63,435 bases of DNA, from NCBI GenBank assembly GCA_946411525.1, contig CAMKEI010000007.1, positions 1 through 63,435 on the forward strand. The letters run 5' to 3'. This document shows, piece after piece, positions 1-63,435 of this stretch (within the stretch, counting starts at the first letter, position 1; every line of letters starts with the position of its first letter). The stretch comes from an uncultured Clostridia bacterium. Lineage in GTDB: Bacteria; Bacillota; Clostridia; Christensenellales; Aristaeellaceae. The position numbers and the translations under genes are program-made. Under the pieces are notes generated by a model. It was not told where the DNA came from and searched no databases. It saw only the letters and a list, made by a program, of their open reading frames with translations.

Positions 1-499
1 AGTCCCTGTCGATCCGGTATTTCATCTCCGGTTCCGGCCCGGTGCATCGTTTGAAAAAACTGATGGGAAACAGCGCCGGACTGATATAGTACCGGTCAAA
101 CAGTTTCAGGCCGTCAGAAAAAGGAATATTCCGTCCTTCTTCATTCAGGTACAGATGGATCCAGGCGTCCAGTTTCCCCGCTTCGGCATAGGCTTTCGAG
201 GCGGACAGTGCAGCACTGTATTTCAGCATTGCGGTCTCCTTCCTGTTGTACACGATTCGTTTGATGGAATCGTAGGAGAGCGCGTATTTGTCCATCAGTT
301 TCTCAATCGTCAGGCCCTCAGCAAAGTCCGTACGGATTCCCTCGTTTCTTTCCCGGATATAGCGCTGGTATCCGGATGTTTCACCCCAGGCTTTCCGCTC
401 GTCCCCCGCCGGAATATAAATCGTCTCACCGGCCACATATCGCTGGATCTGTCTCAGGAGCCCATCCGGAAAAATATCCTGTGCGTTTCGGTATCCCAT
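1..499 (-). CDS. CD3324-family HTH protein, 3' end cut by window edge
   Basis: Open at the left window edge; 166 residues are visible. The first ~85 residues resemble the CD3324 family of small Clostridia proteins: a YIPAGDERKAWGE segment followed by a helix-turn-helix-like stretch ending LSYDSIKRIVY. I infer DNA binding from this similarity. The remaining visible ~75 residues (KLDAWIHLYLNEEGRN, LFPISFFKRCTGPEPEMKYR) form a second region that I do not recognise. ATG at 499 is chosen because the AGGAGGG ribosome binding site lies 8 bases upstream of it; the in-frame ATG at 505 sits only 2 bases from that site. The target is unknown. Confidence 0.65.
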   Translation of the reverse strand, partial: MGYRNAQDIFPDGLLRQIQRYVAGETIYIPAGDERKAWGETSGYQRYIRERNEGIRTDFAEGLTIEKLMDKYALSYDSIKRIVYNRKETAMLKYSAALSASKAYAEAGKLDAWIHLYLNEEGRNIPFSDGLKLFDRYYISPALFPISFFKRCTGPEPEMKYRIDRD

Positions 500-505
500 G
501 GACAT

Positions 506-703
506 GCCCTCCTTTCGGAAGGATCATATAATATCCCTGACCTTAATGATATATCACAGTTGTCTGTAACTGTTCATGGCACATTCAAGATCATTCGTTT
601 CCCCATTGTTTTACCAAAGGCGGCAATACGGCAGGAATATTCCGCTTTAGCCTTATCGTTCGCCGGATCATCATTTATCCGGCCCGGAATCATGGAAAGT
701 CAC
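506..703. other. intergenic region, no gene seen
   Basis: About 200 bases with no convincing coding frame on either strand. It is the 5' region of the leftward gene ending at 499. It holds a 6-bp inverted repeat, ACAGTT (556-561) and AACTGT (568-573), and an AT-rich stretch around 523-556 that could supply a promoter, but I cannot match a well-spaced -35/-10 pair. Confidence 0.4.
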
Positions 704-732
704 GGAAAAAACTGCTCATCAAAATGAGCAGT
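704..732 (-). terminator. intrinsic terminator of the csoR-copA-aroB-MBL strand
   Basis: A 9-bp perfect stem, actgctcat (711-719) and atgagcagt (724-732), with a 4-base loop. Read leftward it is followed by a T run (the A run at 706-711 on the plus strand). It lies about 125 bases beyond the stop of the metallo-hydrolase gene. Confidence 0.75.
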
Positions 733-741
733 ACCGGTCGC

Positions 742-856
742 TTACGAAACAGACAGGTTCACCGCAAGGATGGCGTCGATCACAGTACCTGCGGCGTCGA
801 ATAGATTATGTATATCCGGCTCAAAGATATCCAGGGTCTTATTCAGACCCGCACGG
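742..856 (-). other. spacer after the MBL-fold gene with an open, possibly relict frame
   Basis: Between the hydrolase stop and the terminator, one minus-strand frame stays open. It begins inside the hydrolase gene in another frame and ends at 742 with residues resembling a protein tail (DAAGTVIDAILAVNLSVS). There is no start codon of its own with a ribosome binding site. It could be the relic of a lost downstream gene or chance. Confidence 0.25.
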
Positions 857-1666
857 TCATCCTTTGACGATGATCGGTTCCAGATGCCGGGGTCTGACAG
901 TTCTGATCCGTCCCTGGTATTTTGCGTCCAGATAATCAGCAAATGCTTCCGGATCTCCCTGATTGCCGGCAAACATGTCCCAGTGTCCGGGAATCACCAG
1001 TCCGGGCCGAAGTTCTCCGGCCAGGTCAGCCGCTTCCTGAAAGGTCATGTTCCCGATCGTGTTCCGGCGGTACCGTTCCCCGTCCCGTCCGTTAATAGGC
1101 AGCAGGGCCGCGTCTATATGTCCCAATGCCTGCAGTTTCAGCAGCTTCCCTTCATACCGGAGCGTATCGCCCGCATGGTATATGCGAATCCCGTTCCCTT
1201 CGATCACATACTGAAGGCAGGGATACAGCCCTGTTTCCGGATCCCGGTCCAGAAACTCGTGCGCGGCAGCGATGGCACGGATTGTGACATCGCCGATCCT
1301 GCAGGATTCGCCGTCATTCAGGCTGAGACCTCTGTCTTCCGTAATCCCGTCGGCAAGCACTTCCTTCCGGTGAAGCGCAGGAAAAACAAACTTTGCCTCC
1401 GAGCATCCTTTTGCCCAGGCCCGCCACGCGTCGTGGTCGATATGATCCAGGTGATTGTGCGTCCCGAGGAACGCGCAGATCCCCTCCGTCTCCGTTGCCG
1501 GAATGGGTGGCGGCACCTGTCGCTCCGCTGTCTCTGAAGCAAAGTAATCCACACACAGAACCGTACTGCCCATTTTGATCAGCAGGCCCATCTGTCCGAG
1601 CCACCAGAGCACGGCGGATCCGGATGGAACCTCCTGATCCTGGACGCTGCGCAGAAATCCGTTCAT
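857..1666 (-). CDS. UlaG-like metallo-beta-lactamase-fold hydrolase
   Basis: 269 residues of the MBL fold, closest in style to UlaG-type cytoplasmic hydrolases. The metal motif is HNHLDH (His70, His72, Asp74, His75); later ligand candidates are the His of AAHEF, the Asp of YHAGDT and the His of VIPGHWDMF. There is no signal peptide. It starts 10 bases after aroB, and its ribosome binding site (GAGGG) overlaps the aroB stop, so it is co-transcribed and probably translationally coupled. UlaG acts on L-ascorbate-6-phosphate, but no ascorbate genes are nearby, so the substrate is open. Confidence 0.8.
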   Translation of the reverse strand: MNGFLRSVQDQEVPSGSAVLWWLGQMGLLIKMGSTVLCVDYFASETAERQVPPPIPATETEGICAFLGTHNHLDHIDHDAWRAWAKGCSEAKFVFPALHRKEVLADGITEDRGLSLNDGESCRIGDVTIRAIAAAHEFLDRDPETGLYPCLQYVIEGNGIRIYHAGDTLRYEGKLLKLQALGHIDAALLPINGRDGERYRRNTIGNMTFQEAADLAGELRPGLVIPGHWDMFAGNQGDPEAFADYLDAKYQGRIRTVRPRHLEPIIVKG

Positions 1667-1676
1667 TTTTTATCCC

Positions 1677-2801
1677 TCACACCTGTGTTTCCATCTCTAG
1701 AATAATCTTCCGGGCTGTTTCCTCACTGACTTCTCCGGCGAATACGCCCGGCTGGAATTCCACGATACCGCCGATCCCGTTCGGAATCACAAAACGGAGG
1801 TGCCCGTTCCGGACCTTCTTATCAGTATAGAGTTTCCGGACCAGCGCCTCCCGGTCAATATATCCGGGAATGCCAACCGGCAGTCCTGCCCGCTTCAGCA
1901 GATTCCGGATGCGTTCCTTTTCTTCTCCGGTCATATGCCCCATCTCAACGGACAGTGCGCACGCAGCTATCAGTCCAATGGAAACCGCCTCACCGTGAAG
2001 CAGCCGGTAACCGCTGAGCGTTTCAATCGCCCGGCCCGCCGTATGGCCGAGATTGAGCACCTCCCGCAATCCGGTTTCGCGCTCATCCTTCATGACTACC
2101 TGATACTTGATCTCGCAGTTTCGGCGCGCCATATGCTCGCAGGCTGCCGGATCCATTTTCAGGATTCTGTCCATATGTTCTTCCAGATATACAAAGAACT
2201 CCCTGTCCGCCAGGCAGGCGTGCTTAATCGTTTCTGCCAGACCGCTTGAGATTTCCCGCGCGGGCAGCGTACTCCAGCAGTCGATATCGATATAGACCTT
2301 TTTCGGTTGGTTGAACAGGCCGATCAGATTGGTTGCCAGCGGCGTGTCCACGGCCGTTTTTCCGCCCACGGAAGCATCCGCCGCGGCCAGCAGCGTGGTT
2401 GCGTAGTTGATGAACGGCACACCGCGTCCATAGGTTCCCGCAAGGAATCCGGCCAGGTCCGACACGACTCCTCCGCCCACCGCAATCACAAAGCAGTCCC
2501 GCCGGTATCCGGCTTCCAGCATCCGGTCCTCCAGTTCCGCTTTGGTCGTCCGGGTCTTGAATTCCTCTCCCGCGGGGAAAGAGAAAATCTCCCCTTTAAA
2601 TCCGGCTTCCAGAAGCTGCCTGCAGATCGGAAGCGCGTAGAGTTTTTCGACATTGCTGTCCGTGATCAGGGCAAACCGCCGGCAGGAACCGATCAACCCG
2701 TTTTTCAGATCCTCGGCCGGTTTCCCGGTCAGGGAACGGCCGACTTCAATCTCATAGCTGTCGTCCACCGTCTTTTTCAGTTCGACATGAAAGGTACTCA
2801 T
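1677..2801 (-). CDS. aroB: 3-dehydroquinate synthase
   Basis: 374 residues, the usual AroB length. It converts DAHP to 3-dehydroquinate, the second step of the shikimate pathway, in the cytoplasm with NAD and a divalent metal. Visible signatures are the NAD-binding GGGVVSDLAGFLA (109-121), DASVGGKTAVD (142-152), and the metal ligands Glu190 (GLAETIKH), His253 (NLGHTAGRA) and His269 (LLHGEAVS). Start ATG with AGGAGG 7 bases upstream. It lies 46 bases after copA on the same strand with no terminator seen between them, so copper-responsive read-through is possible. No other aromatic-amino-acid gene is in the window. Confidence 0.95.
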   Translation of the reverse strand: MSTFHVELKKTVDDSYEIEVGRSLTGKPAEDLKNGLIGSCRRFALITDSNVEKLYALPICRQLLEAGFKGEIFSFPAGEEFKTRTTKAELEDRMLEAGYRRDCFVIAVGGGVVSDLAGFLAGTYGRGVPFINYATTLLAAADASVGGKTAVDTPLATNLIGLFNQPKKVYIDIDCWSTLPAREISSGLAETIKHACLADREFFVYLEEHMDRILKMDPAACEHMARRNCEIKYQVVMKDERETGLREVLNLGHTAGRAIETLSGYRLLHGEAVSIGLIAACALSVEMGHMTGEEKERIRNLLKRAGLPVGIPGYIDREALVRKLYTDKKVRNGHLRFVIPNGIGGIVEFQPGVFAGEVSEETARKIILEMETQV

Positions 2802-2847
2802 GCGGAGTCCTCCTGCGCCTGTTTCCTCACCCGAATATTCGGGCGGT

Positions 2848-3057
2848 TTATTCGATCCCTTCGAAGGTGAAATCCTTCGCCTCCACGGCAGCCTTCACCG
2901 CGGCTTCATCCGGATCCCCATTCAGAGTCAGCACAGCCGTACCAGTGTCATGGCTTACGGCGGCTTCCGTCACAAAGGGCAGTTCTTCCAGCGCCTTCTT
3001 CACGGTCGCCTCGCAGTGTCCGCACATCATTCCCTTGATCTTCACGGTAATTGTCAT
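2848..3057 (-). CDS. copZ: possible internally initiated CopZ-like copper chaperone
   Basis: In-frame ATG at 3057, inside copA, is preceded by GGAGG 17 bases and GAGAGGA about 8 bases upstream, a good Shine-Dalgarno arrangement encoded by the linker. The product would be 69 residues starting MTITVKIKG with the metal motif CGHC at residues 12-15, the size and layout of stand-alone CopZ. Whether it is made separately, or only as the tail of CopA, is inference. Confidence 0.4.
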   Translation of the reverse strand: MTITVKIKGMMCGHCEATVKKALEELPFVTEAAVSHDTGTAVLTLNGDPDEAAVKAAVEAKDFTFEGIE

Positions 3058-5403
3058 GGTATTGTTCCTCTCTTTCCTCCGTTCTTCACGGATCTCTTCA
3101 GTAATCGTAAGGGGTATATTCGCCGCTTTCCGCGGTTTATCCTTTGCCGGATCCCTGAGCCTGAACAGATTCAGCCGCAGAGCGTTCATGCAGACCGTAA
3201 AGCTGGACAGGCTCATCGCGGCCGCGCCGATCATCGGGCTCATCTTCCAGCCGAACAGCCCGGCTGCCAGCGGAATGCAGACCGTGTTGTAGAAGAATGC
3301 CCAGAAGAGGTTTTCATGAATATTCCGGAGCGTTCCCCGGCTTAGCCGGACAGCCGCCGCCACATCGGTCAGGGCGGAGTTCATCAGCACAATGTCCGCA
3401 CTGTCGACCGCCACGTCTGTGCCCGCGCCGATGGCAATCCCGGTGTCTGCCCTGGTCAGCGCCGGCGCGTCGTTGATGCCGTCGCCGACCATTGCAATCC
3501 GGCCGTATATCTGCAGTTTCCGGATTACAGCTTCCTTCTCCTCCGGCAGGACGCCGGCAATCCACTCATCAATACCGGCCTGAGCGGCAATAGCCTTCGC
3601 CGTTCTTTCGTTATCGCCGGTCAGCATGACCACACGCAGGCCCTGATTTTTCAGCTGCCGGACGCCTTCCGCCGAATCCGTCCGGATCGTGTCCGCCACC
3701 GCGATCACGCCGATCAGCTGCCCGTCCTCTTCAAAGAACAAAGGGGTTTTTCCTTCACCAGCGAGACGGTCCGCCTGCTGCAGCACTGATTCCGGTACGG
3801 AAATCATGGCTCCGATAAAACTGCCGCTGCCGCCGCGAAGCTGTTTTCCGCCGGCGGTTCCTTCCAGGCCATTCCCCGGCAGTGCGCGGAAATCTGATAC
3901 CTCTCCCAATGCAAGGTGCCGTTCTTTCGCCGCCCTCAGGACAGCGCCGGCGAGCGGATGTTCGCTCCCCTGTTCCAGCGTCGCCGCCTTGAGAAGCAGT
4001 TCCGCTTCCGTCCGGTTCTCCGCCGGGATCAGATCCGTTACCTTCGGTTCTCCGGATGTTATGGTACCGGTTTTGTCCAGCGCGATAATCTGTGCTTTTC
4101 CCGCCGTTTCCAGTGCGCCGCCGGTTTTGAACAGAATGCCGTTCTTCGCGCCGACGCCGTTGCCCACCATAATTGCCACCGGCGTCGCCAGTCCCAGCGC
4201 GCAGGGGCAGGAAATCACAAGTACGGAAATCCCCCGGGCGACAGTGTCTCCGGCGGGAGCACCGATAATCAGCCAGCCGGCCGTCACGATCAGTGCGATG
4301 GCAATCACGGCCGGCACAAACACGCCGGAGACTTTGTCCGCGATCCTTGCGATCGGTGCCTTGGTCGCCGCGGCGTCAGAAACCATCCGGATAATCTGGC
4401 TCAGGGTCGTGTCCTCACCGACCCTCGTCGCCCGGCAGGTCAGGAAACCGGACTGGTTGATGGTCGCCGCGCTGACCCGGTCTCCTTCAGCCTTGTCGGC
4501 AGGAATCGATTCGCCGGTCAGAGCCGCCTCATTCACCGCGCCTGTCCCGGAGAGCACCACGCCGTCCACCGGGATGCTGTCCCCCGGACGCACTACAAAA
4601 ATATCCCCGATCTTCACTTCTCCGATCGGCATTTCCGTTTCCGCACCGTCCCGGATCAGTACCGCCGTCTGCGGGGCCAGTTTCATCAGGCTTTTCAGCG
4701 CGTTTGTCGTCTTGCCCTTGGAACGGGCTTCCAGCATCTTCCCCACGGTAATCAGAGCGGGAATCATGGCGGCGGACTCAAAGTACAGCTGGTTATGATA
4801 CAGTTCCGCCAGCTCACCGTTTACCGCGCCGCCGGCGATCATCCCGCACATACGGTAAAACACGAACAGGCTCCATCCGAAGGAAACCGAAGCTCCCAGC
4901 GCCACCAGCGTGTCCATATTCGGCGCGCCGTGGATCAGGGATCTGAATCCGTTTGTAAAGAATTTGCGGTTGATCGCCATCACCGTCAGGGCCAGCAGCA
5001 TCTGGGTCAGCGTCAGCGCCAGGTGGTTGTGTACAAAGAACGCCGGCAGCGGAAAGCCGGCCATGTGATGCCCCATGGTGATATACATCAGCATGGCCAG
5101 GAAGCCGACAGAAAGTAGAAGCCTGCGCTTCAGAACAGGCGTCTCCCGGTCCTTCAGGGCGTCCTCCTCGGCAGGGGTGTCAGTCCTCCGGTCTGCGGCG
5201 GGTTTTCCTTTTACGCTCGCGCCGTATCCCGCGGCTTCCACCGCCCGGATGATCTCCTCCTGCGAAGCGGTACCCTCTACGCCCATAGAGTTCGTCAGCA
5301 GGCTGACGGAAACGGCGGAAACGCCGGGAACCTTTTCCACGGCTTTTTCCACCCGCGCCTGGCACGCTGCGCAGCTCATGCCTGTGACAATGTATTGTTC
5401 CAT
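2848..5403 (-). CDS. copA: copper-exporting P1B ATPase with N- and C-terminal HMA domains
   Basis: 851 residues. Order: HMA domain with GMSCAAC (Cys11, Cys14), membrane helices from ~93, actuator with TGES (296-299), metal-translocating CPC (399-401), phosphorylation motif DKTGT (443-447), His-Pro (482-483), hinge GDGIND (640-645), last helices to ~745, charged linker (750-782), and a second HMA with CGHC (794-797). It exports Cu(I) at the membrane using ATP. The C-terminal HMA is unusual: its first 69 residues from Met783 look like a complete CopZ chaperone, as if copZ had fused in frame. Gene follows csoR by 14 bases under the CsoR operators. Confidence 0.95.
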   Translation of the reverse strand: MEQYIVTGMSCAACQARVEKAVEKVPGVSAVSVSLLTNSMGVEGTASQEEIIRAVEAAGYGASVKGKPAADRRTDTPAEEDALKDRETPVLKRRLLLSVGFLAMLMYITMGHHMAGFPLPAFFVHNHLALTLTQMLLALTVMAINRKFFTNGFRSLIHGAPNMDTLVALGASVSFGWSLFVFYRMCGMIAGGAVNGELAELYHNQLYFESAAMIPALITVGKMLEARSKGKTTNALKSLMKLAPQTAVLIRDGAETEMPIGEVKIGDIFVVRPGDSIPVDGVVLSGTGAVNEAALTGESIPADKAEGDRVSAATINQSGFLTCRATRVGEDTTLSQIIRMVSDAAATKAPIARIADKVSGVFVPAVIAIALIVTAGWLIIGAPAGDTVARGISVLVISCPCALGLATPVAIMVGNGVGAKNGILFKTGGALETAGKAQIIALDKTGTITSGEPKVTDLIPAENRTEAELLLKAATLEQGSEHPLAGAVLRAAKERHLALGEVSDFRALPGNGLEGTAGGKQLRGGSGSFIGAMISVPESVLQQADRLAGEGKTPLFFEEDGQLIGVIAVADTIRTDSAEGVRQLKNQGLRVVMLTGDNERTAKAIAAQAGIDEWIAGVLPEEKEAVIRKLQIYGRIAMVGDGINDAPALTRADTGIAIGAGTDVAVDSADIVLMNSALTDVAAAVRLSRGTLRNIHENLFWAFFYNTVCIPLAAGLFGWKMSPMIGAAAMSLSSFTVCMNALRLNLFRLRDPAKDKPRKAANIPLTITEEIREERRKERNNTMTITVKIKGMMCGHCEATVKKALEELPFVTEAAVSHDTGTAVLTLNGDPDEAAVKAAVEAKDFTFEGIE

Positions 5404-5417
5404 CGGTTTCCCTTCCT

Positions 5418-5729
5418 TTACTTCATCAGCTTCTGAAGCACCCTGACGAATTCGTCAATGGCGTCGTCCTTCCCTTCCCGGATATCCTCCGATACACAGC
5501 TGCGGATATGGCAGGCCAGCAGTTCCCGGTTGAAACTGTTCAGTGCCGCGCTCACCGCGGATACCTGGATCAGGATATCGGGGCAGTAGGCGTCCTCCTC
5601 CAGCATCTTCTGAATCCCCCGGATCTGTCCCTCTGCCAGCTTCAGCCGCCGGATCAGGGCGTCCTTTTCCTCCTGCGTGCGCTCCTTTTTCCGCCCGGCG
5701 CAGTGCGGGCAGGTCTGCTTTTCACTCAT
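5418..5729 (-). CDS. csoR: CsoR family copper-sensing repressor
   Basis: 103 residues, all-helical CsoR/RcnR family. The three Cu(I) ligands of true CsoR proteins are present: Cys49 (YCPD), His74 and Cys78 (ACHIRSC). An extra N-terminal CPHC (Cys7-Cys10) precedes the fold and could add a metal site. It represses DNA when apo and releases with Cu(I). It is the first gene of the csoR-copA unit and its own promoter carries two matching operators, so it is autoregulated. Start ATG with GAGGAAG upstream. Confidence 0.93.
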   Translation of the reverse strand: MSEKQTCPHCAGRKKERTQEEKDALIRRLKLAEGQIRGIQKMLEEDAYCPDILIQVSAVSAALNSFNRELLACHIRSCVSEDIREGKDDAIDEFVRVLQKLMK

Positions 5730-5754
5730 GCGCTGTCTTCCTCGCTTCCGCGTT

Positions 5755-5805
5755 TATACCCCCATGGGGTATATTGATTTTATACCCTCCGGGGGTATTT
5801 GTCAA
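5755..5805 (-). promoter_or_regulatory. csoR-copA promoter with two CsoR operators
   Basis: Leftward promoter: TTGACA (5800-5805), 17-base spacer, TAAAAT (5777-5782). One operator, ATACCCTCCGGGGGTAT (5782-5798), fills the spacer almost completely and differs by one base from the Bacillus copZA operator as I recall it. A second inverted repeat, TATACCCC-CAT-GGGGTATA (5755-5773), covers the start site and early transcript. Binding at either should block RNA polymerase until copper is bound. Confidence 0.88.
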
Positions 5806-5828
5806 CCTGTTTTTCCGTTGTCGCTTCC

Positions 5829-5857
5829 TTGACCGGAACAGGTGTTTGTGATAGGAT
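5829..5857 (+). promoter_or_regulatory. serA promoter
   Basis: TTGACC (5829-5834), 17-base spacer, TAGGAT (5852-5857), followed by a short leader to the ATG at 5890. It is divergent from the csoR promoter and lies about 25 bases from it. Confidence 0.7.
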
Positions 5858-5889
5858 TTGATTTTGAAACGGAAAGGAAGCGAGTATGC

Positions 5890-7068
5890 ATGAAAGACCG
5901 GAAAATCTACTGTCTGAACAATATCGCGAAAATCGGAACGGACGGTTTCCGCTCCGGCTATACGCTGATTGATTCCATCGACGAGGCTGCCGGCGTGCTG
6001 GTCCGCTCCGCTGACATGAAGGAAATGAATTTCCCGGCAGGCCTGAGGGCGATTGCCCGCGCCGGCGCCGGCGTCAACAACATCCCGCTGGACCGTTGCG
6101 CGGAGGAAGGCATCGTCGTCTTCAATACACCCGGCGCCAATGCGAACTCTGTCAAGGAACTGGTGCTCTGCGGCATGTTTCTGGCATCCAGGGATATTGC
6201 GGGAGGAATCAGCTGGGTCCGGGAGAATGCTGAGGACGCGTCCATCGCTAAAACCACGGAAAAGGCAAAAAAGGCCTTCGCCGGCCATGAACTGCAGGGC
6301 AAAACCCTGGGCGTAATCGGCCTGGGCGCCATCGGCGTGCTGGTCGCCAACGCGGCGGTAGCGCTGGGCATGAAGGTCTACGGCTTCGATCCCTATCTGT
6401 CTGTCAATTCCGCCTGGAACCTGTCCCCGATGGTCATCCATGCGGAAAAGATTGAAGAAATCTACTCGGTCAGCGATTTCATCACAATTCACGTGCCCGC
6501 GACGGAAAAAACGAAGGGCATGATCGGCGCCGGCGCCATCTCCCAGATGAAAAGCGGCGTCGTCCTCCTGAATTTCGCCCGGGATACCCTCGTGGACGAA
6601 AATACCCTGGCCGGCGCATTGGAGTCCGGCGCCGTAAGGTGTTATGTATCCGATTTCCCCACCCCGGCCAGCGCCCATATGAAGAACGCAATCATAATCC
6701 CCCACCTGGGCGCTTCCACGGAAGAAGCGGAGGACAACTGCGCGGTCATGGCGGTGAAACAGCTGCAGGATTATCTGGATAACGGCAACATTCATAATTC
6801 CGTGAACTATCCGGAGATCAACCTCGGCGTCTGCGAGACCGAAGCCCGCGTCGGCATCCTGCACAAGAACATCCCGAACATGCTCAGCCAGATTACAAAC
6901 TTCTTTGGTAACCAGGGGCTGAACATCGAAAACCTTGCCAACAAGAGCCGCGGCGATTACGCCTATACCCTGCTGGATATCAGTCACCCGATGCCCCACG
7001 ACACCGTGGAGCGCCTGAAGGAAATCAGCGGCGTTATCCGCGTACGCCGAATTGTGGAAAACAAATAA
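5890..7068 (+). CDS. serA: D-3-phosphoglycerate dehydrogenase with ACT domain
   Basis: 392 residues. Oxidises 3-phosphoglycerate to 3-phosphohydroxypyruvate with NAD, the first step of serine synthesis, in the cytoplasm. Visible: a substrate/NAD domain with GVIGLGAIG (141-149), catalytic Arg231 (NFARDT) and His272 (PHLGAST), and a C-terminal ACT regulatory domain (about 321-392) likely to sense serine. Start ATG 5890 is chosen over the in-frame upstream start because AAAGGAAG lies 9 bases before it. No serB or serC adjoins; the gene is monocistronic with its own promoter and terminator. Confidence 0.92.
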   Translation: MKDRKIYCLNNIAKIGTDGFRSGYTLIDSIDEAAGVLVRSADMKEMNFPAGLRAIARAGAGVNNIPLDRCAEEGIVVFNTPGANANSVKELVLCGMFLASRDIAGGISWVRENAEDASIAKTTEKAKKAFAGHELQGKTLGVIGLGAIGVLVANAAVALGMKVYGFDPYLSVNSAWNLSPMVIHAEKIEEIYSVSDFITIHVPATEKTKGMIGAGAISQMKSGVVLLNFARDTLVDENTLAGALESGAVRCYVSDFPTPASAHMKNAIIIPHLGASTEEAEDNCAVMAVKQLQDYLDNGNIHNSVNYPEINLGVCETEARVGILHKNIPNMLSQITNFFGNQGLNIENLANKSRGDYAYTLLDISHPMPHDTVERLKEISGVIRVRRIVENK

Positions 7069-7081
7069 TCACGCAGTCAGA

Positions 7082-7120
7082 AAGGCCGCTTCCCCTGCGG
7101 GAAGCGGCCTTTTTTCTGTT
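7082..7120 (+). terminator. serA terminator, probably bidirectional
   Basis: A 13-bp stem, aaggccgcttccc (7082-7094) and gggaagcggcctt (7099-7111), with loop ctgc and a T-rich tail. The convergent L,D-transpeptidase gene ends at 7125, so it may also serve that strand. Confidence 0.88.
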
Positions 7121-7124
7121 TTGT

Positions 7125-8318
7125 TCATTTGGGCTGATAGACGCTCATCACGTCGCCGGGTGATGATTCCAAGTGAACCTCGTTGATTTCTTCCAGGAAA
7201 GCGCGTCTCGGCGACGGCATGCAGTACGGGCAGGCCTTCAGCTTATTGTAGGGTGCCTCCTCCAGTTCCGCGTAGGTGAACGCCGTCAGCGGCAGGAACT
7301 TCTTTTTGATGCTCGAGCAGTCTTCCACGGCGTGATACATGGTTCCGCCCTTGGGATTGTAGTACAGGGGCGTATCATCGTTCGGGATGGTTACCTGCCG
7401 GCCCTGGTAGTCCTCCCAGATAACCAGCTTGATGCAGTTCTTATCCTTGCGGTTCTTGATCAGCTTCGCCAGCACGGACATATTGTATCCCTGTGAGTTC
7501 TTTTTTGCCTGTACGCGGATGCATCCGTGGCTCGCCCGGGAACCGAGGATTTCTTCAAATCCGCGGTAGTTGAACGTTCCGTCCTTGTTAACCTTGTGCG
7601 GCACTTCATGAATATAGTCTGCAGCATTGAACTTCAGGGCATAGCTGCAGATCATTCCGGAATCCTCATCGGTCAGAGAACCGGTCTTGGTATAGATGAT
7701 CAGGTATTCGCCGGAGCGGGTCTCATTGTAGGGCTGTTGTTTCTTCGCTGCGGGATTGTATTTGCCCGTGGACACGGCCAGCGAGGTTTCCAGATGGCCG
7801 TCCTTGAAGAAATACAGCCGCTGGGTCAGCTTGTCGATGATGATGCCGTAGTTCTGGTTGACCTGAACGGTCTTCAGTTTTTTGGTCGGCACATACCCGG
7901 TCACAAAGGCATTGAAATTCTTAACCTTGCTGTCATGAAAACTGGTGGAATAAGTCTCCACCTTTGTCCAGCCGTTATCCAGCGTTTCCAGCACATGGAC
8001 GCCCTGGCTCTGGCCGGTGAGCATACCGATGCCTTCGCTGTTGTCATCCGGTTCAGCATAAACCACCGTCTGTTTGTTCATATCGACGTCCGCCACGGTA
8101 ATCGGTGCGGTCAGCATCGTCCATACGGTCTTCTCGTCAATCAGGTCCATGGGCGTACACCAGTAGCACCCTTCATGTTCCGGATGCTCTGGGCTCAGGT
8201 AGGCAGGAGTGATATCGGAAGGTTCCGGTTCCACGCCAAGCAGGAAATCCTCCGCCTGTGCACACGCGGCAAAAAACAGGACGGTTATCAGCAGTAAAGC
8301 GGCAATTACTCTGCGCAT
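7125..8318 (-). CDS. secreted L,D-transpeptidase (YkuD) with SH3-like and C-terminal Cys motif
   Basis: 397 residues from ATG 8318 (GGAGG 6 bases upstream). An N-terminal signal sequence (1-22) is followed by an SH3-like region (~80-150) and a YkuD catalytic domain (~155-300) with the SHGCIR motif; Cys266 is the catalytic residue and His264 lies beside it. It would form 3-3 cross-links or attach proteins in the cell wall. The C-terminal ~75 residues carry YHxxxxC (Cys334) and KACPYC (Cys363, Cys366), a small zinc-finger-like motif recurrent in Firmicutes secreted proteins. Own promoter upstream, no operon partners. Confidence 0.88.
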   Translation of the reverse strand: MRRVIAALLLITVLFFAACAQAEDFLLGVEPEPSDITPAYLSPEHPEHEGCYWCTPMDLIDEKTVWTMLTAPITVADVDMNKQTVVYAEPDDNSEGIGMLTGQSQGVHVLETLDNGWTKVETYSTSFHDSKVKNFNAFVTGYVPTKKLKTVQVNQNYGIIIDKLTQRLYFFKDGHLETSLAVSTGKYNPAAKKQQPYNETRSGEYLIIYTKTGSLTDEDSGMICSYALKFNAADYIHEVPHKVNKDGTFNYRGFEEILGSRASHGCIRVQAKKNSQGYNMSVLAKLIKNRKDKNCIKLVIWEDYQGRQVTIPNDDTPLYYNPKGGTMYHAVEDCSSIKKKFLPLTAFTYAELEEAPYNKLKACPYCMPSPRRAFLEEINEVHLESSPGDVMSVYQPK

Positions 8319-8352
8319 TTCATTCCTCCGTTCCCATATCGGGAGCCCGCAA

Positions 8353-8381
8353 ATCATATCACAGATAGGACCTGGTGTCAA
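8353..8381 (-). promoter_or_regulatory. L,D-transpeptidase promoter
   Basis: Leftward TTGACA (8376-8381), 17-base spacer, TATGAT (8353-8358); start site about 30 bases before the ATG. Confidence 0.8.
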
Positions 8382-8434
8382 AAAGCCTGCATATATTCAA
8401 CGCTCCTTTCCGCCGGAAAATTCCTGAAAGGGGG

Positions 8435-8463
8435 TTGACTTTCGGTGATCAAGGCGGTATATT
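8435..8463 (+). promoter_or_regulatory. thrS leader promoter
   Basis: TTGACT (8435-8440), 17-base spacer, TATATT (8458-8463). It places the start of the T-box leader near 8470. Confidence 0.8.
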
Positions 8464-8469
8464 TCCTGT

Positions 8470-8695
8470 ATCCTTTTCAGATGAAGGGAAACACGCGGTC
8501 AGGATACCGGCTCACAGAGAGCGGGGAAAGGTGCAAACCCGCAGCAGGCCCTGGACCGATACCATTCCCGGATGGAGAGCGGGCGCCGCCCGATAAAGCG
8601 GCTCAATGAGTGGTTTTACGAACAAGCAGGGTGGAACCGCGAATGCTTTACCAGCATCCGTCCCGGCACAGAAATGCAGGGCGGATGCTTTTTTG
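8470..8695 (+). ncRNA. T-box leader (tRNA-Thr sensing) of thrS
   Basis: Leader RNA with the features of a T-box riboswitch. The conserved T-box AGGGTGGAACCGCG is at 8628-8641. The downstream terminator has arms GCATCCGTCCC (8654-8664) and GGGCGGATGC (8679-8688) followed by six T. In the stem I region ACC (8561-8563) reads as a threonine specifier codon in GATACC, fitting the downstream gene. Uncharged tRNA-Thr would stabilise the antiterminator and allow thrS expression. Specifier placement is by eye. Confidence 0.88.
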
Positions 8696-8731
8696 TACAC
8701 AGACGCCCGGAAACAAAAAGGAGGGTATCCC

Positions 8732-10516
8732 ATGAAGATCATCTACAACGACGGTCATGTTGCGGAATGTCCTGAAGAGGAAGAGCTGGAAGTGCTCCGT
8801 CACTCTGCCGCCCACATCATGGCCCAGGCAGTCAAACGCCTGTATCCTGACGCCCACTTTGCCTACGGCCCCGCCACCGAGAAGGGCTTCCATTACGACA
8901 TTGACCTGGGCGATGTCAAACTGACGGACGAGGATCTGCCTGCCATCCAGGCTGAAATGCAGAAGATCGTGAAGGAAAATCTTCCCTTCAGGGTCTATCC
9001 TCTGCCCCGGGACGAGGCTGTTCAACTGATGAAGGACCGCGGCGAGATCTACAAGGTCGAACACATCGCCGATCTGGATCCGGACGCGGTGATCACATTC
9101 TATCAGCAGGGCGACTATATCGACATGTGCGTCGGTCCCCACCTTACATACACCAAAGCCCTGAAGGCGTTCAAACTGACGGCTCTGTCCGGCGCCTACT
9201 GGAAGAACAACCAGAACAACAAGATGCTTACACGGCTGAACGGCGTTGCCTTCCGGAACGCGGAAGAACTGGCCGCCTATGAAAAGGAAGTCGCCGAAGC
9301 CAAAGCCCGTGACCACCGCCGTATCGGTAAGGAAATGCAGCTGTTCATGACGGATGACCTGATCGGCAAAGGCCTGCCCATGTTCCTGCCCAAGGGTTAC
9401 ACGATCTGGATGGAGCTGGAGAACTACATCAAGCAGAAGGAACGCCTGCTGGGATACCAGCATGTCATGACGCCCTGCGTCGGTACTGTGGATCTGTACC
9501 GCACCAGCGGCCACTGGGAGCACTATAAGGAAAACATGTTCCCCGCCATGGAAGTGGAAGGCGAGAGTTTTGTGCTTCGGCCCATGAACTGTCCGCATCA
9601 CATGATGATCTACGCCAACCGGCTCCACAGCTACCGGGATCTGCCCATTCGCATCGGTGAAGTCGCCCATGACTTCCGCTTTGAGCCCAGCGGCACGCTG
9701 AAGGGCATTGAGCGCGGCCGTCACTTCTGCCAGAATGACGCCCACCTCTTCGTCACGCCCGACCAGATCAAGGATGAGGTCGCCAGCGTGGTCAACCTGA
9801 TCCGCGAGGTCTATCAGGACTTCCACATCACGGACTACCGCTGCGTGCTGAGCCTGCGTGATCCGGAGGATAAGGTCAAATACCATCAGGACGATGAGAT
9901 GTGGAACAAGGCGGAAAACGCCCTGCGTGACGTCCTGGATCAGCTGGGTATCAAATATACGGAAGAAATCGGCGAAGCCGCCTTCTACGGCCCGAAACTG
10001 GATGTGAACGTCAAGCCGGCTATCGGCGCGGAATACACGCTGAGCACCTGCCAGCTGGATTTCTGCCTGCCTGCGAAGTTTGACCTGAAGTATGTGGACC
10101 AGGACGGCACCGAAAAAACGCCCGTGGTTCTGCACCGCGCGATCCTGGGCTCCATCGACCGCTTTATGGCCTACCTGATTGAAGAGACAAAAGGCGCCTT
10201 CCCGCTGTGGCTGGCTCCGGTTCAGGTCAAGGTTCTGCCTGTATCCGACAAGAGCATGGCCTACGCCGCAACGATCAACAGGGAACTGATGGCCCAGGGC
10301 ATCCGCTCCGAACTGGACGAGCGCAATGAGAAGATCGGTTACAAAATCCGTTATGCCCGCCAGGAGGACAAGGTTCCCTATATGATTATCATTGGCGAAA
10401 AAGAAATCGAGGAAGGCACGCTGGCCGTTCGCGACCGTGCTACAGACCAGACGACGTCCATGACGATGGATGCGCTTCTGGCGAAGCTCGAAAAAGAGAT
10501 TGAAGCGCGAGCCTGA
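8732..10516 (+). CDS. thrS: threonyl-tRNA synthetase lacking the N-terminal TGS domain
   Basis: 594 residues from ATG 8732 (AAGGAGGG 6 bases upstream). It charges tRNA-Thr in the cytoplasm. After only ~20 residues it enters the second additional (editing) domain with HSAAH (24-28) and later CVGPH, then the class II catalytic core (FVLRPMNCPHH, RIGEVAHDFRFEPSG) and a C-terminal anticodon-binding domain. Typical bacterial ThrRS is ~640 residues with a ~60-residue TGS domain in front. Here that domain is absent, and no in-frame TGS-like sequence lies upstream because the T-box terminator occupies the space. Regulated by the T-box. Confidence 0.95.
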   Translation: MKIIYNDGHVAECPEEEELEVLRHSAAHIMAQAVKRLYPDAHFAYGPATEKGFHYDIDLGDVKLTDEDLPAIQAEMQKIVKENLPFRVYPLPRDEAVQLMKDRGEIYKVEHIADLDPDAVITFYQQGDYIDMCVGPHLTYTKALKAFKLTALSGAYWKNNQNNKMLTRLNGVAFRNAEELAAYEKEVAEAKARDHRRIGKEMQLFMTDDLIGKGLPMFLPKGYTIWMELENYIKQKERLLGYQHVMTPCVGTVDLYRTSGHWEHYKENMFPAMEVEGESFVLRPMNCPHHMMIYANRLHSYRDLPIRIGEVAHDFRFEPSGTLKGIERGRHFCQNDAHLFVTPDQIKDEVASVVNLIREVYQDFHITDYRCVLSLRDPEDKVKYHQDDEMWNKAENALRDVLDQLGIKYTEEIGEAAFYGPKLDVNVKPAIGAEYTLSTCQLDFCLPAKFDLKYVDQDGTEKTPVVLHRAILGSIDRFMAYLIEETKGAFPLWLAPVQVKVLPVSDKSMAYAATINRELMAQGIRSELDERNEKIGYKIRYARQEDKVPYMIIIGEKEIEEGTLAVRDRATDQTTSMTMDALLAKLEKEIEARA

Positions 10517-10530
10517 TTCCTGAAATGCCG

Positions 10531-10567
10531 GGGACCCCGTACCGGAGAAAGTACGGGGTCCCTTTTT
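10531..10567 (+). terminator. thrS terminator
   Basis: A 12-bp stem, gggaccccgtac (10531-10542) and gtacggggtccc (10551-10562), followed by TTTTT. Confidence 0.92.
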
Positions 10568-10585
10568 CTGTGCGGTTCTGAACCG

Positions 10586-12034
10586 TCACCTGATCTTCAG
10601 CGTATTCGCGCATTTGCACGGCAGCTTCTCCGGCAGCTTCACCAGCAGCACGCCGTAGTCCTTTCGGAACTCCAGCGGTCCGGCGCCCAGCAGATCCACG
10701 CTGCTCACCTCCTGCTCCGCGAAACTGCGAAGCGTCACGGTTTCCCCGCCCTTCGCGCCGAGCAGGAACGCGTAAACCGCGTCGTTTTTCTGAGTAAACC
10801 GAACGTCGTTGATCGTCCAGTCTGTTTTCTCCTCCGTGAACCCTTCGATCTTGACCCTTGTCTTTCCCTCGCCGAAGGCCTTCCACGGCCGCGTGCCGTA
10901 TACGGCCTCGCTGTTGACGCTGAACCAGTCCGCCAGTCTGTCAAGAATGAATTCCGCGTCCCCGTCGATGGTGCCGTCCGGACGCTGGAGGATGTTCAGG
11001 AGCATCACGCCGTTCTTGGAGATAATGTCCACCAGCATCTCGATGATCTGCTCCGGGCTCTTGTATGGATGATGCACGTCGTAGAACCAGTTGCCGATGC
11101 AGGTATCCGTGTGCCAGGGTTCCGGCATGATGCCTGGCAGCTGGCTCTTTTCGATGTCCAGCACACCCACGCTGAAAATCTCTTCCCGCCGGTCTTTCTG
11201 GAGATATACAGCCCGGTTTTCCCCATGCTTTTCCAGGGAAGTGTTGTAGAGTCTCGCCACCGCCTTCAGGCCGCGCTCATAAACGGATAGGTCGTCCAGC
11301 CTGCCCTGATTCGCCATCCAGTGCTCCCCGAAAGGCAGTACGCCGTCGGAATACAGCAGGTCCGGCTGGAAGCGGTCGATCATTTCGTATACACAGCTCA
11401 GCCAGTAGTCCCGGAACTGTTCGTTACCGGTATACCAAGGGTCCAGCTCCTCACCCGTTCCGTGCTCCTGATTCGCGTGATAGAAATCCTGATACGCCGG
11501 ATCGTTGCCGTCATACGGAACACCGGCGTAGGGTCCGGTTTTGTCACAACCTTTGTTTACCCGCCACCAGGAGAAGGAGGCGCCGAGGTGCTCGCTGAGT
11601 CCGAAAGGCATCCCGTACTTGTCTGCCGCGGCTTTCCACAGCGCCAGGATATCCTTCTTCGGACCGACATTCACGCTGTTCATACGGTTGATCTTCGAAT
11701 CATAGTTGAAGAAATGGTCATGGTGAGTCGCCTGGGTCATCAGATACCTGGCGCCCGCTTTATAATATTTTGCAATCAGCGCCTCCGGATCGAACTTTTC
11801 CGCCTTCCACAGCGCGCAGATATCCTTGTAGCCGAATTCTGACGGATGGCCGTAATGACGGAGATGGTACTCATACTGGGGCTGTCCCTGGATATACATG
11901 TTCCGGGCATACCAGTCTCCGAACATCGGAACGCTCTGCGGTCCCCAGTGGCTCCAGATCCCGAATTTGGCGTCCCGGAACCATTCAGGGGCGGAGTACT
12001 TCCTCAGGGATTCAAACGTCGGTTCAAATCTCAT
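10586..12034 (-). CDS. GH29 alpha-L-fucosidase, cytoplasmic
   Basis: 482 residues. Recognised as glycoside hydrolase family 29 by FGIWSHWGPQSVP near the N-terminus, THHDHF (103-108) and LLYSDG; Asp230 is the expected nucleophile. It would release alpha-L-fucose by a retaining mechanism. No signal peptide is visible, so it should act on imported fucosylated oligosaccharides. The C-terminal ~130 residues form a beta-rich domain usual for the family. No fucose catabolic genes adjoin. A TATAAT (12069-12074) lies upstream, overlapping the end of bioY, but I see no good -35. Confidence 0.92.
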   Translation of the reverse strand: MRFEPTFESLRKYSAPEWFRDAKFGIWSHWGPQSVPMFGDWYARNMYIQGQPQYEYHLRHYGHPSEFGYKDICALWKAEKFDPEALIAKYYKAGARYLMTQATHHDHFFNYDSKINRMNSVNVGPKKDILALWKAAADKYGMPFGLSEHLGASFSWWRVNKGCDKTGPYAGVPYDGNDPAYQDFYHANQEHGTGEELDPWYTGNEQFRDYWLSCVYEMIDRFQPDLLYSDGVLPFGEHWMANQGRLDDLSVYERGLKAVARLYNTSLEKHGENRAVYLQKDRREEIFSVGVLDIEKSQLPGIMPEPWHTDTCIGNWFYDVHHPYKSPEQIIEMLVDIISKNGVMLLNILQRPDGTIDGDAEFILDRLADWFSVNSEAVYGTRPWKAFGEGKTRVKIEGFTEEKTDWTINDVRFTQKNDAVYAFLLGAKGGETVTLRSFAEQEVSSVDLLGAGPLEFRKDYGVLLVKLPEKLPCKCANTLKIR

Positions 12035-12086
12035 TCTTCTTTCTCCTTTTTCGTCCAGTCTTTTTTTTATTATACACGAAATATAC

Positions 12087-12620
12087 TTAATGCTGTATCT
12101 TTTTTATTGCTTTTCTGACCGGCGGCGTCAGCAGCGTCACCGCGGCAATCTTCGCCGCGTCTCCCGGCAGGAAGGGCAGTACGCAGAGGCCAAGCGCTGC
12201 GCTGAAGCTGTTTCCCGTCTGGATCATGAACCATGCCGTACCAATTGCGTACAGCACCGCAGTGCCGAGAATCATCATCCCGGGCAGGATCCATTTCCTC
12301 TCTTCTTTTTCTGCGCGTTCCGCGCCGAGCCCGGAAAGAAACGCGCAGGGAAGGTAGCCGGCCAGATATCCGCCGGTCACGCCGGCCAGTTTCTGCAGGC
12401 CGCCGCTGAAACCGGAGAAAACCGGCACCCCGATGGCTCCGATCAGCAGATAAAGCGCCGCCGCAAGTGCACCCCGCTTCTTTCCGCAGATTGTTCCGGC
12501 AAGATACACCGCGAACGTCGCCAGGGACAGCGGCACCGGCCCTGCGGCGATAGTCAGCGGTCCCGCGATACAGATCAGCGCTGCGGTCACAGCGGTCAGC
12601 GTCATATCCTTTACCTTCAT
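12087..12620 (-). CDS. bioY: BioY biotin transporter substrate-binding component
   Basis: 177 residues, about six hydrophobic helices, S-component of an ECF-type vitamin transporter. Recognised by the N-terminal helix pattern LTAVTAALICIAGPLTI, the GPVPLSLATFAVYLAG stretch and a GxPVF/GGYLAG region. It binds biotin in the membrane and couples to energising EcfAAT components, which are not in this window. Its ATG overlaps the birA stop (4 bases), with GGAG 9 bases upstream, so birA and bioY are translationally coupled. Confidence 0.93.
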   Translation of the reverse strand: MKVKDMTLTAVTAALICIAGPLTIAAGPVPLSLATFAVYLAGTICGKKRGALAAALYLLIGAIGVPVFSGFSGGLQKLAGVTGGYLAGYLPCAFLSGLGAERAEKEERKWILPGMMILGTAVLYAIGTAWFMIQTGNSFSAALGLCVLPFLPGDAAKIAAVTLLTPPVRKAIKKIQH

Positions 12621-13597
12621 TGTGCGGTACTCCTGTCTCCGAGTTTCAGGCTGACTTCGCCGTAATTCAGTCTCCTGATCCCTGTCTCCGTCCGGATGAC
12701 CAGCCTTCCCTGATCGTCGATCTCCAGCGCTCGGGCGGGATACTGCCGTCCGCCCTCGATAACTGTCACGGTCCTGCCGATCACATTCGAACGTTTCCGG
12801 CTTTCCGCCAGAAATGCACCGTTCTCCAGATCGCCGTACAGCGCGTCAAGCTCATTGAGGACCTCCGCAATCAGCCGGTTCCTGTCCGGCAAAACGCCTG
12901 TCTCGTTCCCGATGGACGTGGCTGTTTCCTGAAGATCCGGCGGAAATGTCATCTTGCCGGTGTTGATGCCGATGCCTGTCACGGCATATTCAAGCCTGCC
13001 GGCCTCCATGCCGAACCCTGCTTCCGTCAGGATCCCGCAGATTTTTTTATCGTTCAGATACAGATCGTTGACCCATTTGATCTTCACGTCGGCATCCGAG
13101 ACCTTTTCCACCGCCCGTGCCGCCGCCACCGCGGCCAGCGAGGTGAGCAGGTTTGCCCGTTCCGGCGCACAATCCGGACGCAGAATTACTGTCAGATAGA
13201 TCCCGGAATGCTCCGGCGAGAAAAATGACCTGCCCAGCCGCCCACGGCCGCCGGACTGGGAGTCGGCAATCACTGTCAGGCCGTGAGGTACTCCGCCGGC
13301 GGCCAGCGTCTTCGCCCGGTTGTTGGTGGAATCCAGCCGGTCATGTATTTCCAGTTCCCTTCCGATAATGTCCGCGGTCAGCCACCTGCGGATCTCCGTC
13401 TCGCTCAGCCGGTCCGGTACGGAAAGGAGCCTGTATCCCCGGTTGGTGACTGCCTCGATTTCATACCCGTTCCGGCGCAGGCTGTTCATAACTTTCCATA
13501 CCGCGTTCCGGCTCACGCCCAGTTCCCTGGCCAGCTTTGCCCCTTCCACGGTCTCCCCTGTACCCAGCAGTTCCAGCGCCTTTTCCCTGACGGTCAT
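12617..13597 (-). CDS. birA: bifunctional biotin ligase and biotin repressor
   Basis: 326 residues. N-terminal winged HTH (1-60, LARELGVSRNAVWKVMNSL), central ligase domain with GGRGRLGR (116-123) and KWVNDLY (174-180), and a small C-terminal domain. It makes biotinyl-AMP, transfers biotin to carboxylases, and as the holo-form binds DNA. The operon order birA-bioY and the palindrome just upstream indicate that it represses its own operon and biotin uptake when biotin is plentiful. Start ATG with GGAGGAAGGG upstream. Confidence 0.95.
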   Translation of the reverse strand: MTVREKALELLGTGETVEGAKLARELGVSRNAVWKVMNSLRRNGYEIEAVTNRGYRLLSVPDRLSETEIRRWLTADIIGRELEIHDRLDSTNNRAKTLAAGGVPHGLTVIADSQSGGRGRLGRSFFSPEHSGIYLTVILRPDCAPERANLLTSLAAVAAARAVEKVSDADVKIKWVNDLYLNDKKICGILTEAGFGMEAGRLEYAVTGIGINTGKMTFPPDLQETATSIGNETGVLPDRNRLIAEVLNELDALYGDLENGAFLAESRKRSNVIGRTVTVIEGGRQYPARALEIDDQGRLVIRTETGIRRLNYGEVSLKLGDRSTAQ

Positions 13598-13652
13598 CTG
13601 TCTTCCCTTCCTCCCCGTTGATTCCCGGAAATCATATCATCCGGCGCCTGAA

Positions 13653-13684
13653 TCGTCAACCTTACATTTCACATGGGTTGACAA
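13653..13684. promoter_or_regulatory. BirA operator upstream of birA-bioY
   Basis: Interrupted palindrome TCGTCAACC (13653-13661), 14 bases, GGTTGACAA (13676-13684); eight of nine arm positions are complementary. It matches the half-site form and spacing of known BirA boxes (TTGTTAACC/GGTTAACAA with 14-16 bases between). It lies about 55 bases upstream of the birA start. Confidence 0.85.
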
Positions 13685-13769
13685 TTGATCGGATGTGCTT
13701 TTCCGCCCGCACGATTAAATCAGCGGTCTGAGAAAGAAATCCGCGGCCGGATTGTCCGGGATAAACGCG

Positions 13770-13808
13770 AAAAGGCGGGCGTCAGTGCAAACTGAGCCTG
13801 CCCCTTTT
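13770..13808 (-). terminator. terminator of the GNAT-GGDEF unit
   Basis: Imperfect hairpin between aaaaggcgggc (13770-13780) and gcctgcccctttt (13796-13808). Read leftward it ends in TTTT and lies just after the diguanylate cyclase stop. Confidence 0.65.
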
Positions 13809-13819
13809 CCCGCTGTGGA

Positions 13820-15196
13820 TCAACCGATTCCGCCCCAGACCGCACAGCAGTCCTCACGGGTTTTTTTTATTTCCAGCAATACGGTATCCGCGTCCTTGAA
13901 CAGGGAACCGTCCGGATTCGGCCGGTCCCAGAAAGCGATCCCCGCGCTGATCGTGACCGGCGGCAGGTCGCCGTTGCTCCCGGACAGTTCCCGGTTGATT
14001 TCCCGGATTTTCTCGCTGATCCGCGCGCCGTCCTGGTGGCTGGTGCGCGGCATAATGATACAGAACTCGTCCCCGCCGATGCGGCTGATATGATCCACCG
14101 TCCTGAAATGCCGTTTCAGCGCGTCCACCGCCGTACACAGTACCCTGTCGCCGATATCGTGGCCGAATTCATCGTTATACTGCTTGAAATGATCCACATC
14201 CGCCACGATAATGCCGACGTTCTGCGTTTTTTCGATCTGCCGGTAATATCTGTCGAAATCCGTCCGGTTATACACGCCCGTCAGCGCGTCGTGGGCAGCG
14301 GTGTAGGATAGTTTTTCTGTTTTCTCCTCATTGTCCTTCAGCACTTCGTTATAGACCTTTGCCAGATGGCGCATCTCATAGCTCCCCTGTTCCGGGATCG
14401 GTTCCCGGCGGTCCAGGTTGTCCACGCTTCTCCGGATCGGGTCAATGATCAGCATCCGGTTCAGCATCAGTGCCAGTACACTTACAACCAGGAACAGGAT
14501 CACCAGAATTGTCTGCCTGCTGACAATTCCCTTTACCTGGGTAAAAGTCCTGTCTGCCTGCAGCTGTCCTTCTTCAGAAGAAAGCCGGTGGCTTCTGTCT
14601 ACAGCGGTCCGGATCGTTTTTTCCAGTCCGATATAGGATTCCGAGGTCAGCAGGGCAATCGCTTTCCCTTTCCTGACTTCATCGGACAGTGCCCGGTCCT
14701 CCTCGCTCAATTCCGTCTCTTTCAGGAAATCGGGCAGCGCCTCGAAGACCTGTTTCGGCAGTGATTCTGCAATCATCCGCATGGCGACCTTTTCCGTCTG
14801 GCTCCGTCCGCGGAAAGCCTCCAAAGCGGCGGAAAACTCCGTGTTTGCGGCGGCGCTGTTGGACTTTTCCGGATCGTACTGCGCCAGCTGCGCGTTGATC
14901 ATATTCATCTGTGCCTCATACGCTTTGGCAGATCCGACTTCCCCGCTCCGCACAAAGGCCATGGCCTGTTCCGACAGGTTCCCTGTAAAATCGCGCAGCA
15001 TACCGCCCGTCTGCTGGTTGCTCAGATAGCTGTTTGTAACGGTCACGATCTCTCCCACGCTGCCTGTCGTCTGATACATGGATACAGCCATCAGCGTCGC
15101 GAGCACCAGACCGATACAGATCATCAGGATATTCAGGCGGCTCAGCCGGATTCCGGAACGCTTCCCGGCGGAATTGTCCTTACTCCCCCTGTTCAC
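13820..15196 (-). CDS. membrane diguanylate cyclase (GGDEF)
   Basis: 458 residues from GTG 15196 (GGAGG 9 bases upstream, inside the preceding gene). TM1 (~22-42), an extracytoplasmic helical sensor region (~43-227, coiled four-helix type), TM2 (~228-248), a short HAMP-like linker and a C-terminal GGDEF domain. The intact active-site motif GGDEF is at 374-378, and the inhibitory-site RxxD (RTVD, 365-368) is five residues before it, so it should make cyclic di-GMP with product inhibition. No EAL domain. It overlaps the upstream acetyltransferase gene by 17 bases, implying joint expression. The ligand is unknown. Confidence 0.93.
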   Translation of the reverse strand: MNRGSKDNSAGKRSGIRLSRLNILMICIGLVLATLMAVSMYQTTGSVGEIVTVTNSYLSNQQTGGMLRDFTGNLSEQAMAFVRSGEVGSAKAYEAQMNMINAQLAQYDPEKSNSAAANTEFSAALEAFRGRSQTEKVAMRMIAESLPKQVFEALPDFLKETELSEEDRALSDEVRKGKAIALLTSESYIGLEKTIRTAVDRSHRLSSEEGQLQADRTFTQVKGIVSRQTILVILFLVVSVLALMLNRMLIIDPIRRSVDNLDRREPIPEQGSYEMRHLAKVYNEVLKDNEEKTEKLSYTAAHDALTGVYNRTDFDRYYRQIEKTQNVGIIVADVDHFKQYNDEFGHDIGDRVLCTAVDALKRHFRTVDHISRIGGDEFCIIMPRTSHQDGARISEKIREINRELSGSNGDLPPVTISAGIAFWDRPNPDGSLFKDADTVLLEIKKTREDCCAVWGGIG

Positions 15197-16055
15197 GTTT
15201 CAGTGCCTCCTTCAGCGCTTCATAGCGATCCCGCTTTCCGGGTTTCATAAAGTGGTCATGCCTCAGCTGTTCATGGCGAAGCGCATAATCGAGTTTCCGG
15301 TCCCCAAACTGTTCGCTGGTCAGGTCGAACACACAGTCGCCGACAGCATTGTAGCAGTGCCATCCGCCATCCTCCTGAGGAATACCCCAGACCCTTCCGC
15401 CGAATATGTCCTGTACCAGGAACGCTGTGATCGAGCACTGGCCGAGGGTGCGGTTCTCTTCTGTCCAGTCCTCCCGCATCCGCGGCGTACAGGTTTCCCT
15501 CGTCCACAGCGGCCAGAGCGCGCGGTACAGATCCTTCGGCGTCACTATGCCCGGATATTCGCCGGTCCGCGCTTTCACATCCGCTGTTTCATGACCATGG
15601 AATCCGTAGGTATCCATCCGGTATACGCGGCTGTCTCCACCGCGCCTGTCCTTGATGGCTGTCACATATTCGGCGCCGTATTTCTCATACAGTCCGGTCT
15701 CCTCCGTAGAAATCCAGAGCGCCTCATACCCGTCGTCCCGGGCAAGTTCCTTAACCTTGCTGATCAGCTTTCCCATCAGGCGGCGGCCGCGGTAATCCGG
15801 ATAGGTGTATACAAAGCCCATCCACGGTGTCAGTTCTGTCTCCGGGATATCATCCTTCTCCGCATAAGTGCAGAAAGCCGCCAGTTTCGGTCCGTCCGCC
15901 AGAATCAGCACCTGAGCCTTTTCACCGTAGAGCCTGTGAAAGCGTTCCTCCTTCAGCAGGGTATACAGGAACTGGCCTGCGATCCAGTCGCATTCCTTCA
16001 TCTGCTTCAGCCACCATTCCGGTCTGACCGTACGTTCCAGGTCCAGTATATCCAT
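15180..16055 (-). CDS. GNAT family N-acetyltransferase
   Basis: 291 residues from ATG 16055, which has GGAAGG 10 bases upstream; an in-frame GTG nine bases earlier has almost no spacing. The GNAT acetyl-CoA motif is visible in the middle (VYTYPDYRGRRLMGKLISK followed by YEALWISTEETGLYEKYG). The C-terminal half, rich in Trp and Arg, is an extension that I do not recognise. Substrate unknown. It has a strong promoter and overlaps the diguanylate cyclase gene, so the two form one transcription unit. Confidence 0.85.
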   Translation of the reverse strand: MDILDLERTVRPEWWLKQMKECDWIAGQFLYTLLKEERFHRLYGEKAQVLILADGPKLAAFCTYAEKDDIPETELTPWMGFVYTYPDYRGRRLMGKLISKVKELARDDGYEALWISTEETGLYEKYGAEYVTAIKDRRGGDSRVYRMDTYGFHGHETADVKARTGEYPGIVTPKDLYRALWPLWTRETCTPRMREDWTEENRTLGQCSITAFLVQDIFGGRVWGIPQEDGGWHCYNAVGDCVFDLTSEQFGDRKLDYALRHEQLRHDHFMKPGKRDRYEALKEALKREQGE

Positions 16056-16084
16056 CTTTGTCACACCTTCCGTTTGGATAGATT

Positions 16085-16113
16085 ATTATACCCGACAGAA
16101 GGCTTTTTGTAAA
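16085..16113 (-). promoter_or_regulatory. promoter of the GNAT-GGDEF unit
   Basis: Leftward TTTACA (16108-16113), 17-base spacer, TATAAT (16085-16090). Confidence 0.85.
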
Positions 16114-16136
16114 AGTTTTTCCGTCTTCATCACACG

Positions 16137-16163
16137 AAAAGGCGCGGTCTGACAGGCCGCGCC
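16137..16163 (-). terminator. terminator of the ABC exporter operon
   Basis: A 9-bp GC stem, ggcgcggtc (16141-16149) and ggccgcgcc (16155-16163), with one G-T pair and a T run when read leftward (A run at 16137-16140). Confidence 0.9.
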
Positions 16164-16177
16164 ATTTCTGTATGCAG

Positions 16178-18946
16178 TTACAGTTCCCTGATATTGTCTA
16201 CAATGGATTGGCGGGTCACGGCGGCCAACCGGCCGCGGATGCCCGCGATGCAGGCCAGGGCGATGCAGGCCGCCATCGCGGCGAGGATCGGGATGATGAT
16301 CAGTGGATGGTTTTCGGTAAACAGCCTCGCTCCGGGAATCTCCGTAACCGCGTAAAACAGCAGGCACGGAATCAGGGCCGCCGCCGCGCAAACCCAGACC
16401 GGCAGCCGGTAGCAGCCCACCAGCGTCTTCAGGTCCGCGCCGACAGCGCGCAGCGTACCGATGGTCCGGGTTTCAGCCCGGATCTGCCGGGTAGTTCCGG
16501 AAACCTGCATAAATACGGATACCGCGAAAAACAGCAGGATCAGGGCGGCAAACAGCAGGATCTGCCGCAGCTTTTTCGCCTGATACTCTCTTGTCTCCTT
16601 CAGCTGGTTCTCCACATCCATCCAGCCGCGCATGGCCGTCTGGCTGATCTTCTCTTCGATCTCCGCTTCCTTTTCCGGATTCTGGTTGCCGGAGAGATAA
16701 ATGTTCACATACTCCGGATTCGGCAGTTTCAGTCCGAGGGCTTCCGCTCCCTTCGGCGTGGTAATGACCGTGAAGGAATACATATAGGAATCGCTGATCC
16801 GTACTGGACCGCTCAGCACCGCGCCGACAGTCGTCCGGGCTCGGATCGCTTCCCTTTCATCGAAAAAATGCCGCAGCTCGGAAATGTCCGACTCCCATGT
16901 GAGGCTCTCCCCGTCACTTCCTGCCAGTTCCAGCAGGTCCAGAGGCATACCGGCTGTGAATACGTCGTTGCGGATAACCTGATCCCATTCGTCTTCATGA
17001 AGTTCCCGGGGATCCAGGAAACCTTCTGTGTACAGGATGCCCTCTGTCTCTCTCAGGCACATCGTCGGAGCATAAACAAGAACCTGTTCCCCGCTGTCCA
17101 GTTTATCCATATCGATGGCGCCGTCCTGAATGAATTCCCGCAGGGCATCTTCCTCCAGGTCAGCGACGTACGCATTGACCGGCACCGGCGTTTCCGTCAG
17201 ATCGAATACAGTCCGGATCATGTCCATCTGGTCGGCGTGGCTCACGAAAATGGCCGTATCCCAGTCTTTATCCTTCTGTGCCCGGGCTTCCGCCTTTTCC
17301 CCGTCGTTCCAGAACAGCCAGTCTGCTCCGTCGGATTGTTCGAGCGTGCCGAAGGTATAAACCGTTACAGCACCGTCTGCATCGCGCCTGGTATAGCGGT
17401 GTGTCCGGAAATATTCCGGAACCGCTTCCATCAGCAGGTTTACGGTAATCGGTGTAACCGACTGGATCCTGCTGACACCGTCGATCCCGTTCAGCTGGTT
17501 CAGTTCGTCCCGTTCCAGAACGTTCTCCGGGATATCCTGGGAAAAGGGCTCGGTCGTCCAGGACATGCTTTCGCCGTTCAGCCGGAAAGCGGGAACATCT
17601 CCTTTCTCCGGGATCCTCATGCCCATAGCCAGTTCTCCAAGCATCAGGGCGGAGAACAGGGTCAGGGCGATCATGCATCCTGCGCCGAGCTGGCGCATCG
17701 GATGCAGCCGCGTACGGCGGCCGGCGATCAGACGGGCCGGGTTAAATTCCGTATGGTTCCTGAGTTTGCCGGCTTTCCGCAGGAGAGCGGGATCCCGCAG
17801 GACGCCCATGGGCATCTGACGGGAAGCGTGATACAGCGGCGTGCGGGACGCGACGAATACGCACAGGGCGGACAGTCCCAGGATCGGGATCAGCAGCCAG
17901 AGGTTCAGGGAGAACACCACCTGATCCGGTGCAATCCGTGAAACAATCCAGGCAAACAGCACGCCCAGAAGCAGGCCTGCCGGCAGCGCCGTAATCGTCA
18001 GCAGCCAGGCTTCCATGCCATAGATCCGGCGAATCTGTCTCCTGGTCGCGCCGATAGCGCGCAGCATGCCGATATCCTCCGTCTTTCGGCCCAGCAGGGT
18101 TTCCATGGACGAGGTGATCGCGACGCAGGCAGACAGCATCAGGGCGGCGCCGAGCACGGCCCAGATCAGGATCCGGTTCAGCGTGTTTGCCGCCCGCTCC
18201 CAGCCGGAATCGTTATAGACCAGTTTTCCTTCCTCCCGGCTGACGCCGAATGCCAGATCCAGCCGGACCGGGCAGTTCCGCTGTACCTGGTTGAAGGTAA
18301 TCAGCGGGGCATAAGTCAGCACACGATGCAGAACCTCGCCGCCCGTTCCGTAGGTTTCCTCCGGGGAAACCAGCAAAGCTGGAAAGCGCATGCCTTCTTC
18401 GTCATACCTGGTTTCCAGGTAGGTTGTCTGTTCATTCAGGATGCCGGTCAGCGTAAAGGTCTTTTCCTCACTGACGCCGTAGATCGGCTTCATGCTCAGG
18501 GTAATCGTATCGCCGGTCTGTGCTTTTTCCAGATTCAGGCGGATCAGCGCGCTCTGTTCCGCAGCGATCTCGCCGGCTTTTTCCGGCAGTCGTCCCGCCT
18601 TCAGTGTACGGTTCAGGAGTCTCTCCGCTGTTTCATCATAGTAGCCGGCGCAGACAGACTTTCCTTCCACGGCGGCGTTCACCGTCACATGACCGATCTC
18701 CTCGAAGAAGCCGCAGCGGCGAAGCTGTTCATCCGTAACGCCATCGTCGCCCAGCGTAAACATATCCATCCAGCCGACGCGCTGTGCCATCTGTTCCTCA
18801 TGTCCCCGGACAGTGCCCCAGGCGCACAGGCTCGTGGCTGTAGCCAGGAAAACTGCCACCAGGATGCCGGAAAACAGGCTGATATAAGCTTTCCGGTTAA
18901 CGCGGATGTTCGCGTTGGCGACGCGGTTGATTGTGAGGCGGTTCAC
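16178..18946 (-). CDS. FtsX-type ABC transporter permease
   Basis: 922 residues from GTG 18946, overlapping the ATPase stop by 4 bases (GTGA). Topology by eye: TM near 22-46, a large extracytoplasmic domain, three TMs (~260-390), a TM near 425-445, a second extracytoplasmic domain, and three TMs at ~795-905; that is, two FtsX repeats. This is the plan of MacB/LolC/BceB-like mechanotransmission exporters, but longer than BceB. Together with the ATPase and the upstream two-component system it probably exports or removes a peptide or lipid stressor. The actual substrate is unknown. Confidence 0.9.
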   Translation of the reverse strand: MNRLTINRVANANIRVNRKAYISLFSGILVAVFLATATSLCAWGTVRGHEEQMAQRVGWMDMFTLGDDGVTDEQLRRCGFFEEIGHVTVNAAVEGKSVCAGYYDETAERLLNRTLKAGRLPEKAGEIAAEQSALIRLNLEKAQTGDTITLSMKPIYGVSEEKTFTLTGILNEQTTYLETRYDEEGMRFPALLVSPEETYGTGGEVLHRVLTYAPLITFNQVQRNCPVRLDLAFGVSREEGKLVYNDSGWERAANTLNRILIWAVLGAALMLSACVAITSSMETLLGRKTEDIGMLRAIGATRRQIRRIYGMEAWLLTITALPAGLLLGVLFAWIVSRIAPDQVVFSLNLWLLIPILGLSALCVFVASRTPLYHASRQMPMGVLRDPALLRKAGKLRNHTEFNPARLIAGRRTRLHPMRQLGAGCMIALTLFSALMLGELAMGMRIPEKGDVPAFRLNGESMSWTTEPFSQDIPENVLERDELNQLNGIDGVSRIQSVTPITVNLLMEAVPEYFRTHRYTRRDADGAVTVYTFGTLEQSDGADWLFWNDGEKAEARAQKDKDWDTAIFVSHADQMDMIRTVFDLTETPVPVNAYVADLEEDALREFIQDGAIDMDKLDSGEQVLVYAPTMCLRETEGILYTEGFLDPRELHEDEWDQVIRNDVFTAGMPLDLLELAGSDGESLTWESDISELRHFFDEREAIRARTTVGAVLSGPVRISDSYMYSFTVITTPKGAEALGLKLPNPEYVNIYLSGNQNPEKEAEIEEKISQTAMRGWMDVENQLKETREYQAKKLRQILLFAALILLFFAVSVFMQVSGTTRQIRAETRTIGTLRAVGADLKTLVGCYRLPVWVCAAAALIPCLLFYAVTEIPGARLFTENHPLIIIPILAAMAACIALACIAGIRGRLAAVTRQSIVDNIREL

Positions 18947-19632
18947 AGGATCACCGCCCCTAAGCTGTCTTCCGCAACCCTGCCGTCCTCCAGCCGGACG
19001 ATGCGGTCAGCCTGCTCTGCCACCCCCAGGTCGTGGGTGACCAGGATCATGGTGATACCGAGTTCACTGCTCACTGTGCGCATCAGGGTCAGGACCTCCC
19101 GGCCGGTCTTTCCGTCCAGGTTACCGGTAGGTTCGTCTGCGAACAGAACCGCCGGCTTGTTGGCCAGCGCCCTGGCGATACACACCCGCTGCTGCTGTCC
19201 GCCGCTCAGGGCGCCGGGCAGATGACTGAGCCGGTCCTCAATGCCCAGCATCTCCACCAGCCGGTTTACGTAGTCCATGTCCGGCTTGCGGTTGTCCAGC
19301 ATAACCGGAAGCAGGATATTCTCGTGTGCGGTCAGCTCCCTCACCAGATTATAGGCCTGGAAAACAAAGCCGAAACGGCGGCGGCGCAGGATGGAAAGCT
19401 GATTGTCGTCATATTCAAACAGGTTGCTTCCCTGATAGACGACCCGGCCGTCCGTCGGCCGGTCCAGGCCGGAAAGCAAGTGCAGCAGCGTGGATTTGCC
19501 GCTGCCGCTCTTTCCTGTCACGGCCGTAAAGCTGCCCTGCTCAAAGGATAGGCTGACGCCGTCCACCGCGTGAACGGCGGACAGTCCGCTCCGGTATATC
19601 TTCGTCAGTTCCTCGCAACGGATGATCTCCAT
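18943..19632 (-). CDS. ABC transporter ATPase, MacB/LolD type
   Basis: 229 residues from ATG 19632 (GGAGG 9 bases upstream). Walker A GKSGSGKSTLL, Q-loop FVFQAYNL, signature LSGGQQQR, Walker B VLFADEPTGNLD and the H-loop in LVTHD are all present; GNLDGKTG is typical of MacB/LolD/BceA subunits. It powers the FtsX-type permease encoded immediately after it. The short leader contains the compound promoter element described at 19665-19709. Confidence 0.95.
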   Translation of the reverse strand: MEIIRCEELTKIYRSGLSAVHAVDGVSLSFEQGSFTAVTGKSGSGKSTLLHLLSGLDRPTDGRVVYQGSNLFEYDDNQLSILRRRRFGFVFQAYNLVRELTAHENILLPVMLDNRKPDMDYVNRLVEMLGIEDRLSHLPGALSGGQQQRVCIARALANKPAVLFADEPTGNLDGKTGREVLTLMRTVSSELGITMILVTHDLGVAEQADRIVRLEDGRVAEDSLGAVIL

Positions 19633-19664
19633 AAGATTCTTCCTCCTCGGATGCAAGGTTACCA

Positions 19665-19709
19665 GACGAACCTTACTTCCAGGTGACATTTATCTTACGC
19701 TATCGTAAG
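19665..19709 (-). promoter_or_regulatory. compound promoter/operator shared with the ECF sigma gene
   Basis: Read leftward: palindrome CTTACG-CTAT-CGTAAG (19694-19709), GTCAC (19683-19687), GTAAGG (about 19671-19676) and CGTC (19665-19668). The same elements with identical spacing lie before the ECF sigma gene at 48808-48853. CGTC is about 33 bases upstream of the ATPase ATG, fitting an ECF-type -10, and no sigma-A -10 is visible. It separates the two-component genes from the transporter genes. Confidence 0.65.
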
Positions 19710-19730
19710 AAAAGATCATTTGGTTCACGG

Positions 19731-20609
19731 TTATTTGCTCACCAGGTCCATCAGCGGCAGGGAGATCGTAAACTTCAGTCCCCTGGCCCCGTTTTCCGCC
19801 GTAATATGCCCGTGGTGACGGAAGATGATCTCTTTCACGATCGCCAGGCCAAGGCCGGCTCCCTGCGGGCTCTGGCCCTCCGCCCGGTAAAAGCGCTCGA
19901 AAAGATGCGGCAGGTCCTTTGGTTTGGCGCCGCCGCCGTCATCCTCCACAGTACAGTGGAGAGTCCGGTCCGTCTGTTCCAGGGTAATGAAGATCATCCC
20001 GTCTTCAGTCGTATGCTCGCAGGCATTCTTCATCAGGTTGCGGAAAGCTTCAGACAGCCACTTTTCGTCACAACGGATCGTCGCCTCTCCGTCCAGGACC
20101 AGTGTCCGGTCCGGCCAGAGGGGCTGCAGTTGCTGCCAGGCCAGCTCGATCAGTCTGCGTATATCACAGGACTCAAAGATAAACTCATATCCGTCCGCGC
20201 AAAGCTTTTCCAGCCGCAGGAGGCTGGAGATCAGCGTCTCCATCCGTTCGATCTGGCTGATCTGCTGCTCGCAGTGCGGACTGCTGTCCATCTCGCAGAA
20301 CAGGCGAAGGGACGCCAGCGGCGTCTTCAGCTGGTGTGAAATGTCAGCGGTCAGGTTGCTGGTCCGTCCGGCTTCCAGCCGGTAGCGTTCCTCCGCCACT
20401 TCGATGCGGTTCTGCATTTCCGCCGCTGCGTTCTCAACCCGTGCGATCCGGTCTTCCTTCAGGGAGAGCGGCAGTCTGCCGCCATGACCCGTCAGGTAAT
20501 TCTCCATGCCGCCGGACAGCCTGTCGAGGCGCCTCATATCAAGCCGGCGGCGGATAAACGCCCCTGCGAGAGCCAGCAGGAGGATGCCGGCGATCACATA
20601 TCTGACCAT
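19731..20609 (-). CDS. sensor histidine kinase, short one-TM type
   Basis: 292 residues. One N-terminal TM (4-20), no extracellular sensor, HisKA with phosphoacceptor His92 (ADISHQLKTPLAS) and an HATPase domain with NLMKNACEHT, DDGGGAKP and GAGLGLAIV. Kinases without a sensor domain next to ABC exporters often sense through the transporter; this is an inference here. Its start overlaps the response regulator stop by 16 bases. Confidence 0.93.
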   Translation of the reverse strand: MVRYVIAGILLLALAGAFIRRRLDMRRLDRLSGGMENYLTGHGGRLPLSLKEDRIARVENAAAEMQNRIEVAEERYRLEAGRTSNLTADISHQLKTPLASLRLFCEMDSSPHCEQQISQIERMETLISSLLRLEKLCADGYEFIFESCDIRRLIELAWQQLQPLWPDRTLVLDGEATIRCDEKWLSEAFRNLMKNACEHTTEDGMIFITLEQTDRTLHCTVEDDGGGAKPKDLPHLFERFYRAEGQSPQGAGLGLAIVKEIIFRHHGHITAENGARGLKFTISLPLMDLVSK

Positions 20610-21250
20610 TGATAGCCCACTCCCCGTATCGTGCGGATATGCTCCGCGCCGGTCTTCTCCCGCAGCCGGCTCATATGCACCGACAGCGTGTTGTCATCGA
20701 TGAACCTGCCGCCGTCGTCCCACAGGACCTCCAGCAGGCGTTCGCGCGGCACGACGTTGGGATGTTCCATCAGCATCGCCAGGATCTTGTATTCCGTCAG
20801 CGTCAGGGGCAGCGCTTCACCGTCTTTCAGCACCTGCATCCGTTCCCGGTCAACAGTAAACCCTCCGCGGCTGACCGTCTGTTTTGCCGGCCGGACGCCG
20901 CGCAGCAGCACCCGCACACGGCTGAGCAGTTCCTGCATCCGGAAGGGTTTGGTGACATAGTCGTTCCCGCCGTTGTCCAGGCCCCGGACTACGTCGAACT
21001 CCTCGCCTTTTGCGGTCAGGAACAGCACCGGCCGGTTTTCTCCCGCTGCGCGCCATTCCCGGCACAGGCTCACGCCGTCACCGTCCGGCAGTCCTACATC
21101 CATCACGACCGCGTGTACATTATCCGTCAGTTTTTCCCGGGCCTCCCGGATGCTTCCGGCCGTAATGACCTGGTAACCATCCCGGGCAAACAGCTCCGTA
21201 AGTCCTTCACGCAGGACGGCGTCGTCTTCCACCAGCAGTATCGTTGCCAT
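20594..21250 (-). CDS. OmpR-family response regulator
   Basis: 218 residues from ATG 21250. Receiver domain with Asp9-Asp10, phosphoacceptor Asp51 (VVMDVGLPDG) and the TKPF lysine, followed by a winged-helix DNA-binding domain (LTLTEYKILAMLM... VHMSRLREKTG). First gene of the operon with the kinase and probably the ABC exporter. Likely targets are its own promoter (palindrome at 21301-21312) or the CTTACG palindrome before the ATPase; both are inference. Confidence 0.93.
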   Translation of the reverse strand: MATILLVEDDAVLREGLTELFARDGYQVITAGSIREAREKLTDNVHAVVMDVGLPDGDGVSLCREWRAAGENRPVLFLTAKGEEFDVVRGLDNGGNDYVTKPFRMQELLSRVRVLLRGVRPAKQTVSRGGFTVDRERMQVLKDGEALPLTLTEYKILAMLMEHPNVVPRERLLEVLWDDGGRFIDDNTLSVHMSRLREKTGAEHIRTIRGVGYQWSDM

Positions 21251-21300
21251 TTTCCTGTTCCTCTTATCTTTGTTCGGCCGTCTGAACACAGCCGCCGAAT

Positions 21301-21330
21301 CATGATATCATGCGGCGGCCCTGTGGGCAA
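21301..21330 (-). promoter_or_regulatory. response regulator promoter with palindrome
   Basis: Leftward TTGCCC (21325-21330), 17-base spacer, TATCAT (21302-21307). The -10 lies inside a perfect 12-bp palindrome, CATGATATCATG (21301-21312), that could be an operator. Confidence 0.6.
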
Positions 21331-21364
21331 GTTCATCCGGAATCGGCAAAAATTGTATACGGGA

Positions 21365-21393
21365 TTGACACCGTTCCGTCCGGATGATAGACT
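21365..21393 (+). promoter_or_regulatory. glycerate kinase promoter
   Basis: TTGACA (21365-21370), 17-base spacer, TAGACT (21388-21393). A further TTGACA at 21398-21403 has a weaker -10. The leader to the ATG at 21490 is about 90 bases. Confidence 0.55.
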
Positions 21394-21489
21394 CTCCTTG
21401 ACAGATAATGACAATTTCATCTTTTATTACGTCCCTGGTTTCGGCTTTCATCCATGACAACCGACTTTGATGATACAGGAGGGTTTCAC

Positions 21490-22722
21490 ATGAACAAGCA
21501 GTTACGCAATCATGCGGATCAGATCGTCCGGGAATCCATTGCGGCAGTGCAGCCGGACGCGGCGGTACAGCGCGCCCTGAGCGGCCGGACATTCACCGGC
21601 CGGGTACTGTTGGTCGCCGCCGGCAAAGCAGCCTGGCAAATGGCGAAAGCCGCCTCCGATTGCCTCGGTGACCGGATCGAGAACGGTGTGGTCGTCACCA
21701 AATACGATCATGTAATGGGCCCCATCGCAAACTTCTCCTGCTTTGAGGCCGGTCATCCGGTACCGGATGAAAATTCATTCAAAGGCACCCAGGCGGCGCT
21801 GGATCTCGTAGCGAACCTGACGGAAAAGGATACTGTGCTCTTCCTGCTCTCCGGCGGTGGCAGCGCGCTGTTCGAAAAGCCGCTGGTTCCGGCGGAGGAA
21901 CTGCAGGATATTACCGGCCAGCTGCTGGCCTGCGGTGCGGACATCGTGGAGATCAACACCATCCGCAAGCGCCTGTCGCAGGTCAAGGGCGGGCGGTTCG
22001 CTCAGCTCTGCTGGCCCGGTTTTGTCGAAGCCGTGGTTCTCTCAGACATCCTCGGCGATCCGCTGGATATGATTGCCTCCGGTCCCGCATGCCCGGACTC
22101 CGCCACTGCGGAGGACGCGATGCGGATTAAGGCAAAGTACAACCTGCGCATGTCCGAAGCGGCGGAAGCGCTGCTCGGTGTCGAAACGCCCAAGACCCTG
22201 GATAACGTTCATACCCAGATCAACGGCAGCGTACGGGAACTGTGTGCCGCTGCCGCCGTCACCTGCCGCAGGCTCGGCTATGAACCCGTCATGCTGACAG
22301 ATCAGCTTTGCTGCCAGGCCAGGGAAGCCGGAAGCTTCCTTGCCTCGATCCTGAAAACCCACGCCGTGGACGGTAAGGCCCTGGCCTTTATCGCCGGCGG
22401 CGAAACCGTGGTAAAGCTCACCGGCCACGGTCTCGGCGGACGGAACCAGGAAATCGCCCTGTCCGCCGCGGCCGGTATCTCAGGTATGGCCAACGCTGCC
22501 GTGTTCTCTGTCGGCAGTGACGGAACAGACGGCCCGACAGACGCCGCAGGCGGCTATGTGGACGGCGACACCTGCCGCGAATTGCTGGAGCAGGGGCTCA
22601 CGATAGATGCTGTACTGCAGGTCAACGATGCCTATCACGCGCTCGAAAAAACCGGCGGCCTGATTATGACCGGCCCCACCGGGACAAACGTAAATGACGT
22701 GGCGGTAGCCCTCCTGGAATGA
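21490..22722 (+). CDS. glycerate 2-kinase (GckA/MOFRL type)
   Basis: 410 residues from ATG 21490 with AGGAGG before it. Recognised as the DUF4147/MOFRL glycerate kinase family by LLVAAGKAAWQMA, LFLLSGGGSALFE, the GGETVVKLTG-GLGGRNQE stretch and the C-terminal FSVGSDGTDGPTDAAGG. It phosphorylates D-glycerate to 2-phosphoglycerate, feeding lower glycolysis. It precedes the LarA-UxaA-GntP operon but is separated from it by a terminator and a promoter, so co-function in sugar-acid use is inferred from position only. Confidence 0.9.
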   Translation: MNKQLRNHADQIVRESIAAVQPDAAVQRALSGRTFTGRVLLVAAGKAAWQMAKAASDCLGDRIENGVVVTKYDHVMGPIANFSCFEAGHPVPDENSFKGTQAALDLVANLTEKDTVLFLLSGGGSALFEKPLVPAEELQDITGQLLACGADIVEINTIRKRLSQVKGGRFAQLCWPGFVEAVVLSDILGDPLDMIASGPACPDSATAEDAMRIKAKYNLRMSEAAEALLGVETPKTLDNVHTQINGSVRELCAAAAVTCRRLGYEPVMLTDQLCCQAREAGSFLASILKTHAVDGKALAFIAGGETVVKLTGHGLGGRNQEIALSAAAGISGMANAAVFSVGSDGTDGPTDAAGGYVDGDTCRELLEQGLTIDAVLQVNDAYHALEKTGGLIMTGPTGTNVNDVAVALLE

Positions 22723-22733
22723 TTTATCTCCCC

Positions 22734-22770
22734 CTCCGGCGCTGAAAAGCGCCGGAGAACTTTTTGTTTT
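22734..22770 (+). terminator. glycerate kinase terminator
   Basis: A 9-bp stem, ctccggcgc (22734-22742) and gcgccggag (22749-22757), loop tgaaaa, then a T-rich tail. Confidence 0.9.
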
Positions 22771-22785
22771 CAAGGCATAAAAGGG

Positions 22786-22822
22786 TTGACTATGGAAATC
22801 ATTAAAAGTATAATGTATACAT
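22786..22822 (+). promoter_or_regulatory. promoter of the larA-like operon with candidate GntR operator
   Basis: TTGACT (22786-22791), 17-base spacer, TATAAT (22809-22814). The palindrome ATGTATACAT (22813-22822) overlaps the end of the -10 and the start region. GTATAC-centred palindromes are typical operators of FCD-type GntR regulators, one of which is encoded at 27216-27884, so repression by that protein is likely. Confidence 0.75.
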
Positions 22823-22861
22823 AAGACAAGGAAACTTCATAAACACAGGAGGATGGCTGTC

Positions 22862-24142
22862 GTGAAAACGATTCAGATTCCGTACTATACTTCGACAATG
22901 GATCTGCATGTCGATGAAGAGAACCTGAAAGCTGTGATCTATTCCGGAACGGATGAGTATAAAACCGGAAAGACTGAAGCTGAACTTGTGGAGGAAGCGC
23001 TTCTGAATCCGATCGGCACACCCCGGCTCCGCGATCTTGCGAAAGGGAAAAACCGGATCGTGCTGATCACGAGCGATCATACCCGTGCGGTTCCCAGCAA
23101 ACTGACCCTTCCGATCCTGCTGAGGGAGATCCGTGAAGGAAACCCGGAGGCGGATATTACGATCCTGATTGCTACCGGGCTTCACCGCAGGACAACGGAG
23201 GAAGAACAGCGCAGGATGTTCGGGGACGCGATCGTGGACCATGAGAAGATCGTCGTCAATGAAGCCTTCAAACAGGAAGATTACGACTTTGTCTGCGGCC
23301 TGCCCTCCGGTGCGGAACTCTGGGTAAACAAAGCCGCGACCCACTGCGACCTGCTGATTTCCGAAGGATTTATCGAGCCTCATTTCTTTGCCGGATTTTC
23401 CGGCGGCCGCAAGAGTGTGCTCCCGGGCATCTGCAATGCCGCGACAGTCAACGAGAACCATTCCTACAAAGCCATCGCCAGTCCCTATTCCACCACCGGC
23501 GTGCTGAAGCACAATCCGATCCATGAGGACATGGTGTTCGCCGCCCGGAGCGTGAAGCTGGCGTTTATCCTGAACGTCGCCCTGAATTCTGAAAAAAAGG
23601 TTATCGCCGCATTTGCAGGCGATATGGAGGAAGCGCACGAAAAAGGCGTGGAATTTGTCCGTTCCCTGGCCCAGTGTCCGGGCATCACGGGAGACATTGT
23701 CGTCACTTCCAACGGCGGCTATCCGCTGGATCAAAACCTTTATCAGAGTCCGAAGGCTGTTGCGACAGCTGAAGCCTGCTGCCGGGAAGGCGGTGTAATC
23801 ATTATGTGCTGCAGCTGTGTGGACGGCATGGGCGGCACCCACTTCGAAAAGCTGATTGTCAAAGGAACCGTGGATGAAATCGACGACTATCTGTCAAAAA
23901 TCCCACCGAAGGAAAGCATCTCCGAACAGTGGTGTGCCCAGATCTATTCCCGGATTCTGAAAAAGCATAAGGTAATCCTGGTAACCACTTACCTGGATCA
24001 TGATCTCGTCCGGAAGGCGAACATGATCCCCGCTTCCTCCCCGGATGAAGCGCTGGCTATGGCATACGAGATGATGGGCAGGGACGCGAAAGTCGTCGTT
24101 ATCCCGGACGGCGTCTCCGTACTGGCTGTAAAGGAGGAATAA
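22862..24142 (+). CDS. LarA-family nickel-dependent hydroxy-acid racemase/epimerase
   Basis: 426 residues from GTG 22862, which has GGAGG 9 bases upstream; an in-frame ATG at 22853 touches that site. With the GTG start, the residues known in Lactobacillus LarA fall at the reference numbers: Asp72, Arg75, His108 (GLHRR), His174 (EPHFF), Lys184 (GGRKS, pincer cofactor attachment) and His200 (ENHSYK). It should therefore racemise or epimerise a 2-hydroxy acid using the nickel-pincer cofactor. The cofactor genes larB, larC and larE are not in the window. Neighbours (UxaA, GntP) point to a sugar acid rather than lactate. Confidence 0.88.
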   Translation: MKTIQIPYYTSTMDLHVDEENLKAVIYSGTDEYKTGKTEAELVEEALLNPIGTPRLRDLAKGKNRIVLITSDHTRAVPSKLTLPILLREIREGNPEADITILIATGLHRRTTEEEQRRMFGDAIVDHEKIVVNEAFKQEDYDFVCGLPSGAELWVNKAATHCDLLISEGFIEPHFFAGFSGGRKSVLPGICNAATVNENHSYKAIASPYSTTGVLKHNPIHEDMVFAARSVKLAFILNVALNSEKKVIAAFAGDMEEAHEKGVEFVRSLAQCPGITGDIVVTSNGGYPLDQNLYQSPKAVATAEACCREGGVIIMCCSCVDGMGGTHFEKLIVKGTVDEIDDYLSKIPPKESISEQWCAQIYSRILKKHKVILVTTYLDHDLVRKANMIPASSPDEALAMAYEMMGRDAKVVVIPDGVSVLAVKEE

Positions 24143-24144
24143 GC

Positions 24145-24444
24145 ATGGAGAACAAACTCGCGCTCCGGGTGGATGACCTGGATAACGTGGCAACCGTGTT
24201 TGCCAACGGCATCACAGCCGGAACAGAAATTGACGTCCGCGACAAAAAGGGAAACACGGAGCGGATCACCGTACTTGCCGATATCCCCTATGGTCATAAG
24301 ATCGCCGTAACTGATATTTCCGCCGGAAGCCATATTATGAAATACGGCGAATCCATCGGGGAAGCCGAGTATGATATCCGCCGGGGAGACTATGTGCACG
24401 TCCATAACATGAAAGCGCTGCGCGGACGGGGCGATCTGGAATAA
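24145..24444 (+). CDS. UxaA-family dehydratase, small (SAF) subunit
   Basis: 99 residues, SAF-like domain matching the N-terminal part of altronate/galactarate dehydratases (DIPYGHKIAVTDISAG, IMKYGESIGEA, GDYVHVHNMKALRG). It starts 3 bases after the larA-like stop with AAGGAGG. In many bacteria this domain is fused to the large domain; here it is a separate subunit encoded just before it. Confidence 0.9.
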   Translation: MENKLALRVDDLDNVATVFANGITAGTEIDVRDKKGNTERITVLADIPYGHKIAVTDISAGSHIMKYGESIGEAEYDIRRGDYVHVHNMKALRGRGDLE

Positions 24445-24458
24445 GGGAGGTTCGAAAA

Positions 24459-25637
24459 ATGGCTTACACATTTCAGGGCTACCGCCGCCCGGACGGCAAG
24501 ATCGGTGCGAGAAACCTGGTCGCTGTCATCCCAAGCGTAATCTGCGCCAATGATGTCGGCCAGGCTATCTGCCGTCAGGTGCAGGGAACCATCGGGTATT
24601 TCCATCATCAGGGTTGCTGCCAGCTGCCCCTGGACCTGAAGCGGGTCACGGATACGCTCTCCAATCTCGGGCAGAGCGCCAATGTCGGCGCCGCGCTGAT
24701 TGTCAGCCTCGGCTGTGAGGGGACTGACCACGAACGCATCGTGGAAGAGATCCGGGCTACCGGGAAGCCGGTTGATATCATCCGGATCCAGGAACTCGGC
24801 GGAACCAGCCGGGCGATTCAGGCCGGCATCGACGCCGCGCAGCGGATGGTGCAGGAGATCTCCGGCCTGCAGCGGGAAACCGCTGATATCTCGGAGCTGA
24901 CGATGTCCATCAAATGCGGCGCGTCAGACACCACCAGCGGAATGGCCAGCAACTGTGTCATCGGTTATGTGGCGGATAAACTGGTCGATCTCGGTGCCAC
25001 CGTCATCTTCGGGGAGACGACGGAGTTTCTCGGTGGCGAGCATATCCTTGCCCGCCGGGCAGTTGGCGGAGAAACCGGGCCGGTCGGTCAGTGTATTTAC
25101 CGGATTGTGGACGAGATGGAGAAGCGCGCCATGGCAATCGGAGAAGATATGCGCGGCGGGCAGCCGACTCCGGGCAATATTGCCGGCGGCCTGAGCAGCA
25201 TTGAGGAGAAGAGTCTCGGAGCCATTGTCAAGTCCGGCCACCGGCCGATTCAGGGCGTGCTGGAATACTGCGACCGCGCCGACGGAAAGAAAGGCCTGTG
25301 GATCAAGGACTCTCCCGGACGGGAGCCTGAAATCCTCACAGGTATGGCCGCCACAGGCGCCCAGGTAATGATGTTCTCCACCGGCCGGGGCGCTCCGCAA
25401 GGATTCCCCTCCATGCCGGTCATCAAAATCTGCGGCAATCCGAATACCTATGAGCGGATGCAGCACGATATGGATCTGAACGCCGGCAGAATCATTACCG
25501 GTGAAAAGACAATCGAAGAGGTCGGCGAGGAAGCCTTTGCCCTGCTGCTGGAAGTACTGAACGGCCGTATGACAAAGAACGAGGCGCTCGGCTACTACGG
25601 ATCCATGGATATCTTCTGTCTCGGTCCTGTCATCTGA
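24459..25637 (+). CDS. UxaA-family dehydratase, large subunit
   Basis: 392 residues of the altronate/D-galactarate dehydratase large domain: DGKIGARNLVAVIPSVICAN at the N-terminus, HHQGCCQ (metal-binding Cys-His region), SLGCEGTD, MSIKCGASDTTSG, ILTGMAATGAQVMMFSTGRG, and GNPNTYERMQHDMDLNAG. Family members dehydrate sugar acids with an iron centre to 2-keto-3-deoxy acids. Forms the enzyme with the 99-residue subunit. Exact substrate not readable from sequence; uronate-pathway partners (UxaB, UxaC, KdgK) are absent here. Confidence 0.88.
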   Translation: MAYTFQGYRRPDGKIGARNLVAVIPSVICANDVGQAICRQVQGTIGYFHHQGCCQLPLDLKRVTDTLSNLGQSANVGAALIVSLGCEGTDHERIVEEIRATGKPVDIIRIQELGGTSRAIQAGIDAAQRMVQEISGLQRETADISELTMSIKCGASDTTSGMASNCVIGYVADKLVDLGATVIFGETTEFLGGEHILARRAVGGETGPVGQCIYRIVDEMEKRAMAIGEDMRGGQPTPGNIAGGLSSIEEKSLGAIVKSGHRPIQGVLEYCDRADGKKGLWIKDSPGREPEILTGMAATGAQVMMFSTGRGAPQGFPSMPVIKICGNPNTYERMQHDMDLNAGRIITGEKTIEEVGEEAFALLLEVLNGRMTKNEALGYYGSMDIFCLGPVI

Positions 25638-25654
25638 TATCCTTAATTTGGGCG

Positions 25655-25674
25655 TCACACCCCGGAGGGTGTGA
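25655..25674 (+). promoter_or_regulatory. intercistronic hairpin before gntP-like gene
   Basis: An 8-bp perfect stem, tcacaccc (25655-25662) and gggtgtga (25667-25674), loop cgga, with no T run. Probably an mRNA processing or stability element that sets expression of the permease relative to the enzymes. Confidence 0.5.
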
Positions 25675-25710
25675 ATATAGTACGTATCAAATAAAAGGAG
25701 GAAACAAATC

Positions 25711-27141
25711 ATGATGAGCCCCGTACTTGCCATGGCAATCGGTATTGTGGTCATGCTGCTGCTGATCATCTTTACCCGGCTGCACCCGTTCCCTGCCCTG
25801 ATCATCTCTGCGATTCTGATCGCTGTTCTGGCGATGCCGATCGGAGACGTGATCAATACTGTGACCACCGGTTTCGGTAACACGATGAAGAGCATCGGTA
25901 TCGTAATCGGCTTCGGATGTATCATGGGTATTTTCCTGGAGAAATCCGGAGCCGCAAAACGGATGGCGCTGACAATCCTGAAACTGGTCGGCGTCAAAAA
26001 CTGCGACGTAGTGCTCGGCCTGACCGGCTTCGTGGTTTCCATCCCTGTGTTCTGCGATTCCGGCTTCGTCATCCTGTCCTCGCTGGCGAAGGAATTCTCC
26101 CGTCTGACTAAAAAAAGCATGGTCTGGCTGGGAGGAATCCTCGGTATGGGCCTGTACATCACGCACTTCATGGTTCCGCCGACCCCCGGCCCGCTGGCTG
26201 TGGTGTCCACCTTCAATGAGAACGGCCTGCCGATCGATCTGGGTCTCTACATCCTCTGCGGCCTGGCAGTTTCCGTCCCGCTGTTCTGCGTTGCAGTGCC
26301 GCTGTTCCGGTACTATGGAAAGAAGTATCCGGATCTGGTCGTGAAGGACGAAGAAATCGACCGTTCCAAGTACACCCCTGCCCAGCTTCAGGTACTCGAC
26401 CGCATCGCTGCGAAGTCCAAGGCCGGCCAGGACATGGAGACCAAGGACTTTGAAGACCTGCTGGCTGCCGAAAAACTGCCCAGTGCGTTCATGTCCTTCT
26501 TCACGCTGCTGCTGCCCATCGTGCTGATTTTTGCGAACACCATCGTCGGACAGATTCCGAGCCTTGCCGGCACAACCTTCCGCGGCATTGTCCAGTTCAT
26601 CGGCAATCCCGTGGTGGCGCTGTTCATCGCCCTGTGCATCGGCGCTTTCTTCCTCTGCAGGGAATTTGACCGCAAAACCTGCGTGGCCCTGATGGGTGAA
26701 GCCTGCAAGGACGCCGGTCCCATCGTCTTCATCACCGCCGCCGGCGGCGCGCTGGGTGCTGTCATCAACACCATCGGCGCGGCGAAGATCATGGCTGACT
26801 GGCTGACCGCCACCGGCATTCCCGCCATCCTGATCCCGATTCTTGTCGGTGTCATCATGCGGTTCCCGCAGGGCTCCGGCACGACGGCCATGATCACGGG
26901 CTCCGCCATCGTTGCCCCGATGATTGCGGCCGGCCTGCCCGTCAATCCCTATCTTGCGGCGCTGGCGCTGTGCCTGACCACGATGTGCCCCAGCTACCTG
27001 AACGACTCCTACTTCCATGTGGTCACGAGCTTCTCCGGCATGGATATCAAGACAAGCCTGAAGACATGGTCTGTTTCCACCTTTATTATACCTGCCGTCG
27101 GTTCTGTGATCCTGATTATCCTTTCCCTGTTCATTCACTGA
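25711..27141 (+). CDS. GntP-family organic acid permease
   Basis: 476 residues with about 12-14 hydrophobic segments. The GntP family is recognised from PVFCDSGFVILSSLAKE, HFMVPPTPGPLAVVSTF, FITAAGGALGAVI, and GSGTTAMITGSAIVAPM. Family members import gluconate and related sugar acids or 3-hydroxybutyrate by H+ symport. Last gene of the larA-like/uxaA operon; AAGGAGG precedes its ATG. It most likely imports the hydroxy acid that the operon processes. Confidence 0.93.
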   Translation: MMSPVLAMAIGIVVMLLLIIFTRLHPFPALIISAILIAVLAMPIGDVINTVTTGFGNTMKSIGIVIGFGCIMGIFLEKSGAAKRMALTILKLVGVKNCDVVLGLTGFVVSIPVFCDSGFVILSSLAKEFSRLTKKSMVWLGGILGMGLYITHFMVPPTPGPLAVVSTFNENGLPIDLGLYILCGLAVSVPLFCVAVPLFRYYGKKYPDLVVKDEEIDRSKYTPAQLQVLDRIAAKSKAGQDMETKDFEDLLAAEKLPSAFMSFFTLLLPIVLIFANTIVGQIPSLAGTTFRGIVQFIGNPVVALFIALCIGAFFLCREFDRKTCVALMGEACKDAGPIVFITAAGGALGAVINTIGAAKIMADWLTATGIPAILIPILVGVIMRFPQGSGTTAMITGSAIVAPMIAAGLPVNPYLAALALCLTTMCPSYLNDSYFHVVTSFSGMDIKTSLKTWSVSTFIIPAVGSVILIILSLFIH

Positions 27142-27170
27142 TGAACCTTTTCCCGCCGACAGGCGGAAAA

Positions 27171-27210
27171 AGCGCCCTGCGGTTCAGAACCCGCAGGGCG
27201 CTCTTCATGT
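27171..27210. terminator. bidirectional terminator between gntP-like and gntR-like genes
   Basis: A 12-bp stem, agcgccctgcgg (27171-27182) and ccgcagggcgct (27191-27202). A run of A lies on the left side and a T-rich stretch on the right, so both convergent genes can end here. Confidence 0.85.
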
Positions 27211-27215
27211 GTTTT

Positions 27216-27884
27216 TTATTCTTCCGGTTTCTCGGCTCTCATCCGGTTCAGGATCGCCTGCCTGGCCAGCTCCAGATGGTGGCGGTTGATTGCGTCCGCA
27301 CGTTTCATGTCACCCGTCACAAGGGCGTGTACAATTCCCCGGTGTTCGTCCATTGATTCCCGGAAGCGCTGTTCGTCCATCAGGGAAAGGATCCGGAACT
27401 GCTGGTTCATGGAGCGGACCCTGTCGTAGGTATCGTTGATCAGGCTGTTGTCCCCCAGATGAACGATATGATTGTGCAGTTGCTCATCAGCAGAGGTATA
27501 GGAACGCAGATCGCCTTTCTGCAGGAAAGCCTCCATGTCAGAAAGCAGACCGAGCAGCCTTTCCTGCCGTATGGAAGTGATATGTCCGGTACTATGGAAG
27601 ATCCCGTAGGATTCGAGCATAACCCGCAGGTCATAGATTTCTTCAATATCATTTACGGAGAACTCTTTGACATAGACGCCTTTGTTCGGAATTTCCAGCA
27701 GCAGGCCGTCCGCGGCCAGCTGGCGAAGCGCCTCGCGCACCGGGCTCCGGCTGACGTTCAGGCTTTCCGCCACGTCCACTTCCTGCAAGCGTGTCCCCGG
27801 TTCATAAACGCCCTGGCAGATATCATCCCTCAGGATTTTGTATACCTGTTCCCGGATCGTCGTAATGGTTCTCTTTACCGCCAT
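27216..27884 (-). CDS. GntR-family regulator, FCD type
   Basis: 222 residues. N-terminal winged HTH (LQEVDVAESLNVSRSPVREALRQLAADGLL) and C-terminal FCD ligand domain with the usual metal-binding Asp/His pattern (ADEQLHNH, SMDEHRGIV, NRHHLE). FCD regulators respond to carboxylic or sugar acids. Convergent with the larA-uxaA-gntP operon and the likely repressor of it through ATGTATACAT. A perfect AT-rich palindrome lies before its own start. Confidence 0.92.
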   Translation of the reverse strand: MAVKRTITTIREQVYKILRDDICQGVYEPGTRLQEVDVAESLNVSRSPVREALRQLAADGLLLEIPNKGVYVKEFSVNDIEEIYDLRVMLESYGIFHSTGHITSIRQERLLGLLSDMEAFLQKGDLRSYTSADEQLHNHIVHLGDNSLINDTYDRVRSMNQQFRILSLMDEQRFRESMDEHRGIVHALVTGDMKRADAINRHHLELARQAILNRMRAEKPEE

Positions 27885-27913
27885 TTTTTTCTCCCGTAAC
27901 CACTTTTTTCTGC

Positions 27914-27930
27914 TATGATATTATATCATA
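27914..27930. promoter_or_regulatory. palindrome in the gntR-like / DUF5060 divergent region
   Basis: Perfect inverted repeat TATGATA-TTA-TATCATA, about 30 bases upstream of the GntR-family start and 60 bases upstream of the divergent hydrolase gene. It may hold a -10 element and an operator; its sequence differs from the GTATAC site in the larA-like promoter. Confidence 0.45.
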
Positions 27931-27990
27931 AAGGAACCTCCGGATTCAACGAAAACCCCTGTAAAGTCAAAACCTGAAAGGATACCTGTC

Positions 27991-29508
27991 ATGGAGCAGA
28001 CTGTAATTGAGCGCTGGGGCGTGCTGGAACTTTCCCTGCCGGGAAAAACGGAAGGGAATCCCTTTACGGACTATACCATCCTGGGCCGCTTTGAGGGGCG
28101 CCATGAGGACGTCATGGTTTCCGGGTTCTATGACGGAGGCGGCATCTGGAAGATCCGCTTCATGCCCTCCTGGCCCGGCGAATACCGCTATACCGTCTTC
28201 GGTTCCTTCTCAGACCGGGAGACAAGCGGCGCTTTCCGGGTCCGGGAAGCCTCCGGACGAAACCACGGTCCGGTGCGCACGGCCGGGCAGTTTCACTTCG
28301 CCTATGCGGACGGAACCCCTTTTTACCCGATGGGTACCACCTGCTACGTCTGGACGCAGCAGCCGGATGAACGGATTGAGGAGACGCTCCGTTCCCTGAA
28401 GGAAGCGCGCTTCAACAAGATCCGCTTCTGCATCCTCCCCAAGCATTACGACTATAATCTCGGAGAGCCGCGCACGTATCCCTTTGAGGGAGCGCCGATG
28501 GATTCTTCCGTGCTGACGAAGGATAACTTCTGGAACTATGACGGGAAAAGCGAAGGCAACCGCTTCGACCTGACCCGCCTGAATCCTTCTCATTTTCAGC
28601 ACCTGGAAAAATGCATTCTGTCGCTGCAGTCTCTCGGCATCGAAGCCGACCTTATTGTCATGCATCCGTACGACCGGTGGGGTTTCTCTTGCATGCCCCG
28701 GGAGGCGGACAATCTGTACTGGAACTATGTCATCGCCCGGTTTTCCGCCTTCCGGAACGTCTGGTGGAGCCTGGCGAACGAATACGATCTCCTGAAAGAC
28801 AAAACCGCGGAAGACTGGGAGCATTATGCGCAGCTGCTCCTGCAGAACGATCCTTACGGTCATCTTCGCTCCATCCATAACTGCGTCCCCTTTTACGACC
28901 ATACCCGCCCATGGATCACCCACTGCAGCATCCAGCGGCAGGAACTGTACCGGGGTGCGGAGCTGACGAACGAGTGGCGGGAACAGTTCGGCAAGCCTGT
29001 CGTACTGGACGAAATCGCCTATGAGGGCGACATCCAGCACGGCTGGGGGAACATCACCGGCGAGGAACTGATCCGGCGCTTCTGGGAAGGAGCCGTCCGC
29101 GGCGGCTACCCGGGGCACGGGGAAACCTTCCTGAATAAGGAAGGGATCCTTTGGTGGAGCCATGGCGGAAAGCTGCGCGGGGAAAGCTGGAAACGGATTG
29201 GCTTCCTGCTGGATGTCCTGCGTGACGTACCCGGTCACGGCCTGAAATACCTTCCGGCGGAATGGGATTCCGTCTGCGGTATCCCGGAAGACACGGAGCT
29301 GGCCCGGAAAACAGGATACCGGCTGTACTATTACAGTTTCATGCGGCCGTCCTTCCGTGAATTCCATCAGAATGACGATACGCTGTACCGCGCGGAAATC
29401 ATCGACACCTGGAACATGACCATCACGGATGCCGGAGTACACCGGGGACGTTTCCGGGTGGAACTGCCTGCCAGGCCCTATATGGCTGTCAGACTCATCC
29501 GGGCATAA
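27991..29508 (+). CDS. DUF5060/DUF4038 glycoside hydrolase, cytoplasmic
   Basis: 505 residues without a signal peptide. An N-terminal beta-sandwich (DUF5060-like, ~1-95) leads to a TIM-barrel of the DUF4038 type (~100-400; PFYPMGTTCYVW, NKIRFCILPKHYDYN, WSLANEYDLL with Glu as acid/base candidate, PVVLDEIAYEG with Glu as nucleophile candidate) and a C-terminal beta domain resembling DUF5605. Related proteins act on plant polysaccharide side chains; the family includes apiosidase-like enzymes. As a cytoplasmic enzyme it would process imported oligosaccharides. Substrate unproven. Confidence 0.82.
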   Translation: MEQTVIERWGVLELSLPGKTEGNPFTDYTILGRFEGRHEDVMVSGFYDGGGIWKIRFMPSWPGEYRYTVFGSFSDRETSGAFRVREASGRNHGPVRTAGQFHFAYADGTPFYPMGTTCYVWTQQPDERIEETLRSLKEARFNKIRFCILPKHYDYNLGEPRTYPFEGAPMDSSVLTKDNFWNYDGKSEGNRFDLTRLNPSHFQHLEKCILSLQSLGIEADLIVMHPYDRWGFSCMPREADNLYWNYVIARFSAFRNVWWSLANEYDLLKDKTAEDWEHYAQLLLQNDPYGHLRSIHNCVPFYDHTRPWITHCSIQRQELYRGAELTNEWREQFGKPVVLDEIAYEGDIQHGWGNITGEELIRRFWEGAVRGGYPGHGETFLNKEGILWWSHGGKLRGESWKRIGFLLDVLRDVPGHGLKYLPAEWDSVCGIPEDTELARKTGYRLYYYSFMRPSFREFHQNDDTLYRAEIIDTWNMTITDAGVHRGRFRVELPARPYMAVRLIRA

Positions 29509-29545
29509 AAAAGGCGGTCCGTGCCGTGCACGGGCCGCCTTTGCA
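29509..29545. terminator. bidirectional terminator between DUF4038 and GH5 genes
   Basis: An 11-bp stem (one G-T), ggcggtccgtg (29513-29523) and cacgggccgcc (29529-29539), with six A on the left and T on the right. It serves the plus-strand hydrolase and the leftward glycan operon. Confidence 0.88.
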
Positions 29546-29554
29546 TGTCATCCG

Positions 29555-31336
29555 TTATTGCCGTGGTTCATAGCGGAAAGTGATTTCAATCGTCCGGATC
29601 TGCCGCATGATCTCCAGTTCCCGGTCCAGTACCGTTGCTGAGATACCTGTCAGATCCCCGTAAAGCACCCGCGCGCCGCTGCGGGCGTTTTTCATGTCCA
29701 CCCACTCGTTGTACAGGTTGCTCCGGGTGCACTTGCCGTCGTCAGAGCAGGTGTAGTTCCTGCCCTTCAGCTTCACGCTTTCCCCGTTGATAATCACTTC
29801 GTTGAAGAAAATGCAGTAGCCCGGATAATTCTGTTCTCCGTTCGAGATTCCGATCGCGCTGAAAGCCGTATTGGCAGCGTATCCGGCCTCGGTCCCGGTA
29901 AAGTCAAGCGCCACGGTATACGTACCGGGGCCTGTAATCTGAACGTCCGTCGGGACGATCCCGGGCGTCATGGAATCCGGCGTATAAACGTCCCCGACGC
30001 TGTAGCTCATCGCCCAGTCGCCGCCGCTGAACATGATCCAGGCGACGCTGCTGCCGTCGCCGGTATCCAGGCCGTTGTCCACCAGCGATTCAGGCGCGGC
30101 CGCGACGATCGCGTCAAAGGCTGCCTTGCCCGCCGCAGCAATCTCCGCGTAGTCCTTGCCGGCCTCGGAAGCGTAATTCCGTCCGGCGTAAACCGCCGCC
30201 ATCTCAGGCTCTGTGATTTTCAGTTCCCTGCGGATAAAGAATCCGCTGCAGTCCCACAGGCAGCTGGTCAGATCCAGCGCGTCACAGCAGTCCAGGAACG
30301 CCTCATGGTAAGCCGGCGCGTTCGTTTTCATGATTCCGTCGCTGCCCGGCAGCGCGCCGTATTCGCCGATCACAACGCCGTACCCCGCCGCAGTGAATTT
30401 CTTCATCCGGCTCAGCTCCGAGTACATGGTCTCGAAATCCTTTTTCCGTCCCCAGAGGGAAGCTCCCTTTGCGGAGGATGCGCCGCAGTAACTCCATGGG
30501 CTGTAATAGTGGACGGAGAGCAGCAGCCGGTTTTCCGCGGTGTCCTTCGGCATCGCGAAACGGTTGTCCGAGGTATGATCGATATCGGTATTGAATCCGG
30601 CGATCAGCAGGAAGCGCTCCGCGTTGTTCCCTCCGCTTTCTCTCACCGTATCGACAAACGTCTGGTTCACCAGGTTGGTCAGCGCGAACTTCTCGTTGTC
30701 AGACAGATGGTGGTCCAGGGAATCTTCGCAGTACAGCGGGGAATTCATGTCGAAATTATTGCCGAGTTCCTCGTTCGCGCTTTCGTAGATGACGTGCCAG
30801 TCGTATTTCCCAAAACGTTCCGCAATCTGCTTCCACATTCCGGTATAGGCTTCCATGGCCAGCTTCCGCGTTGCTTCCGTGTCTGAGCCGAACATGCCCC
30901 ACCATCCGCCATCCCAGTGATCGTTGATGATCACGATCATATCGGCGTCCAGTGCGTAGTTCACGATTTCCTCCACCCGGTCCAGGTATCCGGGAGAAAT
31001 GGTATAATCCCCTTCGTTCAGATGGGAGGCGTTTGTCAGCCAGGCCACCGGAATCCGGATTGTGTCAAACCCGGATTCCTTCATCGCCTTCAGCATCTCC
31101 GGTGTGGTAACAGGCTGTCCCCAGTATGTTTCGAAAAACTTCGGGTCATCCCGCATCATCCCGCCGGTCTTCCCGTTATTGCAGGCTTCCATCGTGTTGC
31201 CCAGATTGATTCCGTTGCCCATGCGGCGGGTCATCTCAATGGCATCCGCCGGCGCGTCTTCAGCATATGCGCCTGCGAAGCAGAGAAGCAGGCCCGCCGC
31301 GAGGCAGCAAAGTATCATGAGTGTTCTCAGTTTCAT
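29555..31336 (-). CDS. secreted GH5 endoglucanase-type enzyme with repeat-family C-terminal module
   Basis: 593 residues. Signal peptide (1-25), GH5 catalytic domain (~33-415) with NGINLGNTMEACNN, acid/base Glu189 (ESANEE) and nucleophile Glu325 (VVIGEYGAL), then a C-terminal beta-sandwich module (~430-593) with CSDDGKCTRSNLYNEW. The same module occurs three times in the secreted protein encoded at 35808-37796. GH5 enzymes of this kind cleave beta-1,4-glucans or mannans outside the cell. Last gene of the LacI-module-permease-binding protein operon, 59 bases after the binding protein, so its products are probably the transported sugar. Confidence 0.92.
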   Translation of the reverse strand: MKLRTLMILCCLAAGLLLCFAGAYAEDAPADAIEMTRRMGNGINLGNTMEACNNGKTGGMMRDDPKFFETYWGQPVTTPEMLKAMKESGFDTIRIPVAWLTNASHLNEGDYTISPGYLDRVEEIVNYALDADMIVIINDHWDGGWWGMFGSDTEATRKLAMEAYTGMWKQIAERFGKYDWHVIYESANEELGNNFDMNSPLYCEDSLDHHLSDNEKFALTNLVNQTFVDTVRESGGNNAERFLLIAGFNTDIDHTSDNRFAMPKDTAENRLLLSVHYYSPWSYCGASSAKGASLWGRKKDFETMYSELSRMKKFTAAGYGVVIGEYGALPGSDGIMKTNAPAYHEAFLDCCDALDLTSCLWDCSGFFIRRELKITEPEMAAVYAGRNYASEAGKDYAEIAAAGKAAFDAIVAAAPESLVDNGLDTGDGSSVAWIMFSGGDWAMSYSVGDVYTPDSMTPGIVPTDVQITGPGTYTVALDFTGTEAGYAANTAFSAIGISNGEQNYPGYCIFFNEVIINGESVKLKGRNYTCSDDGKCTRSNLYNEWVDMKNARSGARVLYGDLTGISATVLDRELEIMRQIRTIEITFRYEPRQ

Positions 31337-31395
31337 ACGCGTCTTCCTTTCAGAATCACGGTCTGCCCTTTACGGGCAGGCCGTCCGGAATACCC

Positions 31396-33165
31396 TTATT
31401 CGATCCTGGCCGCCTGTGCCTGCTGTGCGGCCCAGCACAGGGCTGCCTGCTCCTCGCACCATTTGACGCATTCCTGATAGCCATAACTGTTGGCCTGCTG
31501 AATCATCTGCTGCACCATGCCGTTGAATGCCCCGTCGTTCTCCGCGTAGATCGCGCGCCAGGACCAGGTCTTCACCGCTGTCTGGATCTGGCTCCATTTC
31601 TTGTCCAGATCGCCGTCGCGGATCGCCGGCGCATAGGTGCCCTTGTCCAGCATCACTTTATAGGGATGCTTTTCCAGGTACTGCTGTGTGTCCGCAGAAC
31701 CGGCCCATTCGCACCAGGCCTGCTGGATCGGATACATATCCGCGCTCAGGACGCTGACCCATCCTGTCTTGTCCAGCGTCTCCTGCAGCTTGCTGTCCGG
31801 ATTCAGCTGGCTGGAAGTCAGGGTTGTGTTGTTGATCTGCAGCGCGCCGTCGTTGTAGGTGCCGCTCTGCGGATACGCTGTCCCCGTGCGCGGGCCGATC
31901 ACGGTCGTGCCCGTCATGTCAAAGGCGGGATCGGTGTTGGTCTTCTTGCCGATTTCCGTGAAGTACGCGCCGCCTTCATCGTTGTAATCCCAGGTCAGTC
32001 CCTTCGGGCCGTACCACATGGTCATGGATCCTTCCGGCGTAGCCAGCCAGTTGATCAGCGCCAGACACACCTCCGGATACTCGGCGTCCGCGCCGATGGT
32101 CCAGATGCGGTTGCCGCCGGTCAGGGACAGCCCGTAAGAGATGGGCGTTGCCTCGGAAGGCAGGAATGTATACATGTATTTGCCCGCCTCCAGATGCTCC
32201 GCGGTATTGAAAATGGCAGAACCCGCGTAGTTGAAGATAGACCAGAAGGTGCCGCCTGCCTTCACCTTTTCACCCATCGTTGAGTAAACCTGGCTGGCGG
32301 AGTTCGGATCCAGCAGTCCAAGCCGGTAAAGCTTGTTGAAAAAGCGGAGCATCTCGATATACATACCGTCCGGCTGCAGGCAGCCCTGGAATTCGCCGGT
32401 CTCGGTGCTGATCAGGCCCAGTTCAAACTCATCCCAGCCGTAGTATGCCGTCGCCAGCGACTTGACATACATCACCATATTGCCGTCCCAGTCCGGCCAG
32501 ATCGAGATTGCGTAGGTTTCGTTGCCGTTCTCGTCCTTGGGGCAGATTTCCTTCATCTTCACAAACAGGTCTGCCAGGTCGTCCAGGTTCTTCACTTCCG
32601 GGAAGCCGAGCTGCTGGTACAGATCCCAGCGGATGTCCCAGGTATAGAAGAAGTTTTCGTGGCTGCCGGCTTTCAGCGCCACGTTATGTCCGAAGCCGTG
32701 GATTTTTCCGTCGCTGTTCTTGGCTCGGTTTGCCTCCAGCGCAGTCTTGTAGTTCTCCCATACATAAGGCGCGTATTCCGCCGCCAGGCCATCCTCCTCC
32801 CAGTCCAGGAGCAGGCCCTGGTTCACGGCGGACTGATACTGGTCGCCGTCAGCGCCCCAGACCACGATATCGCCCAGATTTCCGCTCTCCATGCGCGTGG
32901 CATAGGTGCCGTCGGAATCCGGAATGATATTGATCCGGACATTGTATTTGTCCAGCAGCAGGTCGGCGCTCCAGTGTCCCTGCAGGCCGGAATAGTTTGC
33001 CAGCTGGCTGTAAACATTGATGGTGATGGGCTCCCCGTCATATACTCCGATGTCCTCCAGCCGGGCGTAAGCCTCTTCCTCCGGATCCGCCAGCGCAGCT
33101 GTCAGGCTTCCCAGCGTCACCAGTGCCAGTGTCATTGCAAGAAGAACCGCCAGAATCTTCTTCAT
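31396..33165 (-). CDS. extracellular solute-binding protein of a sugar ABC importer
   Basis: 589 residues from ATG 33165 (GAGGAGG about 11 bases upstream). Large SBP of the LplA-like family 1 type, with Trp-rich ligand regions (GNRIWTIGADAEYPEV, AWCEWAGSADTQQYL). The signal peptide has no lipobox cysteine (GSLTAALAD), unusual for a Gram-positive binding protein, which is normally a lipoprotein. It may be released or held by another factor. Lies downstream of the two permease genes; no ATPase is encoded here, so a shared MsmX-type ATPase elsewhere is expected. Confidence 0.92.
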   Translation of the reverse strand: MKKILAVLLAMTLALVTLGSLTAALADPEEEAYARLEDIGVYDGEPITINVYSQLANYSGLQGHWSADLLLDKYNVRINIIPDSDGTYATRMESGNLGDIVVWGADGDQYQSAVNQGLLLDWEEDGLAAEYAPYVWENYKTALEANRAKNSDGKIHGFGHNVALKAGSHENFFYTWDIRWDLYQQLGFPEVKNLDDLADLFVKMKEICPKDENGNETYAISIWPDWDGNMVMYVKSLATAYYGWDEFELGLISTETGEFQGCLQPDGMYIEMLRFFNKLYRLGLLDPNSASQVYSTMGEKVKAGGTFWSIFNYAGSAIFNTAEHLEAGKYMYTFLPSEATPISYGLSLTGGNRIWTIGADAEYPEVCLALINWLATPEGSMTMWYGPKGLTWDYNDEGGAYFTEIGKKTNTDPAFDMTGTTVIGPRTGTAYPQSGTYNDGALQINNTTLTSSQLNPDSKLQETLDKTGWVSVLSADMYPIQQAWCEWAGSADTQQYLEKHPYKVMLDKGTYAPAIRDGDLDKKWSQIQTAVKTWSWRAIYAENDGAFNGMVQQMIQQANSYGYQECVKWCEEQAALCWAAQQAQAARIE

Positions 33166-33202
33166 AATATACTCTGCCTCCTCTTTCATGATATATAACT
33201 CG

Positions 33203-33240
33203 TTATGTATTCTCCATGATGAATTCTGAATTATGTATTC
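33203..33240. repeat. AT-rich short repeat between binding protein and permease
   Basis: Contains ttatgtattc twice (33203-33212 and 33231-33240) flanking ATGAATTCTGAATT (33219-33232). The 14-mer is identical to one at 58133-58146. The surrounding sequence is much more AT-rich than the genes. Confidence 0.5.
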
Positions 33241-33251
33241 CAGGTCAGCCT

Positions 33252-34208
33252 TTAGCCTTTTACGGCTCCAAGCATAATTCCCTTGACAAAGTATCTTTGC
33301 ATAAACGGATACACCAGCAGAATAGGGATGATCGAAACCATCGAAACCGTATATTGAATCACCCGCTGGTTCAGCATGCTGGCTGCCGCCTGCTCGCTCA
33401 CTGTGCCGCCCTGGCTCATCATCGCCCCCAGGTTGGAGGACGAATTCAGGTAGATGTACAGCCTGTGCTGCAGCGTATACAGGTCCGGCCGGTTATTCAT
33501 CAGCAGCAGCGAGTCCTGGAAAGAGTTCCAGTTCCCAACAGCGCCAAATATTGCGATCGTCGCCAGGATCGGGATGGACAGCGGCACGATGATCTTCCTC
33601 CATACCGTCAGCGTCGAAGCCCCGTCAATCACCGCGCTCTCCTCCAGGGAGGACGGAATGGACTCGATATAAGTCTTGACCAGGATAATGTTGTAAGGCG
33701 CTACCATTCCGGGAATGATGTAGGCCAGGAAGTTGTCCGTCAGCCCCATCATCAGCATGTTCATATACCAGGGTACAAGTCCCGCGTTGAAATACATGGT
33801 CACCACCAGAAAACGGTACCAGAAGGAACGTTTCCACATTTTACGCTTGGTGACAAGGTATCCCGCCCAGGCTGAGGTGACCACCATCAGCGCCGTGCCG
33901 ATAATCGTCCGCGCCACCGTGACCATCACGCTGGATCCCAGATCCTGCACATTCTTCAGTGCGAGATAATTGTTGATCTGTACGCCGAAGACCCCGTTGC
34001 CCGCGGCGTCCTTCAGCATCGGAAAGAAATTGACCCGCCCGCTGGTCACCAGATCGTTGTCCGAGATCGTGTTGATCAGCAGGTAATAGAACGGGAAAAT
34101 ACAGATGAATGTAAACAGCACAAACAGGATGATGATCGCCGTGTCAAAAACCCTGTCTCCGGCCGTACGCCTGATATGCATGGTGGCGTCCTGCGCTTTT
34201 CTGCTCAT
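33252..34208 (-). CDS. sugar ABC transporter permease, LplC/YtcP type
   Basis: 318 residues from ATG 34208 (GGAGG 8 bases upstream); an ATG at 34226 overlapping the previous stop lacks such a site. Six TMs; the EAA loop (EESAVIDGASTLTVWRKIIVPLSIP) is present and the C-terminus is the YFVKGIMLGAVKG ending typical of this subfamily. Forms the membrane channel with the longer permease encoded before it. Confidence 0.95.
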   Translation of the reverse strand: MSRKAQDATMHIRRTAGDRVFDTAIIILFVLFTFICIFPFYYLLINTISDNDLVTSGRVNFFPMLKDAAGNGVFGVQINNYLALKNVQDLGSSVMVTVARTIIGTALMVVTSAWAGYLVTKRKMWKRSFWYRFLVVTMYFNAGLVPWYMNMLMMGLTDNFLAYIIPGMVAPYNIILVKTYIESIPSSLEESAVIDGASTLTVWRKIIVPLSIPILATIAIFGAVGNWNSFQDSLLLMNNRPDLYTLQHRLYIYLNSSSNLGAMMSQGGTVSEQAAASMLNQRVIQYTVSMVSIIPILLVYPFMQRYFVKGIMLGAVKG

Positions 34209-34222
34209 TCGGCTCACCTCCG

Positions 34223-35713
34223 TCATATAATGCTCTCTCCGCGGATGCCCTTGGATATACCGTTGGCCGCGAAGAGCAGCGTAATGCCGATCAGGGATTT
34301 GGAAATGCCCACCACCGTGGACAGCGGAATCTGGTTTTGGCCGATGCCGATATGATAGACATACAGGTCCAGGACTTCGATCACGTCTTTGTTCATCGCG
34401 TTCTCAAAGACCAGGTACTGCTCCATGCCGTTGGAGAGAATGCCGGCAATGCTCATTAGCAGCATCACCATATAGGTGGGCATCAGGCCGGGAATGGTGA
34501 TGTGCCAGATGCAGCGGAAACGGTTGGCGCCGTCCACCCGAGCCGCTTCATACAACTGCTGATCAATCCCCGCGATACCGGCGATATAGATAATGGCGCT
34601 CCAGCCCACGCCTTTCCAGGTACCCCACAGCAGCATCTTCAGCCATGTATGGTCCGCGATCTGCAGGTAGTTCGTGTTGGCGCCTGTCTGGTGCAGGATA
34701 TTGGTCAGGAAGCTGTTGATAAATCCGTCAGTGGAAAAGATACAGATCGCGATGGCGTAGACCAGCACCCAGGAGATAAAGTTCGGGATTGTGGTCAGCG
34801 TCTGGATCGTCCGCTGGAATTTCGTGGAGCGGATCTCAGCCAGAAGCACGGCAAAGGCAATCGGCAGCCAGGAGGTGGCGATGCCCAGGCCGGACATAAT
34901 CAGCGTGTTGCGCAGTACGCGGACCAGGTCGCTCACTGTGGCCGGATCATTGAACAGTGATCCGAACCATTTCAGTCCCACATAATTGTCAGCTCCGATG
35001 GTGCCGCCGGGTTTATAGTCGAAAAACGCATACCGCCATCCCCAGATCGGCAGGTAGGCGAAAATAAATGAAAGGAGGATCACCGGCAGCATCATCAGGA
35101 ACAGTTTGTATTTCTCCTCCATTTCCATCGGAACCGAAGGATTTGTTTCCGGCCGTGTGGTCAGGAAGGCAATCAGTCCCGTCAGAAACAGGATCCCTGC
35201 GAAAACGCAGAAAACCGGAAACCCGTCCGGCAGCATGATCCGGATCGTATCCAGCTTGCCAACCTCTTCACCGTGGGCCAGCATACTGCCGTAGCATTTA
35301 TGAATCAAAAACAGGCCCGCCGCCATAACAGGCGCTCCGAGGATCGGCAGCGCCAGGCCCCGCCGGCGCATCTTCCGGTTACCAAGGCTCATGCACGCGC
35401 CTGTGCAGCAGGCGATGACACCTGCCATCACCACAACGCAGGCTATCATCAGCAGGGTAATATCCGTGTCCTGGATCCACTGGGAACGCAGGATGCGGCC
35501 CATGCTGTTGGTGATGGTGTCCCGGCTGACGCCTGTGGTAAACAGGCTGGCCGCCGCGTTGATCTTCTCACTGATCCGGCCGGGATTAGCTGGCGGAAAA
35601 AACAGCGCCATACCTGCCAAAAGCGCTGCTATCCGGAAAACCCACAGGGCCGCCCGCGTGCCGAAAGGCGTCCGCTCCGCCGCGGGAAGCCCGGCTTTGA
35701 CAGTTCCTTCCAT
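34223..35713 (-). CDS. sugar ABC transporter permease, LplB type, with extra N-terminal membrane domain
   Basis: 496 residues. The C-terminal ~300 residues are a normal LplB-type permease (MLPVILLSFIFAYLPIWGW to GISKGIRGESII, EAA loop YEAARVDGANRFRCIWHITIPGL split here: YEAARVDGANRF then RCIWHITIPGL). The first ~195 residues are extra: about four TMs with an extracytoplasmic stretch (NAAASLFTTGVSRDTI) that resembles no standard permease segment. Usual length is ~300-320. The extension could be a regulatory or assembly domain. Confidence 0.92.
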   Translation of the reverse strand: MEGTVKAGLPAAERTPFGTRAALWVFRIAALLAGMALFFPPANPGRISEKINAAASLFTTGVSRDTITNSMGRILRSQWIQDTDITLLMIACVVVMAGVIACCTGACMSLGNRKMRRRGLALPILGAPVMAAGLFLIHKCYGSMLAHGEEVGKLDTIRIMLPDGFPVFCVFAGILFLTGLIAFLTTRPETNPSVPMEMEEKYKLFLMMLPVILLSFIFAYLPIWGWRYAFFDYKPGGTIGADNYVGLKWFGSLFNDPATVSDLVRVLRNTLIMSGLGIATSWLPIAFAVLLAEIRSTKFQRTIQTLTTIPNFISWVLVYAIAICIFSTDGFINSFLTNILHQTGANTNYLQIADHTWLKMLLWGTWKGVGWSAIIYIAGIAGIDQQLYEAARVDGANRFRCIWHITIPGLMPTYMVMLLMSIAGILSNGMEQYLVFENAMNKDVIEVLDLYVYHIGIGQNQIPLSTVVGISKSLIGITLLFAANGISKGIRGESII

Positions 35714-35807
35714 CGTTATGTTTTCCTTTCCTGCAGGGAATTCACGAAAAAGAGGATCGGGCGGCGCCTGCCTGAAAAGCCGGCGCCGTCCGGATTTGTT
35801 TGGTTTG

Positions 35808-37796
35808 TCAGTCGGTCAGGCCGGTAATATCGAAGGTGATGGCAATCGTGGTGCCGGCACCGGGAACCGTGTAGCCGAAAGGCGCGTCGCCGCGGTTGTA
35901 CTCGTCGATCACAACGATGCGGACATAATCACCGGTGGCGTCGATATCCGTGTATTCCTGGGTCGCTGCTTCGCCGATCTTGGTCCTCACGTTGTCGATG
36001 GTCACAAAGCCGTCCCGTACAAGCTTGGACGGGATATCGGTGGAAACGAACAGCATCCGGAAGAAGCTGTCGCTGCCGAAGCCCATGTCGCCCGTAGTCA
36101 GGGAAACCGTATAGGTGCCATCCTTGGTCAGCAGCGCGTCTTCAAACGTTCCGCCGTAGTTCACCTTGTTGTTGTCCGCGTCCCAGCCGGTCAGCTGGCC
36201 GAAGCACTCGGGATTGTCCTGAGAATCCCGGCCGTAGCTGGCTTCGTCCCAGGAATTGCGGAAAATATAGGTTTCGGACTGGACGCCGATATAGGCATTG
36301 TAATCCACTTTCTGCAGTTCGGCCGCTTCCTCGGCTGTCAGGGGGGTATCGTCATTCTTCGCGGCAGGCTTGCCGTAGATGAAGTCAAAGGTGACTTCCA
36401 CGCTCTTCACGGAGGCAAAGGCTTCCTTGTCCACGATCACGGGGGAGGCTCCTTCCAGGTCGCCGTCCGCACGCCGGGCGTCGGCGGGCAGTTCCGTCAC
36501 CCATTCGTTGTACAGGTTCTCACGGGTGCAGATGCCGTCGTCGGAGGAAGTGTAGCCTTTGCCGACTTCGATAGCTTCGCCGTTGACCTTCATTTCCGTT
36601 ACGTTGATGAAATAGCCGTTAAAGGTGTTTTCGCCGTTCACAATGCCCACGGCGGTGAAGGCCACGCCCTGGGCCTCTTCCGCGAATTCAAGGCCGACTG
36701 TGTAGGTGCCGGGTCCGTCGATCTCCGCATTGGTGGCAGTCACGCCTTCCGGTGCTTCCCCGCCCCAGTACTGGTACGCCCAGGAGGCGTCCGCGTACAT
36801 CAGGTAGGCGGTATCGGTCACGGGCACCAGGGTAAAGTCGATCTCGAACTTGCTGACGGAGGCGAACAGTTCCTTGTCCACGATGACAGGTTTCGCGTCC
36901 TCAACGGTTCCGTCGAAGGAATGGGCGTCATCCGGCAGTTCGCTGACCCATTCGTTGTAGATATTCATGCGGGTCGTGATCTTGTCATCGGAGGAGGTGT
37001 ATCCTTTGGTGAACTCGACCGGCTCGCCGTTGATCCGCATCGCGTTGATCTTCAGGAAAGCGCCGGGGAAGCTCAGTTCACCGTTGGTCAGTCCCAGTGC
37101 GGTGAAGGCCAGGCCTTCGGCAGGCGCCGCGAACTCCAGTGCCACGGTATAGTCACCGGGCTCAGCGATTTCCACATTGGAGGCAGTGATGCCTTCAGGA
37201 GCCGCGCCGCCCCAGTAGGACGCACTCCAGTCGGCGTTGGCGTACATAATATAGGCCGTTGCCCGGTGCAGGATGAAGTCCGCCTCCACCTTCTTCACCG
37301 CGGCGAAGGCCTCTTTGTCGACGATGATAGGCGCTGCGTTCTCCAGGCTGCCGTCAAAGGAACGGGCGTCGGAGGGAACCTCGCTGACCCATTCGTTATA
37401 CAGGTTCATCCGGGTCACGATGCCGTCATCGGAAGAAGTATAGCCCTTCTGGAATGCGACTTCCTCTCCGTTGACGCGGATGGCTTTCAGTTCGATGGTG
37501 TATCCGGGCAGCTTCATCTCACCGTCCGTGATGCCGATGGCGGAGAAGGCAAGTCCCTGGGCTTCTTCTGCGAATTCCAGCCCGACGGTATATTCGCCGG
37601 GGCCGGTCACTTCGGTGTTGATGGGCGTAACGCCTTCAGGCGCCTCAGCGCCCCAGTACTGATAGGCCCACGCGGCGTCTGCGTACATCAGATGCGCGAG
37701 CGGGGCCGCGGGCTTCGTCGTCTCTTCCGCTGCGGCAAAGCTCAGGCAGGTCAGCGCCATGATCAGCGCCAGGACAATTGACAGGATCTTTTTCAT
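35808..37796 (-). CDS. secreted protein of three tandem beta-sandwich modules plus a fourth domain
   Basis: 662 residues with a signal peptide (1-23). Three near-identical modules follow at ~34-178, 180-326 and 328-474, each with a Tyr/Trp-rich start (MYADAAWAYQYWG), GPGEYTVGLEF, a KGYTSSDDGI-TR-NLYNEW motif and IIVDKEAFA. A divergent fourth beta domain covers ~495-662. There is no catalytic domain and no sortase or lipobox signal. The same module ends the GH5 enzyme of this operon, so I infer a glycan-binding or scaffold role outside the cell. First structural gene after lacI. I do not recognise a named family with certainty. Confidence 0.85.
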   Translation of the reverse strand: MKKILSIVLALIMALTCLSFAAAEETTKPAAPLAHLMYADAAWAYQYWGAEAPEGVTPINTEVTGPGEYTVGLEFAEEAQGLAFSAIGITDGEMKLPGYTIELKAIRVNGEEVAFQKGYTSSDDGIVTRMNLYNEWVSEVPSDARSFDGSLENAAPIIVDKEAFAAVKKVEADFILHRATAYIMYANADWSASYWGGAAPEGITASNVEIAEPGDYTVALEFAAPAEGLAFTALGLTNGELSFPGAFLKINAMRINGEPVEFTKGYTSSDDKITTRMNIYNEWVSELPDDAHSFDGTVEDAKPVIVDKELFASVSKFEIDFTLVPVTDTAYLMYADASWAYQYWGGEAPEGVTATNAEIDGPGTYTVGLEFAEEAQGVAFTAVGIVNGENTFNGYFINVTEMKVNGEAIEVGKGYTSSDDGICTRENLYNEWVTELPADARRADGDLEGASPVIVDKEAFASVKSVEVTFDFIYGKPAAKNDDTPLTAEEAAELQKVDYNAYIGVQSETYIFRNSWDEASYGRDSQDNPECFGQLTGWDADNNKVNYGGTFEDALLTKDGTYTVSLTTGDMGFGSDSFFRMLFVSTDIPSKLVRDGFVTIDNVRTKIGEAATQEYTDIDATGDYVRIVVIDEYNRGDAPFGYTVPGAGTTIAITFDITGLTD

Positions 37797-37820
37797 GGTG
37801 GTTCCTCCTAAAATAATAAT

Positions 37821-37833
37821 ATTGGTAACCAGT
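37821..37833. promoter_or_regulatory. imperfect palindrome before the module-protein gene
   Basis: ATTGGT-A-ACCAGT (37821-37833), five of six arm positions complementary, about 25 bases upstream of the start codon. A candidate LacI-family operator within the 53-base gap between lacI-like and the module gene. Confidence 0.4.
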
Positions 37834-37849
37834 CTATCTCTTCCGCTTT

Positions 37850-38851
37850 TCAGCGGGAAAGTACGCTCACGGTTTCCCCCTCGATCAGATTCCCCGGCAC
37901 TTTGATCTGCCTCGGACGGTGATTCTCCGGATCCTCGATCGCTTCGAGCAGAAGGCTGATTGTTTCCCGGGCGATTGTCCGCGTATCCTGACGATAAGTT
38001 GTCAGATTCGGCCGGATCATTCTGCCCATCGGAATCCCGTCATATCCGATCAGGCTGACCTGATCCGGAACACGGATTCCTTCAGCCGCCAGTTCCATCA
38101 TCGCTCCGAGGCAGCTGTAATCGTCCGGGCACAGGATACAGGTGACGCCGTCCTGTCTGCCCATCACTTCCCTGATCAGTTCCGCGCAATGTTCCGGATC
38201 ATGGAATCTTCCCTCCAGAACGCGGTTTTCATACACGCGGATACCCGTTTCCGCGCATGCCCTGTAAAATCCGGCGAGTCTTTCGCGGGTAACGGCGCCG
38301 GGTTCTCCGGAGATAAAAGCGAACTCCCGGTGTCCCCGTTTCCAGGCGTGGCGCAGGATCTGCTCCATTCCGGCCCGGTTGTCGTTTCCGACGCAGTCGC
38401 ATCCCTCGTAAAGATGGTCAATGATCACAGAGGGAACGGATCCGGTCGCCAGCCGGATCACTTCAGCCGATTCAAAATCAGCCTGGATCACAACAACCCC
38501 GTCCAGGTTCCTTCTGCGGACATGATCGTAATAGTTCCTGTCTCCCTCTTCCCTGCCACTGCCGATCAGCGTCAGGTCATATCCCCTGGCGTCCGCTTCC
38601 TTCCGGAGATCGTTCAGCAGAAAACTGAAATACTCGTGATGCAGCTGATTTTCATATAAAACCCCGATGTTGGAGGACCTGCTTGTTTTCAGCGTCTTTG
38701 CCGCCGCATTCGGATAATATCCCATCTCCCGGGCTGTCCTGCAGATCAGGATTGTCCGTTCATGGTTTTCGTTCGTCAGCCCGTTCAGCGCACGGCTTAC
38801 CGTAGCGACTGAAACCCCGCACGCGTCCGCGATTTCCTTCAATCGAACCAT
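37850..38851 (-). CDS. LacI-family transcriptional regulator
   Basis: 333 residues. N-terminal HTH (RLKEIADACGVSVATVSRALNG) and hinge, then a periplasmic-binding-like ligand domain (IGVLYENQ..., VSLIGYDGIPMGRMIRPNLTTYRQ). It heads the glycan operon and most likely represses it until an oligosaccharide from the GH5 reaction binds. Its promoter carries a cre/LacI-type operator at 38887-38900. Confidence 0.93.
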   Translation of the reverse strand: MVRLKEIADACGVSVATVSRALNGLTNENHERTILICRTAREMGYYPNAAAKTLKTSRSSNIGVLYENQLHHEYFSFLLNDLRKEADARGYDLTLIGSGREEGDRNYYDHVRRRNLDGVVVIQADFESAEVIRLATGSVPSVIIDHLYEGCDCVGNDNRAGMEQILRHAWKRGHREFAFISGEPGAVTRERLAGFYRACAETGIRVYENRVLEGRFHDPEHCAELIREVMGRQDGVTCILCPDDYSCLGAMMELAAEGIRVPDQVSLIGYDGIPMGRMIRPNLTTYRQDTRTIARETISLLLEAIEDPENHRPRQIKVPGNLIEGETVSVLSR

Positions 38852-38886
38852 ACTCCGAAGCTCCTGTTACTGCGTTTGCAACTGTT

Positions 38887-38935
38887 TGTAATCGTTTACA
38901 CTTCTATCATATAGCAAACTTTTGATCACTGTCAA
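38887..38935 (-). promoter_or_regulatory. lacI-like promoter with cre/LacI operator
   Basis: Leftward TTGACA (38930-38935), 18-base spacer, TATGAT (38906-38911). Immediately downstream is TGTAATCGTTTACA (38887-38900), which fits the TGNNANCGNTNNCA cre consensus of CcpA and equally a LacI-family operator; it overlaps the expected start site. A near match, TGTAAACGTTTTCT, is at 39111-39124. Confidence 0.7.
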
Positions 38936-39204
38936 TATATATTTTATTTGTTTTATGTATATTTTAGCTTGTTTTCTAATCTTTTTATACCCGTTTGATT
39001 GCTTATTTTTTGCGCAAATGGTCTTTTATGATCGTACAATTTGCAATCCTTTTCGTTTTTCTTTTTCAGAAAGCGCCTCATTCCATTGTTTTTATTGTCT
39101 TTCGACGATCTGTAAACGTTTTCTGTTATTTTCCATGACAATCCGTTTTTTGCCCGGTTACCCACATTTCCCGGAAAAACGCTAATACAGAAACCTTTCA
39201 ATAT
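38936..39204. other. AT-rich intergenic region
   Basis: About 270 bases, far more AT-rich than the rest of the window, with poly-T/poly-A tracts. Short open frames exist on both strands but show no ribosome binding sites or recognisable protein. It contains a second cre/LacI-like half-match (39111-39124). It separates the leftward lacI-like promoter from the gene remnant to the right. Confidence 0.6.
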
Positions 39205-39424
39205 TGATTCAAGGTTTACCGTTTATACTGACACTGTCACCCGGGGAAACACTGAACCCGCTCAGGACGGCACGTCCGTCGAAACCCTGGAGGAGCTGCT
39301 GAAAGCCCTGCTCGACAGCGGCGCTATCACCCTGGACCAGTACAGCCTGCTCGCCGGCGGACTGCAGGCAGTCCCGGAACCTCCGGCTGCGCCGGAACCT
39401 GACGCCTCCCCGTCGGATACCTGA
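39205..39424 (+). pseudogene. 3' remnant of a gene (no start codon)
   Basis: A plus-strand frame with coding character and normal GC runs to TGA at 39422-39424. Its end reads TLEELLKALLDSGAITLDQY, then SLLAGGLQ and a Pro/Glu/Ala tail. No ATG, GTG or TTG with a ribosome binding site occurs in frame, and the sequence just upstream is the AT-rich region, so it looks like the C-terminus of a gene whose front was lost. The LDSGAITLDQY segment recalls SHOCT-type short domains. Confidence 0.5.
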
Positions 39425-39439
39425 CCGAACCATATCCCC

Positions 39440-39472
39440 GGGCTCCCGGTTCCGCCGGGAGTCCTTCTTGCT
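39440..39472 (+). terminator. hairpin after the gene remnant
   Basis: Stem ggctcccgg (39441-39449) with the facing ccgggagtcc and a weak T-rich tail. It would have terminated the lost gene and now precedes the response regulator. Confidence 0.45.
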
Positions 39473-39517
39473 GTCCTGCAACAGCTGTGGTATCATCGAA
39501 GAAGGAGGAACCCTCAT

Positions 39518-40198
39518 ATGCGTATATTGCTGGTGGAAGACGACCGGAAGCTTTCGGCAGCGCTCTGCAAGCTGCTGGAAAAGGAACGGATCAGCGTCGA
39601 TCCGGTATATAACGGAAACGACGGCCTGGACTGGGCTTTGAGCTCGGAATATGACGCCGTCATACTCGATGTGATGATGCCGGGTATGGACGGTTTTTCC
39701 GTGCTGCGTTCCCTCAGGAAGGAAAAAAACGCCGTTCCTGTCCTTATGCTGACCGCGCGCTCCGCGCTGGAAGACCGGCTGGCCGGACTGGACAGCGGAG
39801 CGGATTATTATCTGCCCAAACCGTTCGAATCGGCGGAACTGATCAGCTGTCTGCACGCGATCACCCGCCGGGGAGACCGCGCTCCGATAATGAGCCTGAG
39901 CTGCGGAGATCTGCTGCTAGGGCAGAAGGACGGAAAACTGAAGAACACGGAAAACGGCCTGGACGTGAAGCTCGGTGCGAAGGAATATCAGCTGATGGAG
40001 CTCTTCCTGCGCAACCCCGGCCGGATCCTGGCAAAGGAAACCCTGCAGGAGCGGGTCTGGGGCCTGGAGAGCGACGCCGAATACAACAATCTCGAAGTCT
40101 ATGTCTCCTTTCTGCGGAAAAAGCTTTCTTTTGTCGGTTCCCGCATGAAGATCAAAGCCACTCGCGGCATGGGCTACGCGCTGGAGGAAGAGACATGA
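39518..40198 (+). CDS. OmpR-family response regulator
   Basis: 226 residues. Receiver with Asp51 (VILDVMMPGMDG) and the KPF lysine, then a winged-helix DNA-binding domain (LGAKEYQLMELFLRNPGRILAKE... LEVYVSFLRKKL). AAGGAGG precedes the ATG. Its stop overlaps the kinase start by 4 bases (ATGA), so the pair is translationally coupled. Target genes unknown. Confidence 0.95.
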   Translation: MRILLVEDDRKLSAALCKLLEKERISVDPVYNGNDGLDWALSSEYDAVILDVMMPGMDGFSVLRSLRKEKNAVPVLMLTARSALEDRLAGLDSGADYYLPKPFESAELISCLHAITRRGDRAPIMSLSCGDLLLGQKDGKLKNTENGLDVKLGAKEYQLMELFLRNPGRILAKETLQERVWGLESDAEYNNLEVYVSFLRKKLSFVGSRMKIKATRGMGYALEEET

Positions 40199-41508
40199 TC
40201 CGAAAACTGCGCATCCGCATGACCCTGATGGTCATCGCCGTGCTGGTTCTGGTGTCCGCCGGCATTGTGCTTGCCATCCGTCTGGCAAATGAACAGAGTA
40301 TTTCCGCCCAGGCGATGGATACGCTGTCCGTACTGACGGAAAGCGGCAGCCTGTCCGGGACGAAAGCGCCTTCGGACAGCCCTGAAAGCCGGAGGGAAAC
40401 CCCTCCGCCAAAACCGGATATGGAAGATGACGGAAACCGGTTTGGACGGAAGTCCGGAGACCGTCGCGGCGGGCGGGGACAGTTGGCGGAAATCCGCAGC
40501 GGCCGGGAAGCCGCGGCCGCGGGACTGAGCAATTCCTATTCAATTACGTTGAACAGCGACGGTTCTGTCGCTTCCTGGACATCAGACCGGGCCGATCTGT
40601 ATTCGGATGAGCAGATCGCAGGAATCGCGGAAAGCGTCCTGGCGGACGGAAAGGACTGCGGGCGGATCGGTACGCAGTTCTACCTGAAAACCACTGACAG
40701 GCTTGTCGTGCTGGACGCGCGGCTGGATTATCTGTCCGCGTCAAACGTACTGCGTTCCACAATCCTGATCGCCGCTGCGTCCTGCATTCTGCTTTCCTTC
40801 CTGGCCTGGCTGCTGATCCGTCGGATGGTGCGGCCCGTGGAAGACGCGCTGATTAAGCAGAAGCAGTTCGTTTCGGATGCCAGCCATGAACTGAAAACGC
40901 CCCTCGCTGTCATTTCCGCGAACGCCGAAGTGCTGGAACAGGAAATCGGGGATAATGATTATCTTGGCTATATTCGTTCCGAAGTCCGCCGTACGGACGC
41001 GCTGGTAAACAACCTGCTCACCCTCGCTCGGATGGACAGGGACGGCGTGGAAACGGTAATGAAGCGGTTCGATCTTAGCCGTGCGGTCCTGGATGTGACG
41101 CTTCCCTTTGAAAGCACCGTCTACGAGGCCGGAAAAGCCATGGACTCCGATATTCCCGAAGGTATCGACTGCACAGGCAGCGAAGAAATGATTAAACAGC
41201 TGATTGTTATTCTGCTGTCAAATGCCCTGAAGTATTCCGATGACGGCGGGCGGATCGAAATCTCGCTGAAAGCCCGGGGAAAGCAGCGGGAGATCCGCGT
41301 GTTCAACACCGGCAAGGCGATTCCTCCGGAGAATCAGCAACATATTTTTGACCGCTTCTGGCGGGCGGATCCCGCCCACGGCCGGGAGACCGGCGGTCAT
41401 GGCCTCGGCCTGGCCATAGCGCGGACGATTGTGGAAACCCACAGGGGGAAAATTACCGTCGACAGTTGCGAAGGCGGAACCGCTTTTACCGTAATGCTGA
41501 ACGCCTGA
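40195..41508 (+). CDS. sensor histidine kinase, two-TM
   Basis: 437 residues. TM1 (10-30), an extracytoplasmic domain (~31-186) whose first half is disordered and charged (Arg/Pro/Gly-rich, 55-105), TM2 (187-208), HisKA with His231 (SDASHELKTPLAVISA), and HATPase (SNALKYSDDGGRIE, HGLGLAIARTIVETHRGKI). The acidic-basic low-complexity part outside the membrane is unusual and could bind a charged ligand. Partner of the preceding response regulator. Confidence 0.94.
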   Translation: MIRKLRIRMTLMVIAVLVLVSAGIVLAIRLANEQSISAQAMDTLSVLTESGSLSGTKAPSDSPESRRETPPPKPDMEDDGNRFGRKSGDRRGGRGQLAEIRSGREAAAAGLSNSYSITLNSDGSVASWTSDRADLYSDEQIAGIAESVLADGKDCGRIGTQFYLKTTDRLVVLDARLDYLSASNVLRSTILIAAASCILLSFLAWLLIRRMVRPVEDALIKQKQFVSDASHELKTPLAVISANAEVLEQEIGDNDYLGYIRSEVRRTDALVNNLLTLARMDRDGVETVMKRFDLSRAVLDVTLPFESTVYEAGKAMDSDIPEGIDCTGSEEMIKQLIVILLSNALKYSDDGGRIEISLKARGKQREIRVFNTGKAIPPENQQHIFDRFWRADPAHGRETGGHGLGLAIARTIVETHRGKITVDSCEGGTAFTVMLNA

Positions 41509-41544
41509 AAAAGCATAAATCTTTTCTGAAAAGGAGCCACTGCT

Positions 41545-42960
41545 ATGAAACTCAATGTTAAGCGGACCTGCCGGATCGGCTTCGCCTTCTTCGGGATCCT
41601 GCTTCTGTGGCAGGTATATGATTCATGGTGTCCGACGTTCCTGACAGATCTGTTTGCCAATCGGATGTTCGGGATGACCTCGGCGGAGCTGAAGCTCAGC
41701 GACCCGGACAAGATTCTGAATGTGCAGTGGCTGGTCGGTATCATCATGGCCTTCGACAACCTGGTGGCCCTGTTTATGTTGCCTCTTTTCGGCTATATGT
41801 CCGATAAGACCCATACGCGGATCGGCAAGCGGATGCCTTATATCCTGGTGGGCACTTTTGTGGCGGCGGTGGCGTTCCCGTTTATTCCCCTGTTCTTCCA
41901 CAACGGTAATGTTGCTGGCATGATCATCACGATGGGAATCGTCCTAATTTTCATGATGATGTACCGGAACCCGGCCGTCTCCCTCATGCCGGACATCACG
42001 CCCAAGCCTCTGCGGGCGAGAGCCAACGGCATCATCAACATCATGGGCTACCTCGGCGGCGGCGCTGCAACGATCCTCGGTGTATTCCTCAAACTCAGCG
42101 ACTATATCAATGTGACGGACCGGAGCAGTAAAATGTGGATCATTGAGATCCCCTTCCTGGTCGCGTCCCTGCTGATGATTGTCTCCGTAATCGTGCTCTT
42201 CTGCTCCATTAAGGAAAACAGAATTAAAGAAGAAATAAAGGACGAACTGGCGGAAGGCGAACGCCTCGCAGCGATCGCGGAACCCGCAACGGACGAAGGT
42301 CCGATGCCCCGCGCCAACCGGCAAATGCTGCTGGCGATTCTCGGCGCCGAATTCCTCTGGTTCATGTCTGACAACGCCATCGGCACCTACATCGGCAACT
42401 ATGTGATCTATTACCTGAGAGCCTCCTCCGGCGCCACCATGATCCTGACCCTGGGCGGCGGCCTCGCTTCCGCCGTCGGCTTTCTGGTCGCCGGTGGGAT
42501 CGCGGAACAGATCGGCCGTAAATGGACGGTCAGCTCCGGCCTGCTGCTTTCTTTCCTGGCTTTGCTGATCATGATTGTTGTCCGGCCTACCGGCATGGTG
42601 GTCGGTGAGAACGGTGAATATTCATTCCCTGCCATCCTCTACGGTGTCTGGGCGATGAAGGGCTTCGGCATGGCGCTGGTTCACAACTGTTCTTTCCCGA
42701 TGGTTGTCGAACTGTGCACCTCGAAACAGATCGGCAAGTTTACCGGATACTATTACGCAGCCAGCATGGCTGCCCAGACCGTCACGCCGGTGCTGCTGGG
42801 CCTGATCTTCGTGCGGACCCTCGCCTGGGGCGTGCTGCCTGTCTATTCTTCCGTCCTGATTGCGTTCAGCGCGCTGGTCTTCATCTTCCTGGTCAGGAAC
42901 ATCCGGATCCGGAAGGTCGCAACGACATCCGGGCTGGAAGCCTTTGCGGAGGATGATTGA
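41545..42960 (+). CDS. MFS/GPH-type sugar carrier
   Basis: 471 residues with 12 predicted TMs. GPH/SLC45-like features: the early QVYDSWCPTFL, GYMSDKTHTRIGKRMPYIL between TM2 and TM3, and YRNPAVSLMPDITPKPLRARANG. Such carriers move glycosides or disaccharides by cation symport. It starts 36 bases after the kinase stop and is followed 1 base later by the phosphodiesterase gene, so the four genes may be one unit. Confidence 0.9.
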   Translation: MKLNVKRTCRIGFAFFGILLLWQVYDSWCPTFLTDLFANRMFGMTSAELKLSDPDKILNVQWLVGIIMAFDNLVALFMLPLFGYMSDKTHTRIGKRMPYILVGTFVAAVAFPFIPLFFHNGNVAGMIITMGIVLIFMMMYRNPAVSLMPDITPKPLRARANGIINIMGYLGGGAATILGVFLKLSDYINVTDRSSKMWIIEIPFLVASLLMIVSVIVLFCSIKENRIKEEIKDELAEGERLAAIAEPATDEGPMPRANRQMLLAILGAEFLWFMSDNAIGTYIGNYVIYYLRASSGATMILTLGGGLASAVGFLVAGGIAEQIGRKWTVSSGLLLSFLALLIMIVVRPTGMVVGENGEYSFPAILYGVWAMKGFGMALVHNCSFPMVVELCTSKQIGKFTGYYYAASMAAQTVTPVLLGLIFVRTLAWGVLPVYSSVLIAFSALVFIFLVRNIRIRKVATTSGLEAFAEDD

Positions 42961-42961
42961 T

Positions 42962-43714
42962 ATGAGGATGTTCGCCCTGTCGGACTTCAGGGGGATCTTT
43001 TATGCCCACCGGGGATTGTATGACAATCATCACGGCGTGCCGGAAAACTCGCTCCCTGCGTTCCGTGCCGCCGTGGAAAAGGGTTACGGTGTGGAACTGG
43101 ACGTGCAGCTCTCCCTCGACGGACAGGTAGTTGTCTTTCACGATGATACGCTGGACCGGGTCTGCGGCGTCCGCGGAAACGTTGCGGACTTTTCCCTGGC
43201 TCAGTTGCAGCAGATGAAGCTCCTGGACACGGAGGAGGTCATGCCCCTCTTCACGGACGTCCTGGACGTCCTCAGCCGGGGTGCCGGTCCCCTGATCGTG
43301 GAGCTGAAGGCCGGAAAGCGGAACGACGAACTGTGTGAAAAGACCCGGGAACTCCTGCGGGCCTATCCCGGCATTTACTGCGTGGAGTCCTTCGACCCGA
43401 ATATCGTCACCTGGTTTAAAAAGAACGCCCCGGAGGTCATCCGGGGCCAGCTGTCCATGCCCGCGGAATGCTATGCTGCCGGCGTGAACCCCCTCCTGAA
43501 GCGCCTGCTGTCCGGTTGTTATTTCTCCTTCCTGAACCGGCCGGACTTCATCGCCTACCGGATCGGCCCCCAGCCGGCCCGGATACTCCGCAAACGCGAA
43601 AAGGGCGTCCTGCTGGTCGCCTGGACGTCCCGTGACTTTGCCAAAGACGCAAAAGAAAACGACGGCGTGATTTTTGAAGCATGCACGCCGCCGCTGAAGT
43701 ATGACCAGCTGTAA
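42962..43714 (+). CDS. glycerophosphodiester phosphodiesterase
   Basis: 250 residues from ATG 42962 (GGAGG 9 bases upstream, inside the MFS gene). GDPD TIM-barrel with AHRG (His16-Arg17), PENS, VELDVQLSLDGQVVVFHDD (metal and catalytic His) and LIVELKAG. It hydrolyses glycerophosphodiesters to glycerol-3-phosphate and an alcohol. No signal peptide, so cytoplasmic; it may process a glycerophosphoryl compound imported by the preceding carrier, which is inference. Confidence 0.93.
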   Translation: MRMFALSDFRGIFYAHRGLYDNHHGVPENSLPAFRAAVEKGYGVELDVQLSLDGQVVVFHDDTLDRVCGVRGNVADFSLAQLQQMKLLDTEEVMPLFTDVLDVLSRGAGPLIVELKAGKRNDELCEKTRELLRAYPGIYCVESFDPNIVTWFKKNAPEVIRGQLSMPAECYAAGVNPLLKRLLSGCYFSFLNRPDFIAYRIGPQPARILRKREKGVLLVAWTSRDFAKDAKENDGVIFEACTPPLKYDQL

Positions 43715-43720
43715 GCAGAC

Positions 43721-45085
43721 TTATTGGATCCGATTCACAAATTCCGCGATGTCCGAGATCACCCGGGCATCGATTTTTTTATCCCCGATATAGGCGTTGA
43801 CACCTTCGGTTTTCTCCCCCGGCGTGAAGGGATGGGTCAGCCCCGGATAAGATTTCAGCGTCCAGTTTTCCTTTTTGCCGAAATGTTCCTGCCAGATGCT
43901 GAAGTCTTCCGTCGTCACTTGGTAATCCTCCTCGCCCTGCAGCAGCAGGACCGGCTGCGTGATTTCGTCCGCAGCCTGCAGGATATCGTAATGCATCAGC
44001 CACTTCCAGTAGGCAGAATACGCGCCCGCCACCGGCTCGTCTTCCGGCAGGGAATCGATATCCTGCAGCTTGTCCAGGTCCTTCAGCATATCGCCATATA
44101 TTTGCCGCTGGTCTTCCGGGATCTGGCCCATGGAATCCAGGTACTCGATCTGCTCCCGCATCAGCACGTCCAGAGGCCGGGGCGAAGCCGCCATCATGAT
44201 AAACCCGCAGGCTTTCACCGGCATGCCCTCCAGCGCCCGGGCGATGGCCGGAATGGCATTTCCGCCCAGGCTGTGGCCCAGCACCAGGATCCGGTCGGGG
44301 TCGATCTTCTCCTGTAACGCCAGCAGCTGCACCGCGTTCACCGCGTCCTCGATGGATTCCCTTTCCAGCGTAATGGACTTGTCCGTCGCCAGCTGCAGTC
44401 CGAAGGTGAATGTCCGCTTGTCAAAGCGGTACACCGCAATTCCTTCCGCCGCCAGGCCCTCCGCGATATCCCGGAAAGGCTTCACGCTGCCCACCGTCTC
44501 GTCCCTGTCGCTGGCGCCGGACCCGTGGATCAGCACCACCGCCGGAAAGGGGCCTTCGCCCTTCGGCACGGTCAGCGTTCCCGGCAGTTCCCCCAGGCCG
44601 TCAACCGGCAGTGCCAGTTCGACGCTGTCGAAAGCTTCAGGCGCTTCCGCTTCGGCTATGGTATCCGGTTCGGGCGCCGCTTCCTTCCCGCCGCTGTAGA
44701 CGCCGGTTGTCAGGCCGGCAATCGCTCCGTCCTGAACAACAAGGATCAGATCCGCCGGCATAGCTGAAAAAACAACGGGCACATAGAACGCCCGATATCC
44801 CCGGATCTCTCCTTCATACGCAGGTTCAATCTTTTCCGGAGTTCCCAGCGCGGCGAACTGCTTCGCCAGCCCGCCGAACCCGCCAAGCTGTGTCACGGCC
44901 GCTTCCATCTGGGGATCCAGGGTCCATTTTCCATCCAGTTCCTCCGGGTGTTCGCCCAGGAACGCCGCCATGAATTCATCCGCATCCGCGGCGATCTCCA
45001 TTTTGCTTGCTTCCTGTTCTGCCCAGGCGGTTCCGCAGGCGCAGAGCATCATCATTGCCAGCAGGGTCGCAAGAATCTTCTTCAT
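43721..45085 (-). CDS. secreted alpha/beta hydrolase with N-terminal DUF3887 domain
   Basis: 454 residues from ATG 45085 (GGAG 10 bases upstream). Signal sequence with a possible lipobox (MLCACG), a DUF3887-like domain (~35-135, ADEFMAAFLGEHPEEL), an acidic linker, then an alpha/beta hydrolase domain (VVLIHGSGASDRDE oxyanion region, nucleophile Ser in LGHSLGGNAIP, Asp in LQGEEDYQV and His in YPGLTHPF). Likely a surface esterase or peptidase-like hydrolase. It begins 1 base after the MerR-type regulator gene and shares its promoter. Confidence 0.88.
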   Translation of the reverse strand: MKKILATLLAMMMLCACGTAWAEQEASKMEIAADADEFMAAFLGEHPEELDGKWTLDPQMEAAVTQLGGFGGLAKQFAALGTPEKIEPAYEGEIRGYRAFYVPVVFSAMPADLILVVQDGAIAGLTTGVYSGGKEAAPEPDTIAEAEAPEAFDSVELALPVDGLGELPGTLTVPKGEGPFPAVVLIHGSGASDRDETVGSVKPFRDIAEGLAAEGIAVYRFDKRTFTFGLQLATDKSITLERESIEDAVNAVQLLALQEKIDPDRILVLGHSLGGNAIPAIARALEGMPVKACGFIMMAASPRPLDVLMREQIEYLDSMGQIPEDQRQIYGDMLKDLDKLQDIDSLPEDEPVAGAYSAYWKWLMHYDILQAADEITQPVLLLQGEEDYQVTTEDFSIWQEHFGKKENWTLKSYPGLTHPFTPGEKTEGVNAYIGDKKIDARVISDIAEFVNRIQ

Positions 45086-45086
45086 C

Positions 45087-45818
45087 TTATTTCTTCTCCT
45101 CACTGTTGTCATAGGTTTCCACGCAGAATCCGTGGTGTCCGCACTTCGTGCAGGTCAATTTTCGTGTCTTCGGCGTATGCCGCGCAAAGAAGGCTTCCTT
45201 AAAGCCGGGTTTGAACACTTCATGGCACCGCGGGCAGATATAGGCGGTTTTCCTGAAATAATACCGGCTGACCCAGATGCCGTAGGGGATCGCCGCAATT
45301 ACCCATGCAGCAAAGACCCACCAGTTTCCCTTGAAGATCCAGAGCAGGATCCCTGCAATCTCCAGCAGGCTGACCGGCAGTCCGGCCAGGAAGATGTTCC
45401 TGTGCAAAGCGCTCAGCTTCTTTTTGTTTTCCATCGTCGCAGCTATGTCGCCGATTGATTCCAGGGAGAACGTTGAAACGGTTTTCAGCCCGTTCTTCAG
45501 TTCAATAATCCGGTCCAGCTTCTCCCGGCGTTCGCCGATCTCCTCCTGCAGCAGCTGTTCCTGCTGCGCCAGGAGAATGCAGATCACGCTGCCGGGATCC
45601 TCTTCCTTCATCAGCCGCCCGATAGTATCCAGGGACAGTCCTGTATCCCGCAGGAAACAGATAATCTTCATCTGTTTCATGTCTTCGTAGGAATACAGCC
45701 GCCTTCCTCCTTCGGTCAGGGCACTGGGAACCAGGATTCCTTTCTGGTCGTAAAACTGAACCGTCCGGACAGTAATCCCGCACTGTTTCGCCATTTCTCC
45801 GGTGGTGTACTGGGACAT
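45087..45818 (-). CDS. membrane-anchored MerR-type regulator with zinc ribbon
   Basis: 243 residues. MerR HTH (1-70: GEMAKQCGITVRTVQFYDQKG), a coiled-coil (~75-110), two hydrophobic helices (~138-158 and ~165-187) and a cytoplasmic zinc ribbon with CPRC and CTKC. The HTH should bind the palindrome in the 19-base spacer just upstream and activate the operon with the hydrolase. Coupling a MerR DNA-binding domain to the membrane suggests sensing of membrane or envelope state; the signal is unknown. Confidence 0.88.
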   Translation of the reverse strand: MSQYTTGEMAKQCGITVRTVQFYDQKGILVPSALTEGGRRLYSYEDMKQMKIICFLRDTGLSLDTIGRLMKEEDPGSVICILLAQQEQLLQEEIGERREKLDRIIELKNGLKTVSTFSLESIGDIAATMENKKKLSALHRNIFLAGLPVSLLEIAGILLWIFKGNWWVFAAWVIAAIPYGIWVSRYYFRKTAYICPRCHEVFKPGFKEAFFARHTPKTRKLTCTKCGHHGFCVETYDNSEEKK

Positions 45819-45842
45819 AGCTTCAGGCCTCCTTTCGGGCCC

Positions 45843-45873
45843 ATCCTACGACATGACGTAACGTCATGAGCAA
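45843..45873 (-). promoter_or_regulatory. MerR-type promoter with 19-base spacer and palindrome
   Basis: Leftward TTGCTC (45868-45873), 19-base spacer, TAGGAT (45843-45848). A perfect palindrome, ATGACGT-A-ACGTCAT (45853-45867), lies in the spacer. An overlong spacer with a centred dyad is the hallmark of promoters activated by MerR proteins through DNA untwisting. Confidence 0.88.
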
Positions 45874-45972
45874 GAGGTGACGTAAGGGGATTTTTCAAAA
45901 AAAGTGAAAAAAAGTGGTTTTCACCTCCTGAACAGTATAATCCACCCCCGCGCGGCGAACAAGTTCCCCGCA

Positions 45973-46001
45973 TTGTTTTTCCTCAGGCAAAGGGGTATAA
46001 T
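45973..46001 (+). promoter_or_regulatory. promoter of the DUF2804 gene
   Basis: TTGTTT (45973-45978), 17-base spacer, TATAAT (45996-46001). Confidence 0.75.
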
Positions 46002-46037
46002 ACCCTGGAAGAAAAACTGAACAAGGAGGCTGGCTCC

Positions 46038-47069
46038 ATGCAGCACCGCATCGTCACCCCCGGCCCGCTTCATGATGAAAACGGCCGTCTCATCGAGACG
46101 GGTTACGCCACTGAACTGATCAAAACCTACGACCGTTCCCGGATCGCCGCCCGCCCGTGGCGGATCAAGGAATGGGATTATTACGCCGTCTGCAGCGACC
46201 GGTTTGCGCTTGCCCTGACAATCGACCATAACGGCTATATGATCATGGACAGCGTTTCTCTGCTGGATTTCAGGGCAAACAGCCAGGTCACAACGTCCAG
46301 GATCAACCTTCCGTCTTTCGCAAAACGGTCCCTCCCGGCAACCAGTGCGGAAGGGAACGTCCGGGTAGCCGGGAAGGACTATGAAATCGCCTTTGACAAC
46401 GACGGAGCAAAGCGTCATCTTCACGGCTATATGGAACATTTCCATCGGGAGGACGGTATCACTTTCGACCTGATCCTGACAGATGCCCCTGAAGAATCCA
46501 TGGTCATCGTCACGCCCTATAAGGATCATCCCGAAGCTTTTTATTACAACCAGAAAATCAACTGCATGCGGGTCTCCGGCAGCATCCGGTATAAAGAAAA
46601 GGAGTATATCTGTACTCCTGATGATACCTTTGCCGTACTCGACTGGGGCCGCGGTGTCTGGACGTATGACAACACCTGGTACTGGGGTTCCGCCTCCGGC
46701 CTGGCCGACGGCATTCCCTTTGGATTCAATATCGGCTACGGTTTCGGCGATACTTCCGCTGCCAGCGAAAACGTGCTCTTCTATGACGGAAAGATCCACA
46801 AACTGAGCCAGGTCCGTTTCAACATTCCGGTAAAGGATGGAAAGGACGACTTTATGTCCCCCTGGACTTTCACCAGTGATGACGGCCGCTTCGAGATGGA
46901 TTTTCAGCCGGTCATGGACCGCAGCGCGAAGATTGACCTGAAGCTGATCTGCTCCGACCAGCACCAGGTATTCGGCCGTTTCTCCGGAATCGTCACGCTT
47001 GACGACGGCCGGAAACTGGAAATCCGAAACCTCATGGGGTTCGCCGAAAAAGTCCGGAACAAATGGTGA
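46038..47069 (+). CDS. DUF2804 family protein
   Basis: 343 residues, beta-rich and cytoplasmic (no signal peptide). It matches the DUF2804 pattern: RPWRIKEWDYYAVCSDRFALALTI near the N-terminus, an acidic-hydrophobic sandwich in the middle, DWGRGVWTYDNTWYWGSASG in the second half, and a C-terminal RFSGIVTLDDGRKLEI. The fold is lipocalin/carotenoid-hydratase-like in relatives, but no activity is known to me. Own promoter and terminator; monocistronic. Confidence 0.75.
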   Translation: MQHRIVTPGPLHDENGRLIETGYATELIKTYDRSRIAARPWRIKEWDYYAVCSDRFALALTIDHNGYMIMDSVSLLDFRANSQVTTSRINLPSFAKRSLPATSAEGNVRVAGKDYEIAFDNDGAKRHLHGYMEHFHREDGITFDLILTDAPEESMVIVTPYKDHPEAFYYNQKINCMRVSGSIRYKEKEYICTPDDTFAVLDWGRGVWTYDNTWYWGSASGLADGIPFGFNIGYGFGDTSAASENVLFYDGKIHKLSQVRFNIPVKDGKDDFMSPWTFTSDDGRFEMDFQPVMDRSAKIDLKLICSDQHQVFGRFSGIVTLDDGRKLEIRNLMGFAEKVRNKW

Positions 47070-47089
47070 TCGGCCGTCTGTTTTATCAG

Positions 47090-47118
47090 CCCGTTACAGC
47101 CTGTAACGGGTTTATTTG
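47090..47118 (+). terminator. DUF2804 gene terminator
   Basis: A 9-bp stem, cccgttaca (47090-47098) and tgtaacggg (47102-47110), loop gcc, tail tttattt. Confidence 0.85.
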
Positions 47119-48104
47119 TTTCCGACGCCTGCCGGGAAAACATGCACCCGGTTGATGGCCCGGGCTTCTTCTTCGGAAATCGGCGTCTTGCTCCAGTCGA
47201 TTGTCCGCTCAAATCCCGCGTAATCGCAGATACGGATGGAACAGAGCCTGCCGTCTTTTCCGCGGGAATAGGCGGAGATCCCGGACATGCAGACGCGTCC
47301 TGCTTCCTCCACGCCCAGGTCTGTCACGATATGCTGCCATTCGATGACCGCGGTGATACCGTTGTCGATCAGCGTTTCATACCGCATGCCGACCCAGCGC
47401 GGAATATGCTCGCTCATGTCCGTATAGATCCGGGTCAGCGTTTCCCGGTCCATCGGCACGGGATCCTCCGCCGGTTGTTCCTCCCCGATAACCGGTTCAT
47501 ACCCGCCGAAAACGCAGTCGTCGCTCATGGAGGCGATAATCCGTTCCACGTCCACCTTCGGAACATGATGCAGCGCTTCATAATACTCCCTGAACGCCCC
47601 GGTCAGCAGGTTCGGATCCCCCATCTCCAGATGGGCGGAACGGAAGATCGGCTTCCGGTACGGCGTGAGTCCCGGAACCCGGGTGAAATTGCAGTAGATC
47701 CGCACTTCATCCAGCATGCCCCGGTCCCTCAGATCGCCGACTGCAAACATGGGAACCTCTTCAATCATTCCGTCCGTAATAAAGTAGACGTTCATCTCTG
47801 TAACACTCCGGCCGCCGGACTGCGTCTGGCAGACGGGTTCGACCGAAGCCTTTTCCGCGTAAAAGCGTTCCAGCCATCCGGACGCGAAGGCTCGGATTCC
47901 ATCCTGCCCTTCGAACCGGCCGTACGGCGCGTCAACAGCCGGAAGCCCGCCGAACTGTTTGCTCTTCCCGAACAGACTGCAGGCTTCCGCCGCCTGTCCG
48001 GCACAAATCAGCCGCATCAGCCGGATCTCGGGAGAATCATTCTGCAGCGGCGAAGAAAAGCCGGCGCACATCTGCTTCAGTCTGGAACGGTGCCTGATCT
48101 TCAT
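47112..48104 (-). CDS. SnoaL/NTF2-like protein, two tandem domains
   Basis: 330 residues, cytoplasmic. Two SnoaL-like cone-shaped folds: the first (~25-155) with FEGQDGIRAFASGWLERFY, the second (~175-315) with VDVERIIASMSDDCVFGGYEP and VIEWQHIVTDLG. NTF2-like domains serve as small enzymes or ligand pockets, so function cannot be set. Lies downstream of the ECF sigma gene on the same strand but after a terminator. Confidence 0.7.
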   Translation of the reverse strand: MKIRHRSRLKQMCAGFSSPLQNDSPEIRLMRLICAGQAAEACSLFGKSKQFGGLPAVDAPYGRFEGQDGIRAFASGWLERFYAEKASVEPVCQTQSGGRSVTEMNVYFITDGMIEEVPMFAVGDLRDRGMLDEVRIYCNFTRVPGLTPYRKPIFRSAHLEMGDPNLLTGAFREYYEALHHVPKVDVERIIASMSDDCVFGGYEPVIGEEQPAEDPVPMDRETLTRIYTDMSEHIPRWVGMRYETLIDNGITAVIEWQHIVTDLGVEEAGRVCMSGISAYSRGKDGRLCSIRICDYAGFERTIDWSKTPISEEEARAINRVHVFPAGVGNK

Positions 48105-48180
48105 GGCGAATGACCCCTTTGCATTTTTATATCGGTTCCTTCAACCGGTATTATACGGAATGGCGCCGGGAAACACAAAC

Positions 48181-48213
48181 AGAAAAGGACATCATCCTGA
48201 TTGGATGATGTCC
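48181..48213 (-). terminator. ECF sigma gene terminator
   Basis: An 11-bp stem, ggacatcatcc (48187-48197) and ggatgatgtcc (48203-48213); read leftward it ends in TTTTCT. Confidence 0.88.
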
Positions 48214-48243
48214 CGATGAATTTATTGCCTTCCCCTTTTTGAT

Positions 48244-48777
48244 TCAGGCAATCATTTTCTTTGCTTTTTCCAGTCTCCTGAAAACAGTGGACTCGCTGGT
48301 GCTTATGCACTCTGCCGCTTCACGGATCGTCATGCCGCACCAGAATACCAGCAGGATTACCTGACGGTATTTCTCAGGCAGATTCATCACGTCCAGAATC
48401 AGTTCTCTGTCCCCATCGGGTGCGTTCCCCAGTCTCTGCAGATCCTCCGGTGTTATCAGACGGCATTCACGTTTCCGCCAGCCTTTCCGGAGATAATCCC
48501 GGCAGGTATTGCCCGCGATCTTGATGATCCAGGTTTTCGGAGAGCAACCGTCCCGCGCCTCAAACCGTCCGATATTCCGCCACACCTTCAGGAACGTTTC
48601 CTGGGTGGCGTCCTCCGCGTCCGGTCTGTTGCCGAGGAACATGAAGCAGTAACGGAGTATGTCTGTTCCATACTTGTCATACCACGCGGAAAGAACCGTT
48701 GTGTCCGCGGCAGCAGACGTCTTGATTTCGTTCGCACTGTTGCGGAAATTCCGGCAGGTTTTTGTCAGGCTTTCCAT
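48244..48777 (-). CDS. ECF-type RNA polymerase sigma factor
   Basis: 177 residues. Sigma-70 region 2 (YGTDILRYCFMFLG, DAEDATQETFLKVWRNIG) and region 4 (LPEKYRQVILLVFWCGM, TIREAAECISTSESTVFRRL) are clear, with no region 1 or 3, as in ECF factors. No anti-sigma gene adjoins it, which is uncommon. AAGGAGGG lies 7 bases before ATG 48777. Its promoter shares a composite element with the ABC exporter at 19665-19709, suggesting autoregulation and a regulon that includes that exporter. Confidence 0.93.
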   Translation of the reverse strand: MESLTKTCRNFRNSANEIKTSAAADTTVLSAWYDKYGTDILRYCFMFLGNRPDAEDATQETFLKVWRNIGRFEARDGCSPKTWIIKIAGNTCRDYLRKGWRKRECRLITPEDLQRLGNAPDGDRELILDVMNLPEKYRQVILLVFWCGMTIREAAECISTSESTVFRRLEKAKKMIA

Positions 48778-48807
48778 GCATCATCCCTCCTTGATGATAG
48801 TCTACCT

Positions 48808-48853
48808 GACCAACCTTACTTTCCTGTGACTTTCACCTTACGATTTCGTAAGG
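48808..48853 (-). promoter_or_regulatory. compound promoter/operator of the ECF sigma gene
   Basis: Read leftward: palindrome CCTTACG-ATTT-CGTAAGG (48836-48853), GTCAC (48826-48830), GTAAGGTT (48812-48819) and GGTC (48808-48811). Element order and distances equal those at 19665-19709: the cttac/gtgac/cttac core repeats every 11 bases in both. GGTC lies about 31 bases before the ATG, and no sigma-A -10 is seen. Confidence 0.65.
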
Positions 48854-48879
48854 TTACGCAAACCGGTCAGACCGTAATG

Positions 48880-48913
48880 AAAAAGCGGAGCCACCACATG
48901 GGTTGTTCCGCTT
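48880..48913 (-). terminator. GH16 gene terminator
   Basis: Outer stem aagcgga (48883-48889) and tccgctt (48907-48913) with a partly paired interior; followed leftward by a T run. Confidence 0.7.
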
Positions 48914-48947
48914 GAGTAAAATACGTTGTCCCTTCCTCCGGAAGATG

Positions 48948-49817
48948 TTACTGGCCGGTCAGCGCCATGATTTCAGGGCTCTGGTAAACCCGGACATAAT
49001 CCACTTCAAGCTTGGCGGGAAGGCATTTTTCATCAATGCCCATGCTTCCGCCCCAGGTTCCGCCGAAAGCAAGATTCACCAGCAGGTGCATCCGCTGGTC
49101 AAACGGCCAGGTGTCTGAAGCGCGTTCTCCTTCGGCAGTCTCCGGTTTCTGATACGTATATGTTTCCTCCCCGTCAATGGAGAAAATGATCCGATCCGGC
49201 AGCCATTCCATTCCATAGGTATGGAATTCATCCCGTGCCCCGGGAATCTGGGTACTCATGTTGCTGGCATCGCCCCCGTGTGTCCGCTTGGTATGGACGC
49301 TCTGTACAATCACGTCGGGATCATATCCCACATGCTCCATGATGTCGATCTCCCCGGAAGCCGGCCAGTCTCCGTAAGCCCAGTCGGTCGGCAGCATCCA
49401 GATCGCGGGCCACGTGCCTTTGCCGGAAGGCAGTTTCGCGCGGGCTTCTATCTTGCAGTACAGCCAGTCGGCGATGTCACGCGTAACCATACGGGCGGAA
49501 GTATAGCTGCAGGTGCCTCGTTTTTGCTTTTTTACTTCAATGGTCAGCACGCCGTTCTCAATCAGTGCGTTCCCGTTCGGCATATAATACTGGAGTTCGC
49601 CGTTTCCCCAGCCGCCTCCGCCGGTGTTGAATCCCCACCGTTCCGGGTCGGGCTCTCCGTCCGTATCAAACTCATCCGCCCAGACCAGCTCATAGGTCAG
49701 GCTGTCGATATCATATTCCATATTGGCGGGCTCAGCGACGCAAACCGGGACCAGGCTGCACAAAAACAGCAGGATCAGTAAAACGGCCGTCAGTTTTCCC
49801 TCTCGAATGAATTTCAT
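48948..49817 (-). CDS. secreted GH16 endo-beta-1,3(4)-glucanase
   Basis: 289 residues. Signal peptide (1-28) and a single GH16 jelly-roll with LVWADEFD, the active-site motif GEIDIMEHVG (ExDxxE with both catalytic Glu), WPAIWMLP and a C-terminal VDYVRVYQ strand. It cleaves laminarin or mixed-linkage beta-glucan outside the cell. Length equals a bare catalytic domain with no binding module. Monocistronic. Confidence 0.94.
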   Translation of the reverse strand: MKFIREGKLTAVLLILLFLCSLVPVCVAEPANMEYDIDSLTYELVWADEFDTDGEPDPERWGFNTGGGGWGNGELQYYMPNGNALIENGVLTIEVKKQKRGTCSYTSARMVTRDIADWLYCKIEARAKLPSGKGTWPAIWMLPTDWAYGDWPASGEIDIMEHVGYDPDVIVQSVHTKRTHGGDASNMSTQIPGARDEFHTYGMEWLPDRIIFSIDGEETYTYQKPETAEGERASDTWPFDQRMHLLVNLAFGGTWGGSMGIDEKCLPAKLEVDYVRVYQSPEIMALTGQ

Positions 49818-50152
49818 ATTCTTCCCCCCGTTTCATATAAATTCTCCCGTACAGTGGAATATTCTGCTCTGATTCTGAATATATTTCTATATTGGATGTT
49901 TGTGTATATAATAGTATCATACTTTACTGCAAAGTAAACCGGTTTTCTGAAGAATTCACTGAATACCCAGTCCATGTTGACCCGCTCACCTCGTTTCCGG
50001 CTGCGGCAAACGCACCACCGCGGCGCCACTCGGATCGTCCGCTTACTGCCGCTGACATCCCGTAATCCGACGCTGGACTCATCCTGTTAAAAACAAACGA
50101 AACTAACAGGTTCAGTCGCTCATCCGTATAAACATTCAGGAGGCGATTTACT
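49818..50152. other. divergent intergenic region GH16 / S41
   Basis: 335 bases without a convincing gene. The left 110 bases are AT-rich and hold the leader of the leftward GH16 gene, with candidate -10 sequences near 49900-49920. The right part is GC-rich and ends with AGGAGG before the plus-strand S41 gene. I see no clear operator. Confidence 0.5.
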
Positions 50153-51961
50153 ATGAAACGTACTGCTATGGTTATGATGCTTTGTCTGTGCCTGTTGTTT
50201 TCCGCAATCGGTGTCGCAGAAGAAAAAACCGCCGTTTTGTTTACAGAGACGGGTGAAAACAGTGAACTCAGGATTTGCAGTTTTGAGGAAGCACCCAATG
50301 TACCCTACATGGGAATCATGGAATTTATGACGAATATCATGGATTCCCCCATGACTATGGAAAAAGGGGAAGACGGTGTGGTGATACTGAAAAACGAACA
50401 TGGCGGAAAACTGCTTTGTGATATTGCCTCCGGTACGGTCTCCACACCGGACTGGATCACCGTAATCACGCCGCGGATACCCATGGAAGGAACTGCAAAA
50501 GGGCTTAAAGACAGCAATTGCGCCTTTGTCCGGATCAAGGAAGTTGTCTACGAAGGAGCCCCTTCCCCGGTGATTTTCGACTTTGCGAAATACGGAATCC
50601 GGATCTACGCGGATGATCTGGATGTCTACCTTCCCCTTTCTGTTCTGTCCAATATGATGACGGATATTGCCACCTGGCATCTGCGCTATGATGGGAAAAA
50701 CCTGTACCTGAACCGTATGAGTTTGACCGACAGCGAGGAAGATCCTGTCCTGGCGAGTGATTACATGCGGGCCCTGCTCTCAGAAAAAAGCAGGCCGGAG
50801 GATATCATCCGGCAATGCTATGCGGATCTCTGTTTCAATTTTGACTATTTCTTCGGCCATCCCGGGAAAGCTGCTTTGGACACAGCGCTTGCCGAAAAAG
50901 GGCTGGACCAGGCACTGACGGATCTGGGAGAAGAAGGTGCCGCCATAAAGGCAGGTTTGCTTTCTCCCGACATGGCGGAGTACTTATCTGCGATGCAGAC
51001 ACTGTTCGCTGTCTGGCTGAGCGACGGACATACTGCTGCCATGGATATCAACAAACTGCTTAACAGTCCGGCAGCCAAAGACAATACAGAACTGAAAGAA
51101 CGACTGTCCGGAGAATTCTTCACGGATTTGGTAAAAAGCAAGAACACCATGACCCAGCTCCTGCATATGGCCATCCGGCCGCAGCGCACACTTTCCTGGG
51201 GAAATGATAACTACCGCGAATATGGCAACACGGCAATCATCCGTCTGGATACCTTTATTCCGGATGAAGCTGCATGGGATGCCTGGTACAAAGGGGAAGG
51301 CGCTTTCCCGGAGGACTGTGTCGGCATAGTGGTTTCCGGTCTCAGGCGCGCACAGGAGAACGGGAGAATTAAAAACGTAATCTTTGATCTAACCTGTAAC
51401 GGTGGCGGAAGTTCCGATGCGCTGATGATGATACTCAGCCTGACTACCGGACGGGATTTCCTGCCCGGCAGGAACCGGCTGACCGGTCAGACGATGCGCG
51501 CCACCTTTGAAGCGGACACGAACTTTGATGGTGTTTTTGACGAAAAGGATACAGAAGCAAGATTTGATTTCAATTACGGCGTTTTGACAACCCGCCAGGC
51601 TTTCTCCTGCGGCAACCTCTTCCCCATCGTCATGCGGGAAAGCGGAGCGGTTGTCATCGGAGAGTCCACAAGCGGAGGCTCTTGCTGTATCCAGGTCGGC
51701 ATTGAATCCCAGGGAATTCGCTATTTGATGTCCAGCTGTCAGTGGCAGCTGCTTGATTCCGATGGGAAAGACGTGGAGGGTGGCTGCACGGTTGACATTC
51801 CGATCGGAGCAAAATCTTTTGGACTGATCGATACGCTGATCGGTACCCTGGGTGTTGACGAGGGCCTTCCCCTCTTTACAGACTTCTTCGATGAAAAATA
51901 TCTGAATACGCTGATGAATGCCTGGTTCCATGAGCCGTTCGAATTGGCTCCCGCTGCATAA
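50153..51961 (+). CDS. secreted S41-like peptidase
   Basis: 602 residues with a signal peptide (1-22). The N-terminal ~330 residues are unrecognised (beta-rich then helical). The C-terminal third is an S41 (C-terminal processing peptidase/tricorn-core) fold: NGRIKNVIFDLTCNGGGSS, VLTTRQAFSCGN with Ser485 as the likely nucleophile, and VVIGESTSGGSC. There is no PDZ domain. The core is Cys-rich (CNGGG, SCGN, GGSCC). Substrate unknown; some family members are inactive, so activity is not certain. Confidence 0.85.
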   Translation: MKRTAMVMMLCLCLLFSAIGVAEEKTAVLFTETGENSELRICSFEEAPNVPYMGIMEFMTNIMDSPMTMEKGEDGVVILKNEHGGKLLCDIASGTVSTPDWITVITPRIPMEGTAKGLKDSNCAFVRIKEVVYEGAPSPVIFDFAKYGIRIYADDLDVYLPLSVLSNMMTDIATWHLRYDGKNLYLNRMSLTDSEEDPVLASDYMRALLSEKSRPEDIIRQCYADLCFNFDYFFGHPGKAALDTALAEKGLDQALTDLGEEGAAIKAGLLSPDMAEYLSAMQTLFAVWLSDGHTAAMDINKLLNSPAAKDNTELKERLSGEFFTDLVKSKNTMTQLLHMAIRPQRTLSWGNDNYREYGNTAIIRLDTFIPDEAAWDAWYKGEGAFPEDCVGIVVSGLRRAQENGRIKNVIFDLTCNGGGSSDALMMILSLTTGRDFLPGRNRLTGQTMRATFEADTNFDGVFDEKDTEARFDFNYGVLTTRQAFSCGNLFPIVMRESGAVVIGESTSGGSCCIQVGIESQGIRYLMSSCQWQLLDSDGKDVEGGCTVDIPIGAKSFGLIDTLIGTLGVDEGLPLFTDFFDEKYLNTLMNAWFHEPFELAPAA

Positions 51962-52036
51962 CGGCAAAAAGCATTGCCCTTCTTACCGACCGCTGCCCGG
52001 CAGTATTGGTAAAGAGTGCGGTTCCCGCACTTCCAC

Positions 52037-52074
52037 AAGCAAAAGGACCATCCGATTGGATGGCCCTTTGCTTG
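52037..52074 (-). terminator. tRNA-Ala terminator, also facing the S41 gene
   Basis: Long hairpin between agcaaaaggaccatcc and ggatggccctttgctt around a gatt loop. Located just 3' of the leftward tRNA and 75 bases past the plus-strand S41 stop. Confidence 0.75.
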
Positions 52075-52147
52075 TGGAGCATAGGAGATTCGAACTCCTG
52101 ACCCCAACACTGCCAGTGTTGTGCGCTACCAACTGCGCTAATGCCCC
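52075..52147 (-). tRNA. tRNA-Ala (anticodon GGC)
   Basis: 73 bases. Acceptor stem GGGGCAT/ATGCTCC with one G-T pair, D arm GCGCAGTTGGTAGCGC, anticodon stem CAACA/TGTTG around loop CTGGCAG (anticodon GGC), T arm AGGAG-TTCGAAT-CTCCT, discriminator A. The 3' CCA is not encoded (CAA follows). It reads GCC and GCU alanine codons. Confidence 0.96.
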
Positions 52148-52253
52148 GAACAGCGGTTATATTACCATATCTTCCCGGCTTTGTAAAGCACTTTTTTCAT
52201 TCCATTCGCAGTCCCGGTATGATAGAATGTATCCGTAAAGGAGTGTGAATACC

Positions 52254-53753
52254 ATGACACTGAATGAAGCGGTTGAAAAACTAAACGAGCTGGAAAAAGC
52301 GTCCTATGCGCTGGGTCATGCCCAGAGCATTCTGTATGTGGACGGTGATACCGTGGCGCCGAAAAACTCCTGGAAAGGCAGGGGGAAGGCGCTGGCCTAT
52401 CTGGGCGAACTGACATATAGGCAGATGGTCAATCCGGAAACCGGCGAGGTCCTGGAAACCATCCTTCAGCATAAGAATGAAACAGATGAGATTACATTCC
52501 GCCGGGCGGAAGTAATGAAGGAGAGCTATGACAACCTGCATGTGCTGCCCATGGAGGAATATGTCGCGTGGCAGGAACTGACCAATGAAGCAGGTACGGT
52601 CTGGCATGATGCGAAGGAAAAGAGCGACTGGAACATGTTCTCCCCTTATCTGGAAAAAATGATTGCTGCCCGCCGTCGCTTTGCCTCCCTGAAGGCGCCG
52701 GATAAGCCTGCGTACGACGTGCTGCTCGACCTGTATGAGAAGGATATCACCATGGCTGAGCTGGATCCCTTCTTCCGTGCCCTGCGGGAGGATCTCGCTC
52801 CGGTCATCAGAGAGGTCGCGGCCCGGGAAAAACCTGTGCCCGCTTTCATGAAAGGCCCCTGGCCGGTGGAAAAGCAGCGTCTTTTCTCTCAGAAGATCAT
52901 GGCCCTTGAAGGTATCGATCCCCTGAACTGCACCCTGGGCGAAACCGAGCATCCCTTCACGGATGGCAATAACAAGTGGGACGTACGCATCACCACCCAT
53001 TATCACGAGGAAGATCCTTTTTCCAGCATGTACAGCGTGATCCATGAAGGCGGTCACGCGCTGTATGAGCTGGATGTGCGGGACGACCTGCAGTTCACCT
53101 GCCTTTCAGACGGTGTGACCATGGGCGTACACGAGAGCCAGTCCCGGTTCTATGAGAACCTGATCGGCCGCAGCCGTGCATTCTGCGTTCCGCTGCTGAA
53201 AATCATGAAGGAAGTCTTCCCCGATCAGATGAACGGCGTCACGGAGGACGAACTGTATTCCGCGATCAATCTGTCCAGGCCCTCCCTGATTCGTACGGAA
53301 GCGGATGAGCTGACTTACTCGCTGCACGTGATGATCCGTTACGAACTGGAAAAGCGGATGATTGCCGGCGATCTGAAGGTATCCGATATCCCCGGGGAAT
53401 GGAATCGGCTGTATAAGGATGTGCTGGGCGTGGATGTGCCGGACGACAGGCGGGGCTGCCTGCAGGACAGCCACTGGTCCTTCGGCGGCATGGGCTACTT
53501 CCCCAGCTATGCCCTGGGCAGCGCGTACGGCGTACAAATGCTGCGCCGAATGGAAAAGGAAGTCGATGTCTGGGGAACGGTCGCCAATGGTGATCTGTCC
53601 CCTGTTACCGCCTGGCTGACCGGAGAGATCCATCAGTACGGCAGTCTGAAAAAACCGCACGACCTTCTCCCCGCCGCTATGGGCGGCCCGCTGGACGCGT
53701 CTGTATACACCGGATATCTGAAGGAAAAATTCGGGGAACTGTACGGGCTGTAA
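52254..53753 (+). CDS. M32 family metallocarboxypeptidase
   Basis: 499 residues from ATG 52254 (GGAG 10 bases upstream); the GTG nine bases earlier has no spacing. The M32 zinc motif HEGGH is at 264-268 with Glu294 (HESQS), preceded by DVRITTHY and followed by FPSYALGSAYG, all family hallmarks. It removes C-terminal residues from peptides in the cytoplasm, without preference for Pro. Monocistronic. Confidence 0.95.
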   Translation: MTLNEAVEKLNELEKASYALGHAQSILYVDGDTVAPKNSWKGRGKALAYLGELTYRQMVNPETGEVLETILQHKNETDEITFRRAEVMKESYDNLHVLPMEEYVAWQELTNEAGTVWHDAKEKSDWNMFSPYLEKMIAARRRFASLKAPDKPAYDVLLDLYEKDITMAELDPFFRALREDLAPVIREVAAREKPVPAFMKGPWPVEKQRLFSQKIMALEGIDPLNCTLGETEHPFTDGNNKWDVRITTHYHEEDPFSSMYSVIHEGGHALYELDVRDDLQFTCLSDGVTMGVHESQSRFYENLIGRSRAFCVPLLKIMKEVFPDQMNGVTEDELYSAINLSRPSLIRTEADELTYSLHVMIRYELEKRMIAGDLKVSDIPGEWNRLYKDVLGVDVPDDRRGCLQDSHWSFGGMGYFPSYALGSAYGVQMLRRMEKEVDVWGTVANGDLSPVTAWLTGEIHQYGSLKKPHDLLPAAMGGPLDASVYTGYLKEKFGELYGL

Positions 53754-53773
53754 GTAGCGTGCGGATCCATATA

Positions 53774-53802
53774 TTGCTTGTTTTGTAACTTTATGTTAAT
53801 AT
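53774..53802 (+). promoter_or_regulatory. promoter of the Ig-like secreted protein gene
   Basis: TTGCTT (53774-53779), 17-base spacer, TAATAT (53797-53802); AGGGGG precedes the ATG at 53839. Confidence 0.7.
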
Positions 53803-53838
53803 ATTTGTGATATTTATCAGAAGACAGGGGGCAGCATC

Positions 53839-54933
53839 ATGAAAAAAACCATAGCGCTGGTGATGATGTTCTGTTTTATCTTTCTGTTCGCTGCTGATGC
53901 CTTCGCGGCAAAGCCAGCCATTAAGAAACAGCCGGAAACAGCAACAACCACAAAAAGCGGTTCCGTTTCTTTCTCTGTTACGGTAAGCGGAGATGTCACT
54001 TCCTACTCCTGGTTTTTTGTCAATCCGGAAACAGGAAAGAAGATCTCGGGCAAGAAACTGCCCAAGAATAAAACCGTCAAAGGAGTCAAAGTATCCGGAC
54101 CGAACAGGCCCAAGATTACGCTGACCCACGTGCCTGAGTCGATGCACGGATGGCTGGTTTATTGTGTTGTCACAGGCGGCAGCGGATATAAGGTTGATTC
54201 GGAATACGCCACCCTGCTGGTGTACGGAATGGACGAGCCGGAGGCCGCCCCTGTTACAGGTCTGGAGATCACAGCCCAGCCCAAGGCTGCCGGTATCAGC
54301 AGCAAAGGCAAACTCACCTTTACCGTCGAATATTCCGGACTTGCCGAAAAGATCACCTGGGCTTTCATCAATCCAAAAGGCAATCAGAAAGTCATTGGTA
54401 AAAACATCCTGAAAAAATTCAAGGATATGAAAGTCAGCGGTATCAACAAGGCAAAGCTGACGCTGTCCAACGTTCCTGAAGACATGGTCGGCTGGAAAGT
54501 ATACGCCCATCTGAAAGGGAAAGGAATTGAGATTGATACGGATGCCGTAGCAGTTCTGTCCGCTGCGGAAGTCGCCGCTGCCAAAAAGGCGGCTAAAAAG
54601 AAGGAAACAAAGGAAGAGGCAAAGACCGAAACAAAATCCGAAACACCGGCTGTAGATGCAACGGAGGCTGAAGACACAGCTGAAGCGGAAAAAATCATTA
54701 CCGTTTCCTGTTCTGACAGCGTGATAAGAAAACTGGACAATGCCGGAAGACCTGTTGGCGAACCCTCTTCCGAACTGACGTTCATCAATGTCGGTTCCTT
54801 CATCGTCTCCTCCGAAAAACCCATTAAAAGCTGGACAATCAACGGACTCGTCAACGAGCCTTCCGCGCCTGTCCGTGAGTTCCTGATCACGAACGTACTG
54901 GACAGTCTTTCCCTGATCCTTACATTCGAATGA
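53839..54933 (+). CDS. secreted protein with two Ig-like domains and a Lys/Ala/Glu linker
   Basis: 364 residues. Signal peptide (1-24), two homologous Ig-like beta domains (~25-130 and ~138-235; paired motifs SYSWFFVNPETGKK and KITWAFINPKGNQK, ITLTHVPESMHGW and LTLSNVPEDMVGW), a low-complexity charged linker (~236-290, KKAAKKKETKEEAK), and a C-terminal beta domain (~292-364). No LPXTG motif or TM, so it may bind the wall through the charged linker. Function unknown; adhesion or glycan contact is a guess. Confidence 0.8.
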   Translation: MKKTIALVMMFCFIFLFAADAFAAKPAIKKQPETATTTKSGSVSFSVTVSGDVTSYSWFFVNPETGKKISGKKLPKNKTVKGVKVSGPNRPKITLTHVPESMHGWLVYCVVTGGSGYKVDSEYATLLVYGMDEPEAAPVTGLEITAQPKAAGISSKGKLTFTVEYSGLAEKITWAFINPKGNQKVIGKNILKKFKDMKVSGINKAKLTLSNVPEDMVGWKVYAHLKGKGIEIDTDAVAVLSAAEVAAAKKAAKKKETKEEAKTETKSETPAVDATEAEDTAEAEKIITVSCSDSVIRKLDNAGRPVGEPSSELTFINVGSFIVSSEKPIKSWTINGLVNEPSAPVREFLITNVLDSLSLILTFE

Positions 54934-54989
54934 TTGTTCAAGGCCGATGTGAATAATCCCGAAATAATAACTTCTTCTCCGGATCCTGC

Positions 54990-55018
54990 TTGACAAAGCC
55001 GGCCATGTCCGGTATGAT
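54990..55018 (+). promoter_or_regulatory. helD promoter
   Basis: TTGACA (54990-54995), 17-base spacer, TATGAT (55013-55018). Start site expected near 55025, giving a ~90-base leader. Confidence 0.88.
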
Positions 55019-55050
55019 GCACATCCACACGCTTGCAGGACGATGATCCG

Positions 55051-55092
55051 TAAGCCTCTGCGAACAGACAAAACGGCAGAGGCTTATTTTAT
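55051..55092 (+). promoter_or_regulatory. terminator-like hairpin in the helD leader
   Basis: An 11-bp perfect stem, taagcctctgc (55051-55061) and gcagaggctta (55076-55086), with a 14-base loop and tttt directly after it. It lies between the promoter and the ribosome binding site, so it can act as an attenuator. An in-frame ATG at 55043 would allow translation through the stem. Confidence 0.65.
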
Positions 55093-55114
55093 CGTTTGCC
55101 GGGAAAGGAAAAAC

Positions 55115-57307
55115 ATGTTATCAGTCAAATTGCCGGATCATCCGGCTGCGGAAGAAGAATATCTGCATCTTCAGCAGGCCCGCGATACGATCGACCGGGA
55201 AATCGCCGAGGTTGAGTCGCTCACCGGCGCGAAGGCCGGGGAATGCATGGACGTCCGGATGGAGGAGGACCCTGATGAACAGGAGGAAGTAACCATCCAG
55301 CGTTTCACCGCCCAGCTTGACCGGCTTCGTCAGCTGACTATGGCCTCCGGCCAGGCGTACTTCGCCCGGTTGGATTTCACGCCTTCCGGAAGCTGCCCGG
55401 AAACCTGGTACCTGGGGCGCTGGGGCGTCCTTGACCCGGTCGCGCTTACTCCGGTTGTGGTGGACTGGCGCTCCCCTGTCGCGAATCTGTACTACTCCGG
55501 CCAGATCGGAAAGATGGATTATGAGGCGCCGGACGGTCGCGTGGAAGGCGAACTGACGCTGAAGCGGATGCTGACCGTAAAGGAGCGGGAACTGGTCAGC
55601 CTGTTTGACAGCGGGATCGTCTCCCAGGAGGCCTATCTCCAGGGCGTGCTGGGCAGCGTCTCCACAGACCGCCTGAGGGAGATTGTCACCACTATCCAGG
55701 CCGAACAGAACATCGTGATCCGCCATCCCCTTTCCGGCCATCTGCTGGTCCAGGGCGCTGCGGGAAGCGGAAAAACCACCATTGCGCTGCACCGGATTGC
55801 CTATCTGCTCTATACCTTCCGGAAGTCCCTGAGGCCGGAGAATATGATGATCCTGGCGCCGAACCCGCTGTTCCTCTCCTACATTTCCCAGGTTCTTCCC
55901 GATCTGGGCGTGGATCGGGTCGTACAGACCACCTTTGAGGGATGGTGCCGGGAAGGCATGGGCAGACGGATGCCGAGGCTCCTGCGGGAGAGCCGGCTGG
56001 AAAAGAACCTGGGCCTTTCGGAAACCGAACGGGAGCAGACCGGCCGGATCGTCCGGATAAAGGGTTCCCTGGCAATGATGAAAAAGCTGGAAAACTGGCT
56101 GGATCATCTGCAGGAAACCATTCTTCCGCCCGGCGGCTTTAAGATGGCCGGGGTAGTCCTGATGGACCGGACTGAACTGGAAAGCATCTTCCGGCAGGAT
56201 CTCCGCTTTTTCCCGCTCGAGCAGCGCATTGCAGAGCTGAAAAAGATCATTCGGAAACGGGTTCAGTCAGCAGTGAATCTCCTGAAAGAGCGGTACGCCG
56301 CAAACGCGGAGCAGCTGGCCGGCAGGGTCCGTGCCGCCATGCGCGAAGGCGCGGCTCGGCAGCAGAAGCTCAGGGAACTGTATACGGTCCGGGACCAGCG
56401 GTATAAGGAAATTGATGACCGGGCGGAAGCATATATGAACGGATACCGGGACAAGTTTCCGCTGCCTGATCTGGCCGGCCTGTACAGGGCTTTTCTGGAG
56501 GAATGCGCGCCGGAGCTGCATCCGGAGGACGGCAGCCTCCGGCAGGAGGACCTGCCGATGCTGGTCATGATCTGTCAGGCTGTCTTCGGCCTGAAAACAA
56601 AGCCGATGAAACACATCGTGATCGATGAATGCCAGGACTTTTCCCCTTTCCAGATCGAAATGCTGAAAAAGACCAATCCCGCGGCAACCTTCTCCCTTGT
56701 CGGGGATCTGTATCAGGGAATCCGCGCAGATGAAGGCATCCGGAGCTGGGAGGAATGGAGAGGCCCCGTCTTCCATGATCAGGCGGATCTGAAGCAGCTG
56801 ACTGTCAGCTACCGGAACACCGTCGAAATCATGGATCTGGCACAGAAGGTAGCCGGACGGTATCCGATTGAAGGAATCTGTGAAACAAAACCGGTCCTTC
56901 GCCACGGCGAAACGCCGCGGATCATCCGGGCCGGGAATGAAAAAGAGCGCCTTTCCCTGATCAGGGTTCAGGTGCAGGCCTGGCGGGATGAAGGGTATCA
57001 CAGTATCGCCCTGATTGAAAAAACCGCGGAGCAGGCGAAAAAGCTGTTCAGGCAGATCGGTCTGGACCTGGACGCACACCTGCTCTCGGAAACAGATACC
57101 GAATACCGCGGCGGCGTAATGGTCCTGCCCGCAAGCATCGCCAAAGGCATGGAGTTTGACTGTGTAGGCATCTGCGATGCCTCCGCGGAAAACTTCCCGG
57201 ATGACGAGTTCCTCTGCCGGGTCCTGTATGTTATGATGACGCGCCCGTTGCACCGGCTGTGCATCTGGCACAGAGGCGCGGCTTCGCCGATGCTGCCTCA
57301 GGCATAA
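55115..57307 (+). CDS. HelD-like UvrD-family RNA polymerase recycling factor
   Basis: 730 residues from ATG 55115 (GGGAAAGG upstream); an in-frame ATG at 55043 has poor spacing. The N-terminal ~60 residues form a charged coiled-coil arm, followed by a HelD-type domain (FARLDFTP, WYLGRWGV, VVVDWRSPVANLYY) and a split UvrD helicase core with Walker A GAAGSGKTT (214-222), Walker B VIDECQDFSPFQ and LTVSYRNTVEIMD. HelD uses ATP to free stalled RNA polymerase from nucleic acid, and in some bacteria protects against rifamycins. Its leader may be attenuated. Confidence 0.9.
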   Translation: MLSVKLPDHPAAEEEYLHLQQARDTIDREIAEVESLTGAKAGECMDVRMEEDPDEQEEVTIQRFTAQLDRLRQLTMASGQAYFARLDFTPSGSCPETWYLGRWGVLDPVALTPVVVDWRSPVANLYYSGQIGKMDYEAPDGRVEGELTLKRMLTVKERELVSLFDSGIVSQEAYLQGVLGSVSTDRLREIVTTIQAEQNIVIRHPLSGHLLVQGAAGSGKTTIALHRIAYLLYTFRKSLRPENMMILAPNPLFLSYISQVLPDLGVDRVVQTTFEGWCREGMGRRMPRLLRESRLEKNLGLSETEREQTGRIVRIKGSLAMMKKLENWLDHLQETILPPGGFKMAGVVLMDRTELESIFRQDLRFFPLEQRIAELKKIIRKRVQSAVNLLKERYAANAEQLAGRVRAAMREGAARQQKLRELYTVRDQRYKEIDDRAEAYMNGYRDKFPLPDLAGLYRAFLEECAPELHPEDGSLRQEDLPMLVMICQAVFGLKTKPMKHIVIDECQDFSPFQIEMLKKTNPAATFSLVGDLYQGIRADEGIRSWEEWRGPVFHDQADLKQLTVSYRNTVEIMDLAQKVAGRYPIEGICETKPVLRHGETPRIIRAGNEKERLSLIRVQVQAWRDEGYHSIALIEKTAEQAKKLFRQIGLDLDAHLLSETDTEYRGGVMVLPASIAKGMEFDCVGICDASAENFPDDEFLCRVLYVMMTRPLHRLCIWHRGAASPMLPQA

Positions 57308-57342
57308 AAAGACGCTGCGTCTGTAAAACGCAGCGTCTTTTT
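57306..57342. terminator. bidirectional terminator between helD and DUF4867 genes
   Basis: A 15-bp stem, aaaaagacgctgcgt (57306-57320) and acgcagcgtcttttt (57328-57342), with A and T runs on the two sides. Confidence 0.93.
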
Positions 57343-57353
57343 ATTTCCAGGAA

Positions 57354-57989
57354 TCAGATCAGGTCTGCGATGTCAGGATTCACACCCTTGATGCAAACCT
57401 TCGCGCCGGAAGCCGCCTCGGCGGAATCCGCGTGGGCCAGCAGCCATTTGTTGGCCGCGGTCATCAGTTCATCTTCGGGATTCTTGATTTCAATCTCAGG
57501 CCTGGCCTGGTTCGTGCCCTTAGGCAGCACGACAACCACCTTGAAGCCCTGGCCCTTTTTCGAGCTGCAGGGTGCGTAGTGCAGGGTCGTGGCATAGACT
57601 TCGACCATCGTTCCGGCGGGACACAGATAGGCAACGACCTTGTCCGAATCCAGAATACCGTCCACCAGATCCTCGCGTTTTGCCAGCAGCAGGATAAAGT
57701 CCTCGGTGCCGACGTTCAGTTCGCTGTCCCGGTGGTATTCCAGGCAGTTCATCTTTGTGTTGTGGCCGTTGCACCAGCCGATCTGGATGGGCATACCGCC
57801 GTAGGCGTTGTTCCGCAGGTCCTTCTCAATGGGCAGGGCCTGCAGTTCAGCCTGTTCCGGTACGTATTCCACACCGTCCGGGCAGGGAGTGACCTTGTCC
57901 AGGGTTTCCAGCAGTTCCTTAAGGTCGTAGCCGGTCATCACCTGGCCGTAGTTCTGGAATGACGGGTCGCTGACAGGTAAGATCTTCAT
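57354..57989 (-). CDS. DUF4867 family protein (cupin-like)
   Basis: 211 residues. It matches DUF4867 proteins of Firmicutes: QIGWCNGHNTKMNCLEYHRD (a His/Glu-rich cupin-type metal site), LNVGTEDFILLLAKRED and GTMVEVYATTLHYAPC. Relatives are often found near sugar or ureide catabolic genes, but no activity is established to my knowledge. GGAGGAAA precedes the ATG. Separated from the translation block by about 160 bases of repeats. Confidence 0.75.
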   Translation of the reverse strand: MKILPVSDPSFQNYGQVMTGYDLKELLETLDKVTPCPDGVEYVPEQAELQALPIEKDLRNNAYGGMPIQIGWCNGHNTKMNCLEYHRDSELNVGTEDFILLLAKREDLVDGILDSDKVVAYLCPAGTMVEVYATTLHYAPCSSKKGQGFKVVVVLPKGTNQARPEIEIKNPEDELMTAANKWLLAHADSAEAASGAKVCIKGVNPDIADLI

Positions 57990-58009
57990 AGTGTTTCCTC
58001 CTCTTTTTT

Positions 58010-58147
58010 AATTCATAATTCATAATTCAGAATTCAGAATGTCAGTAAACTTCATGCCCTGTATTCAGAGTCTTGGACAGCCTGTCATACTCATCGTTAT
58101 GATATGGAGTTGGCCATTCATAATAATTAATTATGAATTCTGAATTG
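58010..58147. repeat. AT-rich imperfect inverted repeat, MITE-like
   Basis: Left arm 58010-58040 (aattcataattcataattc and aattcagaattcag motifs) faces a right arm 58117-58147 (aattaattatgaattctgaatt) around a ~75-base core. The 14-mer ATGAATTCTGAATT (58133-58146) recurs at 33219-33232, and AATTATGAATT at 60943-60953. No coding capacity. Confidence 0.6.
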
Positions 58148-58149
58148 AT

Positions 58150-60063
<1,914 letters not shown>

Positions 60064-60071
<8 letters not shown>

Positions 60072-60927
60072 GCTGCCACCTCCCGCTCGCTCCGCAGGGT
60101 AGCACGCCGCCCGTGGTCACGGGCAGGCACAGTTCCTGGCTGTCAGTTTTTCCGCCGAAGCGGCTCACCACGCATTTCTCCAGCATATTGCTCAGCACGC
60201 TTGCCTGGAATCCTGTGGTATAGCTGTTGATCAGGAAGAACAGAGGCTCTTCACTCAGTGCCTGCGCACATGTGTCGATCAGCCCGTACAGTTCGTTTTC
60301 CAGTTTCCATACCTCGCCGGACGGTCCCCGTCCGTAGCTCGGCGGATCCATCAGGATGCCGTCATAGCGGTTGCCCCTGCGCAGTTCCCGCTGCACAAAC
60401 CGCAGCGCGTCCTCCACAATCCAGCGGAAGCGGTTTTCCGGCAGTCCGCTCAGTTCGCGGTTTTCCTTTGCCCAGAGCACCATACCCTTCGCCGCGTCCA
60501 CGTGCGTCACATGTGCGCCGGCGGCGGCGCAGGCCAGTGTCGCCCCACCCGTATATCCGAACAGGTTCAGTACCCTCAGTTCCTTCCGTCCGTCCTTCCG
60601 GATCAGGTCACTCATCCAGATCCAGTTCGCCGCCTGTTCCGGAAACAAACCGGTATGCTTGAAGCCCGTCGGCTTCACATAAAATCGCAGGTCTCCGTGC
60701 TGAACGGTCCAGCGTTCAGGCAGTTTTTTCAGAAACTCCCATTCGCCGCCGCCCCGATCGCTGCGGTGGTAATGCGCCTGGGCGCTCCTCCACAGTTTCT
60801 CCTGGGCTTTCGGCCAGATCGTCTGCGGGTCCGGACGGCGAAGGATGACATCATCCCAGCGTTCCAGCTTCTCGCCGTCGCCGGTATCCAGAACTTCATA
60901 GTCAACCCAGCTGTCAGCTAAAAACAT
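60064..60927 (-). CDS. SAM-dependent rRNA methyltransferase, RlmI/RlmK-like
   Basis: 287 residues. Rossmann methyltransferase with VLNLFGYTGGATLACAAAGA (SAM site), THVDAAKGMVLWAKEN, and catalytic DPPSYGRG, followed by FFLINSYTTGF. It matches the class I methyltransferases near RlmI that modify 23S rRNA, but lacks the N-terminal PUA domain. It precedes RluA-like and tgt in an RNA-modification operon. Confidence 0.88.
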
Positions 60928-60942
60928 GAGCGGCTTCCTTTC

Positions 60943-60953
60943 AATTATGAATT
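60943..60953. repeat. short AT-rich copy of the AATTATGAATT motif
   Basis: AATTATGAATT in the 17-base gap between the GH4-like stop and the methyltransferase start, shared with the longer repeats at 33203-33240 and 58010-58147. It may be chance given its length. Confidence 0.3.
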
Positions 60954-62249
60954 AAACCTTGTCAGCACGTCAGAATGCATTTCAATCAGTGCGTTGACCA
61001 CGTCCAGGCAGTACAGCCGGTCCAGGCCGTCCAGTGCCGGATCCGTCTCCACGTATTCCCGCAGAGCTTCCCGGTCGCCGAAAGCAGCCTTCGCGGCCAG
61101 CCGGTTCGCCCGGTCCGCTTCGCACAGGATATCCGCCAGCGCTTCCGGTACCCGGACCGCCGGCGTTACGTCGTTTCCGTCCTGCAGAATCAGTACGGTC
61201 TCGACAACCGCTTCCTTTGGCAGCTGCGGCAGGACGCCGTTGTTTTTCCGCGTCACTGCCGGGATCTCTGCCGTCTCCCCGCGGAGCAGCGCCAGGGCCA
61301 GTCTCATCGGCCGCACCGGCGGTACCTTCGACAGAAGCAGCAGCTGGGCCATCGCTCCTTCACGGCTGCCCGCCCCCTGCTCCCGCACGGTATTCATGTA
61401 CAGGATGCGTTCCTTGCGTTTTTCCACAGTTTCCCCGAATTCAGGGCGTTCGTCCGGGATATAGTCCTCCTGCGCGGGCAGAAACTCCGCGTGATCTGTC
61501 ACATCCCCCGCCGGGACTGCGTCCCACCAGCCGAGCCAGCGCCTCGACAGGCTTCCCAGCTCGCCGTTTTCTGCGGCCTTCTTCAGCTTGCCCAGCAGGT
61601 CCGCTTTTCCGTCCTTCATTTCCGTCAGGAACGCGAAGCCGGGCAGGCCGGCTGTCACCGCCTGAACGTTTTCAGGACGGATCTGAAGCCTTTTGGCGTA
61701 TGTATCCACGCCGTTCGCGCCGCGCAGGGGCGTCCGGCCGAGGCCGTATGTCCGGTAGCCGCGGCTTTCAAACACTTCCGTGGTCCGTGCCATGGGCTGG
61801 CCGAGGTTGATAACCAGCGCGCCGGGACAGGATTTATCCATGGCGTCGCAGAGGTTCAGCACCGCTTCCCCGGCCCGCAGCGCATGCAGCAGGCCTTCGA
61901 TACCGCCGTTCACCCGCGCCTGGTCCGTCAGGCCCGGATCGTCCTCCTCAGCGGAGCCCAGGGCGCTGCGGTCCTGGAAAAATCGGCTGGCAGCCTGGGG
62001 GTCGCCGGCGTAGATTACACACCCGGCGTCCTTCAGCACCTCCGCACGGTCGGCGGATACCTGAAAGGTTCCGCCTTTTCCGGCTTTGGCAAAAATCTTC
62101 TCCCCGTATCCCTGCAGCAGCTCCTGCATGGCGGGGTTTCCCTCTTCCACGGTGACGTCAGCGTTCGCCTCGCCGCCGGCAAAAAGAAGGTCGGTTAAAA
62201 GGGAGGGCAGGAGCGTGGGTACGTCCTGCCCGATCATCGCGATCCTCAT
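60945..62249 (-). CDS. divergent GH4-fold protein, probably not a hydrolase
   Basis: 434 residues from ATG 62249, overlapping the ileS stop (ATGA). An N-terminal Rossmann-like part (MRIAMIGQDVPTLLPSLLTDLL), INLGQPMARTTEVF and a helical C-terminal half follow the plan of family 4 glycosidases. Yet the expected metal Cys-His and catalytic motifs are gone: the GLC position reads GLGRTP, and the NH(F) position reads LPGFAFL. No other member of the family is in the window. Either a catalytically dead regulator or an unrelated NAD-fold dehydrogenase. A start at the ileS stop implies translational coupling. Confidence 0.65.
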   Translation of the reverse strand: MRIAMIGQDVPTLLPSLLTDLLFAGGEANADVTVEEGNPAMQELLQGYGEKIFAKAGKGGTFQVSADRAEVLKDAGCVIYAGDPQAASRFFQDRSALGSAEEDDPGLTDQARVNGGIEGLLHALRAGEAVLNLCDAMDKSCPGALVINLGQPMARTTEVFESRGYRTYGLGRTPLRGANGVDTYAKRLQIRPENVQAVTAGLPGFAFLTEMKDGKADLLGKLKKAAENGELGSLSRRWLGWWDAVPAGDVTDHAEFLPAQEDYIPDERPEFGETVEKRKERILYMNTVREQGAGSREGAMAQLLLLSKVPPVRPMRLALALLRGETAEIPAVTRKNNGVLPQLPKEAVVETVLILQDGNDVTPAVRVPEALADILCEADRANRLAAKAAFGDREALREYVETDPALDGLDRLYCLDVVNALIEMHSDVLTRFNS

Positions 62250-63435
62250 GCTTTCGCGATCCCCAGTTCTGCTTTTTTGCCGTTGATATCCCACTGCTGG
62301 CTGACAAAGCCTTCCGGCGCCTTTCCGCGCGCGATGGCGGTGGCCAGCGTGGTCCGGCTGATCATGTCCTTATACGCGTCCAGCGCGGCAGCCAGTTCGT
62401 CGTCGCCCTCATAGTACAGGCTGATACGGTCCGTCACCTCAAAACCTGCGTCCTTGCGCATGGTCTGCACCTTCGAGATCACTTCGCGGGCGTAGCCCTC
62501 GCTGATCAGTTCATCGGACAGGTTCGTATCCAGCACCACGGTCACGCCACGGTCTTCCGCCGCAATGAAGCCGGGTTTGTTCATGGGCGTCGTCAGCACG
62601 TCGTCCTTGGCCAGCTTCACTTCGGTGTCATCGATCATGAAGGAGACTCCCTCGCCCTTATTGAAGGCGTCCACCACGTCGTTGCCGTCCAGTTCGGAGA
62701 GCTTCTGGCCGATTTTGCCCAGGAGCTTGCCGTACTTCGGTCCCAGTGTCCGCATCTGCGGCTTGAGCTGGTACGTGGTAAAGGCGCGGGCGTCTTCGGT
62801 GAAGACGACTTCCTTGACATTCAGCTCGTCCTCGCACAGTTCCTGATAGGCCTGTTCAAATGTCGCGCCTTTCACGTACAGCTTCTGCACGGGCTGGCGG
62901 ACCTTCAGGTTCGCGGTGTTGCGGCAGGCGCGGCCCAGCTGGATGGCTTCCACCAGGGCGTCCATCTGCTCTTCGGTATCCTTGTCCACAGCAGCCCTGT
63001 CGCTCACCGGGAAGTCGCTCAGGTGCACGCTTTCCGGCGCGCCGGGCACGTTGTTCACCACCAGGTTCTGCCAGATCTCCTCCGACAGGAACGGGATGAA
63101 CGGCGCGCACAGCTTGCTCAGCGTCACCAGCACATGGTACAGCGTGGCGAAGGCGGCTTCCTTGTCTCCGCCCATGCCCTTGCCCCAGAACCGCTCGCGG
63201 CCCCGGCGCACGTACCAGTTGCTCAGCTCGTCCACAAAGGCGGCCAGCTTGTTGGCGCTTTCGGTGATCCGGTAGTTGGCCAGGTCGTCGTCCACCTGGT
63301 CGATCAGGGTGTTCAGCTTGCTCAGGATCCAGCGGTCCATCAGGGTCAGCTCGGTCTTTTCCAGCGGATGCGCCAGCGGGTCGAACCCGTCGATCTGCGC
63401 GTACATCGCGAAGAAGGCGTAGGTGTTCTGCAGCG
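62246..63435 (-). CDS. ileS: isoleucyl-tRNA synthetase, C-terminal part, cut by window edge
   Basis: 396 residues visible; the N-terminal catalytic core (HIGH and KMSKS) lies outside the window. Visible are LMDRWILSKLNTLIDQV and LSNWYVRRGRERFWG of the anticodon-binding domain, FIPFLSEEIWQNL, and the C-terminal extension found in the eukaryote-like (type 2) IleRS. It charges tRNA-Ile. It heads the leftward block with GH4-like, methyltransferase, RluA-like and tgt. Confidence 0.95.
   Translation of the reverse strand, partial: LQNTYAFFAMYAQIDGFDPLAHPLEKTELTLMDRWILSKLNTLIDQVDDDLANYRITESANKLAAFVDELSNWYVRRGRERFWGKGMGGDKEAAFATLYHVLVTLSKLCAPFIPFLSEEIWQNLVVNNVPGAPESVHLSDFPVSDRAAVDKDTEEQMDALVEAIQLGRACRNTANLKVRQPVQKLYVKGATFEQAYQELCEDELNVKEVVFTEDARAFTTYQLKPQMRTLGPKYGKLLGKIGQKLSELDGNDVVDAFNKGEGVSFMIDDTEVKLAKDDVLTTPMNKPGFIAAEDRGVTVVLDTNLSDELISEGYAREVISKVQTMRKDAGFEVTDRISLYYEGDDELAAALDAYKDMISRTTLATAIARGKAPEGFVSQQWDINGKKAELGIAKA

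Follow-up and report, generated by a model that had tools for sequence, protein, structure and literature searches.

The window, which is the whole stretch of 63,435 nucleotides analysed here, carries on its minus strand the genes of an ABC exporter and a two-component system and, 29 kb away, that of an ECF sigma factor. The exporter has a LolD/MacB-like ATPase (18943..19632; Pfam and NCBIfam, with LolD the best NCBIfam match, below cut-off) and a 922-residue permease (16178..18946) with eight predicted membrane segments, two FtsX-like halves, and large loops after the first and fifth segments, although only the first of the halves matched Pfam FtsX. Using a 15-row profile of the permease against PDB, BceB was the top match, but over ~75 FtsX residues only and level with YtrF and LolF. 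BceB-type permeases have ten membrane segments and one large loop, and Bce membership was rejected for this exporter on its predicted eight-segment topology despite the profile result; we read the permease as a member of the FtsX superfamily with a duplicated plan, not as a BceB. Upstream are a histidine kinase with HisKA and HATPase domains in Pfam (19731..20609), which has one predicted N-terminal membrane segment and no extracellular sensor domain seen in its sequence, and its cognate response regulator (20594..21289, likely ATG near 21250). The regulator belongs to the OmpR/PhoB family, with Pfam Response_reg (PF00072) and Trans_reg_C (PF00486) domains forming a receiver and a winged helix, and its best solved relative by sequence is PmrA/BasR. 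As the NCBIfam PhoB, CseB and PmrA models all matched well below their cut-offs, we gave it no specific name. The ECF sigma factor (48244..48777, 177 residues) has no anti-sigma-like or M56 gene adjacent to it.

The same 38-bp element precedes both the ATPase and the sigma gene, which bears out the original prediction that a shared regulatory element joins the two. Re-reading the sequence recovered CTTAC, GTGAC and CTTAC on the plus strand at 11-base steps at each place (19672/19683/19694 and 48815/48826/48837), with the outer CTTAC inside the palindrome CTTACGnnnnCGTAAG (19694-19709 and 48837-48852), and CGTC (19668-19665) and GGTC (48811-48808) on the minus strand, all as had been claimed. 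On the minus (coding) strand both sites have the layout CTTACGnnnnCGTAAG-N6-GTCAC-N6-GTAAG. From motif scanning and alignment we describe them as predicted response regulator operators of four half-sites at 11-bp steps: that of the exporter (19672..19709) has one inverted half-site, CTTACG (19709-19704), and the direct half-sites GTAAG (19698-19694), GTCAC (19687-19683) and GTAAG (19676-19672), and that of the sigma gene (48815..48852) has the same four. The ATPase ATG lies 39 bases past its operator and the sigma ATG 37 bases past.

The 2,446,342-base assembly contains the exact palindrome CTTACGnnnnCGTAAG twice, and these are the two window sites. A whole-genome scan, proposed with the original prediction as its check, found the 38-bp element at three places with up to three mismatches, and the reversed-pattern control gave no match in this assembly at the same threshold, confirming that the shared element is more than chance. 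Besides the ABC ATPase and the ECF sigma gene, the third site precedes an exported-protein-like gene on another contig (C11:16420-16457 of the window's genome, G000; loci L005 and L124), 187 bases before a 475-residue frame with an N-terminal start resembling that of an exported protein and no Pfam family at E<=0.001. The -10 at this third site, GGGCAAAAT, is weaker. The assembly is 85% complete, and so more element sites may exist.

We aligned all 43 element places found in 16 genomes out of 45 congeneric ones, in which the reversed-pattern control gave two matches. The consensus, CTTACGAAAnYGTAAGnTnAAAGTCACCTGAAAGTAAGRTTSGTYTGnTAnnnT, has three head-to-tail half-sites at 11-base steps with one inverted half-site ahead of them. 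The six-base gaps, which had been treated as free, end in a conserved AAA (37, 42, 42 and 40, 42, 41 of 43). The alignment also corrected the earlier view that neither window site has a sigma-A -10. While a plain sigma-A consensus scan of the window promoters gave no -10 match, comparison of the sites brought out an extended -10 in a constant position, TGnTAnnnT, whose TG begins 12 bases downstream of the first base of the last GTAAG. This -10 was intact in 36 of 43 sites and in 8/10 sigma-gene promoters; TAnnnT was intact in 39 of 43, CA or GA replaced the TA in the other four, and the G, A and final T were each present in 43/43. In the window the exporter promoter has TGGTAACCT (19656..19664), and the sigma promoter has a weaker AGGTAGACT (48799..48807) in which the T of TG is lost. 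From these positions, transcripts would start near 19649 (exporter) and 48792 (sigma). The longest downstream frame starts 35-39 bases past the element in 22/43 sites, where the leader would be ~17 bases if transcription starts seven bases past the -10, with longer leaders or another longest frame at the remaining sites. A sigma-A promoter with a consensus -35 was also considered, and the scan of the window promoters found none.

We assessed which genes travel with the element. In the 45 genomes of the genus the element was detected in 16, at one to five sites per genome, and the regulator adjacent to the exporter (77–100% identity) was found in exactly the same 16, other matches being at most 42% identical among the matches listed (Fisher 1.5e-12, phylogeny ignored). 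Related genomes are non-independent samples, and most of these are incomplete, with 13 of the 45 at least 90% complete, five of those carrying the element. A sigma ortholog (74–100% identity) was present in 10 of the 45, preceded by the element in every case with zero or one mismatch. Six of the 16 element-bearing genomes had no sigma ortholog (G004, G009, G013, G015, G023 and G030), and in five of these six the only element found was that of the exporter; G015 has a 59% identical sigma homolog with no element in the examined flanks. Likewise, the element at up to six mismatches was absent from the examined flanks of 20 sigma homologs of 38–63% identity (L016-L035).

In a family sample of 300 genomes the element occurred at 66 places in 43 genomes, with four reversed-control matches, and the regulator (E<=1e-60) in 40; both were present in 39, the element only in four and the regulator only in one, G156 (Fisher 3e-43, phylogeny ignored). 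The element-only genomes were G331 (one mismatch), G344 (two), and G244 and G310 (three each), the last two matches perhaps being chance. The regulator and a listed element shared a contig in 32 of the 39 genomes and were 1.5–1.7 kb apart in 27 of them, a spacing that is that of an element behind the kinase gene; distances outside the 1,400–1,700 band were 1.7 kb (G349), 1.9 kb (G088), 3.2 kb (G035), 3.4 kb (G303) and 8.1 kb (G062). In the other seven the two were on different contigs (G020, G047, G202, G212, G221, G281 and G355). The distribution of the element thus tracks the response regulator and not the sigma factor.

A scan of GTDB genomes gave 57 regulator loci, those with a close regulator coming from Clostridia metagenome-assembled genomes, many from rumen or gut and some named Christensenellaceae or Oscillospiraceae; the reversed control at up to five mismatches matched at four of the 57 (L210, L211, L214 and L215). 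With the regulator at 61% identity or above, the element was present at up to three mismatches in 30/38 loci, in one of them (L191) 7.5 kb away. In five of the eight element-less loci the contig ended within 1 kb after the regulator (L178, L179, L192, L194 and L203), and L177, L193 and L200 were true misses at three mismatches. In G020 the exporter directly behind the kinase gene has no element at up to five mismatches, with two elements elsewhere in the genome. Five loci with regulators of 61–64% identity (L195, L196, L197, L199 and L202) have GTAAG as the middle half-site; in L196 and L197 all three direct half-sites are alike, and in L195, L199 and L202 the last is GAAAG or GCAAG. Among the 19 loci at 42% identity or below, two from Lachnospiraceae (L210 and L214) carry a related element whose middle half-site is GTAAT. 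This same-layout element lies upstream either of the regulator gene or of a small gene that precedes the regulator (L210, 1805; L214, 7873), which suggests that these regulators (41–42% identity) may be autoregulatory. Loci L184-L190 share an inverted repeat (AAAGGGC ... GCTCTTTGG) within the leader, directly after the -10; this conserved repeat is perhaps an attenuator.

We consider it very probable that the OmpR/PhoB-family regulator at 20594-21289 has its operator in this element, from which it would turn on both the exporter and the ECF sigma factor through the extended -10. The original prediction had offered an activator site for the regulator beside the exporter as a secondary guess; it is now the best reading, the element being distributed as the regulator is. 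What comparison shows is one conserved compound element, at a fixed distance from an extended -10 and co-distributed with the regulator rather than the sigma factor, and from this we infer binding, activation, phosphorylation, a signal, and sigma-A as the form of polymerase. The geometry, three direct half-sites with A-rich spacers and one inverted half-site, fits an operator of the OmpR/PhoB type: the module encodes a receiver plus winged-helix regulator, the direct half-sites are ~11 bp apart, and the distribution matches that of the regulator. The kinase (19731-20609) would sense a signal, perhaps by way of the exporter, and the phosphorylated regulator would then occupy the 11-bp-spaced half-sites covering the -35 region and recruit housekeeping RNA polymerase to TGnTAnnnT, compensating for the absent -35. 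This would turn on the exporter, with its ATPase and FtsX-type permease, and, 29 kb away, the ECF sigma factor, the activity of which would depend on how far its gene is transcribed.

Three other explanations were weighed. In the first, which we regard as unlikely, the regulator binds the element and recruits the ECF-sigma holoenzyme at some promoters, as PorX and sigmaP do at porT. PorX-sigmaP is a precedent (PMC8265659), and the 'TTSGTY' directly upstream of the -10 is partly conserved, but the TGnTA-type -10 is kept at exporter promoters in genomes lacking a sigma ortholog (e.g. L134, L140, L141, L142, L149 and L160). It is less probable still that the element is the site of a different, unlinked transcription factor and that the regulator co-occurs merely as the neighbour of one target. 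Genes beside a shared element will travel with that element, and four element genomes lack the regulator; indeed, the regulator, kinase and exporter genes travel together, and co-occurrence singles out the regulator only as the module's DNA-binding protein. However, the exporter's element is the sole one found in five of the six element-bearing genus genomes without a sigma ortholog, head-to-tail repeats at 11 bp are typical of the regulator's family (PMC3131613, PMC3973317), and the altered middle half-site accompanies the 61–64% identical regulators in 5/5 element-bearing loci. Least probable of all is the original claim of an ECF promoter, in which the sigma factor reads GTCAC/GTAAG as a -35 and SGTC as a -10 to drive itself and the exporter: despite the element preceding the sigma gene in all ten orthologs, a first SGTC base that is C or G in 38/43 sites, and co-occurrence above chance (element in 12 of 19 family genomes with a sigma homolog at E<=1e-40 against 31 of 281 others; Fisher 4e-7, phylogeny ignored), it was rejected on the -10 comparison and on the element's distribution, as SGTC is intact in only 7/43 sites and 4/10 sigma promoters, the element occurs without a sigma ortholog in 6/16 genus genomes and without a homolog in 31/43 family genomes, 7/19 sigma-carrying family genomes have no element, and four half-sites are more than a sigma factor contacts.

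Other predicted targets of the regulator in the genus include a DUF6273 protein (L133; Pfam), an operon encoding an HlyD-type adaptor and a protein with BspA-type leucine-rich repeats (L135; Pfam), an FtsX permease whose gene follows the element without an intervening ATPase gene (L130), and frames that resemble exported proteins but match no Pfam family (L124 and L161). This set would point to an envelope or antimicrobial stress response.

The proposed operator offers a possible means of control for a sigma factor whose control had earlier been called unexplained. The accompanying claim that no anti-sigma gene is adjacent was upheld: using a criterion of at least 80 codons, overlap with the sigma stop and a clear hydrophobic segment, none of the ten orthologs has the downstream membrane frame seen in distant homologs. 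No neighbouring gene is common to all ten, and a neighbour acting as a hidden anti-sigma factor was rejected, with no such frame and no universal partner in the orthologs. MerR-type and hydrolase genes recur downstream of the sigma gene in several orthologs. When the upstream regions of sigma-downstream genes from seven loci were aligned, no shared signal for an ECF-type target promoter was found by eye; a MerR-type dyad was seen in the same alignment. In the window the MerR-type regulator (45087-45818, minus strand) has a cluster of cysteines at its C terminus and, around residue 144, a hydrophobic segment, and is preceded by the dyad CATGACGTTACGTCATG (45852-45868, minus strand). Several related genomes carry this gene, or the hydrolase gene that follows it, close to their sigma gene. 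In two genomes (G002 and G005; loci L132 and L146) a second, divergent sigma-like gene lies upstream of the studied one, and is followed by a gene with a hydrophobic segment, a possible anti-sigma factor.

More distant homologs are arranged differently. In all 16 of those at 38–48% identity (L020-L035) a downstream frame overlaps the sigma stop by 1–28 bases, with a segment of strong hydrophobicity around residues 35–60; from position and shape these frames are putative membrane anti-sigma factors, and Pfam named no anti-sigma family for the three examined. In each of the nearer homologs L016-L019 (48–63% identity) the sigma gene is succeeded by a frame that has a hydrophobic stretch at its N terminus. 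Immediately upstream of the sigma gene, Pfam identifies an M56 (BlaR1) peptidase gene in L016, L017 and L018, though none in L019; the arrangement in L016-L018 is a possible peptidase-ECF signalling operon. In a tree of 28 sigma proteins, with L026 and L030 left out, L019 assigned to the M56 set and the remaining proteins labelled by exclusion, the three control sets each formed one group, with support of 100/100 for the anti-sigma type, 98/92 for the M56 set and 74/79 for the operator set. The tree carries a long-branch warning that includes L019 and is midpoint-rooted, and gives no order of events. A tentative interpretation, which we would place a little short of an even chance, is that this ECF lineage has been rewired, with an anti-sigma factor in distant members, an M56 peptidase in nearer ones, and here neither of these but the operator of a two-component system. 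That system, linked to an exporter, would then run an ECF regulon by transcription alone, and its operator of an inverted pair and two tandem half-sites would be distinct for the regulator's family.

Aspects of this arrangement have counterparts in described systems. In Streptomyces coelicolor the CseBC two-component system controls transcription of the anti-sigma-less ECF gene sigE, the promoter of which is not a target of sigmaE itself (PMC6767563). This resembles the two-component control proposed here for an ECF gene that has no anti-sigma gene next to it, with a predicted regulator operator before the sigma gene in 10/10 orthologs. It differs in that sigE heads the sigE-cseA-cseB-cseC operon and, in that account, is seemingly the sole CseB target, whereas here the neighbour and proposed target of the regulator is an ABC exporter, with the sigma gene 29 kb off and outside the two-component operon. 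In Porphyromonas gingivalis PorX binds a sequence common to the promoters of a sigma gene and another target (PMC8265659), as one regulator sequence would serve an ECF sigma gene and another target in the window, where binding is predicted. However, the account of PorXY-sigmaP describes type IX secretion targets, another regulator, and a common target that sigmaP also transcribes, which is unsupported for the window.

Bce-type modules of Firmicutes likewise have a regulator and kinase beside an FtsX-superfamily exporter, an operator before the exporter, and kinases without an extracellular sensing domain (PMC10858260). The window module shares this gene arrangement and the position of the operator. 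In its kinase no extracellular domain was seen but only one membrane segment is predicted, and its permease, with 922 residues, eight predicted membrane segments and two large loops, is of another form. The Pho box is described as 7-nt repeats with a 4-nt A/T spacer (PMC3131613), and the PmrA box as half-sites CTTAAG and NTTAAT, head to tail with 5 bp between them (PMC3973317). The window operator shares the head-to-tail half-sites and 11-bp steps, and differs in having three direct and one inverted distal half-site and in its CTTAC/GTGAC sequence. BceR-like operators are reportedly the subject of a paper by Fang et al. (2017).

Two-component control of an anti-sigma-less ECF gene is therefore already known from CseBC-sigmaE, and PorX provides a case of one sequence serving both a sigma gene and a further target; the apparent rewiring is the added interest. 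Among the matches listed, the open-licence literature held no report of such regulator-exporter-ECF wiring in these bacteria. The comparison corrected a promoter reading that was plausible by sequence inspection alone, and defines a testable set of predicted regulator targets in uncultured gut Clostridia, in which an ABC exporter and an ECF sigma factor would be tied to one two-component system. Furthermore, one sigma lineage with differing apparent control, by anti-sigma factor, M56 peptidase or response regulator, forms a natural series that may aid studies of how pathways are rewired.
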